Positions 1 through 64,000 of a stretch of DNA of 64,000 bases are shown one piece after another. The translations under genes and the position numbers were made by a program. The stretch is from a virus. Under the pieces are notes generated by a model that saw only the letters and a list, made by a program, of their open reading frames with translations, had not been told where the DNA came from and did not search any database. Location of the stretch: positions 64,001 to 128,000 of IMG/VR virus record IMGVR_UViG_3300019458_000002; one strand, 5' to 3'. Every line of letters starts with the position of its first letter. The stretch's first letter is position 1.

Positions 1-510
1 ATAGCTAGACGAACTATATCCGTCAGTAGGTGGCTTCTTCTTTTTCTTCTTCTTTTTGACGCTTATCCTTGGTGGGCTAACTGAAATTGAATACCCAGAA
101 TTACTAACTGCAAATGCCTTGATAAGTAAGTCAACGGATTTACCTAGTCTGGCAATCTCAACGCTCTTTGCAGCATCTGAAATGTCTTCTTCCTCTGAAC
201 CTAGCGCTGTAACAACACAGGCCGCCAAATGGTACTCGGAGGCTTCTTTGAAACTATAGGAATGCTCACCAAAAACTATTCTTCCATCAAAGCCCTTCTC
301 AGACTTCTTGAATACAAGTTCGCTGCCTTCAATACCTGGGATTGAGCCATCGTAACCACTTTCATAGACCTTAATCCATGAGATTATGCAGCGGGGTAGA
401 ATAGCAGTTTCTAGGTTTGGATGCAGTTCCCCTGCCTTTTGCAGAGCCTGCGCTCCATCTGTTCCGAGGACGCCCGCAATGAACTGATATCTACTACTAT
501 CCATTGACAT
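1..510 (-). CDS. Hypothetical protein, 3' end beyond window edge
   Basis: This open frame starts with ATG at 508-510 and has no stop before the left edge, so 170 codons are visible. A second ATG two codons in (502-504) is an alternative start. No family is recognised. The visible part looks soluble, with no membrane segment. Near the visible end it has a run of eight lysines followed by PP and a Ser-rich stretch. The lysine run is encoded by alternating AAA and AAG codons, which could allow ribosome slippage. It lies on the structural-gene strand just after the 519-1373 gene, with a CAATCTT element immediately upstream, so a virion or assembly role is possible but only inferred from position. 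Confidence 0.7.
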   Translation of the reverse strand, partial: MSMDSSRYQFIAGVLGTDGAQALQKAGELHPNLETAILPRCIISWIKVYESGYDGSIPGIEGSELVFKKSEKGFDGRIVFGEHSYSFKEASEYHLAACVVTALGSEEEDISDAAKSVEIARLGKSVDLLIKAFAVSNSGYSISVSPPRISVKKKKKKKKPPTDGYSSSSY

Positions 511-511
511 A

Positions 512-518
512 AAGATTG
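512..518 (-). promoter_or_regulatory. CAATCTT element upstream of minus-strand gene
   Basis: Read on the minus strand this is CAATCTT, ending two bases before the ATG of the 1-510 gene. The same heptamer precedes several other first genes of minus-strand structural operons (near 1669, 13804, 23542 and 39043), so it is a candidate phage late-promoter or mRNA 5'-end signal. It is so close to the ATG that the mRNA would be almost leaderless. Confidence 0.4.
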
Positions 519-1373
519 TTAGCGAGACCCAAAGCCACCTGATGGAGGTGTTGTAATTGTACGAGCGTCATTTACGTCAATTTCTTCAGGGTCTTTATTT
601 TCTGTTTGGAAGAAATACTCGCGTTGCATGCTTACGAAGTATGGAAGTTGTCTTACGTGGCGTGCTGGCGCCATCTGGTCACCTTCAAAAAAGTTGGATT
701 GAGCTACACGGATTTCATGGGTGAAGCTTTTAAGGTACCAGAATGGGCGATATGTGTATCTAACGGTATATACCCGACCCTTGCCAGTTGTAATATCTTG
801 CCCAGGTTGACTTTGAGAGGTCCAACGAATCTTACCATTCTCAATGACAAATTCTGTGCCTTCATTGTAAGTAATGCCTCTGTTGTCAATTAGGTCAACT
901 ACCTTTATTGCCGGAAATGACAATCGGTCTAAACCAGTTCCATGAGCTTCTACAAGTTCCCAATTCTGAACTGTAATGCTTTCTTCACATAGGTAAAAAC
1001 GGTCATAGCGTGCTAAGTTGATTCTGTCTTCACAGTCATCGTAATGTACAGGAATTGTAACTTGTGCATTGGCATCCTGTAGAAACCCATAATCCTGGTC
1101 ATTCTCACGCTTTGAATTTCCGGTGAACAAGCACGTAACTTCTCCACCTTTGTTAAATAGAAACCCGTGGCTACATTCTAGGTGACAGTCTTTGGTCTTG
1201 CGCACATCAAACTTATCCATTAGTCCAATTGGGCATCGCATGGCTCGATAATGAATCATTTCTACGCCCTGGCTTCGGATAAGGTTATCGAAAGCATCAT
1301 AATCAAACGTAACTGCTTGATTATGAGGGTGCTGAAGGTGTGTGTTGTTGAAGTGCGGCTTCGGATTATGCAT
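519..1373 (-). CDS. Probable virion structural protein, function unknown
   Basis: A 284-residue soluble protein. The N-terminal third holds a cysteine cluster (MRCPIG, then C-x3-C near residues 61-65, and a later TCLF), which resembles a metal site and recalls conserved phage proteins with an MRCPIG...CSHGF layout. The rest is rich in aromatic residues and beta-type sequence. It overlaps the upstream 1366-1659 gene by 8 nt, so the two are translationally coupled. Its place on the structural strand suggests a neck, tail or baseplate component. That is inference from position, not homology. Confidence 0.75.
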   Translation of the reverse strand: MHNPKPHFNNTHLQHPHNQAVTFDYDAFDNLIRSQGVEMIHYRAMRCPIGLMDKFDVRKTKDCHLECSHGFLFNKGGEVTCLFTGNSKRENDQDYGFLQDANAQVTIPVHYDDCEDRINLARYDRFYLCEESITVQNWELVEAHGTGLDRLSFPAIKVVDLIDNRGITYNEGTEFVIENGKIRWTSQSQPGQDITTGKGRVYTVRYTYRPFWYLKSFTHEIRVAQSNFFEGDQMAPARHVRQLPYFVSMQREYFFQTENKDPEEIDVNDARTITTPPSGGFGSR

Positions 1374-1659
1374 TGAACTTGTCGGTTAGTGCCTCATATG
1401 CGGGCAGCAAGTCCTGGAAAGTCGATGGGTCAGCATCTTCAGACTTCTCAAGGGCTGTAAACTGCATGCCTGGGTGCTTCTTCTTGGCAATGAAACGAGC
1501 TATTCCACGATGTGGGCCTGCTCCAGCAGTTGTGTACTCGCTGCCTTTGGCCATGATGATTAAGTGGAGGCCACCTATGGTCCCAATTTCAAAGACCTTT
1601 GCGCCATCTGAGTGGCCAATTTCTTTCTTGTATGAAATCTGATTCTGGGGTATCTGCAT
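1366..1659 (-). CDS. Small conserved phage protein, unknown function
   Basis: A 97-residue soluble protein with an N-terminal beta-like half and a short helical C-terminus. It contains a Gly/Ala-rich turn, then PHRGIARFIAKKKHPG. No catalytic motif is recognised. It is the first gene of the small operon that continues into 519-1373 (8-nt overlap), and it has a CAATCTT element 7 nt upstream of its ATG. Probably a structural-operon accessory protein. Confidence 0.7.
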   Translation of the reverse strand: MQIPQNQISYKKEIGHSDGAKVFEIGTIGGLHLIIMAKGSEYTTAGAGPHRGIARFIAKKKHPGMQFTALEKSEDADPSTFQDLLPAYEALTDKFNA

Positions 1660-1665
1660 AGGCTA

Positions 1666-1672
1666 AAGATTG
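1666..1672 (-). promoter_or_regulatory. CAATCTT element before 1366-1659 operon
   Basis: Minus-strand CAATCTTTAGC with GTCAAG just upstream. The same GTCAAG...CAATCTTTAGC arrangement occurs before the 19735-23526 gene. It is a candidate late-transcription signal. It lies back to back with the plus-strand promoter at 1677-1705. Confidence 0.45.
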
Positions 1673-1676
1673 TAAC

Positions 1677-1705
1677 TTGACTCTGGGACAAAATATTGGT
1701 AGTTT
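1677..1705 (+). promoter_or_regulatory. Sigma-70-type promoter, leaderless geometry
   Basis: TTGACT at 1677-1682, a 17-nt spacer, and TAGTTT at 1700-1705. Six bases separate the -10 box from the ATG at 1712, so transcription should start on the A of the start codon. Confidence 0.55.
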
Positions 1706-1711
1706 GAGGAC

Positions 1712-1927
1712 ATGGCATACATGATTGAGGTTCAGTATCCTTCGAAGTTCTGGGGCAAAGGCTACGACGAACAAATCGAAAAGGCTGTCGGTGACCGTGA
1801 CTCCAGTGGCATGGGTTTTGGTTTCAGGGACATGCAATTTACTCGTGAAACCATGGAGGAGGCGCTGGCCTGCGTCACAAAGCTCAACAAGCTGGGTCTT
1901 AAGGGCTTGGAAGTAAACTATGGCTAA
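1712..1927 (+). CDS. Small conserved phage protein
   Basis: A 71-residue protein with no membrane segment. The pattern IEVQYPSKFWGKGYD...GMGFGFRDM...AL..V.KL..LGLKGLEV looks like a compact alpha/beta fold. It recalls small phage proteins seen elsewhere, but no function is known to me. The promoter at 1677-1705 places the transcription start at the ATG. GAGGA lies directly before the ATG, too close to act as a normal ribosome binding site. Confidence 0.75.
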   Translation: MAYMIEVQYPSKFWGKGYDEQIEKAVGDRDSSGMGFGFRDMQFTRETMEEALACVTKLNKLGLKGLEVNYG

Positions 1928-1976
1928 GTACAGGGTTTCAACGGTCCACGTAATGGAGATTAAGGATGACGATTAG
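1920..1976 (+). CDS. Possible 18-codon leader or coupling ORF
   Basis: ATG at 1920 overlaps the stop of the 1712-1927 gene (ATGGCTAA), and the frame ends at TAG 1974-1976, inside the first codons of the 1966-2295 gene. The product would be 18 residues ending in EIKDDD. It could couple translation of its two neighbours. It may equally be chance, as there is no independent support. Confidence 0.25.
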   Translation: MAKYRVSTVHVMEIKDDD

Positions 1977-2295
1977 AAATGGTAAAAGGCTTGGTTTGGC
2001 TTCCATAGTAAGTGCGATAGCATCTCCTGCTATCATTGCTTTTCCTGGACAATTGCATGGCGGCTTCGGGGGCATGTTTATAGCTTATGGCGCTATGGCA
2101 GGAATTTTTGGTCTCGTAGGCGGCATTATAGCAATTGTTGTCCTGGGAGAAGCCTCTTCATATGAATGGGAAGAGCATCGGGAAATGCAGGTCTGCAAAA
2201 TGTGCAAGAAGTACAAAACTTCGCTGGAATCTTTCAAAAAGGATAATGCAGAGCTTAAAGAAGCTATTTGCACACTTTCCTTGCCACCTGGATAA
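1966..2295 (+). CDS. Small membrane protein with cytoplasmic CxxC tail
   Basis: A 109-residue protein. After a basic N-terminus (RNGKR) there are two hydrophobic segments, about residues 10-27 and 33-61, linked by a Gly-rich loop and therefore probably two membrane spans. The soluble C-terminus carries CKMCKKYK and a helical, charged stretch. The ATG overlaps the 18-codon ORF and is preceded by GGAGATTAAGG, a usable ribosome site. The role is unknown. Two membrane spans are compatible with a holin-like protein, but there is no lysis gene nearby to support that. Confidence 0.65.
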   Translation: MTIRNGKRLGLASIVSAIASPAIIAFPGQLHGGFGGMFIAYGAMAGIFGLVGGIIAIVVLGEASSYEWEEHREMQVCKMCKKYKTSLESFKKDNAELKEAICTLSLPPG

Positions 2296-2309
2296 CAATC
2301 TGCTATATT
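2281..2309 (+). promoter_or_regulatory. Promoter for tmRNA
   Basis: TTGCCA at 2281-2286, a 17-nt spacer, and TATATT at 2304-2309. The predicted start lies at about 2315-2316, which matches the first base of the tmRNA acceptor stem. Confidence 0.55.
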
Positions 2310-2314
2310 GATTT

Positions 2315-2677
2315 GGGGTTGAATTGGTATCGATTGGGAGAAAAACTAAATAACTGCAAGTAAGGTTTGCTTAAGTACCTCAAACTTAACATCAAAGTAA
2401 ACGACAACGTTGAAATGGCAATGGCTGCCTAAACAGCCAAGTTCTCTGGTCCACACCCGTACCGACCAGATGAACTACAAAGTCGGGTCTCTTTTTGAGA
2501 TTGCAGAGTTATTCACACTAAGAGTATGTAACCTGCCTTCAGGGCTCCAATTGTTCTACTGGCCACCTGACAGTTATATAGAAAAAGAACGAAACTGGCC
2601 TGGCAGCACCAGGACAAGCTTGTAGACGTTATCGTGGCCCTTCCAAGACCCGGGTTCGAATCCCGGCGACTCCACCA
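2315..2677 (+). ncRNA. ssrA: tmRNA (ssrA), phage-encoded
   Basis: This 363-nt gene has a complete tmRNA plan. The acceptor strands GGGGTTG (2315-2321) and CGACTCC (2667-2673) pair over seven positions with two G-U pairs, and CCA is encoded at 2675-2677. The T arm is CCGGG/TTCGAAT/CCCGG (2650-2666), and the D-like start GAATTGGTATCGATTGGGAG is typical. A tag reading frame ends at TAA 2430-2432 and reads approximately (V)NDNVEMAMAA; the resume codon is not certain. The stop lies in a hairpin GGCTG/CAGCC. A pseudoknot follows: TCTGGTC/GACCAGA with loop CACCCG pairing to downstream CGGGT. tmRNA with SmpB rescues stalled ribosomes and tags the nascent chain for proteolysis. No smpB gene is seen here, so host SmpB is presumed. 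Confidence 0.9.
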
Positions 2678-2691
2678 AATTTAAAGGAGAA

Positions 2692-2910
2692 ATGATGTAC
2701 GGCGCACCTAAAGATGTAGAAGGAAAATGCAATGCTCGCCTAGAATTGGGCGATGATTACGGAGATAACAGTTGCACCTTCTTATGTGAACTAAACCCAG
2801 ACCACCAAGGACGCCACAAAGAATCTTGCTCTAGATTCACAATGGAATGGGAAGGTAATGATGCTGAATTATTTTCACCTGGAGATGATTGGGAGGAAAA
2901 TCCGTCATGA
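2692..2910 (+). CDS. Small Cys/His protein, possible zinc binder
   Basis: A 72-residue acidic protein preceded by AAAGGAG. Two adjacent ATG codons open it. Spaced cysteines and histidines (GKCNAR, NSCTFLCELNPDHQGRH, ESC) followed by an acidic C-terminus suggest a single zinc-binding unit of a type common in small phage proteins. It follows the tmRNA and overlaps the next gene by ATGA, so 2692-3738 is one operon. Function unknown. Confidence 0.7.
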   Translation: MMYGAPKDVEGKCNARLELGDDYGDNSCTFLCELNPDHQGRHKESCSRFTMEWEGNDAELFSPGDDWEENPS

Positions 2911-3074
2911 GATACGAAGAAGACGATAATTGTTGCCAAGAATGTGGTGGCCGAGGCTATGTAGAATATGATAGCTGCGATGAACGCGGTGAATACGAAG
3001 GCGAAGAAGAGGAATGTATGACCTGTTATGGGTCTGGAGTACTTGAGGAGGATGAAGATGATGAGAATTCTTAG
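2907..3074 (+). CDS. DnaJ-type zinc-finger-like small protein
   Basis: The start is the ATG at 2907, which overlaps the TGA of the previous gene (ATGA). The 55-residue product has two CxxCxGxG-type elements, CQECGGRGYV and CMTCYGSGV, separated by a Glu-rich segment, then an acidic tail. This matches half of the DnaJ cysteine-rich zinc domain without a J domain. Such mini-proteins are common in phages and of unknown role. The upstream ATG at 2889 is less likely because it would overlap the preceding gene more deeply without a ribosome site. Confidence 0.65.
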   Translation: MRYEEDDNCCQECGGRGYVEYDSCDERGEYEGEEEECMTCYGSGVLEEDEDDENS

Positions 3075-3738
3075 CAAGGAAGAAGTAAACAAGGTCGTTA
3101 CCGAGATTCCAATCGAGATTTTTAGGTTTCTAGAGGACCATCCTGGTCTAGCGATTGGTGGAGGCTTTGTACGCTCTGTGCTTTTCGACGAAAAGCCTGT
3201 TGACCTTGACCTGTTTATGGTTCGTGAACTTGTTTCTGAACCCAAGTTCAAGAGTGCCGAGGACTTTGTAAAGGCGTTTGATTCGTCTTCTACCGTAGGC
3301 ATTGAAAATGCGTACACTCAGGAGTGTGATACCTGGAACGCAGCTACTTACGGAGCAACTGGTCTTGTTCCAGTTCAGTTCGTAAAGCGTGCGGTGTTTC
3401 GTACTGTTGACGAAATTGCAGATGGAGGTTTTGACTTCACTGTTTGCTGCGCAGTAATTTACTTCAACCCACGTACCTCAACTTGGGAAGGGCGCTCTCA
3501 CAAGGACTTCTTCATCGACAACTGGAACAAGAAACTGGTCTACGTACAGAACCGGCCAGACCTCCACGGAAGCAACAATGTTGCACGTCTAGCAAAATAC
3601 TCACGCAAGGGCTTTGATATTGACCGCAAGAATACAAATCTTCTGGTCGCATCTTACCTGCAGAGAGTTTTGAAGGACAGGCCGTATCTAGCCGAAGTCC
3701 TTGAGCTAGTAGAAAAGTCCAATAAAAACTACTACTAA
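3058..3738 (+). CDS. Nucleotidyltransferase-like protein (Pol beta superfamily)
   Basis: GAGGAGG at 3045-3051 is correctly spaced for the ATG at 3058 or 3061, giving about 226 residues; longer in-frame starts at 3028 and 3052 are poorly spaced. The segment AIGGGFVRSVL...PVDLDLFM reproduces the GG...R...DxD signature of class II CCA-adding and poly(A) polymerase-type nucleotidyltransferases (GGxVRD...DxDL), with metal-binding aspartates in DLDLF. The rest is a helical domain. A tRNA- or RNA-modifying nucleotidyl transfer role is plausible given the adjacent tmRNA, but the substrate is unknown. Confidence 0.65.
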   Translation: MMRILSKEEVNKVVTEIPIEIFRFLEDHPGLAIGGGFVRSVLFDEKPVDLDLFMVRELVSEPKFKSAEDFVKAFDSSSTVGIENAYTQECDTWNAATYGATGLVPVQFVKRAVFRTVDEIADGGFDFTVCCAVIYFNPRTSTWEGRSHKDFFIDNWNKKLVYVQNRPDLHGSNNVARLAKYSRKGFDIDRKNTNLLVASYLQRVLKDRPYLAEVLELVEKSNKNYY

Positions 3739-3745
3739 CGTCAAT

Positions 3746-3774
3746 TTGACGTATGCCGGGTTTCATGCTACAAT
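3746..3774 (+). promoter_or_regulatory. Strong sigma-70-type promoter, leaderless geometry
   Basis: TTGACG at 3746-3751, a 17-nt spacer, and TACAAT at 3769-3774. The GTG start at 3781 follows after six bases, and there is no Shine-Dalgarno sequence upstream. The message is predicted to begin with the start codon. Confidence 0.65.
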
Positions 3775-3780
3775 ATAGTA

Positions 3781-4032
3781 GTGCTAATTACCACTATATT
3801 GCTAGTATTCATATGCGGAGCCCTGTATGAGGCAGGGTGTGTGGGCTTCATCCATTTCTCAGAAAGAGGGAAAGCCGGTTTAACAGCGCTATGCTCTATG
3901 GTTGCCGCCACCTCTGAGGTAATTGGCGTAATCGGTTCTGTACACGACTGGAAGTTAGCTCCAGGATTCGTACTTGGATATGCAGCAGGCGCTTACCTAG
4001 CCGTCAAATTCAAGGTAGCCGCTAAGGCTTAG
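3781..4032 (+). CDS. Small membrane protein of a recurrent phage family
   Basis: An 83-residue protein starting with GTG. Hydrophobic segments at about 1-16 and 56-75, with an amphipathic middle (CVGFIHFSERGKAGLTALCSM), suggest two or three membrane passes. The YEAGC..x.HFSE motif recurs in short phage membrane proteins, function unknown. It has its own promoter with no room for a leader. Its 3' end overlaps the convergent 4029-5354 gene by 4 nt. Confidence 0.7.
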   Translation: MLITTILLVFICGALYEAGCVGFIHFSERGKAGLTALCSMVAATSEVIGVIGSVHDWKLAPGFVLGYAAGAYLAVKFKVAAKA

Positions 4033-5354
4033 GTGATAACCCAGAACCTGTTGATGGCTTCATCCACAGGCATTGTCTCTGCCATTTTTCGAATCTTAGC
4101 AAGCCTCTTTAGTGAGGGCTCAGGGTTGATTCCGTATCTCAGTAAAGTTTCCTTCAGATTGTCTGCGCTGATGTTAGCTAACCAGTCACGGAGTAAGTTA
4201 CCTGTCTTCTCATTCACACGCGGCAGGTACCTTGACTTCTCAGACTCATTAAGCTTGTTGAATGCAGTTGGTGCCCAAGCCCGCAGGTAAAAGGGCACGA
4301 AAGAATTTTGGTCATGTGCTGGGTCAAAGCTATCACCAGCAAATGCAGAACCATGGTCAATTAGCTTAATGTCACCATCTCCATTAATCATAATGTTCTG
4401 GCCGTGTCTGTCCACGTTGCCTAATATGGCATCAATGGCTGCCCATTTGTGAAGGTCACCTGAGGCTAGAGGAATTCTAAGTAGACGCTGTGGAAGTGCT
4501 GGGTCCGTCTTTGTTCGGCGCTCCAGTGTTCCATAGCTAAATGGAAGCAGGCTCTGGCACGAGAACAGTTTGCCATCGATTGAAAGTAGTTCTGCTTCTG
4601 GAAGCCACTGGTCTAAATTCCAGGACTTTGCCACATGATAAAATGCGGCTTCTCTTGCGCTTTGGGAGGCCGTCTCTTCATTTACCCCTGCAGCAGGACT
4701 CTGCGTGTCAGAACCTGGCTTGAGTAGGTAGCTTTTGCCATCTTGGTCGTCTCTTGCAATTAGAGACCCTGAAGAATGCTTTCCAGCTAACTTGACAGGA
4801 AGCACTAAACCAGCCTTATAGGCTTTGTCAATGTTTTCCTTTGTCTTTATACCATCTTGCGTTATAGCAACTACCTCTGGAATCTTAGAGCCATCAATTG
4901 AAACATTCAAATCCCCTTTCTTTAAAGTGGATAGCTCCATGACCGCCTGTAATGCCTTCAGATTGTCTTCTGTAATGGGCAGGCCATACGCCTTCAAAGC
5001 AGCATTATTCATCTCGCCTTCCTCATACAGGGCTCTCCTAGCTATATCCCGAGAAACCAGGTGCAAGCCCGATAGAAAACGAGCAGCTTCAAAGGCTGGC
5101 TCGCGTTCTGGGGCAAAACCATGCATGTCGTCAATGACATGGGACGACATATGGGTTTCTTCTTTCAAAAGAGTCTGGTCGGTAATGGCAGCAGAGTATG
5201 CCTGTGTCCGGTCTAGACGTTCAACAGCTTCGGGCAAGCTTCTGCATTCATGTAGGAAAGGGAACTGGTAGAGAAGTTTATGGTAGACTTCTCCCAGGCT
5301 TCCATTGAAGACAAGGGTTTCTTTGTTGTAAAGAGAGTAAACTTTAACCTGCAT
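4029..5354 (-). CDS. Phage kinase-like protein (PI3/4K- or HipA-like fold)
   Basis: A 441-residue protein. The kinase-type core has a lysine in YLLKPGS (about residue 210), a helix with SQSAREAAFYH, the catalytic loop ILGNVDRHGQNIMI (about 312-325) and the metal motif KLIDHGSAF (about 332-340). The D-x-x-x-x-N and ID pattern is shared by PI3/4-kinase-like and HipA-like phosphotransferases. Its first 45 residues resemble the start of the neighbouring 5344-6654 protein (short beta strands, then LLYQFPFL). It is last in a run of three paralogous kinase genes on the structural strand, so it may be packaged and injected (inference). The target is unknown. Confidence 0.7.
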   Translation of the reverse strand: MQVKVYSLYNKETLVFNGSLGEVYHKLLYQFPFLHECRSLPEAVERLDRTQAYSAAITDQTLLKEETHMSSHVIDDMHGFAPEREPAFEAARFLSGLHLVSRDIARRALYEEGEMNNAALKAYGLPITEDNLKALQAVMELSTLKKGDLNVSIDGSKIPEVVAITQDGIKTKENIDKAYKAGLVLPVKLAGKHSSGSLIARDDQDGKSYLLKPGSDTQSPAAGVNEETASQSAREAAFYHVAKSWNLDQWLPEAELLSIDGKLFSCQSLLPFSYGTLERRTKTDPALPQRLLRIPLASGDLHKWAAIDAILGNVDRHGQNIMINGDGDIKLIDHGSAFAGDSFDPAHDQNSFVPFYLRAWAPTAFNKLNESEKSRYLPRVNEKTGNLLRDWLANISADNLKETLLRYGINPEPSLKRLAKIRKMAETMPVDEAINRFWVIT

Positions 5355-6654
5355 TGGGTCCTGTTTTGGGATATGGCTCCGTGGGAGGCTTTGGAGTTTC
5401 GGTTTTTACTTCTGGACGGGGCTCTGGCTTTAGACCTTCTTTAGCCCACTTATCTAACATAGCCGCGCGAGCATTGAACCCTTCACGAAGTTTTTCTTTA
5501 TGTACTGGGTCCTGAATCAATAAAAGCCTATTTGCAAACTCGGCCTGAATTTTTGGACTCTTTTCTTTCCACCAATCAAGTGCTGGCCTAAAGAACTCGT
5601 CATAGTCTCCAGTGTCATAACCTTTATTATCGATTGGGGATAAGTGATGAAAGACATTTCTCCCATATCCAATACTGGAGTGATTTATAAAATGGTCGTG
5701 CCAATCTAATGGACCTCCTTCGAACATAGGTTTGGGGTTATAGCGCGGGCTCGTATAATGAAAGCCATAGCCATTATCTATGACAAGGGGCTTACCCGTT
5801 TCTCTATGAAACATTAAATTACCCTCGTGTCTATCCATTTGATTGGCTAAGAAGTCCATCAAGAACATCTTCTTGGCATCCGCCTTGTAGGTCTCGTGGT
5901 CTGGAGATTTCTTAACATCATAGCGCCTCTGACGTTGGTCCATTGTTTCATGGTCCGGTTCCATATGAATAACAAGCGCTGGAATTTCTTTTGGATTATT
6001 AAAACCCACGCTTATTGGATGCTTTTCAACATGTACGCGCTGATGATAATCGCCTAAACCCGCCGCATGATAGAGAGCTTGTGAAGTCATCTCCTGCCAG
6101 CCTTCTGTGTACCCTTCGCCCGCAGCTGGGGTTGTATATGGCTTTACCATGAAGTCAGAACCTTCTGGTAAGTGAGAAGGAACTCCTCTAAACACAACTT
6201 TTTGGGTTATGCCACCCAAATTTCTATGTGCATTGAAGTCAGGTTTTACCTTCTCGGGAGAATCTATTACGTGTTTTTTGTAGGTCTCTTTAAGAGTAGT
6301 GTGTGGCGTTGTTTCCCTAGTTGTGTCAACATGCTCTTTGTCGTAGTCCTTACCCTCACGAACTGTATCTGGAAGATAATTCCCGAAATCGATGTCATTG
6401 TGGTCTACGGCTTTATACAGGGAAGAGTCGTACTCGATTCCGTCAGCCATCAAGTTGTCAAGCACCTTTACTTCATAAATCTGGGCTCTTCCCAAAACTC
6501 CGAGCATCATACGTAAGCGCTGAGCATGTGGACGATTCCAGGTTTTAAGATAATCAAGCCAAGGGAAATCGCGGAGCAATCCATGCTCCACGTCCATGGG
6601 GCTACCTTCGTAGATTTTCTTGAAACCGTAATGGTCTTGTACTAGAATCTTCAT
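5344..6654 (-). CDS. Phage kinase-like protein, paralogue of giant protein C-terminus
   Basis: A 436-residue protein. It shares with the C-terminal part of the 6654-12503 protein the motifs FMVKPY (about 167), [29 protein letters not shown] (about 268-280) and VIDNGYGFHY (about 290-299). The conserved Lys, Asp, Asn and Asp of a PI3/4K- or HipA-like kinase are therefore all present. The N-terminal module resembles that of the 4029-5354 protein. The C-terminus is Pro/Lys/Thr-rich and probably disordered. The start overlaps the stop of the giant gene (TAATG) and the stop overlaps the next start, so all three are coupled. Its substrate is unknown. Confidence 0.7.
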   Translation of the reverse strand: MKILVQDHYGFKKIYEGSPMDVEHGLLRDFPWLDYLKTWNRPHAQRLRMMLGVLGRAQIYEVKVLDNLMADGIEYDSSLYKAVDHNDIDFGNYLPDTVREGKDYDKEHVDTTRETTPHTTLKETYKKHVIDSPEKVKPDFNAHRNLGGITQKVVFRGVPSHLPEGSDFMVKPYTTPAAGEGYTEGWQEMTSQALYHAAGLGDYHQRVHVEKHPISVGFNNPKEIPALVIHMEPDHETMDQRQRRYDVKKSPDHETYKADAKKMFLMDFLANQMDRHEGNLMFHRETGKPLVIDNGYGFHYTSPRYNPKPMFEGGPLDWHDHFINHSSIGYGRNVFHHLSPIDNKGYDTGDYDEFFRPALDWWKEKSPKIQAEFANRLLLIQDPVHKEKLREGFNARAAMLDKWAKEGLKPEPRPEVKTETPKPPTEPYPKTGPNAG

Positions 6655-9600
6655 TAGCGACTAGCCGCCCATTTCTTGAAGCTTTCGACAAAGTCCTGGT
6701 CATTTTTAAGCTGGTGATGATGCATTGCAACTGGTTCATGATACCAGTCTAGACCAAAGTTTGCAATGCCTTCTCTAGCGAACTTATCTAAGTGATTAAC
6801 GCGCTCCATAAAGTTGTCGTGAATGTGCTTCTTGCGGTCTGGGTCAGTGACCATGTCTATTCTCTTCTGAAACTCCTTGACAACGTCATCACGAACTGTT
6901 GGCCACCACTTCTCAAGTGTAGGTTTCCAGTCCTCAATTGTTTTGTGAGCATTGGCAACCAACTCCTGGTCATTGCGGGCAGTACGGCTTTGAAGTGGAG
7001 ACAGTTCATTGATTGTTCTATAGCCAGAACCATCGCCTACATAGTTGAAGAAAGAGTCTTCATCTGGAACAGATTCATCAATCTTGTTGTTGTTTCGATA
7101 TTGAAACCCTAGGGCATTATCGATGGCCTTTAGGTCTCCTGTCTTGTTGTGAACAAGAAGATTCCCAGGATGGCGGTCTAAATTGTTGGACAAGAAATCA
7201 AAGGCCGCAATTTTACGAGCCTGCTCCTTCTGATGTGGCTTCCAATAACGCTCACCTAGTCCAAAGTACCGAGCAAATGGCTGATGCTCATCCTCAAAGT
7301 GAATAACGGTAGCTGCAGTTGGATTATCCGATACCATTGGATGTGAAACAGCGAAGCTCTTTTGGTGAAGGTCCCCGATTCCAGCTGCATGATAGAGGGC
7401 CTGGGACGTGCCTTCGCTCCATCCACTTAATGGATGTGTTGCAAAGTTATCTGTATTCCAGTCGCCCTTGTTCAGGTCTTCATGATAGGGCTTCAACATG
7501 AAAGTCTTTTTGTCTTTGTGAAAAAGTGCCTTACTTCCTGTACCGGCATCGAATTCTAGCCTTGGAATCTCGTCTGAAGACTGATGAAAGTCCTTCATAT
7601 ACGATTCCTTCAAAGGAGAAACTGATGCTGGTTCGTATTCACGTTCATGGTCAATGATTTGAGCCCCGTATTTAGCATTTCCGTGCTCAATATGATGAAC
7701 GTCTTCTTTCTTAAGGGCTTTTTCTAATTCTTCGAAGTCGTATTCTTCTTCAAACTTCTTAGCGGTCCCCTCTTGTACAGGCTTGCCCTTGAGCTTTTGA
7801 TTAGTTTCTGTATCTAGGTCACCATATGTCGATGGTTTGAAGCCCCATTCCTTTGGTATGTCCAGGTAAGTCTCTTTGAAGTGTCCTGCGGCATTCTGGG
7901 GAGTGGGCCGGTCTTCTTCTCTTTCATGTCCGAAGCTAATAGGAAGTTTGGTTTCTAGGGTATGAATGTGGATTTTACGATTGTGGTGTCCGGTGTCGCG
8001 AAGATGCTGCAAGAATGCTTCACCAAGAACCTTGTTGCTGTGGTTCTTACCAAATACAATTTCCTTGATTTTCTTCTGATGAGCTTCAGGAGTTGAAGAA
8101 TCATAGTTTGAGTGAGCATCTTTCATCTGGCGCTCCATCTCTGCCTTTTCTTCTGGAGAAAGGGCATCAGGAGTTTTCTTCGCTCTTCTAAGGAATCTAG
8201 CTCGTGCTTCTGTTGCGGCTTTAGTTGCAAGAGGCACGGCATGGTCACTCTGAATTTCGTCTATGAAGATACCATCGCCAGGAGAAACTTGAGGTGCCTC
8301 TGGCACTGGCTTCTTTATTGAAAAGCGCTTTTTGGCTGCAAGAGTTGCATCAAAGGCTGTGGGTATGTGTTTCCGAGCCCATTTAATTAGTGCGTTGGTC
8401 TCTTTAGCCATGGCAGAGCTAGTACCAGAGCGAGCATTCCTTAGTTTAGTGCGATGTGCGTTGAATAGGATTTCGCCCATTTGATGCTCCTCTTCTGGAA
8501 GAGGATTTTCCTTGTGCTTTGCCTTGATAGCATCCCTAAAGTCTTCTGTATCAAGACGTAGGTGATGACGAATAGGCATCAATTTTATGTCTGGAAGATT
8601 TTGGGTAAGAACATCCGCAATGCCAGCATCGTTATTACCTTCTGGTGTATTGGGGGCTGCAATGTGCCCAACCCTAAGGTAATTAATAAAATGAGCAATG
8701 TTTTCTAGATGAATTGGTTCCTTCAGGTTTGTATATGTTCTAGGATAGTCAGCCAGGTTTTGAAGCTCCGCAAACCCACCCCTAATTTTCTCATTATCGG
8801 GAGTGCGTTCAAGATTGTCCAAACGTTCTCGCATCTTAACCTTTTCTGCGTTAGAGTGGTCGTAAAACATACGAACATCCTCTCTAAGCGCCCTAGAAAA
8901 CTTCCTTACCTGCTCTTGGTACACATCGTGTTCACCCTTTGTCTGAGCAGCTTCAGTAGGTTCTGTGTATCGAACCCAGCCCACGGCACTTGGGGTAATG
9001 GGATGGCCAGAAAAATGCTCTTGAAGTCTACGGAAGGTGTCATAGACACCAGCTTCTTTCATCTTCTTGATGTGCTCGTCATTTACACTGACCTGGAACA
9101 CCTTGGAGGTGGCATCTGAGTGGCGCTGTACGCCTCCCCAGCTTCCAAAACTAACATTGTACTTTGTGGATGGAGCCGCATCAATGGCCTCCTGAAGTTT
9201 AGCAGCTGAGATATTACCGTTCTTGGTTCTTGCAAAGCCAACCTGCTGAAGCAATGGCTGCATTTCTGGTGGAAATGACTTTGGAGCCGCATCTTCAGCA
9301 CCTGTGCTAAGGACATGGTCTCTTAGACGTCGAAGTCTGGCTGTTCCCATTTTTACATTCACAGACTGTGTATGCGCAATATCGGGGAAATGATGTTTAG
9401 CTATAGCATCCAGTTGTTTCTTATGCTCTGAATTAACCTTGCTATGAATGTAGGCAAGGTGCTCGTGACTTAAGTTTTTGGCGCCCTGGGCAAACTCTAT
9501 CAACATATTTCCCTTAGACCATTCAGTCGCTGTGGGGTGTTCAACAACACCCTTAAGGTATCTTGCAATCTCTTCTGATGGTGCATCTACGCGCTGAAGA

Positions 9601-12503
9601 AACTGCCCTTTAACATGAGGAGTTAGTTTAGGGCTGTCTACAATTGCCTTATGCTGCTCCGGGGATAGAGCGACCTTTTCGTTAATAGCAATCTGCTCAG
9701 CAAGCTCTGGCATATTTAAGGCTTCGTTTACAACTCCAGGGGATAGTTTTGCCTTATTAAAAAAACCACTCATTTTGCGGGCAATGGTATACTCAGTGGC
9801 ATTTGATAGGTCTGGACGAGAATTAGCGGTGTTCAATAGAGAATGAATGCCATTCATTGTGTTTTCGCTTAGCTCTATATTCGCTCTATTAAGTGCCGAA
9901 CCAAGGGCTCTGATAGAATTAAAAAACTGGTTTTCTGGAAGTTCTAGGTCATCAGGTGTCTTTGAATTGTTGATGGCTACAATTGCCTTTGAAATGAGAC
10001 CATTGGTGTGTCTCTCAATTTGTTCCGGGTTTGCATGCTTAGAAAAGTATGAAAATAGAGGTGTGCCCACGGTTGCGTCTGTCACGTAAGCAGGTAAGTC
10101 TTTTACATCACTTAGGTCATCGGCGAGGCTTGTTCCATTTGGGTCTTTAACCATGGCCTCTACCAATGGTCTAAAATCTTCATCTTGAAATAGCTCTCTA
10201 CGATGTAGAAAGCTTGATAGAGCCATGGGGTCTTTGCTAGCAAGCAACTTTATGTGACCGTTGTTAAGGGCAGGGACCTTAGAAAGATTTTCTAATACGG
10301 AGTGTCTGGTGAATTTTGGTACGCTGTTGATAAATCCGGTAATGGTATCAGCATCAAGAGTCGCCATTGCGTTTGTATCGCCGGTCCTTCTTAAGAACTG
10401 TTCCTTTACAATTTCACTTACAGGACCCGTGAATATGTGATGGGTAATGTCCTTGTTCAGAAAGCCCAGTCTGCCTAATCCAATCATGAGCTTCTCTGCC
10501 ATGTAAGAATCGTCCCTAGACGATACTTTGTTCAGCATTGTCTTTATTGTATCGTTGTCCAAAGGAGGGTGAACCCAAGGATTTTTAGCTTTTTCTTCCT
10601 CTGAATATTCTTTGTAATATTCAAAGTCCCGGCCTAAAGTCAGCAATTTATTAGACACATATCCGGGGTCTGCGTGCTCAGCCAAGCGCTTCCACATTTC
10701 TGCAGATGGCCTTGTGGTGTCACTGGCCACATACTGATTCATAATATTCCTATTGAACCTATCTACGGGATTTGCAACATATCTATCTATGGCCTTATCA
10801 ATAAGTTCTTCTGGCAGCTTTGGGTTAGCTATCAGGGCATTTAAGGTTTCTGAAGTATATGTTCCATTTGCCTCGTCTTTTGCAGCAACATCAGCGAAGA
10901 CCTTTGCTAGTTCTGAAGGAGGGAAGTGCTCGCTGGAGATTAGTTTTCTGTGAATCAGGTCAGCGGCTACCGGATTTTTAATCTGCATACCCTTTTCAAA
11001 GTATGCCTTCTTCAAGAACTCTGGGTCCTTTATTCCATCAATAAGGGCAGTGGCAAATTGAACGCGGTCATCTGCGTGACCCTTAGACTTGAACTTCCTT
11101 AGTTCATGAACATACATCTCTTTCTTCACCGGCTCCGAGACATGTTTTGCCAAAAAGGTTAAGGCATTGCTCTTTGGTCCCCATCCATTTTCATTAAAAT
11201 ACACATCTAGCTTGGATAGAGTCGAGGTTGGCTGCACATTCTCTAGATATGCGTCGTTTTTATAGTAGTCATTGTAGATTTCGTCAGCAAGTCCTGAGGT
11301 AAAGCCATCTCTTAGCCTGTTGATAGTCTCATCAGAGAAATTATAGCTTGAGGTAATTTCTTTTCTAATAACTTGGAATTTCATTCCATTGAAGAACGCC
11401 CTCTTCTCTGGTTCAGGTAATGCCATTGCTTCCCTAAATGCCATTTTGATGTCAAACTTAGGATGCAAAACAGCCTGCTTCCAAAGTGGGTTATAGTAGT
11501 CATCGTTATTGGGGTTGGTAACAAATGCCCAAGCCAGGTGCTTTGGAGTAACGCTATCTAGCTTTAAGGCAGCGGCACGTTCATTGTAATCGGGATGTTT
11601 TAGTAGTCTCCAAACTTCATCGTTCTCAGGGTCTTGATTGGTTTGGGTCTCTCCCTCTTCCTTCATCAAGTCATCAAATGCGTCCCAATCTGCTTCAAAC
11701 TTTTTGATGGCTGCTGGCTGAAGCTCGTAGGCGTCAACATGTGTAGTATCAGAACCTAGTGCTGCATGATAGCGATGGTTACCATCGACTACTCTCCAGC
11801 CTCGGCCTTCTTTGGCAACTAGAACTGGAGGAGGTCTATCTCCTGCACGATACATGCGCTTATAAACATCAAGTCTGTGCTCGTTGATTGGAGCATTTGA
11901 TGGACTCAAGGCATGCAACGGAATTTTCTTGGGTACAAATCTGGATACATCACCGTCTGTGAAATAATTGGCTGTGGCCTGCAGAAATCTCTTGTCGTAA
12001 TCTGCCCGGTCTTTGTGCTTAAATGATGGAATACGGAGTCCATCCTTGGCTCTAAAGTATTTCTCCGTATGGTCTGACTTCAGTAACTCTTCTACGGTTT
12101 CCTCAGACTTCTGAATATCAAATACCTGAGTAACCAGGTTATCTTCTTCGTCCTCTGGCCCATGGAGCTTGTTGGCTACGTTCTTTGGAAGCCCATTGGA
12201 CACGTCCACAAATTTCCATTCACTGCATTCCTGGTCAGGGTCATTATCTGAGTGAGGCACACCCCTCACATATGCGGTGTATGCATACACCAACATGTCG
12301 TCAATCTCATGGACCTTCAGGAATGAAAGCGAGATTGGACGTAAGCCCGTTTCCTCTAAAAGCTCACGCTTGGCCCCTACTGCTGGGTCTTCGCCTTCTT
12401 CAAGGTGGCCGCCTGGTAGCGTCCACTTCTTGTTATCATTGCGCTTGCCTAGAAGTAGTCCGCCTTCGGCGTCATAGGCCATTATTAGACTTACGGACTT
12501 CAT
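6654..12503 (-). CDS. Giant polyvalent protein: Nudix, ParB-like, helical region, kinase-like domain
   Basis: A 1949-residue multidomain protein. Residues 1-125 are a Nudix hydrolase with a perfect Nudix box (G32 to L54, ending RELLEETGL). Around 190-260 is a ParB-like segment centred on [13 protein letters not shown] (about 242). A long helical region of repeated armadillo/HEAT-like character follows to about 1080. Near 1118 is [11 protein letters not shown] and near 1412 [12 protein letters not shown], motifs I associate with phage multidomain 'polyvalent' proteins. The C-terminus (about 1660-1850) is a kinase-like domain with [17 protein letters not shown] and AIDNALGF. Polyvalent proteins are thought to be delivered with phage DNA to counter host defences. 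Its place between connector and kinase genes fits virion packaging (inference). Confidence 0.8.
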
Positions 12504-12510
12504 ATCCTGT

Positions 12511-12517
12511 AAGATTA
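12511..12517 (-). promoter_or_regulatory. Variant of CAATCTT element (TAATCTT)
   Basis: Minus-strand CTAATCTT lies 7 nt before the ATG of the giant gene, followed by ACAGGAT, which gives an AGGA ribosome site. It is one base off the recurring CAATCTT element. It could be chance. Confidence 0.25.
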
Positions 12518-12524
12518 GGCCCGG

Positions 12525-13385
12525 TTAGAGGTTGCCTACTATGATTCCGGCGCCGTACAAAGCCTTTAGCTTGGCTACAAGGCGTTTTCTTTTCTCGCCT
12601 AGCTCACCTAGCCGAACAGCAAATATATTGGGTCCTGGCGTAGATACGCTCTGGGAAACACCATCTAGACTCAGAGATGCACCCTGGTTCTGAGCAAAGG
12701 TGGCAGCTAGGCTGGAAAGCACTTCCATTGCCGCAATTGTACCAATAAGCTCATTGAGAACCGTCGGTATCTTTCCGTCTTTGAAACCAGCTGTGTATTC
12801 AATCTTCCAGAATGCCGGAATCCAGTGCATGTAACCAAAGATGGCCAAGAACAAAGCCCCTCCTGCAGCGCTCTGTGTAGATACGACAGTACCTCCGCTG
12901 CTAAGGGCTAGTGTAAGAGGAATGATATTAATTTGTCCGTACTGAAGATATCCGCCTTCAATCCATTCCGTAGGCACCATGTATACATCAATGTCATTGG
13001 CGGGTGTGACTTTGATACCTTCTACAGACGTAACAGGGCGCTGTCGTGTACGAAAATATCCTAAACTCTCATACTCAGCCTTATCAAAAGGATGTCGTTC
13101 AATGAATTTGGTTGGAGTAATAATCAATCCAGTTTCAAGCTCTGCAAGAGCTACTGAACGATTTATGAACTCGCGGAGTAAATCATCTGTCAACACATCT
13201 TGCTTACCAGTGAATGGGTTTCTAAGTACAGAGACTAGTGGAATCCCGAAAAGATGGAATGCACGAAGCTGTGCTGGTCCAAGAATTGGCTCTAGACGTT
13301 GCCAGCTGCCCTCGGTTTCACCAATTTGGTAAGTTTCACCTAATGCATTACGGGGCTTGCCTGTAGGAAAGAATTCATCAGCCAT
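12525..13385 (-). CDS. Putative head-tail connector or head completion protein
   Basis: A 286-residue protein with no transmembrane signal apart from one hydrophobic stretch (GGALFLAIFGYMHWIPAFW). The central motif ERHPFDKAEYESLGYFRTRQ and the later helical C-terminus (GELGEKRKRLVAKLKALYG) resemble proteins encoded between portal/capsid and tail genes in large phages. It sits downstream of the capsid block and overlaps the neighbouring 13385-13780 gene by one base. The connector role rests on position and general sequence character, so it is tentative. Confidence 0.6.
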   Translation of the reverse strand: MADEFFPTGKPRNALGETYQIGETEGSWQRLEPILGPAQLRAFHLFGIPLVSVLRNPFTGKQDVLTDDLLREFINRSVALAELETGLIITPTKFIERHPFDKAEYESLGYFRTRQRPVTSVEGIKVTPANDIDVYMVPTEWIEGGYLQYGQINIIPLTLALSSGGTVVSTQSAAGGALFLAIFGYMHWIPAFWKIEYTAGFKDGKIPTVLNELIGTIAAMEVLSSLAATFAQNQGASLSLDGVSQSVSTPGPNIFAVRLGELGEKRKRLVAKLKALYGAGIIVGNL

Positions 13386-13780
13386 TAGCAGATTCTCAGG
13401 CCAGCGTTAATGGTTGCAGTAAGAACTACTCCATTGGGCTGTGAAAGTGTAAGTCCAAGAGTAACTGTTCCATCAAGTGGGTCAGTGCCAAAGATGGGCA
13501 CGCTCCAGATTGAAGTATCCTCTGTAAAGGCCATGGCAGCAGGACGTATGATTTTCTTGCTGTCTTCTACGTTAACCATCTGCAGGATAAGGGTAGAGCC
13601 AACAGGTGGGCAATAGCGGCGTCCAGCTGGGTTGAAACCGTTGATTGCTAGCTCTAGCGAACGGTCTATAAGCTGAAAGTAAATGGTCTGGACTGTGCCC
13701 TTGTTGAATTCAATACTCGTGGTATATTCGAATGAATTGACGCCGTTAACGTCATTTAGAAATCTGGCTGAGAGTAGCAA
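13385..13780 (-). CDS. Beta-rich probable structural protein (TTG start)
   Basis: A 131-residue protein that starts with TTG at 13778-13780, preceded by AAGAGG with an 8-nt spacing, so translation starts there rather than at a later ATG. The composition is typical of a beta-sandwich virion protein (FEYTTSIEFNKGTVQTIYFQL, TVTLGLTLSQPNGVVLTATI). A CAATCTT element lies upstream at 13801-13807. No family is recognised. A head or neck protein is likely from context. Confidence 0.65.
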   Translation of the reverse strand: MLLSARFLNDVNGVNSFEYTTSIEFNKGTVQTIYFQLIDRSLELAINGFNPAGRRYCPPVGSTLILQMVNVEDSKKIIRPAAMAFTEDTSIWSVPIFGTDPLDGTVTLGLTLSQPNGVVLTATINAGLRIC

Positions 13781-13800
13781 TTTGGGAACCTCTTATTCCC

Positions 13801-13807
13801 AAGATTG
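13801..13807 (-). promoter_or_regulatory. CAATCTT element before 13385-13780
   Basis: Minus-strand GTCACAATCTTGGG, about 20 nt upstream of the TTG start and just upstream of its ribosome site. It is one of five exact copies placed before minus-strand genes. Confidence 0.45.
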
Positions 13808-13811
13808 TGAC

Positions 13812-14093
13812 TTAAACTGGTCCGATTGCCTCAGCAATAGCCTTCTCAAGGAGGTCTCTGTCACGGTCACTGAAGGCATCTTTGTCCTCAGTTTCCGACT
13901 TGAAAGCCATTATCTCTCCCGCAAAATTCAATTCACCACGTCCCAAAACATGCTCTTTAGTACGGGCTCTATCAAGTTGCTTTGAAACGATTACACGAAT
14001 CCCTATGCCCTTATTTCCCCTAGCTAGGGAAAGAATAGCATGCAGAGTATAATCATTGTGATGAACAGACACACACTTAATGTGAAGGGCCAT
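13812..14093 (-). CDS. Small hypothetical protein
   Basis: A 93-residue protein beginning MALHIKCVSVHHND. The N-terminal half is beta-like and the C-terminal half is acidic and helical (DAFSDRDRDLLEKAIAEAI). No known motif. It abuts the 14094-14333 gene with no gap, so they are co-translated. It belongs to a block of small genes between capsid and connector. Confidence 0.65.
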   Translation of the reverse strand: MALHIKCVSVHHNDYTLHAILSLARGNKGIGIRVIVSKQLDRARTKEHVLGRGELNFAGEIMAFKSETEDKDAFSDRDRDLLEKAIAEAIGPV

Positions 14094-14333
14094 TTATTCC
14101 TTTGCATCATTGGTTTGAAATCCCACGTCAATATCTTCTGTCACGGGAAAGTTCTCCGTTAGAAAGTCCATAACACATACCGGGCATATTGGGCCAGTCT
14201 TAATTTGAGGACTAAGCCCTAGTGAAAATGGGTGAGTGGCCAACTGCACATGGCCCTTAGCACACTTGAAGCGTTTACCGCCAAGAATCGGAATGCTATT
14301 TGGGTCAATACCTTGTAAGTTTTTAGGGTCCAT
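14094..14333 (-). CDS. Small CxxC/Cys-His protein
   Basis: A 79-residue soluble protein with FKCAKGHVQLATH and a later PICPVC. Together they form a likely zinc-ribbon (C-x3-H ... C-x2-C). It overlaps the upstream membrane-protein gene by 11 nt. The role is unknown. Zinc-ribbon mini-proteins in phages often bind nucleic acid or partner proteins. Confidence 0.6.
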   Translation of the reverse strand: MDPKNLQGIDPNSIPILGGKRFKCAKGHVQLATHPFSLGLSPQIKTGPICPVCVMDFLTENFPVTEDIDVGFQTNDAKE

Positions 14334-14592
14334 CGTCCTTCTTCTCTTCCTTGCCCACTAGCTTGAGCCAATCTTCTTTGCGCTTGCGCTGCTTCTCCTC
14401 AGGAGATGGCTCTTCAAGAGCCGCCAAACGCTTAGAATTGATGTAGGCACTGAATCCGAAGATGCCTGCACAAATCAGGAATACGGCCTGGTGAGGCACA
14501 AACAAAAAGAAAAATGCAAGGTCAGCGACACAGCAAACCGCATTGAAGTAAAACAGGCCGTTGTAAAGTCTTTTTTGATTATGCTTTTCCAA
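14323..14592 (-). CDS. Small membrane protein with charged tail
   Basis: An 89-residue protein. A hydrophobic stretch from about residue 12 to 50 (FYFNAVCCVADLAFFFLFVP, then AVFLICAGIFGFSAYI) fits two membrane helices joined by a short PHQ turn. A strongly charged Lys/Glu-rich tail follows. Overlaps with both neighbours mark tight translational coupling. The function is unknown. A lysis or membrane-remodelling role is possible but unsupported. Confidence 0.6.
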   Translation of the reverse strand: MEKHNQKRLYNGLFYFNAVCCVADLAFFFLFVPHQAVFLICAGIFGFSAYINSKRLAALEEPSPEEKQRKRKEDWLKLVGKEEKKDDGP

Positions 14593-14923
14593 TTTTGTTT
14601 GCTCCTAACATGACTCTATACATTACCTCGTCTTCCAAGTCCTCATTGATGCGAACTTTCTTACAATCCACTAGCTCCTGAGTAAGAAACAAGACCTTTT
14701 CTCTGTAAGAAGGGTCATCACGCAGATGCTCTTCCTGGTTTTTCAAGTAATAATCAGCAGGTACGCTTGATAATAAACCAACTGCATTATCCATAAGACC
14801 TAAGATAGCGTAATCAGCCGCAAATCCGACAGTCATCTTGAAATAAGCTAATTCGTCAATCTTACCTTGCTTAAAAAGACTCCTAACTATTTGATAGCAC
14901 TCCTGAACATCATCCTGCGTCAT
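14579..14923 (-). CDS. Helical hypothetical protein
   Basis: A 114-residue, mainly helical soluble protein starting MTQDDVQECYQIVRSLFKQG. No signature motif. It overlaps the upstream gene by 14 nt and the downstream gene by 14 nt, within a run of five overlapping small genes downstream of the promoter at 15560-15588. Confidence 0.65.
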   Translation of the reverse strand: MTQDDVQECYQIVRSLFKQGKIDELAYFKMTVGFAADYAILGLMDNAVGLLSSVPADYYLKNQEEHLRDDPSYREKVLFLTQELVDCKKVRINEDLEDEVMYRVMLGANKIGKA

Positions 14924-15140
14924 CGTCGTAACTGTCTTGCCATGCTCTTTCTACAGTTGCATCCCTATCAGGCATTTCATTGTCCAATAACTTGTCCAAG
15001 GCTTGACTGAAATAGGAAGCCGGTGTACCATTGTGGATGCACCACTCTATATTAGATAATAGCCCATGAACCTCTTCAGCCGTGAAAGACTGTTGCGATT
15101 CTATCAAGTTAACCAAAGATTCTTCGTCTAGAATCCCCAT
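14910..15140 (-). CDS. Small acidic helical protein
   Basis: A 76-residue acidic protein (MGILDEESLVNLIESQQSFT...), predominantly helical, with no recognised family. It is second in the operon, three bases after the stop of the 15144-15539 gene. Confidence 0.6.
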   Translation of the reverse strand: MGILDEESLVNLIESQQSFTAEEVHGLLSNIEWCIHNGTPASYFSQALDKLLDNEMPDRDATVERAWQDSYDDDAG

Positions 15141-15143
15141 AAA

Positions 15144-15539
15144 TTAATTTACGGGGTCCTTCTTTGGAATCTTATCAAAGAGCTTTTCAAGCTCGTTTTC
15201 CTGAACCTCAGGAGCAGCCTTCGACAGCTTCTCCATAAGCTCTTCCTTATTCAGCTTTGGGTTAATCTTGATGGCTTCGTCAATGACAGCACTTAGAAAG
15301 TCTGGGTCATTGCCCAAGGCAGGCATATTTGCCAAACCCGTCAGCATGCGCTCGTAAGACTCGCAGACAAGCCCTAGAACACTTGACAAGCGTCCTCCAG
15401 ATAGTGCGCAAGCTTCACCGGCTGCAATAGAAAGCACGACTGGTGCCATCTGTACGTTTCCCTCACAAATAATCAAAATTTCCTTCATGAGCCTGTCAAC
15501 AAGGCCATTCACCCTCTTAAACTCTTCATCGGTAATCAT
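15144..15539 (-). CDS. Helical hypothetical protein, first gene of operon
   Basis: A 131-residue protein. It has a hydrophobic helical centre (VVLSIAAGEACALSGGRLSSVLGLVC) and a charged C-terminal helix. AAGGAG lies upstream of the ATG, and a sigma-70-like promoter with 17-nt spacing is at 15560-15588 on the minus strand. It heads the 13812-15539 block. Function unknown. Confidence 0.7.
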   Translation of the reverse strand: MITDEEFKRVNGLVDRLMKEILIICEGNVQMAPVVLSIAAGEACALSGGRLSSVLGLVCESYERMLTGLANMPALGNDPDFLSAVIDEAIKINPKLNKEELMEKLSKAAPEVQENELEKLFDKIPKKDPVN

Positions 15540-15559
15540 ATATTAACTCCTTGGAACAG

Positions 15560-15588
15560 AGTATAGTCTAAAATGACTCAAAGGTCAA
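15560..15588 (-). promoter_or_regulatory. Sigma-70-type promoter for the 13812-15539 operon
   Basis: On the minus strand: TTGACC (15583-15588), a 17-nt spacer, TATACT (15560-15565). It gives a leader of about 14 nt that includes AAGGAG. The -35 box overlaps the stop codon of the 15585-15743 gene. Confidence 0.6.
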
Positions 15589-15743
15589 GGCTTGACACGA
15601 ATTGCCATCTTGCGCACCTTCTCATCAAACCAATCCTGATGCATCTTGTCACACGGTCTGCATCTGTTGTATTCCAAACCAAACTCACCCGCCCAAGGTA
15701 TAAACGGGTAAAGGCAATCCTTACACAATGGGAAATACTTCAT
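15585..15743 (-). CDS. Small zinc-finger-like protein
   Basis: A 52-residue frame with ATG at 15741-15743 and TGA at 15585-15587. The product MKYFPLCKDCLYPFIP... continues with NRCRPCDKMHQDWF, giving two CxxC pairs 18 residues apart (C7-x2-C10 and C28-x2-C31), a classic treble-clef or zinc-ribbon spacing. The reading frame is open in the direction of the surrounding minus-strand operon and leaves no gap before its promoter. Function unknown. Confidence 0.6.
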   Translation of the reverse strand: MKYFPLCKDCLYPFIPWAGEFGLEYNRCRPCDKMHQDWFDEKVRKMAIRVKP

Positions 15744-15792
15744 TGCCTGAAGCTCTCATGAAGAAGTGGAGTAGTCAAGCTAAATAAAACAG

Positions 15793-15821
15793 TTGACCAT
15801 TGGTAATTAGGGTGTTATGTT
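15793..15821 (+). promoter_or_regulatory. Leaderless promoter, copy 1 of a near-repeat
   Basis: TTGACC (15793-15798), 17-nt spacer, TATGTT (15816-15821), six bases, ATG. The stretch from the distal spacer to the ATG (TTAGGGTGTTATGTTTTACT plus CATG) is identical to that at 16048-16070, so one promoter was probably copied from the other. Confidence 0.65.
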
Positions 15822-15827
15822 TTACTC

Positions 15828-16031
15828 ATGAAACGGAAAGATTTTGTTAAGGAAATTAACAGCATCAATGACAGACTGCGAGAACTGGCACATAAGGCAT
15901 CTGAGGTCAGGACGCCATCAAAGAGAAAGATGTATGATGTCATTGGTGTCCAGTTTTTCATTGCAGAGGCAAATGCTTACTTAGACATTGCTGTGTCTAA
16001 GGCCGTCTCCAACAAAAAGAGCCAAAAATAG
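15828..16031 (+). CDS. Small basic helical protein
   Basis: A 67-residue Lys/Arg-rich protein, MKRKDFVKEINSINDRLREL..., probably two helices. There is no ribosome site, and the promoter places the transcription start on the ATG. It is an isolated plus-strand gene inside the minus-strand structural block. The basic character suggests nucleic acid or partner binding, but the role is unknown. Confidence 0.7.
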   Translation: MKRKDFVKEINSINDRLRELAHKASEVRTPSKRKMYDVIGVQFFIAEANAYLDIAVSKAVSNKKSQK

Positions 16032-16032
16032 T

Positions 16033-16061
16033 TTGACTATCTAGAATTAGGGTGTTATGTT
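16033..16061 (+). promoter_or_regulatory. Leaderless promoter, copy 2 of a near-repeat
   Basis: TTGACT (16033-16038), 17-nt spacer, TATGTT (16056-16061), six bases, ATG at 16068. It starts two bases after the preceding stop codon. Confidence 0.65.
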
Positions 16062-16067
16062 TTACTC

Positions 16068-16319
16068 ATGAACAGCGACATTTTCTTTGGTAATGCCCGT
16101 CGATGTGCTCGTCATCCTCACATCAAGACCAGCAGTGACGATGGAATGTTTGACACGGCTGGCTGTGAGGTTTGTGAGTCTGAATCAGATGCTTTTTACG
16201 AAAAAGAGCGTTGGGATGCCATGAGTCAAAATGAGCGAGATTCTGTTAATGCACTCCTTGCGAAGTATGAGTCTGAGCGTAAGGCCCGAGAGACCTCTGA
16301 CCCAGACATCTTGTTTTAA
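16068..16319 (+). CDS. Small Cys/His-containing protein
   Basis: An 83-residue protein. The N-terminal half has RRCARHPH and GCEVCESE, a plausible zinc site. The second half is charged and helical (ERWDAMSQNERDSVNALLAKYESER). It has its own leaderless promoter. It converges on the capsid gene, with a terminator hairpin between the two. Function unknown. Confidence 0.7.
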   Translation: MNSDIFFGNARRCARHPHIKTSSDDGMFDTAGCEVCESESDAFYEKERWDAMSQNERDSVNALLAKYESERKARETSDPDILF

Positions 16320-16331
16320 CCACAAAAGCAA

Positions 16332-16361
16332 AAAGGCCAAATCCTTTCGGAAATGGCCTTT
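16332..16361 (-). terminator. Rho-independent terminator of the capsid operon
   Basis: Arms AAAGGCCA (16332-16339) and TGGCCTTT (16354-16361), with an inner TCC-GAAA-GGA (minus-strand reading) that gives a GNRA tetraloop. On the minus strand the hairpin is followed by TTTTTGCTTTT, so it ends capsid-operon transcripts. On the plus strand the T tract is weak. Confidence 0.75.
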
Positions 16362-16396
16362 AAGTTAAGCTAGAAGCTTAAATGCTAACTACTGCA

Positions 16397-17821
16397 TTAT
16401 GGAGAAGCTAGCGAAGGGTCGAGGTTATCGATTAGCACGTTCTTACGTGGCTGATAAACAGCTAGAGTAAGAAAACGGAAATGGGCCTCGGGCTGTGACA
16501 AATCTGTCACGGCCAACTTCATACGCGAGTATGGAGCAAGTTCCTTGACGGACATGGTGTCGCCCTGAATTAGATAGCCGGTTACGAAACCAGGAACCTT
16601 GTTGCCAAAGTCATGGAATACGGTCGTGGCTGCATCGCTAATCTTAACGCGACCGATGAACTTTGCAGTTGCAGCGGCGGCATTTGCCTTAGTACGATAC
16701 ACGTTGAACCACCGAACCACGGTTGAACCGGGGTGAGTGATGGTTACAGCTACTTCGTCACCTGTCACTAGGATAGTAACAGCCGAGTTTGCTGACTTGG
16801 GGCTCTCACCAACTTCGTTACCAGAAGTAACGTAATAGGTGTAGACCTGAGCAGCAATGAACGGAGTCACAACGCCTGCGGTTGTTACCGAAGCAGTTGC
16901 AATGGTTGGAGCAGCGGGGCTTCGTGGACGAGTTGGAGCAGGCTGAGTCTTGCCAGATAGGAAGCGCGAAGCCTCGATATTGACAGTACCACCTGATACC
17001 CACTGCTTACGAAGGTCGGCGGCGGTTGCATCCTGAGGAGAACCGGCTAGAACGATACGTTCCTTGCCGAACACGATTTTGTTGTACTGGCTGAGTACCT
17101 TGGGGTCAACCACTAGACGGTCTGCTGTCCCGAAGTTAAGGGCTGAACGCACGGATGCGTCTTCGACCATACCCTGAGTAAGAGCAGTTCCACCTGGGAT
17201 AACCACTGTGTCGTCAGAGCCGTACTCTGCGAACATTAGGTCTCGTGTATTTCGCTGTGCGTCCGACTGACGAACCTGAAGTTCAAGACCGTGAATATTC
17301 ACAGCAGGAACTGGAAGTGCAGCAGGGTTACCATCGAAAATACCACCGTTTGAGAAGTCGCCTAGACCACGGAATAGGTCGAATTCGATGTCACCGGCAA
17401 TTCGCTTTGCAGCGTCTGCGGCTCCACGTTCATCGGCCTTCTTGCCATCAACAGTCGCAACCATGTTGGCTACGATAGTTGCCCGACGAACTTCCGAGTA
17501 GTATGCCATTGGCACAACCGCTCGAATGAAGTCAGAGGTTTCTTCCTGGCCTACGTTACCTTCAAGCTGGGCAGAACCGCCGAAAATTCCGTAGCTTAGC
17601 TGTCGGTCAAATTGACACAGTGTGCTCTTGCTGGATTCCACCTTGAGCATCTTCTGTAGCTTGATATGACTGTCATCATAAGTAACGTTCTGCATTACTG
17701 GGGTTAGGTCTTCCACCTGCAGGGCTGCTCCCTGAACTAGGCTAGAAGGTGCAGCATTGTAGTTACCGGCTTCTAGAGCCTTAACTAGTTGCTGAATCTG
17801 GTCAATAACATTGTCTTTCAT
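16397..17821 (-). CDS. Major capsid protein with Ig/FN3-like insertion
   Basis: A 474-residue protein preceded by AGGAGAG. The N-terminal 290 residues and the C-terminal 65 are consistent with an HK97-fold major capsid protein of large phages (RRATIVANMVATVDG, then a long helix and FDLFRGLGDFSNGG-type loop). Between about 294 and 407 there is a Pro/Thr-rich linker (PAPTRPRSPAAP) and a beta domain of fibronectin III/Ig type (YTYYVTSGNEVGESPKS...WFNVYRTK), probably displayed on the capsid surface. It sits directly downstream of the scaffold-like gene and upstream of a strong terminator, as expected for the most expressed late gene. Confidence 0.85.
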   Translation of the reverse strand: MKDNVIDQIQQLVKALEAGNYNAAPSSLVQGAALQVEDLTPVMQNVTYDDSHIKLQKMLKVESSKSTLCQFDRQLSYGIFGGSAQLEGNVGQEETSDFIRAVVPMAYYSEVRRATIVANMVATVDGKKADERGAADAAKRIAGDIEFDLFRGLGDFSNGGIFDGNPAALPVPAVNIHGLELQVRQSDAQRNTRDLMFAEYGSDDTVVIPGGTALTQGMVEDASVRSALNFGTADRLVVDPKVLSQYNKIVFGKERIVLAGSPQDATAADLRKQWVSGGTVNIEASRFLSGKTQPAPTRPRSPAAPTIATASVTTAGVVTPFIAAQVYTYYVTSGNEVGESPKSANSAVTILVTGDEVAVTITHPGSTVVRWFNVYRTKANAAAATAKFIGRVKISDAATTVFHDFGNKVPGFVTGYLIQGDTMSVKELAPYSRMKLAVTDLSQPEAHFRFLTLAVYQPRKNVLIDNLDPSLASP

Positions 17822-17851
17822 TTTATTCTCTCCTGTAATTTCCTTTCGAAA

Positions 17852-18757
17852 TTATTTAAGTAGGTGCTCGATTTTCTCGACACCTAGATTGCCTAAACAA
17901 TATTCATTGATTAATTCACGGTCACTCTTACTCAGCTTAGGCGACTTTGTAATAGTAACTAACTTTTCAGTAACTTCAGACTTCGACAGTGGCTTTGGGG
18001 CGTCCTCGGTCTTTGGAACGAATCCAACCGAAGTAACGGCCTTTCGCTGTGGCTGTCCAAGTACTAGTTCTACAGTCTTTACGAGTGTAGTAAGGGCTTC
18101 AGCTTGGTCGCTTACAGTCTTCTGTAGAGCTTCCATGGCTTCGTCCTTTTCTGACTTGCTCATTCCAGGTACTGGTCCGCCATTTGCCTTGGCATCAGCC
18201 TTCATCTCACCCTTTAGGGTAGGAGGAGCAGATGCGGACATGCTGGCTTCTGGTCCTGGAGGAGCAGCAGGAGGTGCCATTGGTGCAGGGGCTGCAGGAG
18301 CAGCGGGTTCTTCCGAACCAACGTCTCCACCCATTACATTCATTAGCGCTTCCTTTGCAGCTAGCATATGCATCTTAAGTTCCTCGGGAGGAAGCTTTGC
18401 ATACTCAGCTACTAGTGCTCCATGGTCCATGCCTGTGTCCATGCCGGGGTCACCAGCGGATGCATCAGGGGTACCTTCTGCGGGGGCTGTGGCTTCTGGT
18501 GCTGGAGGAGCAGATGCTTCTGCGCCGTCATCACCCGGAAGACCACTTGTATCACCGGCTGGACCAGATGGTGCAGCGGGTGCAGTTGCGGAGACATCAG
18601 CGTTGTCATCGTCCTCAGATGGGGATTCCTGACCAGGTGCTGTCTTCGCTAGTTTTTCTTCTTCGGTCTTCAACAGAGTATCAATTTCGCCCTTAATTTC
18701 TTCAATTAGGGAATCGAATTGATTCTTGCTGAGTCCTTCTTTTGTCTTTGTTGCCAT
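17852..18757 (-). CDS. Putative capsid scaffold or assembly protein
   Basis: A 301-residue, low-complexity Ala/Pro/Glu/Asp-rich protein with a helical N-terminus (NQFDSLIEEIKGEIDTLLKT) and a helical, lysine-rich C-terminal region (about 215-301). A coiled-coil middle (MEALQKTVSDQAEALTTLVK) and a disordered acidic linker, encoded immediately upstream of the capsid gene, fit an internal scaffold protein. The family is not certain from sequence; the call rests on composition and order. Confidence 0.65.
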   Translation of the reverse strand: MATKTKEGLSKNQFDSLIEEIKGEIDTLLKTEEEKLAKTAPGQESPSEDDDNADVSATAPAAPSGPAGDTSGLPGDDGAEASAPPAPEATAPAEGTPDASAGDPGMDTGMDHGALVAEYAKLPPEELKMHMLAAKEALMNVMGGDVGSEEPAAPAAPAPMAPPAAPPGPEASMSASAPPTLKGEMKADAKANGGPVPGMSKSEKDEAMEALQKTVSDQAEALTTLVKTVELVLGQPQRKAVTSVGFVPKTEDAPKPLSKSEVTEKLVTITKSPKLSKSDRELINEYCLGNLGVEKIEHLLK

Positions 18758-18796
18758 GTTTTTCCTTTACCCTTTGCGGCGTTTTTACGCCAGATA

Positions 18797-19261
18797 TTAC
18801 GAACTGGAGAGTGTGGTCCAGTACAGATGGCTTTCGTATGTTGCAACGAGGTTTGCGGTAGTAATATCCGAAACTTCTGGGGCATTGCCGTTGGCCGACT
18901 GATACCATTCAATCCGTGTACCTAGCTGACGTGCATCGCCAAGTACGCTTAGCAATTGCTGACGATTAAGAATATCAGCGCCTGCGCCAGCGGTTGGGTT
19001 GGCTTCAGTAACTAGCTGTAGTACGTGAGGTGTGTAGACCTGGGCTTGCTGACCAATGACGTTAAACGAATTTTCCCAAGCTAGTGGCTTGATTCGGATA
19101 AAGACGCTGGCAGAACCTGCAGTGCCTGCACCAACAAGAATTGTTGGGTGTGGACCATCGGTCGAGGCATCAAAGCCTTCTGCTACTGCTAGAGTGGTGC
19201 GTTTCTTGAGAACATCTGCTAGCTCGTGTGCTAGCTGAATTGCTTTTGCGGTTGTTGACAT
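18797..19261 (-). CDS. Probable head structural protein
   Basis: A 154-residue soluble protein. The N-terminus is helical (TAKAIQLAHELADVLKKR), followed by a beta-rich, Gly/Ala/Thr-rich body (TILVGAGTAGSASVFIRIKPL). GGAG is placed nine bases before the ATG. It is first of the three-gene scaffold-capsid operon, with a CAATCTC element about 70 nt upstream. It could be a decoration or head-stabilising protein; no family match is certain. Confidence 0.65.
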   Translation of the reverse strand: MSTTAKAIQLAHELADVLKKRTTLAVAEGFDASTDGPHPTILVGAGTAGSASVFIRIKPLAWENSFNVIGQQAQVYTPHVLQLVTEANPTAGAGADILNRQQLLSVLGDARQLGTRIEWYQSANGNAPEVSDITTANLVATYESHLYWTTLSSS

Positions 19262-19331
19262 ATTTTATAAATCTCCTACGAACTGTTTGAAGCTCCGCAG
19301 TAACTAATTTACTGTTTCACTTTCAATAACT

Positions 19332-19338
19332 GAGATTG
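19332..19338 (-). promoter_or_regulatory. Variant CAATCT element before scaffold-capsid operon
   Basis: Minus-strand CCGCAATCTCAG, one base off the CAATCTT element, about 70 nt upstream of the ATG at 19261. The 130-nt divergent region 19262-19391 holds this copy and an exact plus-strand copy at 19375-19381, and nothing else that I can identify. Confidence 0.3.
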
Positions 19339-19374
19339 CGGTCTATTTAGATACAAAAAAGTGTGACGGAGCAA

Positions 19375-19381
19375 CAATCTT
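19375..19381 (+). promoter_or_regulatory. Plus-strand CAATCTT element
   Basis: AACAATCTTGCAG lies 10 nt before the ATG at 19392. It is the only plus-strand copy seen directly upstream of a gene, which suggests the zinc-cluster gene is expressed with the late minus-strand genes. Confidence 0.4.
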
Positions 19382-19391
19382 GCAGATACAA

Positions 19392-19745
19392 ATGGAAGAC
19401 ACAAAACCATCTATCGAACACAAGTGTTCCAAGTGCGAAGAATTCAAGGCTCCTGAAGAGTTTCATAGGTTCATGGGCAGTGACCGCAAACGCAATGTCA
19501 CTTCACAATGCAAAGACTGCCGGTCAATTTCTTATTTCGAAAAAAGATATCCCAAGCAGGTATGCTTTCAATGCACTAAAAACCGTAAGCTAGACAAGAA
19601 CCATATCTGTGGAGCCTGCAATGCCGAAAGCGGGCTACGACAATGCAAGAGATGCTTGCATATGCTACCGCTCTACTTACAGTTCTACGGAAACAGGAAG
19701 GTTTGCCGAACCTGTTACAAGAACTCTAGGAAACCTACTTCTTAA
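19392..19745 (+). CDS. Multi-zinc-cluster protein
   Basis: About 117 residues from ATG 19392; a TTG at 19380 would add four. Repeated CxxC pairs occur (CSKCEEF, CKDC, CFQC, CGAC, CKRC, CRTC), spaced as three zinc-ribbon units, with EFHRF and LPLYLQFYGNR between pairs. The EF/F-x-R arrangement resembles phage zinc-ribbon proteins related to the N-terminal part of endonuclease VII-like HNH proteins (compare CSLCGVIKPLSEYP in 52097-52657), but no HNH catalytic core is present. It converges on and overlaps the 3' end of the protease-GGDEF gene by 11 nt. Confidence 0.7.
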   Translation: MEDTKPSIEHKCSKCEEFKAPEEFHRFMGSDRKRNVTSQCKDCRSISYFEKRYPKQVCFQCTKNRKLDKNHICGACNAESGLRQCKRCLHMLPLYLQFYGNRKVCRTCYKNSRKPTS

Positions 19746-22700
19746 CGTCTTCTTTGGGTTCGTCTGGCGGAAGCTCAACGTGCTTGTCGTCCAAAGGAAT
19801 TGGACCCTCGAAACCTGGCACATGAGAATGAGCAAAACTTGGCTCCTGACCAGGCTCATATAGACGTTGGCCAGTTTCTGGATGGAACTTCTGCTTCTTT
19901 GCTTCCATTAAAGCAGCATCAGCATGCTCTGGAGAGTGGCCAAAACCCATAGCCATAGACAGTTTATGGACTCCGTGGATGGGAGGAATATTCTTGAGCT
20001 TGTTGTTCAGAGCACGAGCAAACTTAGCCGCATGTTCATGTGAGGGAACATGAGCTATGAATTCATCGCCGCCAGCGCGATACAGGTCTTGCTCATCTGG
20101 ATTTCTGAAGAGCTTACCCTGTGAACGTCCAATGGCTTCATCCATGGCTTCTCTTGTAGCCTTACCAAAAGCTGCAATAGCTTGGTCACCTACCTGATGC
20201 CCATAGGTATCATTGATGGTCTTAAAGCTGTTGCCGTCCATACCAATGTATACGCCAGGCTTTTTCTTGGCTGCAAATTCAGTGTATGCTAGCTTGTTAC
20301 CCATGCCCTTAGCCATGGAGTCTTCATAAATGGCGCGTGTTAGACCGCGTTCAATTTCTGGGTGGATATGCCCAGCCTTCACTGCTGTGCGAATATGCTG
20401 AAGCAAAGTAGATGGGTTGTTGTAATCATCTCCTTCTTCTTTCATCAAGGCTTCTAGAGAAGCCTCCATTTTTGCAATGGTATCTTCTAGCTTTGGATGC
20501 TGATTCTTATATCGCAATGTAGCTGCTCCATTGTGAATATTACTCAGAACCAAGTTTAGTGTAGCAGGGTCCAGAAGATTTCCATCTAGAAGTACGGAGC
20601 CATTTGAGAATTCAATTGTATGTGGACGGTCCATACCTACTCTATGGTAGTCAAATATAGGAAGAGGAAGTTGTGCTTCTTCTTCAATAGGATGCTCCAT
20701 TTGGAGATAAGGGTCGTTGTCGCCATAGTCTATTGGGCCATCACTAAATAAACCCGGCTTCTCTGGTTCAATTTTGCCACCATTCTCTTCTACTGGCATT
20801 TCATCTTCAGCAATTGTCAAATGCGGAGATGCCTTTAGTCCATGTAGTCGCGAAATAGTTACGTCATTCATATCACCCTGAGGAAGCAAGTGACTAAGCA
20901 ATCCATGGTAGTCTTCCAGGTGGATGAGCTTGTTGTTGAAGGTCATATATCGACCTACAGGTGACCCTGAATCAGACAATGTGATTTTGTAAATCTTAGG
21001 CATGTCAAAGCTATCGGCCTTCATGTCATCCATAGCCTTACGTAGCTCCACGTATAGGCCATCTAGCTTGAAAGACTTCAGAAAGATTTCACTACCTTTG
21101 ATTTCCTCTCGTTTCTTAGCCGCTTCTAGAAGCTTGGGAACCAAGAACTTGTAGTACATCATTTGACCAGGAATTTCTCCGTAGTCTTTTACATACTGAG
21201 CATGAATAGCCGCTGTCTTAGCAGGTAACGAATAATCAATGATGTGGTCATCATGTTCTGACTTCACTAAATAAGGAGCTATTGCATCCCAGAAAGGCTT
21301 GTGTGTTGTGCCCTCATTTTCAGCTGTTGTCTGAATGAAGCCCTTGTGTTTCTCATGAGGCGCAATTGCAATCCAGTGCTTCCAAAATGCCGGGAATATA
21401 GCATCCTCTGGATTCTTGAAGTACTTGCCCCAAATTGGATGTCGAAGCATGTGCTGAACAGCTGGGTGATTCTTTGCGTACCATCTATCAATGCCCTCAA
21501 GTTGCTGGGCATTGCCTGGCTCCCACATTTTATCCCTAACCCCAGACTGGAGCGTAGAACTATCTCTGCTGCCTTCTAATCCTAAAATATGACGAATGAA
21601 ATGGGTATCTGGAACATGAACGTTACCGCCACCAAGCATACCTAGGGTATATCTCGCGGTCTTGTTCTTGAGGCCTGGAATGTCCATGCCCGCGAACTTT
21701 TCGTTCATTAGATTGGTGACGGTGTTTCTTGCGTCGCCACCATGTTTCTTGAGTAGGCTATCTAAGAAGTCATGAATTTGATGGTACTTAGACATCAGTC
21801 CGAGCTTCATATCAGCAAGCTGATATCCACGCACATCTCCAAAGCTCTGGCCCTCTTTTGTAGGCTTCCAGCCTTTTGGTGGAGTGCGCCCACCTTCTGT
21901 AAAAGCTTTGCCGCCTACATGAACTCCAGGATGTTTTTCAAAATATTCCTTGGAATGCTCCGGGTAAATATCGGGCTTGTTTAAATCCATCCAAGGCTCT
22001 CGAATGTTCTCAAAACCTGGCTCCCGTGGGTCTAGGCCAGTTGTTTTCATGGCATCGATAAGCTTAGAGTACATTAGTTCCTGAATTGGGACTGGTGTAT
22101 TGGGACTCAATTGCGAAAACAATACAGAATGCATTAGAACTTCAGGAGGAAGTGTTCCGTTCTTGAAGTGCTCGTGGACCTTTACCCAATTCTGCATGGC
22201 CTCATTGTGAAATTCTTCAACCTTTGGGTCATTTAGAATGTCATGAAAGGCCTTTTTGTTTGAAGTGGTGTCTGCATCTGGGTTATAAAGGTCAAAAGTC
22301 CCAAATGGCATGTGAACCTTGCCTGCGTTCTCATCCACAACCATGCCCTTGACTCCTGGATTGGGCTTTAACAGCACGCCCTGTGCTGTGCCCTGGTGCA
22401 GGGTATAGGTCTTGTTGCCTTTCTTGTCTATACGCTCTGCATGTACAGACTTGTCTATCGAACTCTTGCCCTTGGTATACAACAGCTGACCTTTTTTGTT
22501 GGTCTGATGAATGCCACCATTAATCAAAGGAAACAGGCGGTCCTTTCGGGTCTTCATTGGAGCTTCATCTTCAGCCTTGCGAAGCTTAGCCGTATAATCT
22601 GCAGCTACATCCGTAAAGTGGTCAATGAAGTCATCAGAGGCTTCAGGTAAATGAGCTTTGATAAACTCCCGTAGTTCACCTTTGCTGAAATTTTTCTTTC

Positions 22701-23526
22701 CTGAGTCACGGAGTGCTGCGTACATCTTGTTCTTCAGGGCATGACGAGCTAAGCCTTCGTCCTCCTTCTGAAGTGCTGCACCTCCAGACATTGCACTTGG
22801 GGCTACATCTCCTAGCCCGCCAGTCATCGTCTTTGTAAGATGCTCTTCATCAAGTTCCGGGTTACATTCAATCTCACAGGCTCCACCAATTGGTCGAAAT
22901 TGAGGGTCAATCTCGCCTTTGTCCATGAGTTCCAGAATATCTTTAGCTGCTTCAGCTGGTTCCTTTTCAAAGCCGCTAGGTGCATTGGGGTCTGAAACTA
23001 GACCTGCATCACAAGTCTTGTTGCAGGGCTTAAGGGTCATTGCAATTCTCTTTGCAATAGATGTAGTCACTCGATTGCTGTCAGGACCATCACCGCGACC
23101 AGTTGTAGAGCCTTCAATTGAGTAACGAACTAAAATCTGTTCTCCATTTGCAGCGTGGTCTCGAATCTGGGCAGCTAGCGCAATTGCACCTGGATGTCCA
23201 GCGCCATCGTATAAACGAACTACACCGTAGAGATATGGAATCTCCTTGACTTTCTTCCAGTACTCACGTTGACGGTCATTCTCACAATCAGACTCTTTGA
23301 AGATTTTCTTGGCATATACTATTTTGCCTACGATTTCCTGACCATGGGAAGCAGAGCTTCCTTCTTTAACTGTGTTACCTGGAGCAAGATGTTCATAGTT
23401 GGCAACCCCCTTACCCTCTTCAAAGTCGGAAATATCCATACCCTTGAGGTCTACGATTTCACCAGAAGAATCCACTGCTTCAGATGAAAAGACGCCATCA
23501 ACAATCATGCCTGTACTTTTTGTCAT
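19735..23526 (-). CDS. Fusion protein: XkdF-like protease, glycosylase-like region, GGDEF domain
   Basis: 1263 residues from ATG 23524-23526; a TTG one codon upstream is less likely. Residues 1-145 resemble XkdF-type phage serine proteases (Peptidase_S78_2): VDGVFSSEAVDSSGEIVD, a candidate catalytic His46 in NYEH and Ser136 in VRYSIEG. Near 615-650 the segment KNKTARYTLGMLGGG, then VPDTHFIRHILGL, resembles the HhH and VDTHV region of endonuclease III-type DNA glycosylases. Residues about 1090-1240 form a GGDEF-type nucleotidyl cyclase domain (MDGNSFKTINDTYGHQVGD, then YRAGGDEFIAHV at about 1150). The protease would mature the prohead; the enzymatic domains may be internal head cargo (inference). 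It lies upstream of the scaffold and capsid genes. Confidence 0.75.
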   Translation of the reverse strand: MTKSTGMIVDGVFSSEAVDSSGEIVDLKGMDISDFEEGKGVANYEHLAPGNTVKEGSSASHGQEIVGKIVYAKKIFKESDCENDRQREYWKKVKEIPYLYGVVRLYDGAGHPGAIALAAQIRDHAANGEQILVRYSIEGSTTGRGDGPDSNRVTTSIAKRIAMTLKPCNKTCDAGLVSDPNAPSGFEKEPAEAAKDILELMDKGEIDPQFRPIGGACEIECNPELDEEHLTKTMTGGLGDVAPSAMSGGAALQKEDEGLARHALKNKMYAALRDSGKKNFSKGELREFIKAHLPEASDDFIDHFTDVAADYTAKLRKAEDEAPMKTRKDRLFPLINGGIHQTNKKGQLLYTKGKSSIDKSVHAERIDKKGNKTYTLHQGTAQGVLLKPNPGVKGMVVDENAGKVHMPFGTFDLYNPDADTTSNKKAFHDILNDPKVEEFHNEAMQNWVKVHEHFKNGTLPPEVLMHSVLFSQLSPNTPVPIQELMYSKLIDAMKTTGLDPREPGFENIREPWMDLNKPDIYPEHSKEYFEKHPGVHVGGKAFTEGGRTPPKGWKPTKEGQSFGDVRGYQLADMKLGLMSKYHQIHDFLDSLLKKHGGDARNTVTNLMNEKFAGMDIPGLKNKTARYTLGMLGGGNVHVPDTHFIRHILGLEGSRDSSTLQSGVRDKMWEPGNAQQLEGIDRWYAKNHPAVQHMLRHPIWGKYFKNPEDAIFPAFWKHWIAIAPHEKHKGFIQTTAENEGTTHKPFWDAIAPYLVKSEHDDHIIDYSLPAKTAAIHAQYVKDYGEIPGQMMYYKFLVPKLLEAAKKREEIKGSEIFLKSFKLDGLYVELRKAMDDMKADSFDMPKIYKITLSDSGSPVGRYMTFNNKLIHLEDYHGLLSHLLPQGDMNDVTISRLHGLKASPHLTIAEDEMPVEENGGKIEPEKPGLFSDGPIDYGDNDPYLQMEHPIEEEAQLPLPIFDYHRVGMDRPHTIEFSNGSVLLDGNLLDPATLNLVLSNIHNGAATLRYKNQHPKLEDTIAKMEASLEALMKEEGDDYNNPSTLLQHIRTAVKAGHIHPEIERGLTRAIYEDSMAKGMGNKLAYTEFAAKKKPGVYIGMDGNSFKTINDTYGHQVGDQAIAAFGKATREAMDEAIGRSQGKLFRNPDEQDLYRAGGDEFIAHVPSHEHAAKFARALNNKLKNIPPIHGVHKLSMAMGFGHSPEHADAALMEAKKQKFHPETGQRLYEPGQEPSFAHSHVPGFEGPIPLDDKHVELPPDEPKEDVKK

Positions 23527-23538
23527 CAAACTAAGCTA

Positions 23539-23545
23539 AAGATTG
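23539..23545 (-). promoter_or_regulatory. CAATCTT element before protease-GGDEF gene
   Basis: Minus-strand GGTCAAGAGCAATCTTTAGC, 12 nt upstream of the ATG. It shares GTCAAG and CAATCTTTAGC with the copy at 1666-1672. Confidence 0.5.
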
Positions 23546-23548
23546 CTC

Positions 23549-23577
23549 TTGACCTATAAGGTGGATTGTGGCAGACT
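23549..23577 (+). promoter_or_regulatory. Possible promoter of the tRNA-like and peptidase operon
   Basis: TTGACC (23549-23554), 17-nt spacer, then a poor -10 CAGACT (23572-23577). The predicted start is about 23584, two bases before the tRNA-like gene. The weak -10 box keeps confidence low. Confidence 0.35.
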
Positions 23578-23585
23578 TTAATTGG

Positions 23586-23669
23586 GCGGATGTAGTTTAA
23601 TTGGTAAAACATTCCTGCCAGAGATGGCCATCTCGGGGAATAATAGGGGTTCGAGTCCCTTCGTCTTCC
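23586..23669 (+). tRNA. tRNA-like gene with abnormal anticodon arm
   Basis: Clear D arm (GTTT, AATTGGTA, AAAC) and T arm (AGGGG, TTCGAGT, CCCTT). The acceptor strands GCGGATG and CGTCTTC pair with one mismatch and two wobbles. CCA is not encoded. The anticodon stem ATTCC/GGAAT encloses a 21-nt loop instead of 7, because it contains the perfect 14-nt palindrome GAGATGGCCATCTC. Without that palindrome the arm would be exactly 17 nt with loop TGCCAGG. The amino acid cannot be assigned with confidence (GCC would be glycine). It may be a disrupted or specialised tRNA. Confidence 0.55.
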
Positions 23670-23675
23670 TGGTCC

Positions 23676-23861
23676 ATGACAGAAAAAGAACTTAAAGACC
23701 GTGGATTTAAGATAATCTATTGGTTTGTCTGGCAGAAGTCGGTCCTATTGGAAGACACAGAAGGCCACGGATACTCAGCTAAGTACACAAACGATACTCC
23801 TCCAAAATTCTTCGACTTGCAAAGCCACCGAGAACCTGATAAGGTTATAGTGTTGACATGA
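23676..23861 (+). CDS. Small hypothetical protein
   Basis: 61 residues from ATG 23676, which begins seven bases after the tRNA-like gene; longer starts would run through the tRNA. Sequence MTEKELKDRGFKIIYWFVWQ... with a Trp/Tyr-rich core, probably a small alpha/beta fold. It overlaps the next gene by ATGA. First of a coupled run through 26135. Confidence 0.55.
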   Translation: MTEKELKDRGFKIIYWFVWQKSVLLEDTEGHGYSAKYTNDTPPKFFDLQSHREPDKVIVLT

Positions 23862-24043
23862 CCATCACTTATGCAGACTGTAAATGCCATGAAACGGACC
23901 TGTTTCATAAATTTTACATTCCCTCGTATTATACGGAGGAAGAGACAGATAGAGCAGTGCGTAAGTGGATTACAATGCACAACAGTAAAATGCTCTATCA
24001 TGGCGTACATATTGGACAAAAACACATTATAAACGTAAAATGA
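23858..24043 (+). CDS. Small hypothetical protein
   Basis: A 61-residue protein (MTITYADCKCHETDLFHKFYIPSY...). ATGA overlaps on both sides mark it as part of the peptidase operon. It contains CKCH near the N-terminus, possibly a metal site. No family recognised. Confidence 0.55.
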   Translation: MTITYADCKCHETDLFHKFYIPSYYTEEETDRAVRKWITMHNSKMLYHGVHIGQKHIINVK

Positions 24044-24498
24044 GATTCCAATCAGGCCCTGGATATTGCGGCGCAGCAGCCATCGTTAATGCACTTAGGT
24101 GCTTTGGCGAACGAATACCGGAAAACCGGGTGGCAGCGCATGCTAAGACCACTGTACAAGGCACAGATGAGCATGGGATTAAGGCCTGTCTGGAGCATTT
24201 CGGATACTCCTACGAAGACATCTCCGAAATCAAATATGTGAAGGCAGAAAAGCAATTAATTACGCACCTTTCACATCCTAAACCAAGACCCATTATTATG
24301 CTGGCTGAAAGTGGAAACCACTGGGTAACAGCAGTCGGCATGTTGGGTGATAGCGTTATTATCTTTGATTCTCAGAATTATGCCTGGAATCATGCAGAGA
24401 ACGGCGTTCACGTCATTAAAGCAGGTAAGAACTTGCGTGGATTTTGGCTACCATATGAGAACAAAAGGTATGCTATAGTTGTGAAGAGGAACAAATGA
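24040..24498 (+). CDS. C39-like papain-fold cysteine peptidase
   Basis: 152 residues matching a stand-alone C39-like peptidase. The nucleophile Cys10 sits in GPGYCGAAAIVNALRCFG (oxyanion Gln replaced by the preceding G-x residues), the catalytic His in ESGNHWVTAVG (about 91), and the Asp in IIFDSQN (about 110). Peptidases of this group normally cleave bacteriocin leader peptides in ABC transporters; here there is no transporter. Possible targets are a host protein, a phage polyprotein or an immunity factor (inference). ATGA-coupled to both neighbours. Confidence 0.7.
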   Translation: MRFQSGPGYCGAAAIVNALRCFGERIPENRVAAHAKTTVQGTDEHGIKACLEHFGYSYEDISEIKYVKAEKQLITHLSHPKPRPIIMLAESGNHWVTAVGMLGDSVIIFDSQNYAWNHAENGVHVIKAGKNLRGFWLPYENKRYAIVVKRNK

Positions 24499-24743
24499 AA
24501 TATGTGCTTGATATTGCAACCCACAGAACAGTCGTAGTGGATTTGCCATCTTATGATGATGCTTATTGTTTTGGGTACTCAATCTGTGGAGAAGATGACA
24601 CCCTGGAAATGGTAAACGAAACAGATGCTGATGCCCGTCTCTCAACGTATGAATGTCAGTTTTGCGGTGAAATCGACTTGAAAGAAAATTGGGGGCCAGG
24701 TAGAGTTAGGTGTCCTAGATGTCAGAAGTTGGCGGAAAAATGA
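24495..24743 (+). CDS. Small zinc-ribbon protein
   Basis: An 82-residue acidic protein whose C-terminus has CQFCGEIDL and VRCPRCQK, a zinc-ribbon with CxxC pairs 18-20 residues apart. The N-terminal half is beta-like. ATGA overlaps join it to the peptidase gene and to the next gene. Function unknown. Confidence 0.65.
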   Translation: MKYVLDIATHRTVVVDLPSYDDAYCFGYSICGEDDTLEMVNETDADARLSTYECQFCGEIDLKENWGPGRVRCPRCQKLAEK

Positions 24744-24922
24744 AAGACTTTAAGAGGGATACTTGGCCCGATAGAATCGGAATTCCAGCCATCAAGGACA
24801 GTCACTACAAACTAAGTTGGGTCAAAGATTGTCTAACTAATGAACAATCAGAAGCAGCTGAAGAACTTGCAAAAGCAATGCACTATCTTCGTAAGGCCGT
24901 TAAGCTTTTGGAGGAAAAATGA
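24740..24922 (+). CDS. Small helical protein
   Basis: 60 residues from the ATG at 24740 overlapping the previous stop; the upstream ATG at 24719 is less likely. The C-terminal half is a charged helix (EAAEELAKAMHYLRKAVKLLEEK). GGAGGAAAA before the next ATG serves its neighbour. Confidence 0.55.
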   Translation: MKDFKRDTWPDRIGIPAIKDSHYKLSWVKDCLTNEQSEAAEELAKAMHYLRKAVKLLEEK

Positions 24923-25227
24923 GAGGTCATTTGCATACCGAAAACATGAAGCATGTGAAGGCATTCTGTGAAAAGAATCGCCAGCCCTATGTGCCATTTG
25001 ACGACCATGAGGTCACTGAGCTATATCCGCCGTATCCATTCCCTGAGCTTGAGGAGGATGTCAAACTAGTCGGCTGGAGTCTTATTACTCGATTCTCATT
25101 CCGAGACCCTTGGCCAATTGTTCGAGAAAAAATTAATCTCTTTAGGCATGATTGGCCCGAGTGTGCGTTTACTATCAACGAAGCCTCAGGGTGTGTTTTT
25201 CTATATTCAAAAGAAAAGAAATTTTAA
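24919..25227 (+). CDS. Hypothetical protein
   Basis: A 102-residue soluble protein, aromatic- and proline-rich (ELYPPYPFPELEEDVKLVGW). Preceded by GGAGGAAAA with good spacing. It ends in a TAATG overlap with the exonuclease gene, so it is expressed with it. No recognised family. Confidence 0.6.
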   Translation: MRGHLHTENMKHVKAFCEKNRQPYVPFDDHEVTELYPPYPFPELEEDVKLVGWSLITRFSFRDPWPIVREKINLFRHDWPECAFTINEASGCVFLYSKEKKF

Positions 25228-26135
25228 TGGACGAATTTGCTAGAGCACCCAAGATTGTTGAACCTCATGAGGCAGAAACCACGCTTGCTATCGACGTAGC
25301 AAACCTGAGCTACCGCGCCTACTTCTCTCACCAGGAACTTACAACTAAGGATGGTAGGCCATCTGGTCACATATATGGAGCCATTAAACTACTGGTCCAC
25401 CATTTAAAGATGGTTGGAGGTAAGGTCTGCATCTCATATGCCTACGAAGGCGAGAATGCAACTACACGAAGGCGGGCCTTGGTTCCTTCTTATAAAATGG
25501 ATAGAGACCCAAATAGGTTTGACCCTAAGCCCGATGTAGTAAAGCTATTCAGAGATATTCCTGGCTTCCATATGTCATCACCAGATTGCGAAGGCGACGA
25601 CGTCCTTGCTTTCGTTGCTACAAGAAGCAAGAAACCGATTGTAATCGTGTCAGGAGACAAGGACACCTGGGGACTTCTACAATATCCCAATGTCCAAATA
25701 TTTTCTCCCAACATGGAAAGGTACGTTACCAAAGAAGATGTGCTAGAGCATTTCTTGGTCACTGACCCAGGCAAGGTGTATCTGTACAAAGCAATATTTG
25801 GTGACTCCTCAGATGGAGTCGATGGAGTCTACAGACTTTTTAAGAAACAGGTAGCTCCAGTTCTAAACATGGAGGAGTGCAAGGACATTCCTAGTTTTTA
25901 CGAACTATGTAAGACTGCTCCAACCGTCAAGCCCAATAGCTTATTAAAAATAAGCACAGAAATAGAACGGCTGCAGAAAAATTTACAAGTAGTTACTCCA
26001 CATATCGAAGGTCCCCCGAATTTTAGCTATACGTCCACTGACCCCAGGAACCGGGAAGCACTGCTCCAAAACTTGAAGGAGTGGGATTGTAATATTGAAG
26101 AATTGGCGGTTGACATACAGCTACTCTTTGGCTAA
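25227..26135 (+). CDS. 5'-3' exonuclease, FEN/PolI-N family
   Basis: 302 residues from the ATG at 25227 (TAATG overlap). The acidic metal-binding residues of the FEN/5'-nuclease superfamily are seen in order: AIDVANLSYRAYF, CEGDDVLAFVA, VSGDKDTWGLL and FGDSSDGVDGV (start of the H3TH region). YKMDRD with upstream RRR matches the region that binds the DNA 5' flap. The enzyme should remove RNA primers or flaps during phage replication, as T4 RNase H and the PolI N-domain do. The promoter of the next gene lies inside its last codons. Confidence 0.85.
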   Translation: MDEFARAPKIVEPHEAETTLAIDVANLSYRAYFSHQELTTKDGRPSGHIYGAIKLLVHHLKMVGGKVCISYAYEGENATTRRRALVPSYKMDRDPNRFDPKPDVVKLFRDIPGFHMSSPDCEGDDVLAFVATRSKKPIVIVSGDKDTWGLLQYPNVQIFSPNMERYVTKEDVLEHFLVTDPGKVYLYKAIFGDSSDGVDGVYRLFKKQVAPVLNMEECKDIPSFYELCKTAPTVKPNSLLKISTEIERLQKNLQVVTPHIEGPPNFSYTSTDPRNREALLQNLKEWDCNIEELAVDIQLLFG

Positions 26136-26138
26136 TAT
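26110..26138 (+). promoter_or_regulatory. Leaderless promoter inside the exonuclease 3' end
   Basis: TTGACA (26110-26115), 17-nt spacer, TAATAT (26133-26138), six bases, ATG 26145. Consensus-like in both boxes. Confidence 0.65.
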
Positions 26139-26144
26139 TAAACC

Positions 26145-26345
26145 ATGAAGTACGAAGACGCACTGATTGAAGCCAACAATTTCGCAATGGTTGCAAAGCC
26201 TGGGGCGACCTATCTAGTTGATGTGGACTATTGGTATCTTAAGCCATTCTTCGCGTTTATTCCTGAGGCACTGCGGGCACGCGGTCTGGGAATGAAGAAC
26301 ACCAATGAAGGGTGGGTTATTACGGACGAAATCCGCGTCGGTTAG
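26145..26345 (+). CDS. Small hypothetical protein
   Basis: A 66-residue soluble protein (MKYEDALIEANNFAMVAKPG...). The pattern resembles a small alpha/beta fold and no motif is known. No Shine-Dalgarno; the predicted transcription start is the ATG. The same transcript would continue into the structured region and tRNA-Tyr downstream. Confidence 0.6.
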   Translation: MKYEDALIEANNFAMVAKPGATYLVDVDYWYLKPFFAFIPEALRARGLGMKNTNEGWVITDEIRVG

Positions 26346-26514
26346 CGACCGACTAGTAGGGACGGACACCCTATTATTGAAGCAGGGTAGCGACACCTGC
26401 GAAAAACAGGGTTAGCCTGACCAGGAAGGCCGCGATAGCTGTAACGTTAACAGAAGCCACCTGAGGGGCAACCCGATGAAGGTACTAAGACGTGTTTCTG
26501 TCAGCCCAATTTTC
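26346..26514 (+). ncRNA. Structured non-coding region, unknown RNA
   Basis: 169 nt without a convincing reading frame, between a stop codon and tRNA-Tyr. Hairpins visible in order: TAGGG/CCCTA (26357-26373), GCAGG/CCTGC (26382-26400), then CAGG/CCTG or GGTTA/TGACC, a GGC/GCC stem around CTGT...ACAG, and ACCT...AGGT enclosing GGG-GCAA-CCC with a GNRA tetraloop. CAGG and CCTG segments occur several times and could pair in alternative ways. It matches no RNA family that I recognise. Possibly a processed leader, riboswitch-like element or phage small RNA. Confidence 0.5.
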
Positions 26515-26597
26515 TGGGGAGTGGTCAGAGCGGCAAATGAACTTGACTGTAAATCAAGCGCCTTCGGGCTTCGTGGGTTCGAGTCCCACCTCCCCAA
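26515..26597 (+). tRNA. tRNA-Tyr (anticodon GTA)
   Basis: Acceptor TGGGGAG/CTCCCCA, D loop with GG, anticodon arm CTTGA-CTGTAAA-TCAAG (GTA at 26549-26551), long class II variable arm with GCC-TTCG-GGC, T arm GTGGG-TTCGAGT-CCCAC, discriminator A. CCA is not encoded. All features agree with tRNA-Tyr. Confidence 0.9.
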
Positions 26598-26607
26598 CAA
26601 TTCCTGT

Positions 26608-26636
26608 TTGACTTTTCAAAATTAATTGTTTATTTT
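26608..26636 (+). promoter_or_regulatory. Sigma-70-type promoter, near-leaderless
   Basis: TTGACT (26608-26613), 17-nt spacer, TATTTT (26631-26636), eight bases to the ATG at 26645. Confidence 0.55.
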
Positions 26637-26644
26637 GGAATGCC

Positions 26645-27121
26645 ATGGAAGACAGCGAACACATTGAACAGTGGGTCTTTAAGGCCTTGCTCGCAAACGG
26701 CCTTCTCCCTATTCATCTTCCCTTCAAATGGGAATTTAGCGACAAGACTCCTAGTGGGGCTCTGGGATGGGCAACATACTCAGAAAGAAAAATCTCTCTA
26801 AATACAGAGTATTGGCGGGGTCTTTCGACGGAACGACGGCGGCAGCTGGTTATGCATGAGGCTTGCCATCTCATTTCTTTCCACCTTTATGGAGTTGAAG
26901 GAAAGGGACACCGCAGAAAATGGCGAGATTGCATGAGAAATTGTGGCCTTGTTCCTGATAGATGTGAAGCTGTTCAGTTTGCAACCAAGAAAAAGCCAAA
27001 TGAAGGGCGCTGCAATTGCCGTAGCTGGTTCTTCAGCAATATAATCCTCAAAAGGATGATGTGTGGCAGCAATAGACGTTGTCCCAAGTGCAAAGAACAA
27101 ATTAAAGTTTTGACTTCTTAA
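26645..27121 (+). CDS. SprT-like zinc metalloprotein
   Basis: A 158-residue protein. The motif QLVMHEACHLISF (HExxH, about residues 76-80) with a downstream GKGHRRKW supplies three histidines and matches the SprT/Spartan metallopeptidase layout. The C-terminal CNCRSWFF...CPKCKEQIKV is a zinc ribbon, as in SprT proteins. Family members cleave DNA-protein crosslinks, or are recruited to DNA; a role in phage DNA repair is plausible. Length is normal for bacterial SprT. It has its own promoter with an almost absent leader. Confidence 0.8.
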   Translation: MEDSEHIEQWVFKALLANGLLPIHLPFKWEFSDKTPSGALGWATYSERKISLNTEYWRGLSTERRRQLVMHEACHLISFHLYGVEGKGHRRKWRDCMRNCGLVPDRCEAVQFATKKKPNEGRCNCRSWFFSNIILKRMMCGSNRRCPKCKEQIKVLTS

Positions 27122-27138
27122 AACTAGGATGTTATCTT
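27110..27138 (+). promoter_or_regulatory. Leaderless promoter
   Basis: TTGACT (27110-27115, inside the SprT 3' end), 17-nt spacer, TATCTT (27133-27138), six bases, ATG 27145. Confidence 0.65.
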
Positions 27139-27144
27139 TAGGTC

Positions 27145-27993
27145 ATGACAAAGCGCACTGACTGCCACCGTCCTGGAGCCATCGTCCCCGCTGACTACAC
27201 TTACGTGTGCAGCTACGAACTTCCTGGCATGAACGGAGACCCCGGTTACATGCAAGACTATCGGAGGCGCTGCATCGAAGCTGACCCTCGTCCGGTCTTT
27301 TTCAAGAATGACCGAGACAATGGTGTTGGCAAGTGCGACATCTGTGGCGCCATTTTCCGCTGGGGTGACGTTTGGCAGCATATCCCTTCCGGTCAGAACA
27401 TTCACATTGGCCACGATTGCGCTGACAAGTACGCTCTCCTGGCTGATAGGACTGACTGGTTTGCGACTGTTGAGGCCCACAAGCGCGCTACAGCTGCCGC
27501 GATTCAGGCGGCCATGAACAAGGTCAAGAAGGAGAAGTTCCTGGCTGAGCACCCTGGCTTGGAGCAAGATTTGAATGAGAATCACCGCATCATCAATGAT
27601 ATTGCTCAGCGCTTCAACAGCTACTGCAAGATTTCTGATGCGCAGATTGCCCTTGTCCAGAAGCTGGCAAACGAAGTCAGGAACCCGAAGCCCGAGGAAG
27701 CTCACGTACCTGCGCCTGAAGGCAAGGTGGTTGTGCGGGGAACGGTGGTCTCCACTAAGAGCTACGATGGTGCTTTCGGAACCTCAATCAAGATGACGGT
27801 CAAGGTTACGACGCCCGAAGGCTCCTGGCTGGCCTGGGGAACCGTTCCTTCCAGCCTCCTGGCCTCACAAGATGGCCTCAAGGGCAAACTGGTTGAGTTT
27901 AGTGCAACTTTGAAGCAGGGCCGGGATGCTCACTTCGCAATTTTCAAGAGGCCCACCAAGGCTGTGGTCGTTGAGTCACTTTTTCAGAACTAA
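27145..27993 (+). CDS. Phage protein with treble-clef-like zinc site
   Basis: A 282-residue soluble protein. Near residues 61-95 it has GKCDICGAIFRWG...HIGHDCADKYA, a CxxC...HxxC zinc unit. A helical middle follows, and a beta-rich C-terminal domain (VVRGTVVSTKSYDGAFGTSIKMTVKV...) that looks OB-fold-like, which might bind nucleic acid. Third codon positions are visibly richer in G and C than in neighbouring genes, as in the DUF932 gene. Function unknown. Confidence 0.7.
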   Translation: MTKRTDCHRPGAIVPADYTYVCSYELPGMNGDPGYMQDYRRRCIEADPRPVFFKNDRDNGVGKCDICGAIFRWGDVWQHIPSGQNIHIGHDCADKYALLADRTDWFATVEAHKRATAAAIQAAMNKVKKEKFLAEHPGLEQDLNENHRIINDIAQRFNSYCKISDAQIALVQKLANEVRNPKPEEAHVPAPEGKVVVRGTVVSTKSYDGAFGTSIKMTVKVTTPEGSWLAWGTVPSSLLASQDGLKGKLVEFSATLKQGRDAHFAIFKRPTKAVVVESLFQN

Positions 27994-27995
27994 AA

Positions 27996-28256
27996 ATGCA
28001 ATACGCTAAAAGACGCAGCGATACAACCCTTCCTGGAATCACTCCTAAATGTGGTTGTGGGGCCATGCTGGATTATATTAAGCCAGGATGCACCCACATC
28101 ACTGTCACTCGTGGCTGCTATGGATGCGACACCCTATGGACTATCCAACTTATGGCCAATCATGCTGAAAAGCGTTATGACGTGGTTAAGGTAGAAACCA
28201 AGAAAGCTGCCCAGCGAGGGCGTAGAATTTATACAAAAATAAGTTTGACTTTCTAA
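27996..28256 (+). CDS. Small zinc-binding protein
   Basis: An 86-residue protein beginning two bases after the previous stop. Cysteines in PKCGCGAM and RGCYGCDTLW form a four-Cys zinc unit. The C-terminus is basic (KKAAQRGRRIY). The -35 box of the next promoter overlaps its last codons. Function unknown. Confidence 0.6.
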   Translation: MQYAKRRSDTTLPGITPKCGCGAMLDYIKPGCTHITVTRGCYGCDTLWTIQLMANHAEKRYDVVKVETKKAAQRGRRIYTKISLTF

Positions 28257-28273
28257 AAATAGAGTGTTATCTT
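28245..28273 (+). promoter_or_regulatory. Sigma-70-type promoter of DUF932 gene
   Basis: TTGACT (28245-28250), 17-nt spacer, TATCTT (28268-28273). Unlike its neighbours it has a leader of about 37 nt carrying AAAGGAAAA before the ATG. Confidence 0.65.
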
Positions 28274-28316
28274 TTATCTTGTTCGGGTAGTTAACAACAA
28301 ACAAAGGAAAACGAAA

Positions 28317-29282
28317 ATGCCTCATGCAGTTGAATCGATGTTTTTTGCTGGTGAAGTCCCCTGGCATGGCCTGGGAAAGTCTGTGGAGCAGGAAGTTACG
28401 GCCAAGGAAGCGATTGTCGCAGCTGGTCTTGATTGGAAGGTGGCTCTGGAGGACATTTATGCCGCATCCAACGATGGCATCACCCAGAACCTCATTACCA
28501 CCCATAAGGCTGTTGTGCGTCAGTCTGACCGCAGCGTCCTGAGCGTGGTTGGAAACCGCTATCGCCCCTTCCAGAACGAAGACAAGTTCTCCTTCTTCGA
28601 CCACGCGGTTGGAGAAGGCAAAGCCATTTATCACACGGCTGGCAGCCTCCACGGTGGCCGCAAAGTGTGGATTCTGGCGAAGCTGCCTGGCGAAATCATC
28701 GTGGGCAACGGTGACGTCACCCACAAGTACCTGTGCCTCTCGGATACCTTTGATGAGTCTGGAACTCTTCGGGTTTTCTTCACCCCGGTTCGTGTGGTCT
28801 GCGCCAATACCCTGAATATGGCTCTTGTGCAGGGCATGGGCCAGGGCATCAGCATTCGTCACACTGCTTCAGCCGAAGCCAAGCTGGAAGCCGCTAAGAA
28901 TGCCATCGAGAGCGCCACCGAGTTCTATGACGCTTTCAACAACCATGCCATGCTGATGGCTGGCACGAAGTTCAGCGAGGAGCAGATGAAGGCTCTGGTC
29001 GAGCGGCTCTTCCCGAACCCTGAGGACGCTGAGGAGGGCGAGGTCACGGCTGCTTCCAAGAAGCGTGACGCAGTTGTGGAACTCTTCACCACTGGCATGG
29101 GCCATGACAAAATCCAGGGCACTGCCTGGGCCGCGATGAACGCGGTTTCGGAGTACACGGACCATCACATGAAGATGAACAACCCCTCCCAGGACAAGAA
29201 GCTGGAGCGAGTTTGGTTTGGCAAGAGCGCTAACCTCAAGCAGGTTGCCTATGACACGATTATGGAGCAAATTGCTGCTTAA
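28317..29282 (+). CDS. DUF932 family protein
   Basis: 321 residues with the hallmark N-terminus of DUF932/TIGR03299 (PWHGLGKSV), the conserved VGNRYRPFQNEDKFSFFD, and FFTPVRVVCANTLNMAL in the centre. The family is widespread in phages and plasmids and its biochemical role is unknown. The gene has its own promoter, a real leader with a ribosome site, a G/C-rich third codon position and a terminator just after it. These suggest high expression as a single-gene unit. Confidence 0.85.
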   Translation: MPHAVESMFFAGEVPWHGLGKSVEQEVTAKEAIVAAGLDWKVALEDIYAASNDGITQNLITTHKAVVRQSDRSVLSVVGNRYRPFQNEDKFSFFDHAVGEGKAIYHTAGSLHGGRKVWILAKLPGEIIVGNGDVTHKYLCLSDTFDESGTLRVFFTPVRVVCANTLNMALVQGMGQGISIRHTASAEAKLEAAKNAIESATEFYDAFNNHAMLMAGTKFSEEQMKALVERLFPNPEDAEEGEVTAASKKRDAVVELFTTGMGHDKIQGTAWAAMNAVSEYTDHHMKMNNPSQDKKLERVWFGKSANLKQVAYDTIMEQIAA

Positions 29283-29297
29283 ATGAGGATGTGGGGC

Positions 29298-29332
29298 GCC
29301 TCAGCCCACAAATATCTGGGGCCTTTTGTTCT
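29298..29332 (+). terminator. Rho-independent terminator after DUF932 gene
   Basis: GCCTCAG (29298-29304) pairs with CTGGGGC (29316-29322, one G-U), followed by CTTTTGTTCTT. It directly precedes the next -35 box. Confidence 0.6.
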
Positions 29333-29360
29333 TGACTTAAAGGTTTTCTTTTATTAGGAT
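29332..29360 (+). promoter_or_regulatory. Leaderless promoter
   Basis: TTGACT (29332-29337), 17-nt spacer, TAGGAT (29355-29360), six bases, ATG 29367. Confidence 0.65.
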
Positions 29361-29366
29361 TGAAAT

Positions 29367-29666
29367 ATGAAAACGGCATACATCAACGCGATTTCCGAAA
29401 TGCTTCAGGACTACTCCGAGGAGTATCTCTTTAACATGCTCGTCAAGATGGGCAAAGACAAGTACAGCGGCGAAGGTGGAGTGCCTCAGCATCTTATTGA
29501 GGAGGCGACTCGGCAGGGGTCACTTATTGGAGCCATCAAATTCTTGCGTACACGCATGGGAACAAATCCAGATGGCTCTATCAGGCTTTCTCTCAAGGAT
29601 GCAAAGGACTTGTGCGACCGTCTGAATTCTGAACGTGGTCTGTGGCCCACTGCCTACAGGTACTAA
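29367..29666 (+). CDS. Helical hypothetical protein
   Basis: A 99-residue protein (MKTAYINAISEMLQDYSEEYLFNML...), helical and charged, no motif known. Leaderless promoter. It is the first of three genes that run into tRNA-Ile. Confidence 0.6.
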   Translation: MKTAYINAISEMLQDYSEEYLFNMLVKMGKDKYSGEGGVPQHLIEEATRQGSLIGAIKFLRTRMGTNPDGSIRLSLKDAKDLCDRLNSERGLWPTAYRY

Positions 29667-29667
29667 A

Positions 29668-30015
29668 ATGAGACTCAAGAAAGAACTGATTCAAGCCCGC
29701 GAGAAATTTGTGAAGAATCTATATGCCGCTACTCCCGAGCTTTCTGTTGAAACAATTAATGCTCACCTGAAGGCCGAGTATGGCATGGAAATGGCACCTA
29801 AGCGCATCTTGGAGCTTAAGAAGCTGGCCACCGAAATTGAAGCCAAGGTCGTAACTATCAAGGAGCCTGAGACCGAGAGCGTCAAGAATGACGGCATGTA
29901 TTATAACGCTCGCGTCGCCTTCCTGCCCCTCTCAAAGAACTTGTCAATCTCAAAAGATAAGCTTAATATCGTTCTTGAAGACAGCGACGGCAACCAAAAG
30001 ATGCATGAGGGGTAA
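29668..30015 (+). CDS. Hypothetical protein, helical with basic N-terminus
   Basis: 115 residues from ATG 29668, two bases after the preceding stop; the longer frame from 29635 overlaps the previous gene and is unlikely. The N-terminal part (RLKKELIQAREKFVKNLYAA, then VETINAHLKAEYG) could form a small helix-turn-helix-like bundle. Function unknown. Confidence 0.55.
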   Translation: MRLKKELIQAREKFVKNLYAATPELSVETINAHLKAEYGMEMAPKRILELKKLATEIEAKVVTIKEPETESVKNDGMYYNARVAFLPLSKNLSISKDKLNIVLEDSDGNQKMHEG

Positions 30016-30016
30016 C

Positions 30017-30391
30017 ATGTCGATTCAGAACGGGCTCTACCACAAAGACGTTTTCTTTCCTTCTGAATTTAATCTACTTACCGGACAAACATTCTTCATC
30101 AGGCTTACAAACCATGCCCGCAAAGCCTGCCTAGATGATAGATACGGCTACTTCCTGCCTCCAGCCAAGGTCGTAATAGAGGCTGGCCAAGTAATTGAGG
30201 TTGAGATTACAGCGGGCAAGTGCAGCAAGGTCGTTGTCCGTCAATCCCTAGATAAAAATCGGGACATCATCATCGTCTTTATTCCCGAAGGCTCTACTGC
30301 AGTCTGCAAAACTCTCTGGATTAACATGAAAACGGATAGTCACAAGACTCTTGACCGTTCAAGGTATGTGCAACCGCCCAAAAAGATTTAG
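30017..30391 (+). CDS. Hypothetical protein
   Basis: 124 residues from ATG 30017, preceded by GAGGGG. A beta-rich body (PPAKVVIEAGQVIEVEITAG, then DIIIVFIPEG) and a basic C-terminus. Its TAG stop overlaps the first two bases of tRNA-Ile. No family recognised. Confidence 0.55.
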   Translation: MSIQNGLYHKDVFFPSEFNLLTGQTFFIRLTNHARKACLDDRYGYFLPPAKVVIEAGQVIEVEITAGKCSKVVVRQSLDKNRDIIIVFIPEGSTAVCKTLWINMKTDSHKTLDRSRYVQPPKKI

Positions 30392-30465
30392 CCCTGTTGC
30401 AGCTGCCAGTACGTTGCAGTCGCTTTATAAGCGGCGGGTCGTGGGTGCAACTCCCACTGGGGCTA
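30390..30465 (+). tRNA. tRNA-Ile-like (anticodon TAT)
   Basis: 76 nt: acceptor AGCCCTG/TGGGGCT (two wobbles), D stem GCAG/TTGC, anticodon arm GTCGC-TTTATAA-GCGGC (anticodon TAT, reading AUA), T arm GTGGG-TGCAACT-CCCAC, discriminator A, no CCA. The D loop lacks the usual GG and the T loop has G at position 55, so both partners of the D-T loop contact are altered together. Confidence 0.7.
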
Positions 30466-30472
30466 CTAAAAC

Positions 30473-30500
30473 TTGACAACAAACTAAGAACTGTTATTTT
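30473..30500 (+). promoter_or_regulatory. Promoter of phosphoribosyltransferase gene
   Basis: TTGACA (30473-30478), 16-nt spacer, TATTTT (30495-30500), followed by CGGAGGGA as the ribosome site for the GTG at 30518. Confidence 0.6.
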
Positions 30501-30517
30501 ACTTTTCGGAGGGAATC

Positions 30518-31096
30518 GTGAAAGACACTCACTTTAGGGGAATTAAGTGCGGGGGACGCCATTGGCCTTCGCACACAGACAAGGTATACAATCCTGAGCT
30601 ATTTGACAGAACCATTGACAAGTGTGTTAAAGCTCTTAAGGCAATTTGGGAAGAAGAGGGTCGATTCCAGGCAATTGCAGGTTCAGGCAATAGCGCACTC
30701 CCAATGCTTGGAGCCATTTCTTACATCACTGGAATTCCTATGATTGCCGTACGCAAAGCCGGGGACAATGCTCACGACAATAGACAGGTCAATGGTCCAA
30801 TTTATGAGGGCGGGGCAAAGAGCCTAAACTATGTGTTTATTGACGACTTCATAGCCACAGGAAAAACCTTCAATCGCACTATTGAGTACATTGCTCACGA
30901 AGCCAAAATCCCTACCAAGTGCATTGCAATGGTCAATTATGAAGAGGAGTATCACGATACCTATAAGAAAATCACACAGGTATCGAAAGCACTTGTTAAG
31001 AAGCAAACTGTGTACCCCTATGCTCTCAGCATCGATGGACAAAACTACAATGAAACCCCCACTTCTTTGCCTGTCTATTTTGCACAAAAATTCTAG
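30518..31096 (+). CDS. Phosphoribosyltransferase-like protein
   Basis: 192 residues from GTG 30518, with GGAGGG nine bases upstream. YVFIDDFIATGKTF (about residues 107-120) is the PRPP-binding loop of type I phosphoribosyltransferases, and GSGNSALPMLGAISYITGIP matches the preceding pyrophosphate-loop region. The substrate base cannot be assigned; nucleotide salvage for phage DNA synthesis is the simplest role. It directly precedes the Ro60-like unit but has a separate promoter. Confidence 0.8.
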   Translation: MKDTHFRGIKCGGRHWPSHTDKVYNPELFDRTIDKCVKALKAIWEEEGRFQAIAGSGNSALPMLGAISYITGIPMIAVRKAGDNAHDNRQVNGPIYEGGAKSLNYVFIDDFIATGKTFNRTIEYIAHEAKIPTKCIAMVNYEEEYHDTYKKITQVSKALVKKQTVYPYALSIDGQNYNETPTSLPVYFAQKF

Positions 31097-31122
31097 ACAA
31101 AATCAGAAAAACTAGCTATACT
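31094..31122 (+). promoter_or_regulatory. Promoter of the Ro60-like/stem-loop RNA unit
   Basis: TAGACA (31094-31099), 17-nt spacer, TATACT (31117-31122). The predicted start, about 31129, is at the first base of stem-loop RNA A (31131). Confidence 0.55.
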
Positions 31123-31130
31123 TATTCAAA

Positions 31131-31184
31131 GGGAAACAAACAGCAAAAATAGATTTCAATGGGTGAAAACAAAAACTGTTTCCC
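31131..31184 (+). ncRNA. Stem-loop RNA A upstream of Ro60-like gene
   Basis: Perfect 8-bp outer stem GGGAAACA (31131-31138) and TGTTTCCC (31177-31184). The internal loop begins ACAGCAAAA (31140-31148) and ends CAAAAAC. Inner hairpin TTTCA-ATGGG-TGAAA. It shares its layout with elements B and C although the paired sequences differ, which is the mark of a conserved RNA structure. Confidence 0.6.
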
Positions 31185-31193
31185 GTAATTTAA

Positions 31194-31245
31194 AGAATGC
31201 GTACAGCAAAATAATCTTTCTAAATTAAAGAAAAAACCGCATTCT
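31194..31245 (+). ncRNA. Stem-loop RNA B upstream of Ro60-like gene
   Basis: Perfect 8-bp outer stem AGAATGCG (31194-31201) and CGCATTCT (31238-31245). Loop begins ACAGCAAAA (31203-31211) and ends AAAAAAC. Inner hairpin TCTTT-CTAAATT-AAAGA. It lies nine bases after element A and ends five bases before the AAGGAG ribosome site of the gene. Confidence 0.6.
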
Positions 31246-31261
31246 GATTTAAGGAGCCACT

Positions 31262-32701
31262 ATGAAGTTCGTTGACGCACTACTTACCGATGACGCAGTA
31301 ACCGAAAACGGCATGGTCGCACATTCTACGGCAGGGAATGCCTGTGTTGACCTCTTCTTCCATATTGGGGCCGCGCGGACCTTGACCGACGACAAGGTCA
31401 TTGCACTGTTTGCTCCTGCTCTTCAAGAAGATGCTCTTACGGCTCTCAAAATTCTGTTTTATAACAGGGACATCCGTGAGGGCCAGGGTGAGCGAAAGAC
31501 CTTTCGGACCATTGCAAAGTATCTAGCCGACAACCATACAGAGCTTCTGCGCCTCAATCTGGCTCTAATTCCAGAGTTTGGACGCTGGGATGACGTTCTG
31601 GAACTCTTTGGAACAGCACTAGAAAATGATGCCCTTGAGCTTATCAAGGCTGGATTGGCCGCCGATAACATTCTCTGTGCAAAGTGGATGCCACGCAAGG
31701 GTCCAAATGCAAACACAATTCGCTCATTCCTTGGGATTGCTCCAAAGACCTACCGCAAGAAGCTTGTTAAGCTCTGCAAGGAAGGTGAAGTCGTAGAGCA
31801 GAAGATGTGTGCAAAGAAGTGGAACAAAATCGACTACAGCCACCTTCCTTCGAAGGCCGCGAATCAATATCGCAAGGCATTCAAGAGGAATGACGAAGGG
31901 CGCTACACCGAATACCTGGAAGGCCTTGAAAAGGGTGAAACCAAGGTCAATGCAGCTGCAATTTTCCCTCATGACATTGTGCGACCCTTCCTAACAGGAG
32001 GCTCAGTAGCTGATAAGCTACTTAATGCGCAATGGAAGGCACTTCCAAACTACCTGGAAGGCAATGACAAGGGCGTTATACCTGTCTGTGACGTATCAGG
32101 CTCAATGGCAGGGACTCCTATGGAGGTTTCTGTCAGTCTAGGTCTCTACATCAGCGAACGCAACAAGGGCGCCTTTGAGAACGCCTTCATTACTTTCAGC
32201 AGCAGCCCAAAGGTTCAGTACATCACCGGCAAAACTCTATATGAGCGAGTTGTGCAGCTGTCTAGAGCAGACTGGGCACAAAACACAAATCTTGAGAAGA
32301 CTTTTGCAATGCTCCTAAAGCATGCTAAGGACAACAAGGTGAAGCCTCAGGACATGCCTGGAACCATTCTGATTCTATCGGACATGCAGTTCGACCAGTG
32401 CTCCAAAGAGCCTACCAACACTGCCATGGACATGATTGAGCGTGAATACGGTGAAGCAGGATACAAGAAGCCGAATGTAGTATTCTGGAATCTGCGAGCA
32501 GTTGCCGACCAGGCACCCGTTAAGTTCACGAAGAAAGGTACTGCCCTCGTAAGCGGGTTTAGTCCATCCATCCTCAAGAGCATTCTTGCAAACAAAGGCC
32601 TGACTCCTCTTTCTATCATGGAAGAGACTATTAACAAAGAGCGTTACTCCAAGGTGGTTTCTGAGGCGCCAGTCAAGGCTCGCAAGGCCAAGCGTAAGTA
32701 A
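31262..32701 (+). CDS. Ro60-like RNA-binding protein (DUF2828/TROVE-vWA type)
   Basis: 479 residues. Residues 1-270 form a HEAT-like helical region resembling DUF2828/TROVE proteins (REGQGERKTFRTIAKYLADN, EFGRWDDVLELF, KWMPRKGPNANTIRSFLG). Residues about 275-440 are a von Willebrand A domain with MIDAS residues DVSGS, a Thr in NTNLEKT and Asp in ILSDMQFD. This is the Ro60 architecture: a ring that binds Y RNAs and damaged RNAs in RNA quality control. The C-terminus is basic (KARKAKRK). It is flanked by three related stem-loop RNAs and followed by a polynucleotide kinase-like gene and a phosphatase. RNA binding here is inferred from family and context. Confidence 0.8.
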   Translation: MKFVDALLTDDAVTENGMVAHSTAGNACVDLFFHIGAARTLTDDKVIALFAPALQEDALTALKILFYNRDIREGQGERKTFRTIAKYLADNHTELLRLNLALIPEFGRWDDVLELFGTALENDALELIKAGLAADNILCAKWMPRKGPNANTIRSFLGIAPKTYRKKLVKLCKEGEVVEQKMCAKKWNKIDYSHLPSKAANQYRKAFKRNDEGRYTEYLEGLEKGETKVNAAAIFPHDIVRPFLTGGSVADKLLNAQWKALPNYLEGNDKGVIPVCDVSGSMAGTPMEVSVSLGLYISERNKGAFENAFITFSSSPKVQYITGKTLYERVVQLSRADWAQNTNLEKTFAMLLKHAKDNKVKPQDMPGTILILSDMQFDQCSKEPTNTAMDMIEREYGEAGYKKPNVVFWNLRAVADQAPVKFTKKGTALVSGFSPSILKSILANKGLTPLSIMEETINKERYSKVVSEAPVKARKAKRK

Positions 32702-32720
32702 TTTCAAACAATATTAAAGA

Positions 32721-32794
32721 AATACGCACAGCAAAACACTATTGGACAAATAAGCCGCTCTGCGGCTTATGTGGCCTCAAAAACCACACGTATT
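32721..32794 (+). ncRNA. Stem-loop RNA C downstream of Ro60-like gene
   Basis: Outer stem AATACG (32721-32726) and CGTATT (32789-32794). ACAGCAAAA follows at 32728-32736 and CAAAAAC precedes the 3' side. Inner hairpin ATAAGCCGC-TCT-GCGGCTTAT (32750-32770), nine perfect pairs, then GTGG/CCAC. It is the same plan as A and B with a larger insert. There is no T tract, so it is not a normal terminator. Confidence 0.55.
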
Positions 32795-32800
32795 CTGTTA

Positions 32801-32830
32801 TTGACTTCTAATTACTTGCACTGCTATTGT
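32801..32830 (+). promoter_or_regulatory. Leaderless promoter
   Basis: TTGACT (32801-32806), 18-nt spacer, TATTGT (32825-32830), six bases, ATG 32837. Confidence 0.6.
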
Positions 32831-32836
32831 TTGTTC

Positions 32837-33205
32837 ATGAATCACTCATTTGAACAGACCAGTGAGAACGTTGGCGGCAGCCTCCTTATGGAGCTTGATG
32901 GCTTGACTGAGGACGCCTGCGTTAAGGCCTTTGGAAAACCTGGACCTGATGCTTACTATGAGCCAGAAAGTGGTTACGACGGCATGTCCTGGAACTTTGT
33001 CAAAGATGATGGAGCAATAGTTAGCCTTTACTTCCGCTATGGGCGTCCGCGCATTGGTGGGTCCATGACAATGGACGGCATTTTCCTCGTTGAATTCCTC
33101 AACAAGAAATATGGATGGAATGTCAAGCACGAATTCATTGACCAGAACTCGTACGAGGCCCGCATGCGGGCGCATGCCGCCATTGACAACTGGGTCAATT
33201 CCTGA
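32837..33205 (+). CDS. Hypothetical protein
   Basis: 122 residues from ATG 32837, chosen over an upstream start at 32771 because the promoter lies between them. The sequence (GSLLMELDGLTEDACVKAFG..., FRYGRPRIGGSMTMDGIFLVEFL) is a soluble alpha/beta type with no known motif. The promoter of the next gene overlaps its 3' end. Function unknown. Confidence 0.6.
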   Translation: MNHSFEQTSENVGGSLLMELDGLTEDACVKAFGKPGPDAYYEPESGYDGMSWNFVKDDGAIVSLYFRYGRPRIGGSMTMDGIFLVEFLNKKYGWNVKHEFIDQNSYEARMRAHAAIDNWVNS

Positions 33206-33211
33206 TAGGAT
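33183..33211 (+). promoter_or_regulatory. Possible promoter within the 32837-33205 gene end
   Basis: TTGACA (33183-33188), 17-nt spacer, TAGGAT (33206-33211), five bases to ATG 33217. The same bases include AGGA, which could instead be a ribosome site for read-through mRNA. Confidence 0.4.
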
Positions 33212-33216
33212 TTAAC

Positions 33217-33429
33217 ATGGACGCCAAATTCACCCTAGTTAGGCACGGTGAAAACGGAGCCCGCCAGACCACGATTGAGCAGCTTGAGATGCCTGCTGAA
33301 GAGGCCTCTATTATAAATGTCGCGTTATGTAAAGCAAAGTCCAGCTATCGCCTATGGGCATACCAAACCCCTGAACAGATTCGCGAAAAATATAAGGCCA
33401 TGAACGAGAGACTGAAAGAAAAACCATGA
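33217..33429 (+). CDS. Small hypothetical protein
   Basis: A 70-residue protein, MDAKFTLVRHGENGARQTTI..., with a beta-type N-terminus and a charged helical C-terminus (EQIREKYKAMNERLKEK). The RHG near the start recalls phosphoglycerate mutases, but the rest of that fold is absent. ATGA overlap with the kinase gene indicates coupling. Confidence 0.55.
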   Translation: MDAKFTLVRHGENGARQTTIEQLEMPAEEASIINVALCKAKSSYRLWAYQTPEQIREKYKAMNERLKEKP

Positions 33430-33878
33430 AAACTGCAATCATCATGAGGGGCCTACCGGGCAATGGTAAGAGCACTATTGCTGGGATGCTTGCAACCTCA
33501 AGCAGAACTGAAAAATCAGTAATTTGCTCCGCAGACTACTACCATACTGCCCCAGACGGTAGCTATCACTGGAAACCAGAAAACATGGGCAAGGCTCATG
33601 AATTTTGCAGAGAAACATTCAAGAATGCCGTGGATGCTGGGACTCCCCTTGTCATTGTCGACAACACCAATACAAAGCCCTCTGAATTCGAATTCTACGC
33701 AAACTACGGCAAAGCCAATGGCTATTGGGTTGTGGAGGTAACAGTAGGTGATGCCTCAACAAAGTCCATCGAAAACAGCAAGAAATACAACACCCACAAT
33801 GTTCCAGAGGAAACCATTGAGGGTATGGCCAGGCGCTTTCAGTTTGGCCATGTATCGAGGGAGCATGACAAGAAATGA
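33426..33878 (+). CDS. P-loop kinase, polynucleotide-kinase-like
   Basis: 150 residues. Walker A GLPGNGKST (about 9-17), then SADYYHTAPDGSYHWKPENM and VIVDNTNTKPSEFE, which match the AAA_33/N4BP2-like kinase group related to the 5'-polynucleotide kinase domain of T4 Pnkp. The late arginine-containing RRFQFGH may be the lid. A 5'-OH RNA or DNA kinase role is likely but not proven. It is ATGA-coupled on both sides and shares the operon with a calcineurin-type phosphatase and the Ro60-like locus just upstream. Confidence 0.75.
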   Translation: MKTAIIMRGLPGNGKSTIAGMLATSSRTEKSVICSADYYHTAPDGSYHWKPENMGKAHEFCRETFKNAVDAGTPLVIVDNTNTKPSEFEFYANYGKANGYWVVEVTVGDASTKSIENSKKYNTHNVPEETIEGMARRFQFGHVSREHDKK

Positions 33879-34024
33879 CTATCTATCTTGTATTTGAATC
33901 CGATTATGAGGGCTCATTCTTCCATGGCGCATTTTCTACACAAGAAAAGGCCCAACAATACATCGAAAGCACAGATGAAATAACCAGAAAAGACCTCTAC
34001 ATAGAGGAATATGAACTAGAATGA
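33875..34024 (+). CDS. Small hypothetical protein between kinase and phosphatase
   Basis: A 49-residue frame from ATG 33875 to TGA 34022-34024, ATGA-overlapping both neighbours. MTIYLVFESDYEGSFFHGAF..., then an acidic tail ending EEYELE. The double overlap makes it a convincing gene despite its size. Function unknown. Confidence 0.6.
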   Translation: MTIYLVFESDYEGSFFHGAFSTQEKAQQYIESTDEITRKDLYIEEYELE

Positions 34025-34764
34025 AAACCATTGCCATAGGTGACGTGCATGGATGTCTAGGAGAACTTCAAGACCTCCTAACCAAGTGCAAGTACGAGCC
34101 AACTACAGACAAACTTTATCTGCTGGGAGACCTTGTGGACCGTGGTCCAGACTCGGCTGGTGTAATCGCCTTTGCTAGGCGCCTGTCCAAGCTTTACGGG
34201 GCAGAGTGTGTGAAGGGTAACCATGATGACAAGCATGTTCGTTTCCGTAGACACTACAATACCGAGAAGGCCACGGGCAAAAAGAACCCGATGAAGTTCA
34301 ATGACCGTAACATGGCTGAGCACCTGAAGCTCACGGACGAAGACGTAGCTTGGATGGAAGCTTTGCCGAACGTTATCATGCCTCCCAGCCTCCCAGGCTA
34401 TGCGTGTGTGCATGCTGGCTTCAATCCATTCCGTGGAGGAGCTAAGAACTGGGGCAAGGAGTGCCTATTTATCCGGTACATTGACGTAAGCAGTAATAAT
34501 ACCGTAGGTCTTGACCGAGACCTCAAGCAACCAGAAAACTCCATCTTCTGGGCGGACCTGTGGACTGGCCCTGAGAAGGTTCTGTATGGGCACTGTGTGC
34601 ATTCATACAAAGAACCACTGATTATCAATGGAACTTATGGCCTAGATACAGGTTGTTGTTTTGGCGGCAGAATGACTGCAGCTGTCTTCCATGACCCTGC
34701 CGCCGAACCTGAAATTGTACAAGTTCAGGCCTTTGATACGTACACCAAACCATTCAATATATGA
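34021..34764 (+). CDS. Calcineurin-like phosphoesterase (PPP-type)
   Basis: A 247-residue metallophosphatase with the motifs GDVHG (7-11), GDLVDRGPDS (about 36-45), KGNHDD, VHAGF and GHCVHS. This is the layout of lambda phosphatase and ApaH/PrpA-type enzymes and of the phosphatase domain of bacterial Pnkp. With the adjacent P-loop kinase it could form a split Pnkp-like end-healing pair for RNA or DNA (inference). Other possible substrates are phosphoproteins or dinucleoside polyphosphates. Confidence 0.8.
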   Translation: MKTIAIGDVHGCLGELQDLLTKCKYEPTTDKLYLLGDLVDRGPDSAGVIAFARRLSKLYGAECVKGNHDDKHVRFRRHYNTEKATGKKNPMKFNDRNMAEHLKLTDEDVAWMEALPNVIMPPSLPGYACVHAGFNPFRGGAKNWGKECLFIRYIDVSSNNTVGLDRDLKQPENSIFWADLWTGPEKVLYGHCVHSYKEPLIINGTYGLDTGCCFGGRMTAAVFHDPAAEPEIVQVQAFDTYTKPFNI

Positions 34765-34832
34765 TACTGACTGGCAAAACAAGAGTCCTTATGTATATGA
34801 TACTGACTGGCAAAACAAGAGTCCTTATGTAT
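34761..34832 (+). repeat. Perfect 36-bp tandem duplication
   Basis: Unit 34761-34796 is repeated exactly at 34797-34832. Each unit starts with ATG and encodes MILTGKTRVLMY. The exact copy suggests a recent duplication. Confidence 0.9.
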
Positions 34833-34985
34833 GCGCCACAGCCATTTCTAATGGCTCTAGTGGTCTATGACCGCTGGGACCGAAAAGAAATTGGAGGCGT
34901 AGGCACCGCTATACTCATTCTTGCTAGTATGGCAACGTGCAGTAGCCTGCTTAGAGCTTTTGAAGCATGGAGATATAAACGCTAA
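34761..34985 (+). CDS. Small membrane protein with duplicated N-terminus
   Basis: 74 residues if started at ATG 34761 (ATGA overlap with the phosphatase stop), or 62 from the second copy at 34797. The first 12 residues are duplicated exactly. A hydrophobic segment (about 46-60, GTAILILASMATCSSLL) suggests one membrane helix, with a possible second at PFLMALVVY. Function unknown. The duplication also copies the start codon. Confidence 0.55.
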   Translation: MILTGKTRVLMYMILTGKTRVLMYAPQPFLMALVVYDRWDRKEIGGVGTAILILASMATCSSLLRAFEAWRYKR

Positions 34986-35197
34986 TGAGCTTCTACAAAG
35001 ACCGAAATAAATTTCTTCACATCGATGGCACAGCAAAATACGTGCAGGTTTACCAGAGGGTTGGCGATAAAAAGCCTCTAGTAGACGTCAACTTCTATGA
35101 CGGAGAAGTAAATACACCTTCAGAGCTACTTAAGATGGCCGAGGTTCTAAGAGAAGCCTCCGAGCTTGCTACATCCTGGATTAACGCTGCCGAGTAA
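34985..35197 (+). CDS. Small hypothetical protein
   Basis: A 70-residue soluble protein starting in a TAATG overlap. Beta-like N-terminus (KYVQVYQRVGDKKPLVDVNFYD) then a helix (LLKMAEVLREASELATSWI). Ends 17 bases inside the convergent MuF gene. Function unknown. Confidence 0.6.
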   Translation: MSFYKDRNKFLHIDGTAKYVQVYQRVGDKKPLVDVNFYDGEVNTPSELLKMAEVLREASELATSWINAAE

Positions 35198-35954
35198 GTT
35201 CTTCGTGGTTGTGCTTGATAAATTGCACATGTCCACTGGCATCAAACCCATATCCTGGAAGCAACGTAACTAAGCTGCATCGGCAATGTGGGTGTAGCCC
35301 CCCAATTTTGGGGTCTGGGTCGCCTTTCTTGTGGTAGCCATTCCCTACCTCACTGAGGTAGTAGCAACGTGGGGTGATTTTATCAGGCATAAGATGTAGA
35401 CGAATGCACTCTGTGCATGTCACGTCATCCTTGACCACTACAAAGTAAACGACTGGGTCATCGATTCCAGAAGCTGCATTCACTTTTACTATACCATCCA
35501 TGGTTCCCACATTCCTATGGATGGTAGCCTCAGTGTCGGCAATGCGGTTAAGGTCATACTTGAGCTTGCCAAAGACTTTCTCTAGTTGCCCACCTAGCAC
35601 AGTGCCTACGTCAGTCTTAACACCCTTCTGTTCAGCGTCTCTTAGAAATGTGTCTACGGCATGAACTACACGGGCCTTAGTAGCCTCCTGGTGAGCATCT
35701 AAGTAACCTTCGGCTACTCTTTCGAGTGACTCTAGTAGGTCTTTGTTGGGCTTGTTTCTTTCTTCAATGGAGGCCTGTACGAAAATGCCTGGAAGAGATA
35801 GCTCTGAGCTACGCTGAACTCCCATCTTTGTATTGAAAGCAACTTCTCTAGGTAAGGGCCTATTGAATAGCCTGGACTTTGCCTTTGCAAAAATAGACTC
35901 TACGGCCTTGTGAATCAGTTTGACTGCCGCTTTCCCTAAGAAGAAGCGCGGCAT
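35181..35954 (-). CDS. MuF-like minor head (head morphogenesis) protein
   Basis: 257 residues. Helical N-terminal two thirds followed by the MuF signature DVTCTECIRLH...GGLHPHCRCSLV, a Cys/His cluster with the conserved HPHCRC. MuF proteins bind the portal and are needed for head assembly or DNA ejection. It is the gene immediately downstream of the portal (1-nt spacing), as expected. Confidence 0.85.
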   Translation of the reverse strand: MPRFFLGKAAVKLIHKAVESIFAKAKSRLFNRPLPREVAFNTKMGVQRSSELSLPGIFVQASIEERNKPNKDLLESLERVAEGYLDAHQEATKARVVHAVDTFLRDAEQKGVKTDVGTVLGGQLEKVFGKLKYDLNRIADTEATIHRNVGTMDGIVKVNAASGIDDPVVYFVVVKDDVTCTECIRLHLMPDKITPRCYYLSEVGNGYHKKGDPDPKIGGLHPHCRCSLVTLLPGYGFDASGHVQFIKHNHEELTRQR

Positions 35955-38036
35955 TTACTTGTCCTTGGGCGTGTGCTTCTCAGCGATATCCAGAATGTCT
36001 TTGGAAGCCTGCTTAAGGTCTTCTTCTAGGCCTTTCATGAAATCGTTGATGGTTCGCTTCTGTTGCGTGAGAAGTCGACGTTTAGATGGAGGTAGCTGAG
36101 ACTCTGACTTAGTCAAGAGGTCTACGGCCATATCGATTGAGCGTGTAAGGTCAGAGGTGTCCTGTGGCTGGCCTGAAGCACTAGCTTGTGCCTGGTCATC
36201 ACTCTTCTGAGTTTCTGTCTTGGCATCAGGATATGGTTTGTTCCCCGATGGCTGCCCAGGTTGTTCTTGCTGGTCTCCACCCGCTTCTCCAGGGCCTGCT
36301 GGTTGGGCAGCATTTGGGTCTTGACCCATGGCAGCCTGCTGCTGAGCCATTTGCTGCTGTTGCTGCATCTGAGCGGCCTGCATCTTCATATCTTGGAATT
36401 TGAACCAGAAGTCATCACGGTAGTAAGCTAGGTCGGGGTTAGGCTTAGCTCCACAGAAATACTGTTTCTGTTCGTCTACTGTGTAAAGCTTATCTAAAAT
36501 CTCCTGATATTGAGGATTGAGGGGAAAGTCTCCACCCATTTCCACAGAGATAGGTTTCTTTTCGACTTTCTCTAGCACCTGATTATAGGTCATGTGGACA
36601 GCTAAGTCTTGCTGTAGACGTACGCTTTCCTTTTCAGCTGTCTCGGCGTCCATGCCCATGAGCTTGAAGCGACAAAGCTTGGCTAGCTGTGGGTCAATGA
36701 GAGGGAAGATAACGCTGTTAATGAAGTCTTCAAACTTTTGAAGTAAAGGTCTGATTCCTAAGTCACGAGCAGCTTCAAGCTTATACTCGTTGTTTGACTC
36801 AGAAAGCGATTGGTTATTAGTACCACGCGATAGGTAAGACCAACCAGGTAACTCATCTGGAGACATCTGGAAGGCGCTAAGAATAACTCGCGCATTCATG
36901 TCCATAAGGTATTGGAACTCCATGTCTCTGTTGCTATTATCTATTGGCTTCCAGTCAACCGTATCTCCCTGTGCAATACCGAACACTGGCATGCGCCAGC
37001 TGTTGTTTACGTTGTTGATGGAGGCATTGAACTGCTGTCGAATTCTTTGGATGACATGCTCAGAAGCATCATCAGAAGTGATAATCAGCATGCCCCTTGC
37101 TGCTCTACCGCTTTGGAAGTAGAGTTTGTTGTGAGAGGTAATGTTGATGTGGGTTGTAACTGCAGAAATGATGGTATCTAGTGGCGTAACTGGATACCCA
37201 TCCAGTTCTACGTCAGGTACTGCATAGAAATTGCTGACCACACACTCTTCAGAGGTAAATACCTGTTCTGGTTTACCGTCGATGACCTGAATCCACGAAT
37301 ATTCATCATTATTGAACTTCTCGGGAATAAGTTTCTTGTTCTTGATGGACTGAAGTAGGTAAAAGGCTTGCTTGCGGATGCTCTCTTGAGCACTCTTCTG
37401 AGGAGTTGCTCTATAGATGGTGCCTGCGTCGATTGGGCGGAAGCTATGGAACCGCTTTGTTCCATCTGCATTCATAACCCAGATAATTTCTGTGGCGATT
37501 CTTCCTACGCAAAGTGCATTTCTTGCACTCATCGATAGCCATTGAGCAAGGGTCATGGCATCGTTATCGCTCCAGCCCCTTGTGTCTCCACAAGTTTCAA
37601 AACGTGCAATAGCTTGGTCGATACGCTTGTCTAGCTCCTGCTTTTGTTCGTCCGTTAGCTTATCGATTACACCAGTCTTGGGCTCAATAATGTAACCTTC
37701 TGAAAAACGGTCAGGACGTGGGCGCCCGAATGTTGAAACCTGATTCTGACGAGCCTGTAGGATTGCGGCAACCAAGTCGTCCTGAATTGCGATACGCTTC
37801 AGAAGACTGTCTGGGATAAGACGCATCTTCTGTTTGTATACTGAATGGAATTGGTTGACCGTAGTAGGGTCAGACTCGAAAGCTAGACGCTCTACAGAGT
37901 CCTTGGGACCATTCAGAACATTCAGAATTGACTTAACTAGCGTAGGCGGCTCAGTGCCTTCGATTTTAATTTCCTCTTCGGACTTAGAAAAATCGCCTAG
38001 TTCAGCAACTATGCTCTGTCTCTTTTTTCCTGCCAT
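35955..38036 (-). CDS. Portal protein
   Basis: 693 residues. It is located between terminase and MuF, and has the size, the central NNSWRMPVFGIAQGDTVDWKP-type loop, the SYLSRGTNNQSLSESNNEYK motif and the long C-terminal helical, Gln-rich extension (QMQQQQQMAQQQAAMG) of portals from large siphovirus- and myovirus-like phages. Portals form the 12-subunit ring through which DNA enters. The disordered, Gln/Pro-rich C-terminus after about 545 is longer than usual. Confidence 0.85.
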   Translation of the reverse strand: MAGKKRQSIVAELGDFSKSEEEIKIEGTEPPTLVKSILNVLNGPKDSVERLAFESDPTTVNQFHSVYKQKMRLIPDSLLKRIAIQDDLVAAILQARQNQVSTFGRPRPDRFSEGYIIEPKTGVIDKLTDEQKQELDKRIDQAIARFETCGDTRGWSDNDAMTLAQWLSMSARNALCVGRIATEIIWVMNADGTKRFHSFRPIDAGTIYRATPQKSAQESIRKQAFYLLQSIKNKKLIPEKFNNDEYSWIQVIDGKPEQVFTSEECVVSNFYAVPDVELDGYPVTPLDTIISAVTTHINITSHNKLYFQSGRAARGMLIITSDDASEHVIQRIRQQFNASINNVNNSWRMPVFGIAQGDTVDWKPIDNSNRDMEFQYLMDMNARVILSAFQMSPDELPGWSYLSRGTNNQSLSESNNEYKLEAARDLGIRPLLQKFEDFINSVIFPLIDPQLAKLCRFKLMGMDAETAEKESVRLQQDLAVHMTYNQVLEKVEKKPISVEMGGDFPLNPQYQEILDKLYTVDEQKQYFCGAKPNPDLAYYRDDFWFKFQDMKMQAAQMQQQQQMAQQQAAMGQDPNAAQPAGPGEAGGDQQEQPGQPSGNKPYPDAKTETQKSDDQAQASASGQPQDTSDLTRSIDMAVDLLTKSESQLPPSKRRLLTQQKRTINDFMKGLEEDLKQASKDILDIAEKHTPKDK

Positions 38037-38037
38037 T

Positions 38038-39021
38038 TTATTCTGCCGAGATGACTACGATTTTAGCTGGGACTGTGGCCTTATTGAGGATAGCAAGTTT
38101 CCAGGCAGGACCAACTTTCACATATTGTGCGCGAAGTTCTTTCTCTGCTGGTGTCCATGGGCTCATTCGATTGGTGCTACCAGTATCCCCGTTTAGTCGG
38201 ACTACACATTCCTGGTCTGCTTCAATGTACAAGAATCTCTTTGAATTCTTGTGGAATTGCATACCTGCTGCCGTAGGAATAACTCCTGTTTCATCAGCCA
38301 AGGGCACTGTGCTCATGACCTCGATACGGAAAGCTGTAACACTTAGAACAACGAAAGTCTTGAGTGCGTTGACTTGGAATCCCAGTGATAGCTCTACGCT
38401 GTCACCAACCTGTACCCCGTCTGCGCTAAATACCTGAAACTCGCTGTCAGCGGCAATTGCAACTGGACCTTCAGAGAAGGCCTGAAATGAAGTTCCAGAT
38501 AGACGAGCAAGAGTGAGTTGAGCATTGCTATTCTTAGCAACCACAAGCCAGTAGCCTTCGTTCAGAGAGTTGAATGGGCCTGCAGGGTCACCAGTTAGTA
38601 CTCCTGGAATAAAAACGTTGTCACCTACTACTACAGCTGCAAATGGAGTTGCACTATGAGTAAATGTCACTAGGTTATTAGGGAGCACGGCAACTGTGAT
38701 GGTTCCACCTGAAACCACTGTTGTGCGAGCAATACGAAAATCTGGAGGTGTCCCTGCGGAATGTTCTATACGATAGACAGTGCTATCAAGAGAGCTTAGA
38801 GTTAGGTCGAACTCGGTTGTACCATCTATACTAGTTGTGATGCCATTATCAAAAACAACCAACTCTGTCTGTGGCGGAATCGTTCGTGGGTCAGTTTTAG
38901 GGTTCTCAACGGGTATGTTTAGGACGCCCTTTGCCCAGTCTACAGCCCTTTGAGTGGGGTTATTGGATGCTATCGAATCCTCGTACCCTAGTACGTGGGA
39001 CAAAAAAGTAAGTAGTGCCAT
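38038..39021 (-). CDS. Beta-rich structural protein
   Basis: 327 residues, beginning with a short helix and then a long series of beta strands rich in Thr, Val and Gly (TTVVSGGTITVAVLPNNLVT, QVGDSVELSLGFQVNALKTF). The composition is that of a capsid-decoration or fibre-like virion protein. One base separates it from the portal gene, and a CAATCTT element stands about 20 nt upstream. Family unknown. Confidence 0.65.
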   Translation of the reverse strand: MALLTFLSHVLGYEDSIASNNPTQRAVDWAKGVLNIPVENPKTDPRTIPPQTELVVFDNGITTSIDGTTEFDLTLSSLDSTVYRIEHSAGTPPDFRIARTTVVSGGTITVAVLPNNLVTFTHSATPFAAVVVGDNVFIPGVLTGDPAGPFNSLNEGYWLVVAKNSNAQLTLARLSGTSFQAFSEGPVAIAADSEFQVFSADGVQVGDSVELSLGFQVNALKTFVVLSVTAFRIEVMSTVPLADETGVIPTAAGMQFHKNSKRFLYIEADQECVVRLNGDTGSTNRMSPWTPAEKELRAQYVKVGPAWKLAILNKATVPAKIVVISAE

Positions 39022-39039
39022 TCGTTCGCCTTTTACACC

Positions 39040-39046
39040 AAGATTG
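39040..39046 (-). promoter_or_regulatory. CAATCTT element before structural operon
   Basis: Minus-strand AAGCAATCTTGGTG followed by TAAAAGG as a ribosome site and the ATG at 39021. It is a candidate start of portal-operon late mRNA. Confidence 0.45.
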
Positions 39047-39051
39047 CTTCT

Positions 39052-39198
39052 TTAATTGAGGGGACCTCTATTAAAGGTCTTGCCACAGTTCTTACAAACC
39101 CAGTCGCCGCCCCATATCCTAACAGCTTGATAAGTAACGATTCTGTGACTGATTAACCAACACAAAACCGACTTTAGTTTTCCAATTAAAAAGACCAT
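39052..39198 (-). CDS. Small CxxC protein overlapping terminase end
   Basis: 48 residues, ATG at 39196-39198 inside the last codons of the terminase gene, TAA at 39052-39054. MVFLIGKLKSVLCWLI... has a hydrophobic N-terminus and ends GDWVCKNCGKTFNRG, a half zinc-ribbon. It fills the only gap in this operon. Function unknown. Confidence 0.5.
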   Translation of the reverse strand: MVFLIGKLKSVLCWLISHRIVTYQAVRIWGGDWVCKNCGKTFNRGPLN

Positions 39199-41159
39199 TT
39201 CAGGCTCCCACGACGCCCAGAAGGCGCTTCTTTCTTTGCCTCAGCTTCATCTACAGATATTGCAATGTCTCCAGTTCGCTCAGAGATTACCTTTTGCATC
39301 CAATTTTCTTCCGTGTAGCCTTCTACATGCGGCTCAGGCTTAGTTGAAGGTTGGTCTTCAGTGACAACGAGCTTGCCCCGGCTACCGAATACATTCATGA
39401 TTAGGTAACGAAGTGCGTCACACTCATCGTCTTCAAGGTCGTCAGGAACATCCGTTGGTTTTCCTGCAGCATCTAGTTTCCAGTGATATGCACCCAACCT
39501 CTTTACCAGAAAGTCGACTCCATCATCACCGGCCAAGAAAAATAGCTGTGGGTCTCCTACAGCAGGCTGCAACTTCATTCGCACAACATCAATACCGCCA
39601 ATAACAGAGCCCTTCAGCTTCTTCCACTCCTTCATCCTGAAGCCCGAGCGCTTCATTGTTTTTATCATTTGCGGATTCTCTGTATCTGCAAAGATACCTG
39701 GGTCATATTTCTTTATCTTAGCTTCCATAAGCTCAATTTGCTGTCCAGGTTCCAATTCAGCTACAGCTTGGCAATCGACAACATAGCAATTTGCTCCATA
39801 TACAAATCCAAGAACAACTACGAAATTGTGTGTATATCCAAAGTCAACACCCGCAAACCACTTCACCTCATATTCTTTTACGTCCTTCATCAGGAGTTCT
39901 TTTGTATAGGGACTTGCAAGTGGTGCCTCTCCAAATACCTTTTCGTAGATTTCTGATGCCGATATACAATGAACTTCACGTTCTAGAGACGGATATATCA
40001 AGCCCTCAGTAGATGGTTTCCAACACAGCAACTGAGCCTTTGCCATTGGTATTGAGTTGTTCTTGAACTGGTTAATTGTATGTGCAATTGGCCGAAGAAG
40101 AGATGATTTTGATTTTTGTTTATTTGCCAACCGACATCTACACATCGCAAACAACTTACAATTCTTCAGGCACCCATGGAAACCTTTGTCCTTAACATAC
40201 TTTGCTTGTTTATCTGGGTCTAAAGCATTGAACTCTTCCTCAGAAAGAGATTTCAGTGTTTCATCAGAGCGATAAATAGGAAGGTGTGGTAAATCTGGTC
40301 GATGTCGCGTAGTAGGGCAGGCCTCAGTTACGTCTAAAATATTCCAGTGCCTAATCTTTAGGCCGCTTTTCTCTGCTTCATCAATCTCCCGCTGAACCAA
40401 TCCGAAGCTAAATTTTCTTGTGCTCGTGAGCACCGTAACAGGTAGTCGAACTTTTCCATCCTCGGTCTGAGAAGGAGTCGGAATCATCTTGCTTTCATCG
40501 TAAGCCTTCTTGTCTCTTAGCACGTCAATCTCGTCCAAACATAAGAGAGGGGCATGTTTTCCGTTTGTTGATTGAAGTGTTGCAACAATAATTTCAGCCT
40601 TACTTGTAATCTCTCGATATCCAACCTTTTCTTCGGGAGATAGGCCTGCATATTCAGAAGCAGTTAGGTTCTGACCTGTATCTTTATTGTAATATCGAGT
40701 TACAACAGTCTGCTTTACGTTATCTCCAACCACATACTTTCGAAGAGGGTCTTTCCTAAAGAAGTGCTTAACGTAAATCTGGGAGTTAATGCTCTGTTCT
40801 TGAATAGCGGCTAGATGTACAACGTTTATGTTTAAATGAACAAGGGCCAGCACCTCTATAACAGCCTCACATAGAGTTTTGTAAGAGTCACGGGAGGCGT
40901 AGTACAAGATTCTTGATACTTCCTCATCCTTGTTTTCCATGAAGTGGTTGTATATTTCCCATATCATGTCCATTGGAGAACAATTAGTTGGATTCAGCTT
41001 ATTATCATCTACAATGCAATCAGGTATATCCAAACCAAGACCTGTGTCACGATTATCCAAAAACACCATAATCCAATCATGGAGTTCTTCCTTGGTCTTA
41101 CATGGAGTAAAAAGGATGGAACTTTTTAGTTCTTCATCCGATTGAATGGCATCGCTCAT
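39186..41159 (-). CDS. Terminase large subunit
   Basis: 657 residues. The ATPase half has a deviant Walker A YYASRDSYKTLCEA (about 86-99, Lys-Thr conserved), Walker B LLCLDEID (about 208-215) and a coupling motif VLTSTRKF. The nuclease half has GVDFGYTHNF (about 437), FADTENPQ and DDECDALRYL, the three acidic positions of the RNase H-like fold. Four cysteines and nearby (CLKNCKLFAMCRCR) may bind a metal. It cuts and pumps phage DNA into the prohead. Confidence 0.9.
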   Translation of the reverse strand: MSDAIQSDEELKSSILFTPCKTKEELHDWIMVFLDNRDTGLGLDIPDCIVDDNKLNPTNCSPMDMIWEIYNHFMENKDEEVSRILYYASRDSYKTLCEAVIEVLALVHLNINVVHLAAIQEQSINSQIYVKHFFRKDPLRKYVVGDNVKQTVVTRYYNKDTGQNLTASEYAGLSPEEKVGYREITSKAEIIVATLQSTNGKHAPLLCLDEIDVLRDKKAYDESKMIPTPSQTEDGKVRLPVTVLTSTRKFSFGLVQREIDEAEKSGLKIRHWNILDVTEACPTTRHRPDLPHLPIYRSDETLKSLSEEEFNALDPDKQAKYVKDKGFHGCLKNCKLFAMCRCRLANKQKSKSSLLRPIAHTINQFKNNSIPMAKAQLLCWKPSTEGLIYPSLEREVHCISASEIYEKVFGEAPLASPYTKELLMKDVKEYEVKWFAGVDFGYTHNFVVVLGFVYGANCYVVDCQAVAELEPGQQIELMEAKIKKYDPGIFADTENPQMIKTMKRSGFRMKEWKKLKGSVIGGIDVVRMKLQPAVGDPQLFFLAGDDGVDFLVKRLGAYHWKLDAAGKPTDVPDDLEDDECDALRYLIMNVFGSRGKLVVTEDQPSTKPEPHVEGYTEENWMQKVISERTGDIAISVDEAEAKKEAPSGRRGSLKWSF

Positions 41160-41810
41160 TTATCTGTTTTTCTTTAGCTGCTGTACTATCTCAGCCGCCT
41201 TTTCCTGAGTAATAGGTTTTCTAACCGATACCCCTACGTCTCCAGAATGCACAACAGTAACTTCCCCCTTAGTCTTCTGGACATCTTGTCCGGTCAACTT
41301 GAGCAGTAGTTCAATAAGTTCCTTGTAGTTCTTAGCGCTAAGAGTGCTGACCATAGTTCCATCTAAGTCATTTGGATTGCCACTGAGCAAAAATTTCTTG
41401 ATAGCATCTCCGTTGAACTTGTTAGTTGCCGCAATTGCATCGGCAACCAGCATTACAGATTCTAGTTGAACCTGCTGGACACGACCTCGGACCTCCAAAA
41501 GCAACTTCTCTAGGTGCTCCTCTTTAAGGACGTCCCAGTTTCCCAAGACTCTGGCATGAACCACCTGTCCCAAATTGAAAGGATGGGAGTGTTTTGCTAT
41601 TTCTTCACAGTCGGAACCGTTAACAAACAATGAAAACATCTTAGCGGCTGTAACGGGCGAAACAGCAGCTTCCTTTGATGCACAAAAACGGTCGTAAGCC
41701 TCAAGCTCCCTATCGTTTAGTAGTGCCTTGGCCGCTAACATCCTTTCCTCCTTGGAGGAAGTCGCGTTCTGCGGAATCAAGGTCTTTGAATTCTTTTCGT
41801 CGTTTTCCAT
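41160..41810 (-). CDS. Possible terminase small subunit or DNA-binding protein
   Basis: 216 residues from ATG 41808-41810; a start 16 codons upstream is inside the previous gene. Immediately before the large terminase gene (no spacing). SLFVNGSDCEEIAKHSHPFNLGQVVHARVLGNW looks like a helix-turn-helix region; a long helical segment follows (LEKLLLEVRGRVQQVQLESV). The position and HTH-plus-oligomerisation-helix plan suggest the small terminase. Not confirmed by clear homology. Confidence 0.55.
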   Translation of the reverse strand: MENDEKNSKTLIPQNATSSKEERMLAAKALLNDRELEAYDRFCASKEAAVSPVTAAKMFSLFVNGSDCEEIAKHSHPFNLGQVVHARVLGNWDVLKEEHLEKLLLEVRGRVQQVQLESVMLVADAIAATNKFNGDAIKKFLLSGNPNDLDGTMVSTLSAKNYKELIELLLKLTGQDVQKTKGEVTVVHSGDVGVSVRKPITQEKAAEIVQQLKKNR

Positions 41811-42114
41811 TAAAAATCTCTTTGTTGTTCTTGTTGACCAAGACCAGCCAGTCTTCACCGAGCATGTCTTGGACCGACCTATATAGGCCCTCTAGTCTTG
41901 CTTGAAAGTCCTTTGGAGCTTTCTTTTTCTTTACAGTTAAATTAAATACAACCGTCTTTCCGTTTAGATTACAATGGGTTTCAATGTTATCAGCATGTGG
42001 TGCAGCAACATACGGCCAATACTGAAGCTGGAGCTTCTGGGATTCATGAAGAATACCAACCGCTCCTGTTACTCTCTGTAGAGCCCTTAGGCGGTCCCAG
42101 TCATCTGTAGACAT
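41710..42114 (-). CDS. Hypothetical protein
   Basis: 134 residues from ATG 42112-42114, chosen because AGGAAAGG precedes it; ATG 42132 is an alternative. Central beta strands (HADNIETHCNLNGKTVVFNL) and a helical LEGLYRSVQDMLGEDWLVLV. It overlaps the neighbours on both sides. No family recognised. Confidence 0.55.
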   Translation of the reverse strand: MSTDDWDRLRALQRVTGAVGILHESQKLQLQYWPYVAAPHADNIETHCNLNGKTVVFNLTVKKKKAPKDFQARLEGLYRSVQDMLGEDWLVLVNKNNKEIFNGKRRKEFKDLDSAERDFLQGGKDVSGQGTTKR

Positions 42115-43088
42115 TGTAACCTTTCCTGACACATCTTCTGGAGAACGTCATTGGAAGTCCCGTGCTTAGGCTTAAAGTTCAGGGCAAACTTCATGAGTGC
42201 CTGAGCAATGCCATCTGACTCCCTGACAATGGGCGCAAACCCAGAGTCCTTACGCACAAACTTCACTTTCACATTACCTCTAGAAAGCTCTGGCTTGCGT
42301 TTTAAAAAGTATTCCTTGGTCCCATGGATGTCGACCCTATAATCATCTAAATCATTGAACTGGAGCGAGACAGGGCTTTCAGCAGTGTCCTTTAGGGGTA
42401 CAATGCGGCGACATACATTGTTTGTTTCATAAACAAGCTCTTGAGTGGGCTCACTATTCTCAAACTTCATCAGCACAATGGCTCTGCTCTCAACTGAGGC
42501 GTCAGCGGTGGTCCTCCAACGGGGAGCGCCTACGTACCTAACCTTGCCAAAGCTCTGAGGCGTGTGAATGTGACCAGAGATGATAAGCTTCTGAGGAATG
42601 TCATCGGGATTGACACCGTCAGGTGCATAAAACCCATTCTCAAACCTAGAACCCGCAAATGTCTCATGGCAGATGACAGTTTTGGAAGAACTTTTCTTAC
42701 AGTGCCCGACAAAGGCCTGCTTGTCGTCCATATACGGCACAAACAAAATTCCTGCTGCCTCAAGAGGCCGGTCAATAACTACAACCTGCTCTTCATGAGC
42801 AACCATGGCATGCTCCATTCTCCCTGGACCAGCATAGTCATGATTTCCAAGCAGACAAATTACATTTAGGTTTTCATCCTTGAACTTTCGAAAGTTCTGC
42901 TTCCAGAAATTTAGAACTTCTACTCTCATTACCTCATGAGTGTTGTACTGGTCACCCAGAAACACAACAGTAGGCCGATGGGTGCGAGCAGTCTCATAAA
43001 CATAGTTCAGAAGACGCTGACAATCAGGTAGCTCTGAGGGGGTTGCATGTACATCCCCTACAAATAAAAGGTTCTTAGCTTGCGCCAT
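42087..43088 (-). CDS. SbcD/Mre11-like nuclease subunit (T4 gp47-like)
   Basis: 333 residues with calcineurin-type nuclease motifs: FVGDVHATP, FLGDQYNTHE, LLGNHDY, ICHETF and ISGHIHTPQ. The layout, with a C-terminal capping region, fits SbcD/Mre11. Its partner SbcC/Rad50-like protein is encoded at 49135-51072 on the other strand. Together they process double-strand ends during recombination-dependent replication. It overlaps the GroES-like candidate gene by 14 nt. Confidence 0.8.
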   Translation of the reverse strand: MAQAKNLLFVGDVHATPSELPDCQRLLNYVYETARTHRPTVVFLGDQYNTHEVMRVEVLNFWKQNFRKFKDENLNVICLLGNHDYAGPGRMEHAMVAHEEQVVVIDRPLEAAGILFVPYMDDKQAFVGHCKKSSSKTVICHETFAGSRFENGFYAPDGVNPDDIPQKLIISGHIHTPQSFGKVRYVGAPRWRTTADASVESRAIVLMKFENSEPTQELVYETNNVCRRIVPLKDTAESPVSLQFNDLDDYRVDIHGTKEYFLKRKPELSRGNVKVKFVRKDSGFAPIVRESDGIAQALMKFALNFKPKHGTSNDVLQKMCQERLQCLQMTGTA

Positions 43089-43383
43089 TGGACTTCAATA
43101 CCACAAATTCTTTTGGTAGGAAAACAACTGCTCCAACCTGGTTACCGCCAACGAACAAATCTAGTTCGTAGACTTCCTTTGCCCACGCATGGGCAACTAC
43201 TTCTGGACGAAAGTATACTAAATCTCCTACATTGTATCTTCCTTCGTCATCAGCAAATACCACATTTGTCTTTAGCAAAGTCGTGGCTCTCTTATTGGTA
43301 GCAAAACCCTTCTGCTGGGTCTGCTCTTCCTTTTCAATGACAAAAGGCTTGCATGCAAGCCTACCATTAGTAGATGTAAACAC
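43075..43383 (-). CDS. Small beta-barrel protein, possible GroES-like co-chaperonin
   Basis: 102 residues. TLLKTNVVFADDEGRYNVGDLVYFRPEV, then VVFLPKEFVVLKSN, resembles the 10-kDa co-chaperonin barrel, in which VGDRVLYS is followed by a final 'I.E.DI.A.' strand. The mobile-loop region is not clearly visible. The phage encodes a GroEL-like protein at 46916-48712, which makes a co-chaperonin plausible. Alternative: unrelated small barrel protein. Confidence 0.4.
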   Translation of the reverse strand: MFTSTNGRLACKPFVIEKEEQTQQKGFATNKRATTLLKTNVVFADDEGRYNVGDLVYFRPEVVAHAWAKEVYELDLFVGGNQVGAVVFLPKEFVVLKSNGAS

Positions 43384-43384
43384 G

Positions 43385-44452
43385 CTATTCTCCTACCTCA
43401 TATATAGCCTCAAGTTCAATACCTTTTAACCTTAGGAACTTCCTTTCGAAGGGAGTCAGGTGCTGCAGTATTCCAGAGAGTTTCTTGCGAGCATCCTTTT
43501 CTTCAATCCTAAGGTCAGGACGGCTATCTTCTGGCCCAGAAAACCTAGATACGGGGTCAGTGGCTGGTTCACCGTTGTGGTCACTATCAGCATTGACAGT
43601 CACCATTGAGTCTGCGCTAATGCATGAAGCTGCTGCCATTAAGTCAGCAATTTCAGAAGGATTGGTGCAATGCGCTCCATCCATATCAGTATTAACCTCA
43701 GCCGCCAGCCGCTCATAGTCCACGCTGTCAGCATATTTGTGTATCGCTTTATTTGCACGGTAGATTTTCCTTTTGTCGCTTGGATAGAAGTGAATTAGGG
43801 TCTCGGAATACTGCTCAATGAAGTAGCCGACCATACGACCAATGGCAACACTTCGAAATACCTTGGTGAACGGTGGCACAAATTTGTCTACAGCTGACAT
43901 CAGGCCTTCGCAGCTAATCTGGACCAGGTCCATGAATGAAAGTTGTGACTTGGGCGTTCTATTGTAAAAGATTCGAGCGCGAGATATAGCTAGAGGCAGG
44001 TTCATTTCGATGATTTCTGTTCGTATCCTAGAAATCTCGTTAAACAGCAGCACCATCTGTGATTTCGGATACCACTTCCTAGAATTCATTACAAAGACAA
44101 TGAACTGATAGTTAAAATGAAAGCGATGTAATGATTTTATTTTGCGCTTCTTTAAAGCTTTTGAGATGCGGGCCGTAAATACGGTCTGGCGCTCCCTGAA
44201 GTAAGGTCGGGCAGCAAGAATGTTTCTCTTCTCTTCGCAAATTAGCTTTATGAAGTCGTGGTAGACACCCTTACCCCACTTGTGAGCAATGAGAGTGCGG
44301 CGGAACCTGTTTTCAAGACGCACAAGTTCGTCAATCTGCTTCTTCTGCTTCTTTAGAAGCTCCTTTTCCTTTAGCTCGCCATACTTTTCAATGGCATGCT
44401 CCAATGAGACTGCAAAGTTCTTAAAGTGTTTACTATCTGTGTCCGAAAGCAT
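43385..44452 (-). CDS. Sigma-70-like factor without region 4.2
   Basis: 355 residues. NLPLAISRARIFYNR...SFMDLVQISCEGLMSAVDKFVPP...VFRSVAIGRMVGYFIEQYS is a recognisable sigma region 2 (-10 recognition and core binding). Further on, a degenerate region 3-4.1 (LSGILQHLTPFERKFLRLKGI) ends only 11 residues before the stop, so the region 4.2 helix-turn-helix that reads the -35 box is missing. A sigma factor recognising mainly a -10-type element would fit the short CAATCTT signals on this strand (inference). The long N-terminal helical part is unusual. Confidence 0.65.
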   Translation of the reverse strand: MLSDTDSKHFKNFAVSLEHAIEKYGELKEKELLKKQKKQIDELVRLENRFRRTLIAHKWGKGVYHDFIKLICEEKRNILAARPYFRERQTVFTARISKALKKRKIKSLHRFHFNYQFIVFVMNSRKWYPKSQMVLLFNEISRIRTEIIEMNLPLAISRARIFYNRTPKSQLSFMDLVQISCEGLMSAVDKFVPPFTKVFRSVAIGRMVGYFIEQYSETLIHFYPSDKRKIYRANKAIHKYADSVDYERLAAEVNTDMDGAHCTNPSEIADLMAAASCISADSMVTVNADSDHNGEPATDPVSRFSGPEDSRPDLRIEEKDARKKLSGILQHLTPFERKFLRLKGIELEAIYEVGE

Positions 44453-45924
44453 TACGACCTCACGAACTTTACTGGTCCATAAATCTCGTTGTAGAATTCT
44501 ACTCTCTTTAGAAGGTGTCTATGGCAGACATCAATATTCTCTACGTCAAAGTCAAAGAACAGGCAGTTCTCTTTACCTTCAAAAAGTCTGGTTGAGCGGC
44601 CGACAGCCTGCTTTACCTTGATTTCGGAAGCTGTTTCCATTAGGTATATAAGAGAACCAACTGCCTGTATGTCTGTACCCGTAGCAATACAAGAGGTTCC
44701 AATCAAAAGAGGAAACTTTTTATTGTTGAAATCCTCTACAAGCTGACCTGGGTCAGAGTCATGATACTCAGCAGGTACATTCTTCTTTCCGTCCTTGTCT
44801 AGAGGTGCATGAGCAAACTTGACTGGGCATCTTAGGTACGGAAGAAGGTGTGTGAACTGCTTTACTTCTTCTATAAGAATAAGAGTTGGGCGTGTATGTT
44901 CAAAGACTGATTTGTTTGCAAGTTCTGCAGCCCACTTATTTACTTCAGGGTTGTAGAAGAAGTGCTTCCGTACCATAGCAATTGAATCTGAGTTGTAGTA
45001 GTTGGAAGCTGAGCTAACATTGATAACACGGAAATCTGGACGTGTGAGAAAGCCTTTGTCTACTCCTTCCCTGACTGTCATTTCATAGACAATAGGTCCA
45101 ATGATACCGTTTAGAACTATCTCTAGGCCATCTCCACGAACCTGAGTACCTGAGAAGAAGAAGCGATATGGAGCATCCCTGACTATTCCCATGCAAACCA
45201 TTTCTAGGGTATCTGCGGGACAAAGATGACTTTCATCTGCAATGAAGACTTTTACTTTAGAGAAAAATTCATGAGCTTCATCTCCTTCTTCAATCTTTGA
45301 GAGTGATTGATGAAGACCAATGGTAAACAACTTACCTAATTGCTTTTTACCACCGTAATACTTACCTACGTACTTGGTTCCGAAGTGTGCAACCATTTCA
45401 TCATAAGTTTGGTCAGCAATTGAAGTGCTTGGAGCCATGAGTAAAGATGGAAGTCCTAACTCCTTCAGGATATGAACTTGAATCAAGCTCTTGCCTAGGC
45501 CTGTGCCCATTGAAATAGCACCATGCTTGACCTTGAGCAGAGCATCTAATGCTTCTTGCTGATAGTAACGAAGCTTCTTAGTCGGTTTACTTTTCCAGGG
45601 TATTAGCTTTGGCTCAGGATACTTTACTTTCGAAGTTATTTTGTCATTGAAGACACGAGATAGTTGTTCAGCAAGACCAGAATATGTCCAGTAACCATCC
45701 TTATCTTCAAACAATAGGGATTTGATACGAAGACCTTTGAGTCTAGCTATTTCATCGTTGAAAGCATCTTGACCGTGCTGGGTAATGTAGTAGGGGTTGT
45801 TCTTGAGTCTCTTGATTTCGTAATCTACTTTTTTGTCATGATACTCAAGATGGTGACCAAGAACTTTTAGTCTATCTTCATAGCCAACAAGTCTAAGTTT
45901 TGAAGGTGTCTCTAGGATTAGCAC
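44452..45924 (-). CDS. SF2 helicase, UvsW-like
   Basis: 490 residues starting with GTG. Motif I GTGLGKS (about 137-143), motif Ia MAPSTS, motif II ADESH (about 229), motif III FFSGTQ, and motifs V/VI GTSCIATGTD and QAVGRSTR. The pattern matches T4 UvsW, an RNA-DNA and branched-DNA helicase in recombination and control of origins. It overlaps both neighbouring genes. Confidence 0.85.
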   Translation of the reverse strand: MLILETPSKLRLVGYEDRLKVLGHHLEYHDKKVDYEIKRLKNNPYYITQHGQDAFNDEIARLKGLRIKSLLFEDKDGYWTYSGLAEQLSRVFNDKITSKVKYPEPKLIPWKSKPTKKLRYYQQEALDALLKVKHGAISMGTGLGKSLIQVHILKELGLPSLLMAPSTSIADQTYDEMVAHFGTKYVGKYYGGKKQLGKLFTIGLHQSLSKIEEGDEAHEFFSKVKVFIADESHLCPADTLEMVCMGIVRDAPYRFFFSGTQVRGDGLEIVLNGIIGPIVYEMTVREGVDKGFLTRPDFRVINVSSASNYYNSDSIAMVRKHFFYNPEVNKWAAELANKSVFEHTRPTLILIEEVKQFTHLLPYLRCPVKFAHAPLDKDGKKNVPAEYHDSDPGQLVEDFNNKKFPLLIGTSCIATGTDIQAVGSLIYLMETASEIKVKQAVGRSTRLFEGKENCLFFDFDVENIDVCHRHLLKRVEFYNEIYGPVKFVRS

Positions 45925-46472
45925 AGCTTGATAGATTCCTGGAGCACGATACCAATTGCAGTGTCGATACGACGGTCAACATCCATTTCAGAAAGTGTGT
46001 GGATTTTTAGTTTAGGGTAGTCCTTCTGAATTTTAGCAACCAGATTTTTACAGTCTTCTTCCAATACAGAAATCTGTTCCTGGTTATGGATGCGGTTAGG
46101 GTCTTGAATGAATGGAATGGGTACCTGCTGGCAATAGAAGTATATTCCATTGGCTCTACCAAGAGCTTTGTCGTAGTACATGCTGGCATCATGTCTATTT
46201 TTATCTTTGAGATAGAGTAAGGAGTTTGCTACACAGCTATCAGTGATTACAGTTGAATTGTGTAGGAATAGATTTTCCTCATGAAGCTGGTTCTGCATGA
46301 TACAAATCTGGTCATCATCCCACAATTTACCTAAACCAGCAGCTATGTGTCTGCGTGCATACTCAGAGACATACTCCGCTGCCATTCCATACTTCTTGAG
46401 TCTAGAAAATATACCTGCAGCTACCGTAGTCTTTCCTGAGCAAGGTGCTCCTATGAAGTTTACAAAGGCCAT
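45918..46472 (-). CDS. P-loop nucleoside/NadR-type kinase
   Basis: 184 residues from ATG 46470-46472, preceded by GAGGATAAA; a longer frame to 46556 has no ribosome site. MAFVNFIGAPCSGKTTVAAG is a Walker A, followed by YVSEYARRHI and TDSCVANSLLYL, as in AAA_28/NadR ribosylnicotinamide kinase-like proteins. A role in nucleotide or NAD metabolism is likely; the substrate is unknown. First gene of the long minus-strand operon 39052-46472. Confidence 0.7.
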   Translation of the reverse strand: MAFVNFIGAPCSGKTTVAAGIFSRLKKYGMAAEYVSEYARRHIAAGLGKLWDDDQICIMQNQLHEENLFLHNSTVITDSCVANSLLYLKDKNRHDASMYYDKALGRANGIYFYCQQVPIPFIQDPNRIHNQEQISVLEEDCKNLVAKIQKDYPKLKIHTLSEMDVDRRIDTAIGIVLQESIKLC

Positions 46473-46481
46473 TTTATCCTC

Positions 46482-46510
46482 TGAATATGTATAGCCTTTT
46501 GAAATGTCAA
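46482..46510 (-). promoter_or_regulatory. Possible promoter of the minus-strand operon
   Basis: Minus strand TTGACA (46505-46510), 17-nt spacer, TATTCA (46482-46487), nine bases to the ATG at 46472. Moderate match. Another TTGACA lies at 46520-46525. Confidence 0.4.
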
Positions 46511-46539
46511 GAATTAATGCTGTCAAGCGAAAATTCCCA

Positions 46540-46614
46540 ATACATAGTAAATACATTTTTACTCTTTACTTATCTATTACTTATTTCTAATACATGTTTA
46601 GTACATTTACTTAG
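46540..46614. repeat. AT-rich repeat region between divergent operons
   Basis: Four TACAT and four TTACT words are interspersed in about 75 nt of A/T-rich DNA, followed by a small hairpin GGCCT/AGGCC (46615-46630). No gene fits here. It sits between the divergent promoters of the kinase and regulator genes, so it may hold operator sites or a replication origin. Confidence 0.4.
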
Positions 46615-46655
46615 GGCCTCCGCGTAGGCCTATTATCTAATCATTTTACAAAGTA

Positions 46656-46685
46656 TTGACAGTGGACACAAAATAAGGCTATACT
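46656..46685 (+). promoter_or_regulatory. Sigma-70-type promoter of regulator-GroEL operon
   Basis: TTGACA (46656-46661), 18-nt spacer, TATACT (46680-46685), ten bases to the ATG 46696. Good match; leader of only three to four bases. Confidence 0.65.
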
Positions 46686-46695
46686 GTAGAAAAAG

Positions 46696-46935
46696 ATGTC
46701 TGGGCGTGTCAAAAAACTTATGAAAATAATCGGAAAAGAGTCCAGTAAAACCAACTCCGAGCTTTCAAAGATGCTTGGCGTCAGTGTGGCTACAGTTGAC
46801 AGGTATCTTCGCAAACTTAAAAACGAAGGTGTCATTGAGTGCTCCACAAAACGCTATAGACAGTACATAGGAGCTTCTAGCTTCTGGAGAGTCTATAGGA
46901 CGATAAGGAGTAGCGTTGGAATATCAGAAAGTTAA
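46696..46935 (+). CDS. Winged helix-turn-helix regulator
   Basis: 79 residues. TNSELSKMLGVSVATVDRYLRKLKNEGVIE is a typical DeoR/Lrp-type winged HTH, taking up residues 20-50, with no extra domain. The gene lies just after an AT-rich repeat region and upstream of the chaperonin gene, which it overlaps; it probably controls one of the divergent promoters. Ligand unknown. Confidence 0.75.
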   Translation: MSGRVKKLMKIIGKESSKTNSELSKMLGVSVATVDRYLRKLKNEGVIECSTKRYRQYIGASSFWRVYRTIRSSVGISES

Positions 46936-48712
46936 GTCTGTAGCAAAGAACGTACTGGCAAAGGGTGACAAGCTAGATGGCTTAATCCTGAACACCATGC
47001 AAACGATTAGCTCCGTTGTAGGAGCTACCCTTGGACCTGGGGGACAGCCGGTTTTGATTGAGCGTTTCGAACATGATGCGCCAGTTACCATCACAAAAGA
47101 CGGGGTGACTGTTTTTAGGGCACTAGGTTTTCCTGACCCTGTTCAGCATTGCATCATGGAGGCCGCAAGAGATGCAGCTATTCACACTGCATCAGAAGCT
47201 GGCGATGGCACAACTACTGCAACAGTTCTTTCAGAAGCCATTGTGCGTCATACGCATGCATATTGCAAGAAGAATCCAAGAGTGAGTCCTCAGAAGGTTG
47301 TAAGACACCTAGAGCGAGTCTTCAAGGAAGTAATAGAACCTAAGATTCGAGAATGTTCAATTCTTGCTGATTTTTCCTCTATCGAGGGAAGGCGTATGCT
47401 ACACTCTGTCGCAAAAATTTCGGCAAATGGAGACATAGAGCTAGCAGATGCTGTGCTGAGGTGCTTTGATATTTGTGGCGACGAAGGTAACGTAACTATC
47501 ACAGACGTAATTGGACCTTCACGATACGAAGTCGAGATGATTAAGGGGTACCCAATTGCTATGGGGTATGAGGAAAGCTGTTCAAAGTTCTATCCTAAGT
47601 TTATCAATGACGTTGGCTCTCAAAAGTGCATGCTGGAGAACCCCATATTCATTCCTTACCATGGTCGAATAAATGAAACGCAAAAAATAATTCGAATCAT
47701 GGAGCGTATTGCGAAGATGTGGGACGAAGACGAGGCTGCTCCCAAGAACGTTGTCATTGCAGCCACAGGCTTTTCTGATAGCGTATTGGCTGACCTTGCT
47801 CTTAACTTTCCTTTCGAACACACAATCAACGTGTTTCCTTTGTTAGTACCACAGTCTCCAATGCCCAATGGCCAGCTACACTTTCTAGAAGACCTTTGCG
47901 CCATCACAAACAGTAACTTATTTGACCCAATCAGCAAACGTCTGGAAGAGGTTGATGACCTAGAAGAGTTTGGGAATATTTCTTTTAACACAGAAAAAGG
48001 AAAATGGGAAAGCTGCGGAGTCTCACTCTTTGAGTGTGGCCGCTATCGATGTTCCATCATAGGCCACGCTAACGAAGATGCTCTCTTATCGAGAGTCGAT
48101 GACCTAAAGAGAATGGCTCTTACTCCTGAGTCGGAGTTAGATGGCATGATTCTGAAGGAAAGAATCGCTAAGGTATCGGGTGGAATTGCAAAGCTGGTTG
48201 TTATGGGTTCTTCAAATGGGGAGCTAAAGGAAAAACGAGACAGAGCAGACGACGCCGTATGTGCTGTACGCGGGGCTATAAAGCATGGATGTTTGTTTGG
48301 AGGGGGTTGGATGCTAATCAAGATTATCCAGGCTCTACCGCAAGATGACGTGACTTTAGAGGTGTTAGAGCCTGCACTCATGGAACCTTTCAAGAGGCTA
48401 TTGAGTAATTCTGGAATTCATGCCGATGAAGCAGCTGGTATTTTGAGCAGTGTAATTGACGGTATTGACACTGGCAACCCAGTAGTGTATAATTGCTTGG
48501 AAGATAAGCTTGTTAATCCAATGGAAGAAGGGATTCTAGACAGTACGCCAGCCGTATTGGAAGCGATTCGTAATTCCATTTCTATTGCGTCCTTACTGGG
48601 GACACTAGGGGGGACAGTCGTCTTTGCAAGAGACGAGGCCCTGGAGAGAAGCGAATCAAGAGAAACTCAACAGTTTCTAAGAGACTCAAACGAAGCAAAC
48701 TTGCGAGCTTAA
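46916..48712 (+). CDS. GroEL-like chaperonin, phage-encoded
   Basis: 598 residues from a TTG start at 46916-46918, five bases after AAGGAG. VVGATLGPGGQPVLIE, TITKDGVTVFRAL and EAGDGTTTATVLSEA (about 92-106) are the ATP-site motifs of group I chaperonins, and DRADDAVCAVRGAI with CLFGGGWML matches the ATPase-Asp region of the second equatorial half. The apical domain is divergent, and the C-terminal GGM tail is absent. Like phage-encoded GroEL homologues in some giant phages, it may fold the capsid or other virion proteins. A co-chaperonin candidate is at 43075-43383. Confidence 0.9.
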   Translation: MEYQKVKSVAKNVLAKGDKLDGLILNTMQTISSVVGATLGPGGQPVLIERFEHDAPVTITKDGVTVFRALGFPDPVQHCIMEAARDAAIHTASEAGDGTTTATVLSEAIVRHTHAYCKKNPRVSPQKVVRHLERVFKEVIEPKIRECSILADFSSIEGRRMLHSVAKISANGDIELADAVLRCFDICGDEGNVTITDVIGPSRYEVEMIKGYPIAMGYEESCSKFYPKFINDVGSQKCMLENPIFIPYHGRINETQKIIRIMERIAKMWDEDEAAPKNVVIAATGFSDSVLADLALNFPFEHTINVFPLLVPQSPMPNGQLHFLEDLCAITNSNLFDPISKRLEEVDDLEEFGNISFNTEKGKWESCGVSLFECGRYRCSIIGHANEDALLSRVDDLKRMALTPESELDGMILKERIAKVSGGIAKLVVMGSSNGELKEKRDRADDAVCAVRGAIKHGCLFGGGWMLIKIIQALPQDDVTLEVLEPALMEPFKRLLSNSGIHADEAAGILSSVIDGIDTGNPVVYNCLEDKLVNPMEEGILDSTPAVLEAIRNSISIASLLGTLGGTVVFARDEALERSESRETQQFLRDSNEANLRA

Positions 48713-48719
48713 GGATACA

Positions 48720-48881
48720 ATGGACCTAAGAGAGATTGACTTTGGAAGGATTGGAGACATGAGCCTTAGTCTTATTTTGTTCATGGGCGGAATCGTTGTT
48801 GTATTGGCAACTGGTTATGGAATTTATAGCGCCGTCCTTCGACACAAGGAACGAAAGTTCTACAAGTCGTTTGACCTGTAA
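48720..48881 (+). CDS. Small single-span membrane protein
   Basis: 53 residues from ATG 48720 to TAA 48879-48881, between GroEL and the zinc-ribbon gene. MDLREIDFGRIGDMSLSLIL then FMGGIVVVLATGYGIYSAVL, one membrane helix at about 17-40, and a basic tail (RHKERKFYKS). The TAATG overlap with the next gene supports translation. Function unknown. Confidence 0.65.
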   Translation: MDLREIDFGRIGDMSLSLILFMGGIVVVLATGYGIYSAVLRHKERKFYKSFDL

Positions 48882-49135
48882 TGCCCATATTTAATTTCTT
48901 CTGCGAAAAATGCCAGAAGCAGGTTAGACGGGTGTTGGCTCCAGAGGCCATGCTTGGGCCTGTACTGCATCAGGAGTGTGGTAGTGAACTCAAGAGGGTT
49001 CAGAGTCCGCCTTCATCCCAAGTAAAAGAGACAATGGACAACGGTATTATGGCAAAGAAGCTTGAACGCTATGCTAATGCCGAAGAACTTTACAAAGACA
49101 GGGCAGCCAAGGCCGACAAAAGAAGCGGAACTTAA
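48881..49135 (+). CDS. FmdB-like zinc-ribbon protein
   Basis: 84 residues. MPIFNFFCEKCQKQVRRVL then CGSELKRV resembles the FmdB/CxxC-type putative regulatory zinc ribbon (first strand P-x-F-x-F-x-C-x2-C). The C-terminus is charged and helical. Linked by TAATG overlaps to its neighbours. Function unknown, probably nucleic acid or partner binding. Confidence 0.65.
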   Translation: MPIFNFFCEKCQKQVRRVLAPEAMLGPVLHQECGSELKRVQSPPSSQVKETMDNGIMAKKLERYANAEELYKDRAAKADKRSGT

Positions 49136-51072
49136 TGCCTAAAGCAAGGCTAGTGTCTTTACGAATGCGTGGCTTTCGCTCCATCGTAGATGACACTACT
49201 ATACAATTTCCTGAGTCAGGGCTGGTCAATCTTAGGGGCGTTTCTGGCAGCGGAAAAAGCAGCGTCAACTTAGCGATTGCATACGCCCTAGGATATTCTC
49301 AGTATCCCGCAACTGAGTTAGCAAGCTGGGACTGGCTAAGCCCTCAGCCAATGCTGGTTCAGATTACTATGACAGATGAAAACGGCAGACATGCCGTTAT
49401 CAGTCGTGGAGAATCAAATTTTTTTGAGCTTGATGGGAAAAAGACTAAGGGTGCTGGCGCCATTGAAACAGAACTAAGTAAGTTTCTTGGCATGGATTCT
49501 GAGAGGCTGGAGGCGACCACCTATCGTCCGCAAAAAAGTCCCGGCTTCTTTCTTACTCAACCAAACTCTAAGAAGCAGGAATTCCTGATTCCTTTGCTAG
49601 GCCTTGGGGACGTAGATTCAGCTATAAAAACCTCTCAAGAGACCATCAAGAAATTAAGTATTTTACTTCCTGGTCTTGAAGAACGTCAAAGGGTCTCCGA
49701 AGTAAAGGCTAAAGAAGCCTTGGACATGTATTCTAGGCTCCAGGCACCTACAGACGTTACAGACCTGGAAATGAGGGCACACTTTCTTTCCTCGGAAGAA
49801 TTAGTGGTTAAAGACGAGCTTGAATACCTTGATAAGCAAACCAAGTTCATGCTATCAATGGCCAGTAGTTCAAAGCTGAAAGAGGCAAGAAAGAACCTTG
49901 AAACATGCCAAGGCCTGTTAGAGGAAGCTCGAAAAGAACATCATAATGAGATAACTCGTCATAACAAATATGTAAGTTCTTTGCATGATAAAATACACCA
50001 GGCTAGCAGAGAAGAGAGCCGCCTGAAGGATATTGAATCTCAGATTACTGAGATTGAACAAAAAATCTCAGATTTGGGAGAAAACAATTGCCCAACCTGT
50101 AAAAGACCATGGGATTTGTCTGTTGATTTAATGAATACCCTTGAAGGGGAGGTTGCAGTACATCTTGCCGTTGTGGCTGGCTATGAGAGCCGAGGTGTCA
50201 GAACTAGAGTAAGCGAACTAAAACAAGAAATAGCTGCGCTAAAGCCACCCGAAAACCTGATTATAGATAAGCTCAAGAGAGCAGAAGAAAAAATCAAAAG
50301 ACAGGTTATTGAAGAGCAGGCCGCAGCAGAGGCGGCCTTGGATTTGCAACAAGACAAAGCCATGGCATTGAAGGCTAAGCTGTTTGGCATCCAAGACGAA
50401 GCAGCAAAGCTCTCTAAGAGTATTTTTGAGCAGCATGCTCGTGCCCGCGAATTGGAGCTAACTGAGTTTCTTGTCAAGGAAACTGGTCAACGTCAGAAGG
50501 AAGACACGGAACAGTGCCAGGAGTCTAAGGCGCTTCTGAACCAAGAAAGAGACTTCGTAGAGTTGGTTGGCAAGGATGGGTTCTTGGGCAAAATCTTTGA
50601 TGAAGTCCTAGACGAGATTTCGATTGAGACAAATGAGATTTTGTCAAGCATATCTAACACAGAATCCTTGACTATTCGTTTTCGCTCTGAGTCACTAACG
50701 CAGAAGGGGACCGTAGAAAAAGGTATTGTTGCAGTCGTGTCCAAACACGGGAATGAAATCCCTTTAAAATCAGGGCTTTCAGGAGGCATGATATCTGCCG
50801 CAGATTTGGCGGTTGACTTAGCTATCGGACTTGTGGTATCTAGGAGAGTAGGTAGTTTTCCTTCTTGGCTGGTGCTTGACGAATCTTTTGAGGGTCTGGA
50901 CCCAGTTCCCAAGGAAAGCTGCATGGAAATACTTAGAAAATATTCTAACGATAGGCTTATCTTAGTGGTTGACCACAGTAACGAGTTTCAAGGGCTTTTC
51001 GATAAGGTCATAAGTTTTGACCTTAAAGACGAAAAGACAACAATTAGCCTGGACGTGAAAAGTGAAGGATGA
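49135..51072 (+). CDS. SbcC/Rad50-like ATPase (T4 gp46-like)
   Basis: 645 residues. Walker A VSGSGKSS (about 36-43), long coiled coils around a zinc hook NNCPTCKRPW (about 318-327), ABC signature-type LSGGMI and Walker B WLVLDESFEGLDP in the C-terminal lobe. The arrangement is that of Rad50/SbcC, though shorter, as in T4 gp46. The nuclease partner is at 42087-43088. The pair resects DNA ends. TAATG coupling to the previous gene. Confidence 0.85.
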   Translation: MPKARLVSLRMRGFRSIVDDTTIQFPESGLVNLRGVSGSGKSSVNLAIAYALGYSQYPATELASWDWLSPQPMLVQITMTDENGRHAVISRGESNFFELDGKKTKGAGAIETELSKFLGMDSERLEATTYRPQKSPGFFLTQPNSKKQEFLIPLLGLGDVDSAIKTSQETIKKLSILLPGLEERQRVSEVKAKEALDMYSRLQAPTDVTDLEMRAHFLSSEELVVKDELEYLDKQTKFMLSMASSSKLKEARKNLETCQGLLEEARKEHHNEITRHNKYVSSLHDKIHQASREESRLKDIESQITEIEQKISDLGENNCPTCKRPWDLSVDLMNTLEGEVAVHLAVVAGYESRGVRTRVSELKQEIAALKPPENLIIDKLKRAEEKIKRQVIEEQAAAEAALDLQQDKAMALKAKLFGIQDEAAKLSKSIFEQHARARELELTEFLVKETGQRQKEDTEQCQESKALLNQERDFVELVGKDGFLGKIFDEVLDEISIETNEILSSISNTESLTIRFRSESLTQKGTVEKGIVAVVSKHGNEIPLKSGLSGGMISAADLAVDLAIGLVVSRRVGSFPSWLVLDESFEGLDPVPKESCMEILRKYSNDRLILVVDHSNEFQGLFDKVISFDLKDEKTTISLDVKSEG

Positions 51073-51319
51073 GGCATTTACTTACCAAGACATGGGAGAG
51101 ATTTTTGACCTGGCACTTAAAGCCTACAAGAGCTATCCGGCCAGGGTTCGAATCCCTGGAGCCCCGGCTGACTTAACCGTTGAGCAAGTAAGGCATCTTG
51201 CTTTGTTTGATGCCACCCTTGTTTATCTTAACAAAAAGGGCGCATTAAAAGAAGAGTACATTCAGTCAAACCCAATTCAAATAACAAAACTAACCTCGGA
51301 GTCAATTTTCGATGAGTAA
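51062..51319 (+). CDS. Small hypothetical protein (GTG start)
   Basis: 85 residues from GTG 51062, overlapping the SbcC-like stop. Soluble, helical (DMGEIFDLALKAYKSYPARV), no known motif. It overlaps the next gene by 8 nt. Function unknown, perhaps linked to recombination by position. Confidence 0.6.
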   Translation: MKDEAFTYQDMGEIFDLALKAYKSYPARVRIPGAPADLTVEQVRHLALFDATLVYLNKKGALKEEYIQSNPIQITKLTSESIFDE

Positions 51320-51689
51320 GAAAATCGTTCAAATAGTCAAGACCGAATCCAATTCCAATTTTCTCTTTGCCCTGAAGACGCCTTCAGGCTGGTATCTGGA
51401 GAGTCCTGACGACCAGGCTCTGACAGATGACCTTCCGCAGATTTGCATTCTGCGCGTCTTCAAGACCCTTGAGCAGGCGGACCTATACATGGCGGCTGTC
51501 TCCCCTTTCATGGGCAAGATGAGTATTGTAAAGGTTACGGAGGATTCTCTCCGTATGGACCACTGGAGAATCAACAATTTTTCGAGGAGCAAGTTTAATG
51601 CGCCCACAGATGTGGTTCATTCGGCTATTGCTCCATATGAGTGGCCGCGCATTACCAGCGTGTGCATCTCGCACAAGGAAGTAGAGTAA
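51312..51689 (+). CDS. Hypothetical protein
   Basis: A 125-residue soluble alpha/beta protein (KIVQIVKTESNSNFLFALKT...). No recognised family. It overlaps the previous gene by 8 nt and is followed by GGAGAAAT, the ribosome site of the next gene. Confidence 0.6.
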   Translation: MSKKIVQIVKTESNSNFLFALKTPSGWYLESPDDQALTDDLPQICILRVFKTLEQADLYMAAVSPFMGKMSIVKVTEDSLRMDHWRINNFSRSKFNAPTDVVHSAIAPYEWPRITSVCISHKEVE

Positions 51690-51697
51690 GGAGAAAT

Positions 51698-52015
51698 ATG
51701 GCAAAACGAGGACGACCAAAGGGAAGTGGCAACAAAGACCCGTTCAAAAAGTTGGACGAAACATTTCGAGCAGACGTGGACGCGAAGCCGTCTGAGGAAC
51801 TGAAGAAAATCGTGACCAAGGTTGCGCTGGACCAGGTTGCAATTGATATTGCGCATGCAGCGGACCCTGATATCGAGAGGCTTAAGGGTGAACTAAAGAC
51901 TTCTCAAGAGACATATACAGAGCCTACGAAGCAAAATAAGCTCAAGGTGAAGTACCTTCGGCATCTACTCAAAGAGCGCGGTGAAAAGGACCCTACGTCT
52001 CTACAAGACAACTAA
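51698..52015 (+). CDS. AT-hook-like small protein
   Basis: 105 residues from ATG 51698, preceded by AAGGAG; the upstream frame start at 51641 is less likely. MAKRGRPKGSGNKDPFKKL begins with a GRPKGSG AT-hook-type motif that can grip the minor groove of A/T-rich DNA. The rest is charged and helical. It is the last gene before a strong terminator. A DNA-binding role is inferred from the motif alone. Confidence 0.65.
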   Translation: MAKRGRPKGSGNKDPFKKLDETFRADVDAKPSEELKKIVTKVALDQVAIDIAHAADPDIERLKGELKTSQETYTEPTKQNKLKVKYLRHLLKERGEKDPTSLQDN

Positions 52016-52024
52016 AGATAAAGT

Positions 52025-52083
52025 CCCGGTCACAGATGCGTTGACCCTCCCTCTTTTCTGGTCTGTGACCGGGCAATTTTTAG
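52025..52083 (+). terminator. Strong Rho-independent terminator
   Basis: A 12-bp stem CCCGGTCACAGA (52025-52036) and TCTGTGACCGGG (52062-52073) followed by CAATTTTTAG. It ends the GroEL-SbcC operon. Confidence 0.85.
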
Positions 52084-52096
52084 CTATTTAGTTAGT

Positions 52097-52657
52097 GTGA
52101 AGAATAGCAAGGCAGAGTGGGAAGCTAGAACCGCCCTAATAGAAAAAGAGGGGAAAATTGATTGCAGCCTATGTGGTGTAATTAAGCCTCTATCTGAATA
52201 TCCCCAAAGTAGAACTAACAGAAAAAATCGGCCCAGATACAGGTATTGCAAACCCTGTCATTCGGCCACCCAAAGAAGACTAAGTCTTAAAAAGAAATTT
52301 AACATCTCTGTTGAAGAGTATGATAAAATGTTTCTCCATCAAGGTGGAGTTTGTTTTATTTGTAAAAAACCTCCAAAGAATGTTAGACTTAATGTAGACC
52401 ATGACCACAAGTCTGGATTAATAAGAGGATTACTTTGCCCATTCTGTAATAGGGTTGTTGGAATGTTTAGAGACGACATTATTAAGATTGACAACGCTTC
52501 TTTTTACCTTAAAAATCCGCCCGCAGTTGGGGCTCTTGGAGAAAAGAGATATGGCCTTAAGGGTAGAGTTAACAATAAAGCAAAGACAAGAGATAGGCTG
52601 AATAAGGTTAAAGACCCGTTCGATTTGCCCCGACACCCGGAGCCCGAAGAGAAGTAA
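52097..52657 (+). CDS. Endonuclease VII-like HNH nuclease
   Basis: 186 residues starting with GTG. N-terminal zinc-ribbon part (CSLCGVIKPLSEYP, CKPCHSATQRR), then the endonuclease VII core CFICKKPPKNVRLNVDHDHKSGLIRGLLCPFCN with the H-N-H-type DHDH and four Cys for zinc. It may resolve branched DNA for packaging, as T4 gp49 does, or be a free-standing homing nuclease. The N-terminal extension is shared in style with the zinc protein at 19392-19745. Confidence 0.75.
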   Translation: MKNSKAEWEARTALIEKEGKIDCSLCGVIKPLSEYPQSRTNRKNRPRYRYCKPCHSATQRRLSLKKKFNISVEEYDKMFLHQGGVCFICKKPPKNVRLNVDHDHKSGLIRGLLCPFCNRVVGMFRDDIIKIDNASFYLKNPPAVGALGEKRYGLKGRVNNKAKTRDRLNKVKDPFDLPRHPEPEEK

Positions 52658-52658
52658 A

Positions 52659-54521
52659 ATGGAAAAAGAAGAGTTATCCAGGAAGTTACTTTCCGACCTT
52701 ATTGTGTACATGAAGTATGCAAAGTTCCTTGACAAGGAAATGCGCAGAGAAACCTGGGAGGAGATTGTTACCAGGAACAAGGGTATGCACCTCAAGAAGT
52801 TCCCTTTTTTGAGGGATGAAATTGAAGAGGCATACAAATTTGTCTATCAGAAGAAGGTACTTCCTTCGATGCGAAGCATGCAGTTCGCGGGCAAGCCCAT
52901 TGAGAAGATGCCCAATAGGCTGTTTAACTGTGCGTATGTTGCCGTTGACCATTGGGTTGTGTTTTCAGAAATCATGTTTCTGTTGTTGGGTGGAAGTGGG
53001 GTCGGATATTCCGTCCAAGAACATCATGTCGAGAAGCTTCCTGAAATTAAGAAGCCTCGCAAACGAACTCGTCGACATCTCGTTGCGGACTCCATCGAGG
53101 GCTGGGCTGATGCAGTGAGAGCACTGATGAAGAGCTACTTTATGGGAGAGTCCGAGGTAGTGTTCGATTTTTCAGATATCCGAGCAAAGGGTAGCCTCCT
53201 AAAGACTTCTGGAGGCAAGGCCCCAGGTCCGCAGCCTCTCAAAGACTGTATTCATAACTTAAAGAAAGTTCTGGATTCAAAGAATCCTGGTGAGAAGCTT
53301 ACACCTCTTGAGGTACATGATATTATTTGCTACATTGCTGATGCTGTACTATCGGGCGGCATCCGTCGTTCAGCTACTATTGCAAAGTTTTCTATAGACG
53401 ATGAAGGAATGTTGACGTGCAAGTTCGGAGCTTGGGCTGACAGCAATCCTCAGCGTGCAAGGGCCAACAACTCAGCTGTCATTGTTCGACACAAAATCAA
53501 AAGAAAGAGATTCTTGGAACTCTGGGGCAAAATCAAGGCTTCTGGCTCTGGAGAGCCTGGCCTGTTCTTTACAAACAATCAGGAATGGGGTACCAACCCA
53601 TGTGCCGAAATCGCGCTTAGGGACAAGCAGTTCTGCAACCTTACTACTGTCAATGTTTCAGATGTTGCTTCCCAAGAAGACTTAGACCAGAGAGTAAGGG
53701 CAGCAGCCTTTATTGGGACCTTGCAAGCCAGCTACACCGATTTCCATTATCTTCGTGAAGAATGGAAGTCAGTTACAGAGAAGGATGCACTGTTGGGTGT
53801 GTCTATGACAGGCATCGCCTCAGGTGAGGTTTTGAAATATGACCTCACAAGGTCCGCGAAGATTGTGAAGGCAGAGAATGTACGAGTGGCAGCGCTCATT
53901 AAAATCAATCCTGCTGCACGGCTAACAGCTATCAAGCCTGAGGGTACCGCGTCTTTGGTTGTTGGTTGTTCGTCTGGTATCCATGCTTGGCATTCTCCCT
54001 TCTACATTCGTAGAATCACCGTAAATAAGGGAGAATCCATATACTCTTACCTAGCAAACAAGATTCCTCAGCTGGTTGAAGATGATTTCTTTAAGCCACA
54101 GCAAGAAGCTAAGATTCTGGTACCCATCAAGGCTCCAGATGGAGCTATGTTTAGGACGGAAAAAGCATCCGATTTGCTTAACCGTGTAAAACAGGTGTAT
54201 TCTACATGGGTTAAGCCAGGTCATAGAAACGGCGACAACACACACAATGTAAGTGCAACAATCTCAGTTAAAGAAAATGAGTGGGTCGAAGTCGGAAAGT
54301 GGATGTGGGAAAATCGAAAGTCCTACAATGGCCTAAGCGTGCTACCATTCGACGGTGGGACCTACGTTCAGCCTCCGTTTGAGGAATGTACCAAAGAAAG
54401 GTACGAAGAACTGTTGTCTTTCATAAAGGAAGTAGACCTATCAAAGGTCAAAGAGATGTCCGATAACACGGACCTAAAAGGGGAGCTAGCTTGCAGCGCA
54501 GGGGCCTGCGAGATAAAATAA
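52659..54521 (+). CDS. nrdJ: Class II (cobalamin-dependent) ribonucleotide reductase
   Basis: 620 residues, monomeric RTPR-type layout. LFNCAYVAV supplies the first active-site Cys (about 91), LLGGSGVGYSVQ and GGIRRSA follow, and NPCAEIALRDKQFCNLTTVN contains the radical and second redox cysteines (about 315-330). Later PEGTASLVVG binds substrate phosphate, and the tail ends ACSAGACEIK with a CxxxxC redox pair. It reduces ribonucleotides with adenosylcobalamin and needs no small subunit, so oxygen is not required. Slightly shorter than Lactobacillus RTPR. B12 must come from the host. Confidence 0.85.
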   Translation: MEKEELSRKLLSDLIVYMKYAKFLDKEMRRETWEEIVTRNKGMHLKKFPFLRDEIEEAYKFVYQKKVLPSMRSMQFAGKPIEKMPNRLFNCAYVAVDHWVVFSEIMFLLLGGSGVGYSVQEHHVEKLPEIKKPRKRTRRHLVADSIEGWADAVRALMKSYFMGESEVVFDFSDIRAKGSLLKTSGGKAPGPQPLKDCIHNLKKVLDSKNPGEKLTPLEVHDIICYIADAVLSGGIRRSATIAKFSIDDEGMLTCKFGAWADSNPQRARANNSAVIVRHKIKRKRFLELWGKIKASGSGEPGLFFTNNQEWGTNPCAEIALRDKQFCNLTTVNVSDVASQEDLDQRVRAAAFIGTLQASYTDFHYLREEWKSVTEKDALLGVSMTGIASGEVLKYDLTRSAKIVKAENVRVAALIKINPAARLTAIKPEGTASLVVGCSSGIHAWHSPFYIRRITVNKGESIYSYLANKIPQLVEDDFFKPQQEAKILVPIKAPDGAMFRTEKASDLLNRVKQVYSTWVKPGHRNGDNTHNVSATISVKENEWVEVGKWMWENRKSYNGLSVLPFDGGTYVQPPFEECTKERYEELLSFIKEVDLSKVKEMSDNTDLKGELACSAGACEIK

Positions 54522-54537
54522 GCTATATAACTAGTAA

Positions 54538-55260
54538 ATGCCATTTGATTTTGCTGAATTAGACATTGCTGAGGACCCAAAGCCCTCCGAAACCCCTGTA
54601 AATCGACCAGAATTGCCACCAGAGCAGTCTGAGTCGGCGCTGTTTGAAGCTGAGATGTCCGAGGTAGAAAAGAGGCTTGAAGTAGCCTCCTACTACAGGC
54701 TCCTGCTAAATGACTCGCTGTTTACAGACAAGACCCCAGCCTCAGTTATGGTAGAGAATGAGATTCGGGGATTCATTAGGGACCGACTAGCATATCTCCT
54801 GAATATTAAGCAGGAAGTCAAAGCTACTCCTGTGGAACTCCCATTCTCTCAAGAAGAACTTGCGGCATTGACTTGGCTTGCAAGCAAAGTGATTGCAAAC
54901 CCCAAGCTGAAGACCGAAGTGGCAACCGTAAAGCCACCTATTCAGGTCCCAGTAGAGAAGAAAATTCCGTCAATTAAGAAGGTGCCTGGTTCAGCTTCTA
55001 GAGTAAAGCCTGCACAAAGCCCTGTCCAACAGACTACGCCTGCACCACAAGTTACAGAACCGCCAAAGCGAGGACCCGGTAGACCCCGTAGAGGTCAATA
55101 TAGCCCACACGCAGCCCCAATGCCCACAGGCGCCGCATATGAAGCGCTGGCCACGGCACAAGCCGACCGAGCCAGTCATTCGGCTGTAAGTCAGGCTGGA
55201 GAAATTGGTGCTCAAATGATTACGGGCGCCATGAGAATGCCTGTAAAGGACCCAGAGTAA
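54538..55260 (+). CDS. Proline-rich protein with SPHAAPMPTGAA motif
   Basis: A 240-residue protein. Helical N-terminal half (EKRLEVASYYRLLLNDSLF...), a Pro/Lys/Val-rich linker (about 130-185) and a basic GRPRRG, followed by YSPHAAPMPTGAAYEALATA and a helix. The same short motif recurs in the next two genes. One might expect a shared binding partner. Function unknown. Confidence 0.6.
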   Translation: MPFDFAELDIAEDPKPSETPVNRPELPPEQSESALFEAEMSEVEKRLEVASYYRLLLNDSLFTDKTPASVMVENEIRGFIRDRLAYLLNIKQEVKATPVELPFSQEELAALTWLASKVIANPKLKTEVATVKPPIQVPVEKKIPSIKKVPGSASRVKPAQSPVQQTTPAPQVTEPPKRGPGRPRRGQYSPHAAPMPTGAAYEALATAQADRASHSAVSQAGEIGAQMITGAMRMPVKDPE

Positions 55261-55646
55261 TGAAAAAGAAGCTAACAAAGCCCAAACCTAAGACCAAGAA
55301 ATCTTTGCCAAGGACAAGAATAAGGCCGGTTAGTGTAAATCATATAATCCCATTTCCACAGGGAGATGCGTTTACAGCGATACAGATTGTTCAGGCTTTA
55401 GCTGCAGACAGACACGCTACACAAAGAGAAGAGCCAGAAGGCACTGAGCCCGAGTACGCGGCATCTGTTTGTAACGGTAAAAGATGGATGTCTCTGGACA
55501 CGATTCTAAATCCGGTGGCTCCTGATAGGAGCTTAGTTTCGGAAATTAAAACCATTTCAAGACTCGGTAGAATTCGTGGGTTTTTTGTAGTTAACCTTGC
55601 TAAGGTCGTAGTTGGATTTAGAAAGCTATTTCGAAGGAATAAGTAA
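55260..55646 (+). CDS. Basic protein with related PFPQGDAF motif
   Basis: 128 residues. Highly basic N-terminus (MKKKLTKPKPKTKKSLPRTR), then VNHIIPFPQGDAFTAIQIVQ, a divergent form of the SPHAAPxPxGAA motif. C-terminal hydrophobic, basic helix (FFVVNLAKVVVGFRKLFRR) that may lie on membrane or nucleic acid. One base overlap with the previous stop. Function unknown. Confidence 0.55.
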   Translation: MKKKLTKPKPKTKKSLPRTRIRPVSVNHIIPFPQGDAFTAIQIVQALAADRHATQREEPEGTEPEYAASVCNGKRWMSLDTILNPVAPDRSLVSEIKTISRLGRIRGFFVVNLAKVVVGFRKLFRRNK

Positions 55647-55883
55647 GTGTACTGTAAGGTTCATACAGCTGAAGAATTGATACCTGGCAAGGTGTTCAAG
55701 AATCAGTTAGTGTGCAAACTATGTGTAAGAAACATGAGATTCTCTCCACATGCCGCCCCATTTCCTAAGGGTGCAGCATTTGTGGAAATGCAAACAATGC
55801 AAGCAAGAGAATCGCTGAAGCTAGCAGCAAATGTATTGGCTGGCAAAATTGTAGACGTCATAAATGGTTCGGAAAAGGAATAA
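55647..55883 (+). CDS. Small Cys protein with SPHAAPFPKGAA motif
   Basis: 78 residues starting with GTG directly after the previous stop. N-terminal MYCKVH, CKLC (possible zinc site), then FSPHAAPFPKGAAFVEMQT and a helix, as in the 54538-55260 protein. Function unknown. Confidence 0.55.
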   Translation: MYCKVHTAEELIPGKVFKNQLVCKLCVRNMRFSPHAAPFPKGAAFVEMQTMQARESLKLAANVLAGKIVDVINGSEKE

Positions 55884-55893
55884 GGAGAAATAT

Positions 55894-56493
55894 ATGTCAT
55901 CGATGAGTTCGTTCAAGAAGCAGCTTGCAGAGAAGAAGGCCGCAAAGACCATTCCTCAGAGACTAGATGCCCTTGAGCAGGGTGTAGCCTCGATTGTGGA
56001 CCAAGTAAACAAGCGATTGCAAAACCTACAGCAACGTGGTGTAGAGGTTGAAGATGTCTTGAAGGGCATTGTAGATATGCTAGGCCCAGACAAGGTTACG
56101 GAAGCGGTCATCAAGGTAAAGAACACTGAAGTAGAGAAGGAAGCTGCGGAAAAGAAGAACAACGTTCTGAAGGCATGCGGAGAAGGTAAGCTAAAGGTGG
56201 CAGAGGTGGTTAGTGCTAACTCCGTTATTATTGGCACCGAAGTTAAGCCCGACGGCACCGTAACAATTCCTAAGGAAAATGTCGTAGGATTTATGGCACT
56301 AAATGCCGACCTACAGGCCCTGCTTTTGGACAAGAAGGTGGGCGAAAGCTTTGAAATTCCAGGAACAAACGGAAATGTCTTCACAGTCCTAGCTGTTTAT
56401 GATATAGTTGAGGAAGCAGTTGCCGCATTCCAAGCAGAAGAAGCTGCTGCCGAAACTGTACCAGAAGCGCCTGCACCAACTGCAGCCGTATAA
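55894..56493 (+). CDS. Coiled-coil protein with small C-terminal domain
   Basis: 199 residues from ATG 55894, preceded by AAGGAGAAATAT; the earlier start at 55864 lies inside the previous gene. Residues 1-100 are a coiled coil (LDALEQGVASIVDQVNKRLQ). A beta domain follows (VVSANSVIIGTEVKPDGTVT, VGESFEIPGTNGNVFTVLAV), then an Ala/Glu/Pro-rich tail. Possibly oligomeric. No family recognised. Confidence 0.6.
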   Translation: MSSMSSFKKQLAEKKAAKTIPQRLDALEQGVASIVDQVNKRLQNLQQRGVEVEDVLKGIVDMLGPDKVTEAVIKVKNTEVEKEAAEKKNNVLKACGEGKLKVAEVVSANSVIIGTEVKPDGTVTIPKENVVGFMALNADLQALLLDKKVGESFEIPGTNGNVFTVLAVYDIVEEAVAAFQAEEAAAETVPEAPAPTAAV

Positions 56494-56508
56494 ATAACAA
56501 GGAAAATA

Positions 56509-57759
56509 ATGCCGAAAAAGAACTTAACAGACGAACAAGCAGACCTAGTTGAAAAATATCTCGAAGACAAAGACAAGGGAATTACAAGAGCCTATTTTTG
56601 CCAGACCAATGGAATTACTCCGGGGTCTTTCGATAAGTGGGTAACCATTTACAATAACGAAAGTGGCGTCCCAACTACACGAGAAAGTGACGTAAGGGAG
56701 TTTCTTACAGAGAAGGCGGACCAGGTTCGTCTCAAAGACGAAAGCCTAAAGGACCGGAAGGTTTCTATGGCTATGGTCCGAGAAACACTCTTTCTGGAAG
56801 ACATTGAAAAGGTCTGTTCTAGGATTTTCCTAGGAAAAATAGTGCCTAGTAAGGCAACTATTTCTAAAAGCAAGGACGGCACCCAACGGGTTGTAAACTT
56901 GCTCCTATCTGACCTCCATTATGGAGCTATGTTGGATAGTAAAGAAGTCATTCGGCAATATGGACCAGTTGAGGAAGCCCGCAGAACAGCGGCTATCATG
57001 GTTCAGACAGCTGATTATAAGCGTCAGTATCGTAAGGAAACGCATTTGAATGTTCATTTAATCGGTGACATCATTCAAGGGCAGCTCCATGACCTTCGTG
57101 ATGGTTCTCCACTAGCAGAACAGTTTGCAGCAGCAGTATCTACGCTAGGCCAGGGTTTAGCATATCTAGCGTCGGAGTTTCCTTCTATGACGGTTCATTG
57201 TACTCCTGGAAATCATGGTAGAAATACTGCCCGTCACAAAGAGCGAGCAACCAACCAACGCTGGGATAGCATTGAAAATATGATTTATTTTAGCTTGAAG
57301 CAGATGATGTCAAACTTCAAGCACGTCAAATTTGAGATTCCTTATACGCCATTCTACAAGGCCAAGATTTTTGACAAGTACGCCTTTATGACTCACGGAG
57401 ATGCCGTCCTTAACCCAGGATATCCAGGTAAGAGCATTGACGTTGGAAGTATACGAAAACAAATTAACGAGTGGAATGCGTCTTCTGCAGAGAAGTTTAG
57501 TTTGTTTGCAGTTGGACATGTCCACGTAGGCAGTCTAGTTCACCTTCCTAATGGCACAGTGTTTATGAGCAACGGACCTCTGATTCCGTCAGATGCATAT
57601 GCAATCAGTATTGGAATTCCTGAGTCGGCATGTGGACAGTGGGTTTGGGAGTCTGTTGAAGGTCACATTGTTGGCGATAGCAGATTTGTTACTGTAAATG
57701 ACGATACAGACAAAGACAAGTCTCTGGAGAAAATCATTAAGCCATTTACGAGCATGTAA
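56509..57759 (+). CDS. Metallophosphoesterase with N-terminal HTH-like region
   Basis: 416 residues. The first 60 residues resemble a recombinase-type HTH (LVEKYLEDKDKGITRAYFCQ...). The catalytic part has LLSDLHYGAML, HLIGDIIQGQ, TPGNHGRNT, THGDAVL and AVGHVHVGSL, the five metal-binding blocks of calcineurin-like phosphoesterases. Similar proteins lie in phage replication regions; a DNA nuclease role is plausible. It ends a few bases before an HNH gene. Confidence 0.7.
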   Translation: MPKKNLTDEQADLVEKYLEDKDKGITRAYFCQTNGITPGSFDKWVTIYNNESGVPTTRESDVREFLTEKADQVRLKDESLKDRKVSMAMVRETLFLEDIEKVCSRIFLGKIVPSKATISKSKDGTQRVVNLLLSDLHYGAMLDSKEVIRQYGPVEEARRTAAIMVQTADYKRQYRKETHLNVHLIGDIIQGQLHDLRDGSPLAEQFAAAVSTLGQGLAYLASEFPSMTVHCTPGNHGRNTARHKERATNQRWDSIENMIYFSLKQMMSNFKHVKFEIPYTPFYKAKIFDKYAFMTHGDAVLNPGYPGKSIDVGSIRKQINEWNASSAEKFSLFAVGHVHVGSLVHLPNGTVFMSNGPLIPSDAYAISIGIPESACGQWVWESVEGHIVGDSRFVTVNDDTDKDKSLEKIIKPFTSM

Positions 57760-57760
57760 G

Positions 57761-58153
57761 ATGGATAGAGAAACTCACAATAGGCAGGCTCGCGAGTCGT
57801 ACCACAGAACAAAGGGTGCCCTAAAAAGATACCACAAAAATCGAGATGAAAATCTCGGCAAAATGAAAGAATATCACCTAAAGAACAAAGAAAGGCTTAA
57901 TAGGTCCAGGGTTCTTCGAAAGTTTGGTCTAAGTATAGAAGACTTTAAAAAAATTTCGGATGAACAAAAGGGGCTATGTAAGATTTGTCGTTTACCTCCG
58001 AACGGGAATAACGAATATCTTTCTGTAGACCACAATCATGCTACTGGTAAAATAAGGGGTTTGCTTTGTTCAACCTGCAATAGTGGACTTGGGTATTTTA
58101 AAGACAGTGCTAATTACCTTAGAGCAGCTGCTGATTACCTAGACAGGTTGTAA
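57761..58153 (+). CDS. Endonuclease VII-type HNH protein, probable homing nuclease
   Basis: 130 residues from ATG 57761, two bases after the previous stop. Basic helical N-terminus (HRTKGALKRYHKNRDENLGK), then CKICRLPPNGNNEYLSVDHN and ATGKIRGLLCSTCNSGLGYF, the endonuclease VII core with CxxC pairs and the DHNH motif. It is a paralogue of the 52097-52657 protein and probably a mobile free-standing nuclease gene. Confidence 0.75.
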   Translation: MDRETHNRQARESYHRTKGALKRYHKNRDENLGKMKEYHLKNKERLNRSRVLRKFGLSIEDFKKISDEQKGLCKICRLPPNGNNEYLSVDHNHATGKIRGLLCSTCNSGLGYFKDSANYLRAAADYLDRL

Positions 58154-58154
58154 T

Positions 58155-58544
58155 GTGGACCACGAAACCATACGTTCAGATATTCTAGCTCTGAGAACGA
58201 ACATAAAAAATCGAAGAATCAAAATCATCACCTTCAAGAAAGAGCTTGTGGGTGCTGAAGAGGACAAAAAGAAAATAGAGAGCGAGCACGAAGCAGCTAA
58301 AACTAACCTTATGTACATGAAAAGCTCAGACCTAATCGTCATGAGCGAGTATAAGACGGTTCAGGAGAACTACCACCTTACAAGGTGGCAGCTAAAGGAA
58401 GTAAAAGAATACATCGGCATCAGAAACAGTCACATAAACGAGTGTGAAAAAGAGATAGTGGCAATCGATGCAAAAATCCTCCAGCTAGAAGCTATGCTGA
58501 ATGTAGAAATAGACAACGTAATTGAGTTCAGGTTAGATAGATGA
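58155..58544 (+). CDS. Coiled-coil protein
   Basis: 129 residues starting with GTG. Almost entirely charged heptad-like helix (FKKELVGAEEDKKKIESEHE, CEKEIVAIDAKILQLEAML), so a coiled-coil dimer is likely. Overlaps the next HNH gene by ATGA. Function unknown. Confidence 0.6.
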   Translation: MDHETIRSDILALRTNIKNRRIKIITFKKELVGAEEDKKKIESEHEAAKTNLMYMKSSDLIVMSEYKTVQENYHLTRWQLKEVKEYIGIRNSHINECEKEIVAIDAKILQLEAMLNVEIDNVIEFRLDR

Positions 58545-59020
58545 ACGGAAAATTGTGTGTAAAGTGCGGCAACCCCTTCCTTCCAAAAGAAGGGGGTCAT
58601 CGTGCGCTTTATTGTAGTAAAAAATGTAAAAATAGGGTCAGAAAACAGGCGATTGACCCTGAAGCAAAGAAGGAAATTCGTAAGAGACGTTACACCCGTA
58701 TAGTTGCTAGCCCCAATAGGTATGCTAAGCACTTGTCTCAATCTAAGAAATCTCGTAAGAAGGTCTTGGACTGGCTAGCTGAATACAAGGTTTCAAGAGG
58801 GTGTGTTGACTGTGGCTATGATGCTCATTTTGCAGCATTACAACTAGACCACACAGGAGCAAAAACTTTACCAATAGCGGCTTGTCGCTCAAGTATATGG
58901 CGCCTGCAAGAGGAAATTGAACGCGGTAAATGTGTAGTTCGATGTGGAAATTGTCATGCCGTAAAAACATGGGAAAGAAAAATGGCACAAAACAATGAGC
59001 AAAATAATAAAAATTCTTAA
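58541..59020 (+). CDS. HNH endonuclease-like protein
   Basis: 159 residues. N-terminal zinc site CVKCGNPFLP...YCSKKCKNRVRK, as found in several phage homing nucleases. The HNH part has CVDCGYDAHFAALQLDHTGA and CGNCHAVKTWER. A free-standing homing endonuclease is the likely role. The 3' end overlaps the cupin gene by 26 nt, and the three HNH genes within 7 kb suggest a hot spot. Confidence 0.7.
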   Translation: MNGKLCVKCGNPFLPKEGGHRALYCSKKCKNRVRKQAIDPEAKKEIRKRRYTRIVASPNRYAKHLSQSKKSRKKVLDWLAEYKVSRGCVDCGYDAHFAALQLDHTGAKTLPIAACRSSIWRLQEEIERGKCVVRCGNCHAVKTWERKMAQNNEQNNKNS

Positions 59021-59459
59021 CAAAGTCTTCAGACGACGGGACATCTTTCATGATGGTGTTTTGTACTTGCAACGATGGTATTTAACTCCCAGAAATTGGC
59101 CGGTGAAGATATTTCTTCATGCTATTTACAAGCCCGATGATGACAGAGACCCACACAACCACCCATTTCCGTTCCTAGGAGTAATTCTAACGGGGGCTTA
59201 CTCTGAGGCCCTTTATGACCAGAATGGCAACTTTAAGGAGTATGCATGTAGGACCCCTGGAAGCATGGTCTTTAGGTCTTGGAAGGCTATCCATCAAGTG
59301 GAGACCTTGTATTCAGACAAAGTCTGGACCCTAATCATTGCAGGACCAACTAAGCAAGTCTGGGGATTCTTTACTAAGAATGGTTTTGTTCCCTGGAAGC
59401 AATACCAAGGCAAGCCTGATAGCACAGAAACCCCTGCCGAAGATGAACCAAGACATTAA
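58995..59459 (+). CDS. Cupin-fold protein
   Basis: 154 residues. DRDPHNHPFPFLGVIL holds the HxH of cupin motif 1, and SWKAIHQVETL gives the His of motif 2. The rest has the expected beta strands. The family is common in phages with no fixed activity; possible roles include a sugar or nucleotide modification enzyme. It overlaps both neighbours. Confidence 0.65.
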   Translation: MSKIIKILNKVFRRRDIFHDGVLYLQRWYLTPRNWPVKIFLHAIYKPDDDRDPHNHPFPFLGVILTGAYSEALYDQNGNFKEYACRTPGSMVFRSWKAIHQVETLYSDKVWTLIIAGPTKQVWGFFTKNGFVPWKQYQGKPDSTETPAEDEPRH

Positions 59460-59661
59460 GATGCTAATCGAGAGCGATGAGAACTATATCGGCCTGAAGC
59501 GGTTTGACTACAACATCAACAAGGCTCTGGAGCGGTACCCTAGTGGTGCGCCCAATCACATTATCTCGGGAGCCCTAATGATTCCTGAGGACCAAATTGA
59601 CTTCGTTTATAATGGCATCGTAGAAAAACTGCGTATTTTAATGGGTGTGAAGCTTGATTAA
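59443..59661 (+). CDS. Small hypothetical protein
   Basis: 72 residues from ATG 59443, overlapping the cupin stop; ATG 59461 (66 residues) is equally possible. MNQDIKMLIESDENYIGLKR... with a Pro/Ser turn and a C-terminal helix. Neither start has a clear ribosome site. Function unknown. The next gene's promoter overlaps its end. Confidence 0.5.
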   Translation: MNQDIKMLIESDENYIGLKRFDYNINKALERYPSGAPNHIISGALMIPEDQIDFVYNGIVEKLRILMGVKLD

Positions 59662-59682
59662 AACTTGTTTTTCTGCTATACT
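59654..59682 (+). promoter_or_regulatory. Near-leaderless promoter of DNA polymerase gene
   Basis: TTGATT (59654-59659), 17-nt spacer, TATACT (59677-59682), eight bases to GTG 59691. No ribosome site is visible. Confidence 0.6.
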
Positions 59683-59690
59683 CTCTTATA

Positions 59691-62600
59691 GTGCCCAATT
59701 TTAAGCAATTTCCGACCTGCCACTGTCATCCTCAGTCCTTAGATAGCGCTTCCACTCCAAAAGCCTTTGCTCAAAGGGAGGTGGAACTTGGCTCAGGGAC
59801 CCTCACAGTAACAGACCATGGGTCTCTTGCTGCTGTTCGTGAGGTTTATGACCTAGCCAAGAAAAATGGCCTAATAGCAATCCCTGGCCTCGAAGGCTAT
59901 TTTCGGGATGACGATTGTCCTATCCTCCTTGCAAATGGAGTCAGTAAGAACGCTGAAGGTACGCTTGCAGACTACTGCAAGTACTTTCATATTACCCTTC
60001 ACTTCCTAGACCAACCGGCCTTTGAGTGCGGGGTTCGACTGCTTTCCAAAGCTGAGGAACGTGCCGAGCGCCATGGCTCAGAGAGAAAGCCTCTTTTTAA
60101 CTGGGATAATCTAGAGGAGCTTGGAAGCTACAACGTAACAGCAACATCTAGTTGCTTGGTTGGTATGGTGCAAAGACATCTAGTTGCCCAAAACAACTTC
60201 AAGATGGCCAAGCTGTATTTTGATAGGCTTAATGCCATTTTCAAGCCAGGTAACTTCTACACAGAAGTCTTTCCCCATGTCTGTGACCGCAACTGGGTGC
60301 AGGCGGTGTTCGTAACTCTTGAAGATGGAACCAAGATAAAGTACGGAGCAACAAAGAAGCTTCGAACAAATGCCTCCGACGAAATCCCTGCCGAAGACCT
60401 AGCTAAGGCCTTTGGTAAAAAAGGGGAGAAGCACGAGGTTCTGCTAGCGGTTAAAAACTATCAAACCTGGTCAGATTATCCTGAGCCACAGAAGATTACT
60501 AAGGTTGAGCACATCGAAGACTTCATTGTGAATGAATGTAGACCATGGGCAGAGGATGGAGACATTCAGAAGGGTGCTAACCATGCTGTACTACATCTAG
60601 CAAAGCAGGCAGGCACTTCAATCCTGATTGGAGACGACTCTCACTTTGCTCACCCTGAAGACAAGATTGTTCAAGATGTGCGCCTTTCACAGGGCGGCAG
60701 CTGGAGGTTTTCAACTTCCTATCACCGTTTGTCCTCAGAAGAGGCATTTGGGTATTTCAGTTCTAAAATGGATATCAGCGCAAGTCAGTTTATGTCTTGG
60801 GTTGATAACGCCTCAGAGTGGGCATCACGATTTAAGGACTTCAAATTCGATAGCAAGCCAAGTCTGCCTACCAAGTTCTATCCCTCAAACACGCTCAAGC
60901 ACATGGGCTCTCTTATTGAGAGTCATGGGCGTATGCAGTGGAACAAGCCAGAGTATGTTCAGCGTCTACAAACAGAAATTGAGCTTCTACACCGCAACGG
61001 AACAATTGACTTGCTTCCATACTTCTTTCTAGCAGAAGAGTCCTTGGCTCTCTATCAAAATGAGAGAGTCTTGACTGGTCCAGGCAGAGGTTCTGCAGCT
61101 GGTTTGCTTATGGCTTACCTGTTGGGTATTACTCACGTAGACCCTCTGAAATACGACCTATCTCTAGACAGATTTCTAACTCTTGACCGTGTTAAGTCTG
61201 GCAAACTTCCCGACATAGATATGGACTTTCCTGACCGAGAACTACTTCTAACCTGGCTAGATAAGAGATTCGGAGACCACTACGCACAAATTAGCGTAGA
61301 CAGCACACTTCGACTCAAGATGGCAGTACGCGACGTTGCAAGGCTACGCCATGGAGAAGTGACAGGGCACATTCACTCTCTTTGCGGGAAGTTCATGATG
61401 CCTCCACAGGGCGTTACAGACCTTAACTTCATCATGGGCTATGATACCGATGACGGTAACCATGTCGTAGGTTCTATTGAATATGACCCAGCGTTAAAGG
61501 AATATGTTAATGCGTACTCTCAAGACTGGGAGGTAGTGAAGAAGTGCCTTGGCCTACCTAGACAGAAGGGAAGACACGCATCTGCATTCGTGGTAGCAAA
61601 CAAACCTATTGGTGAATTCATACCCCTGACTGAGGTAAGCGGGGTCAAGGTTACTCAATTTACGGCCAAAAGCGTAGAAGCTGCAGGCGGCATAAAGATG
61701 GACTTCCTGGTGGTCAACACATTGAAGGATATCTCGGCCTGCATCAGATTAATCCAGGAAAGGCATATCCAAACTAACATTCCCGACATGGTCCTTGATG
61801 GAGTCCTAGTTCCTTCATTCCGTCTCATTCCAGCGGCCCCAGGTAACCCAAGGTTAGTTGATATCTATGACCTTCCTGAAGACCAGAGTGTGTTCAAGGA
61901 TGTGGCTGAGGGTCGCACAGAGACGGTGTTTCAATTTAATACACCTGGAGCAGTCCAGTGGCTAAACCAATTCAATTACGAGAAGGAAAACGGCAACAAA
62001 GCAATTGATTCAATTCTAGAAATGGCAATATTCACAGCACTAGACCGACCTGGTCCCCTAGATATGTTTGTGAACAACCCAGACCAAAAGAACAAGAAAC
62101 ATAATATGTTGGTTGAGTATGCAAGGCGTGTGCGCGGTGAAACCCCTAGCACTGAAGTGCTACCGTTCTTTGATGAGCTATTGCCTGAAACCAAGGGCAT
62201 CATGTGCTTTCAGGAACAATTGCAGAAGTGCTATCAGTACCTAACTGGATGCACAGGCGCCCAAGCAGAAGAGTTTCGGTCGGATGTGGCTAAGAAGCTC
62301 AAAGCAAAAGTAGAGAAGGCATACACCTTCTTTATTGACAGAGCCACACAGAAGATTGGCGAAGAAAGTGCCAAGGCAGTCTGGGAGGCGTTTATTACCT
62401 GGGCAGAGTACGGATTCAATAAGTCACATGCAGTATCTTATGCCTTCATGGCATATGCCTGTGCCTACCTTAAGCATCACTATCCCCTGGAATGGTGGTG
62501 CTCAGTTCTGAAGAACGCAAACAAGACAGATATCAATGAAAAATTTTGGAAATATTGCAGCAAGTACATAGAGCTACCAGACGTAAAGCTCTCTGGAGAG

Positions 62601-63584
62601 AATTTTGAAATCCAAGGAGACAAAATACGAGCGCCCATTAGTCTCCTCCATGGTGTAGGAGAGAAAGCTCTTGAGCAATTATATAAGGGGCTGCCATATA
62701 CGGATATTACGGACTTCTGTCAGAAGATTCAGAAGCACAAGAAAGACGGCGCCGTTGCCGTCATGAAGAAGAAAAAGAAGAAGGATAAGAAGACTGGCGT
62801 CGAGACTATAACGGAAGTTCCAGGTGAAAAACTAGCTCACAATGCCCTTAATAGACGAGTTATATATGGACTGATTCTTTCTGGGGCTATGGATAGCCTA
62901 TTCCCGGTCTCTCTTGTGAACTCAATGGGAGAAACAGAGACGCTATCTACAGCAGACTTTTTCTTTGAGTACGAGAAGGCTATTGCTGAGGCTACCGGCA
63001 AGAAGATGGAAGCAGTTAACAGCAAGTACGTACAAATCAATCCTCTGACTCGCTATCAAATGCGCAAGTCAGTGCTCCCTGCTTATAGTGAGAACATTAT
63101 CCCTTATGTAACAAATCCTGATAACAACGTTGTTTCAAAGGGCAAGATTCTTCCTATGGTTGTATGGGGCGGCGACAAGATTCCGGTCATAACTCTAGAC
63201 CAGTTCATGAAGGTTGATAGTAAGGAAATTATTCCAAGCCCCATCACTGTAGCGGTGCCATGTTTTATTGAAGACAGCAAGTACTTTGAATTCGTAAAGA
63301 AAGACAGTAAGGGCAAAGATAAAAAGAAGCAGGGCTGTGAGTTTAACATCGACTTCGAAGGCGCTAAGCTGAAAATTATGGCTTGGCAACATATGGAGAA
63401 AGATGGCAACTATGGTCGTTACATTGCGCATCCATTGCCTGAAATCTTCAAGGAAAAATTGGTCGGTTCCATTGTGCTTTTGATTTGTACAAAGGAAAAA
63501 GAAGGTAAGGCATTCACAGCTGATGACCTAATCATGGTTCAAAAGGCTATTTCAGAAGAGAAGGAAAAAGATGATGAAGCTTAA
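59691..63584 (+). CDS. dnaE: DNA polymerase III alpha subunit (DnaE-type)
   Basis: 1297 residues, GTG start. N-terminal PHP domain (TCHCHPQSLDSAS, TVTDHGSLAAVREVYDLAKK, IPGLEGYF). The palm has GPGRGSAAGLLMAYLLG (about 463), the catalytic pair PDIDMDF (about 507) and the third Asp in IKMDFLVVNTLKDIS (about 669). The finger and HhH-type region follow (YGFNKSHAVSYAFMAYACAY, LLHGVGEKALEQL). A Lys-rich insert (KKKKKKDKK) near 1025 is unusual. It is the phage replicase. It carries its own near-leaderless promoter. Confidence 0.9.
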   Translation: MPNFKQFPTCHCHPQSLDSASTPKAFAQREVELGSGTLTVTDHGSLAAVREVYDLAKKNGLIAIPGLEGYFRDDDCPILLANGVSKNAEGTLADYCKYFHITLHFLDQPAFECGVRLLSKAEERAERHGSERKPLFNWDNLEELGSYNVTATSSCLVGMVQRHLVAQNNFKMAKLYFDRLNAIFKPGNFYTEVFPHVCDRNWVQAVFVTLEDGTKIKYGATKKLRTNASDEIPAEDLAKAFGKKGEKHEVLLAVKNYQTWSDYPEPQKITKVEHIEDFIVNECRPWAEDGDIQKGANHAVLHLAKQAGTSILIGDDSHFAHPEDKIVQDVRLSQGGSWRFSTSYHRLSSEEAFGYFSSKMDISASQFMSWVDNASEWASRFKDFKFDSKPSLPTKFYPSNTLKHMGSLIESHGRMQWNKPEYVQRLQTEIELLHRNGTIDLLPYFFLAEESLALYQNERVLTGPGRGSAAGLLMAYLLGITHVDPLKYDLSLDRFLTLDRVKSGKLPDIDMDFPDRELLLTWLDKRFGDHYAQISVDSTLRLKMAVRDVARLRHGEVTGHIHSLCGKFMMPPQGVTDLNFIMGYDTDDGNHVVGSIEYDPALKEYVNAYSQDWEVVKKCLGLPRQKGRHASAFVVANKPIGEFIPLTEVSGVKVTQFTAKSVEAAGGIKMDFLVVNTLKDISACIRLIQERHIQTNIPDMVLDGVLVPSFRLIPAAPGNPRLVDIYDLPEDQSVFKDVAEGRTETVFQFNTPGAVQWLNQFNYEKENGNKAIDSILEMAIFTALDRPGPLDMFVNNPDQKNKKHNMLVEYARRVRGETPSTEVLPFFDELLPETKGIMCFQEQLQKCYQYLTGCTGAQAEEFRSDVAKKLKAKVEKAYTFFIDRATQKIGEESAKAVWEAFITWAEYGFNKSHAVSYAFMAYACAYLKHHYPLEWWCSVLKNANKTDINEKFWKYCSKYIELPDVKLSGENFEIQGDKIRAPISLLHGVGEKALEQLYKGLPYTDITDFCQKIQKHKKDGAVAVMKKKKKKDKKTGVETITEVPGEKLAHNALNRRVIYGLILSGAMDSLFPVSLVNSMGETETLSTADFFFEYEKAIAEATGKKMEAVNSKYVQINPLTRYQMRKSVLPAYSENIIPYVTNPDNNVVSKGKILPMVVWGGDKIPVITLDQFMKVDSKEIIPSPITVAVPCFIEDSKYFEFVKKDSKGKDKKKQGCEFNIDFEGAKLKIMAWQHMEKDGNYGRYIAHPLPEIFKEKLVGSIVLLICTKEKEGKAFTADDLIMVQKAISEEKEKDDEA

Positions 63585-64000
63585 TGAATTACTGACAGAA
63601 TGGCACCAGTGCGCAAACCTCATAGCTAGAGAAAACGAGGCTATTCCGCCAGCCACAAGGTCAGGTATTTTGGCCTCTATTAACCAGGCGAAAGAACGAG
63701 CAAAAGTGCTTCAAAATGAGTACAAACGCATTATTTTGAGTGATAGCGTCGCAATCTTTCTAGATGGAGACAGGAACAAGGTATCTGAGTTTCTGTATGT
63801 GACTGAGGAGTCATATCCTGGTGACATTCTCCTGGTAGACGCAAACTGCCTCTACGATAGACTAGCTGAGTCAATAAAGTTCGTTGTTGACCAAAGGCTT
63901 GAAATCGGTTCTGGGCAGCTATACACCGTCTTCCAAGCACTTAAGGACGCCTGCAAAGAAGCCCAGTATGAAAAGGAATTGCAACATCCAGACCCTCAAA
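63571..64000 (+). CDS. Hypothetical protein, 3' end beyond window edge
   Basis: ATG at 63571 or 63574, inside the end of the polymerase gene, preceded by GAAGGAAAA. The frame is open to the right edge, giving 143 codons. MMKLNELLTEWHQCANLIAR..., a helical N-terminal part and an alpha/beta centre (SVAIFLDGDRNKVSEFLYVT). No family is recognised. Probably co-expressed with the polymerase. Confidence 0.7.
   Translation, partial: MMKLNELLTEWHQCANLIARENEAIPPATRSGILASINQAKERAKVLQNEYKRIILSDSVAIFLDGDRNKVSEFLYVTEESYPGDILLVDANCLYDRLAESIKFVVDQRLEIGSGQLYTVFQALKDACKEAQYEKELQHPDPQ

What the first reader, a model, noticed from the sequence alone, without database searches (positions are those of the whole stretch)
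31094..32794. Phage Ro60-like gene flanked by three related stem-loop RNAs
Seen: three segments, two before (31131-31184, 31194-31245) and one after (32721-32794) the DUF2828/vWA gene, share one plan. An outer stem with different but complementary sequence in each is followed one or two bases later by ACAGCAAAA; then comes an inner hairpin, and (A)AAAAC shortly before the closing strand. Conserved loops with changing, still-paired stems are evidence for selected RNA structure. Known: bacterial Ro60 orthologues (Rsr) often lie next to Y RNAs that they bind. Inference: these are phage Y-like RNAs or cis elements bound by the protein, forming a compact RNA-quality-control or host-takeover RNP. 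The predicted start (about 31129) coincides with RNA A. I know no RNA family with this consensus.
Basis: partly seen in the sequence, partly recalled or inferred. Interest (0 to 1): 0.88.

Follow-up and report, generated by a model that had tools for sequence, protein, structure and literature searches.

The report
Phage Ro-like protein's Y-like RNAs
A phage gene for a Ro60-like RNA-binding protein is flanked by three small structured RNAs, and the same kind of RNA turns up next to or near this gene in phages and bacteria of many groups; it looks like an undescribed class of Y-type partner RNA and strikingly resembles an orphan RNA of social amoebae.

Summary
The three stem-loops are real. They sit at 31128-31188, 31191-31249 and 32716-32800 around the DUF2828/DUF7788 gene (31262-32701). 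A covariance model built from 45 relatives, window excluded, finds exactly these three in the window (E 8e-8, 5e-6, 0.07). The same element, AAG-stem-N1-3-(U)ACAGCAA-loop-stem-C(U)NGU, lies on the gene's strand beside DUF2828 in 63 of 80 viral loci and most bacterial loci. All 22 DUF2828 phage records searched have it, beside the gene or elsewhere (in tRNA clusters in those checked); 0 of 6 DUF2828-lacking phages do. The stem covaries. At least 12 copies carry a tRNA T-arm inside the loop, two Enterococcus-phage copies match Rfam YrlA (E 2e-8, 7e-6), and in Erysipelotrichaceae the RNAs precede DUF2828 and RtcB, as in Y RNA operons. The protein model matches Ro60/TROVE folds (E 8e-9 to 3e-6). 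Best reading: a Y-RNA class specific to DUF2828-type Ro proteins, with ACAGCAA plus end-stem as the likely protein handle. Unexpectedly, it shares its anatomy with Dictyostelium Class I RNA (RF01414), said to be unique to amoebae; that Rfam family recurs, below cutoff, at copies from five phages. Binding and function are untested.

The parts
31094..31122 (+). promoter-like site TAGACA-17-TATACT; would start transcription at about 31128, the first base of RNA A
   Evidence: 10 of 12 matches; such sites are common by chance, so weak
31128..31188 (+). RNA copy A: AAA-GGGAAACA-A-ACAGCAAAA-loop-AAAAAC-TGTTTCCC-GTAA
   Evidence: model R1 without window, 34.9 bits, E 4.8e-6
31191..31249 (+). RNA copy B: TAA-AGAATGCG-T-ACAGCAAAA-loop-AAAAAC-CGCATTCT-GATT, directly before the ribosome-binding site of the gene
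   Evidence: model R1, 42.1 bits, E 7.7e-8; Rfam RF01414 29.9 bits, E 0.0043 in 1.85 kb
32716..32800 (+). RNA copy C, 15 bases after the stop codon: AAAGAAATACG-C-ACAGCAAAA-inner hairpin 32750-32770-AAAAAC-CACA-CGTATT-CTGTTA
   Evidence: model R1, 18.3 bits, E 0.068; fold z -2.8
31262..32701 (+). DUF2828 + DUF7788 (vWA) Ro60-like RNA-binding protein, 479 aa, MIDAS residues D277, S279, S281, T342, D374 invariant among relatives
   Evidence: Pfam 7e-54 and 8e-42, PHROG 850 RNA-binding protein 2e-144, Foldseek to TROVE/Ro60 E 8e-9 to 3e-6, invariant columns
33426..33878 (+). polynucleotide-kinase-like P-loop protein downstream (context)
   Evidence: AAA_33 8e-11, PHROG 505 polynucleotide kinase 2.5e-15
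34021..34764 (+). calcineurin-type phosphatase resembling the phosphatase domain of bacterial Pnkp, also ApaH/PrpE (context)
   Evidence: TIGR04075 2e-26 over Pnkp positions 185-420, below family cut-off

Best explanation
The three segments encode small noncoding RNAs (about 55-85 nt) that are the dedicated Y-type partner RNAs of the adjacent Ro60-like DUF2828/DUF7788 protein. Shown: a conserved element with a covarying end-stem, an invariant ACAGCAA next to its 5' strand and a conserved AAG...C(U)NGU frame, found with this gene in phages and bacteria of many groups; in a subset the variable loop is replaced by a tRNA-like domain. Inferred: the protein's TROVE-like domain grips the end-stem plus ACAGCAA, which stabilises the RNA; the variable loop or tRNA-like insert is the working end that blocks or recruits other partners (tRNAs, nucleases or repair enzymes), as bacterial Y RNAs do with Rsr. 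During infection the particle would guard or sort structured RNAs, probably phage tRNAs and host tRNA/rRNA fragments, next to kinase/phosphatase (this window) or RtcB (bacteria) RNA-repair enzymes.
For: Window copies found by a model that never saw them. 69 model hits in 63 of 80 viral DUF2828 loci, all on the gene's strand; 61 hits in 41 bacterial/phage loci, all on the gene's strand (the L124 hits are on its minus strand, as is its gene). 22 of 22 DUF2828 phage records have at least one copy against 0 of 6 large phages without DUF7788, 1.58 Mb (family search positive on 8 of 8 controls). Stem covariation: 97.5% paired, 7 of 7 pairs with double changes; in 27 copies outside the training set, including the window's, 96.3% paired against 60.4% when arms are re-dealt. 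Without any stem criterion, CAGCAA sites near the gene have a strong adjacent stem in 55% of cases against 10% inside the ORF and 2% on the other strand. T-arm with canonical TTCRANY loop in 12 copies; YrlA RF02553 matches E 1.8e-8 and 7.4e-6 in two Enterococcus phage EFDG1 copies. RtcB immediately after DUF2828 in Erysipelotrichaceae, as in the Salmonella rsr-yrlBA-rtcBA operon (PMC7790460). Protein model (pLDDT 85, pTM 0.85) matches TROVE domain and Ro60 structures.
Against: No binding, expression or phenotype data for these RNAs here. The published Listeria phage CKA15 RNA-seq (PMC12282133) shows abundant noncoding RNAs upstream of this gene, but the only coordinates in the text (26,236-26,727) are those of another RNA, so overlap with our copies (25,553-25,289) is unproven. 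The Ro-binding bulge known from classical Y RNAs is not present; ACAGCAA is different. Stem statistics are partly circular because candidate copies were chosen by stem. The six control phages are few and hand-picked. Copy B lies in the 5' UTR, so a cis role is possible.
Confidence: 0.77

Rival explanations
1. The copies are cis-acting protein-binding sites in the DUF2828 mRNA (autoregulatory operators): the protein binds its own 5' and 3' UTR.
For: In the window copy B abuts the ribosome-binding site and copy C follows the stop codon; weak truncated ACAGCAA hairpins lie just before the start codon in KVP40, phiN3 and one Lachnospiraceae locus.
Against: In most viral loci the copy lies only after the gene. 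In KVP40, SNUABM_49 and Ochrobactrum phage OC the good copies lie far from the gene in tRNA clusters. Several copies carry tRNA-like domains. Defined 5' and 3' ends fit mature RNAs. Both roles could coexist.
Confidence: 0.12
2. Homologues, by descent or transfer, of dictyostelid Class I RNA whose main partner is some other protein (an Rnp1A-like RRM protein); the DUF2828 link would then be secondary.
For: Same anatomy and Rfam recurrence; Class I RNAs were reported to bind the RRM protein Rnp1A (PMC7919456).
Against: The gene next to the copies is DUF2828 in phages of many unrelated hosts, and no RRM gene was noticed beside it; Rnp1A is known as a partner only in Dictyostelium.
Confidence: 0.05
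3. Processing or terminator stem-loops of tRNA-type operons, without a dedicated protein partner.
For: Copies often lie among tRNA genes; phage tRNA operons are processed.
Against: No run of T after the stems (one search finds no terminator here); invariant ACAGCAA and covarying end-stem; no hits in six large phages, some of which (T4 for one, from general knowledge) also carry tRNA genes.
Confidence: 0.04

Closest known systems
Bacterial Y RNA, YrlA type (Rfam RF02553)
   Same: Encoded beside a Ro60-type gene, end-stem at the protein-facing side, tRNA-like domain (T-arm, closed acceptor, D-arm) in a subset, RtcB nearby in some bacteria.
   Different: The window copies and most others lack the tRNA-like domain and do not match RF02553; the stem is followed by ACAGCAA, absent from the YrlA consensus shown; partner is DUF2828/DUF7788, not the TROVE Pfam family.
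Dictyostelium Class I RNA (Rfam RF01414)
   Same: About 60 nt, starts AAG, 6-bp covarying end-stem, CCUUACAGCAA motif beside the 5' strand, variable loop, A-rich stretch before the 3' strand, ends CUGU (PMC7919456); RF01414 recurs at copies from five phages.
   Different: Scores 22-30 bits, below the curated 41.5; said to be unique to dictyostelids; DUSE promoter in amoebae; known binder is an RRM protein; no Dictyostelium sequence could be searched here.
Ro60 / Rsr (TROVE) proteins
   Same: Same overall fold by Foldseek (9kop, 2i91, 1yvr, 9nep, 2nvo) with vWA and intact MIDAS residues.
   Different: Sequence identity 11-18%; no sequence match to any PDB Ro60; separate Pfam families PF11443/PF25043.
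Putative Y RNAs of Listeria phage CKA15 (PMC12282133)
   Same: Authors proposed that abundant noncoding RNAs upstream of this phage's DUF2828 gene may be Y RNAs.
   Different: They give no motif, structure or family; their most abundant region appears to correspond to ROOL RNA rather than to this element.

Membership tests
Y RNA (bacterial Ro60/Rsr partner) | gene beside or co-occurring with a Ro60-type protein gene | tested here: met
   against 90-91; Ro60 fold
Y RNA (bacterial Ro60/Rsr partner) | 5' and 3' ends paired into a stem that carries the protein site | tested here: met
   covarying 7-bp end-stem, (protein site itself inferred)
Y RNA (bacterial Ro60/Rsr partner) | tRNA-like domain (YrlA hallmark) | tested here: inconclusive
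   present in at least 12 relatives and two YrlA matches; absent from the window's copies
Y RNA (bacterial Ro60/Rsr partner) | classical Ro-binding bulged helix sequence | tested here: not met
   ACAGCAA takes its place; YrlA lower stem does not align well; the classical motif itself is from general knowledge
Y RNA (bacterial Ro60/Rsr partner) | physical binding to the Ro protein | not testable with these tools
   needs pull-down or gel shift
Dictyostelium Class I RNA (RF01414) | Rfam gathering score 41.5 bits | tested here: not met
   22.7-29.9 bits
Dictyostelium Class I RNA (RF01414) | motif UUACAGCAA beside the 5' strand of a covarying end-stem, AAG start and CUGU end | tested here: met
   alignment A1; description; ends vary (CUGU, CCGU, CUGA, CUUG)
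Dictyostelium Class I RNA (RF01414) | dictyostelid origin with DUSE promoter | tested here: not met
   phage and bacterial DNA; no DUSE looked for
Ro60/TROVE protein (for the gene) | HEAT-like ring plus vWA domain with MIDAS | tested here: met
   MIDAS residues
Ro60/TROVE protein (for the gene) | Pfam TROVE (PF05731) match | tested here: not met
   only PF11443 and PF25043, plus weak general VWA models in relatives

The most novel reading that the evidence does not exclude
DUF2828-linked RNAs of phages and bacteria and the orphan Class I RNAs of social amoebae are one ancient RNA family: Class I RNAs would be the Y RNAs of a eukaryotic DUF2828-type Ro protein, acquired from or shared with phages, bacteria or giant viruses, and not an amoeba-only invention tied to multicellularity.
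Probability: 0.45. Interest if true: 0.93.

Novelty: new variant of a known kind. Interest (0 to 1): 0.82.

Why it matters
A DUF2828-type protein (PHROG 850, 'RNA-binding protein') was found in 682 phage records of E. coli, Salmonella, Listeria, Staphylococcus, Mycobacterium, Campylobacter, Vibrio and others, with no RNA ligand that I could find described. This gives it a specific, searchable candidate partner RNA with a defined motif, which makes function directly testable in laboratory phages (KVP40, Felix O1-type, LeBron). It also suggests a partner protein for the abundant Dictyostelium Class I RNAs, whose function is still open, and questions the claim that they are unique to social amoebae. 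It adds a second Ro/Y-RNA system, parallel to Rsr/YrlA, with RNA-repair neighbours.

Tried and rejected
Riboswitch or cis-regulator reading: Rfam at gathering level gave only tRNA and tmRNA in the window and no cis-regulatory family in relatives. Chance match: rejected by the held-out model, strand bias and controls. Canonical YrlA membership for the window copies: no RF02553 hit. Chlorobi-RRM and snoRNA matches are on the other strand or within background. Single-sequence folding of the protein failed (pLDDT 37) and was repeated with an alignment. Sequence search against PDB found no Ro60. Several candidate stems inside DUF2828 ORFs (TCTCTC-CAGCAATTATGA...) were discarded as coding. Chen 2014 and Sim 2020, the main bacterial Y RNA papers, are not held, so I could not check whether the mycobacteriophage Y RNAs they mention include these elements; this is the main risk to the novelty claim.

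Full report
OBSERVATION. The window is bases 64001-128000 of a 171,713-base virus record. The gene at 31262-32701 encodes a 479-residue protein with DUF2828 and DUF7788. The three segments are present as described, each stem followed one base later by ACAGCAAAA. Single-strand folding gives only modest support, so I turned to relatives.

RELATIVES. A scan of IMG/VR with the protein gave 80 loci. A simple scan for ACAGCAA beside a stem found many non-identical elements on the gene's strand and none on the other. Reading the flanks of DUF2828 genes showed the same element mostly just after the gene in metagenomic phages, just before it or after it in named phages of Listeria, Staphylococcus, Bacillus, Campylobacter, Mycobacterium, Enterococcus and Synechococcus, and beside DUF2828 in bacterial contigs. 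Often two to four copies stand in tandem, each with its own stem sequence.

COVARIANCE MODEL. Forty-five diverse copies, none from the window, align cleanly. The 7-bp end-stem is paired in 97.5% of cells, all seven pairs show changes on both sides, and sliding the partner by one to three columns drops pairing to 30-40%. These copies were chosen by stem, so I added two less circular tests. First, starting only from CAGCAA near the gene, with no stem criterion, 55% of 132 sites have a strong adjacent stem against 10% of sites inside the gene and 2% on the opposite strand. Second, 27 copies outside the training set, from the window, KVP40, S13, Ochrobactrum phage OC, Ah1, ME3 and others, are 96.3% paired against 60.4% when the arms are dealt out anew; these were found by the model, which itself rewards pairing.

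The model finds exactly the three window copies (E 7.7e-8, 4.8e-6, 0.068), 69 hits in 63 of the 80 viral loci and 61 hits in 41 further loci, all in the orientation of the gene. Many of the 17 viral loci without a hit carry longer relatives (about 130-220 nt) with similar 5' and 3' ends (partly by eye).

CO-OCCURRENCE. All 22 DUF2828 phage records searched whole have at least one copy, while none of six large phages without DUF7788 has one (T4, phiKZ, SPO1, P-SSM2, G, AR9). If all 28 records were exchangeable the chance of this split would be about 3e-6 (1 in 376,740, computed by hand), but the controls were hand-picked. Where the gene has no adjacent copy, copies lie elsewhere; in the phages whose annotation I checked they are in tRNA gene clusters (KVP40, SNUABM_49, OC; tRNAs also flank the S13 copies).

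WHAT IT IS. Four signs point to Y RNAs. (1) The protein model (pLDDT 85.4, pTM 0.85) is closest among solved structures to a TROVE domain and to Ro60 and Rsr, E 8e-9 to 3e-6; the MIDAS residues of its vWA domain are invariant. (2) At least 12 copies carry a tRNA T-arm with canonical TTCRANY loop within the element, and two Enterococcus phage EFDG1 copies match Rfam YrlA with E 1.8e-8 and 7.4e-6 over the tRNA-like domain. (3) In an Erysipelotrichaceae contig the RNAs precede DUF2828 and RtcB follows (sequence reading suggests the same in two more), the order known from rsr-yrlBA-rtcBA (PMC7790460). (4) In the window the gene is followed by a polynucleotide-kinase-like protein and a phosphatase resembling that of bacterial Pnkp. 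The window copies lack the tRNA-like domain and belong to the short form.

HOW IT MAY WORK (inference). The constant parts (end-stem, ACAGCAA and the AAG/CUGU frame) are what a single protein family would read, and the variable loop or tRNA-like insert is what would differ in function. By analogy with Deinococcus Rsr and its Y RNA, the RNA would occupy the outer face of the ring, control access of other RNAs and tether partners. For a phage with its own tRNAs and RNA-repair enzymes the likely task is sorting or protecting tRNAs and removing damaged RNA. Overproduction of the LeBron Ro-like protein is toxic to mycobacteria (PMC13148394), which shows activity but not mechanism.

THE AMOEBA LINK. 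The best Rfam match of copy B is Dictyostelium Class I RNA (29.9 bits). In 20 short slices (5.5 kb) this family appears at the copies of five different phages, while the other families that appear in more than one slice are tRNA-type. Scores are below the curated cut-off of 41.5 and most single E-values are near 1; the recurrence is what counts, and a shared AT-rich composition helps it. The published description of Class I RNA (about 60 nt, AAG start, covarying 6-bp end-stem, CCUUACAGCAA beside it, variable loop, CUGU end; PMC7919456) reads almost like a description of the phage RNAs. That paper found none outside dictyostelids in the genomes it searched, which included one bacterium and, in the passage read, no phage. 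DUF2828 proteins also occur in giant viruses of protists. I could not search any amoeba genome, so descent, transfer and convergence remain open.

PRIOR KNOWLEDGE. Four held papers mention DUF2828, all on plants. The CKA15 paper proposes Y RNAs upstream of this gene in a Listeria phage, and I found no motif in the parts read; its phage has three copies of our element at 25,553-25,289. Chen et al. 2014 reported Y RNAs in mycobacteriophages (cited) and was not available, so part of this family may already have been seen there.

VERDICT. I rate it a new variant of a known kind.

Noticed in passing
window 2315-2677: The phage carries a tmRNA gene (tag DNVEMAMAA); tmRNA genes also lie within a few kb of DUF2828 in L030, L036 and L062.
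   Followed up: no
L111 420-971 (Listeria phage P100): A ROOL RNA match (RF03087, 86 bits, E 8e-16, under the curated cut-off of 99) upstream of DUF2828; by position it appears to correspond to the most abundant transcript of phage CKA15 (26,236-26,727), left unnamed in PMC12282133.
   Followed up: partly
L113 about 3485-3605 (mycobacteriophage Gardann) and L120 540 (Sinorhizobium phage phiN3): Copies whose loop holds a T-arm and D-arm in circularly permuted order; the Gardann copy has ACAGUAA in place of ACAGCAA.
   Followed up: partly
L002, L006, L007, L021, L077, L079: Long DUF2828-linked RNAs (about 130-220 nt) with the same kind of ends around a large conserved insert; could be a separate structured RNA worth its own model.
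   Followed up: no
window 33426-33878 and 34021-34764: Separate kinase and phosphatase genes resembling the first two domains of bacterial Pnkp RNA repair enzyme, just after DUF2828.
   Followed up: partly
window 30518-31096: Phosphoribosyltransferase-like protein upstream with weak similarity to PRTase-CE conflict-system proteins.
   Followed up: no
window 46916-48709: Phage-encoded Cpn60/GroEL-like chaperonin.
   Followed up: no
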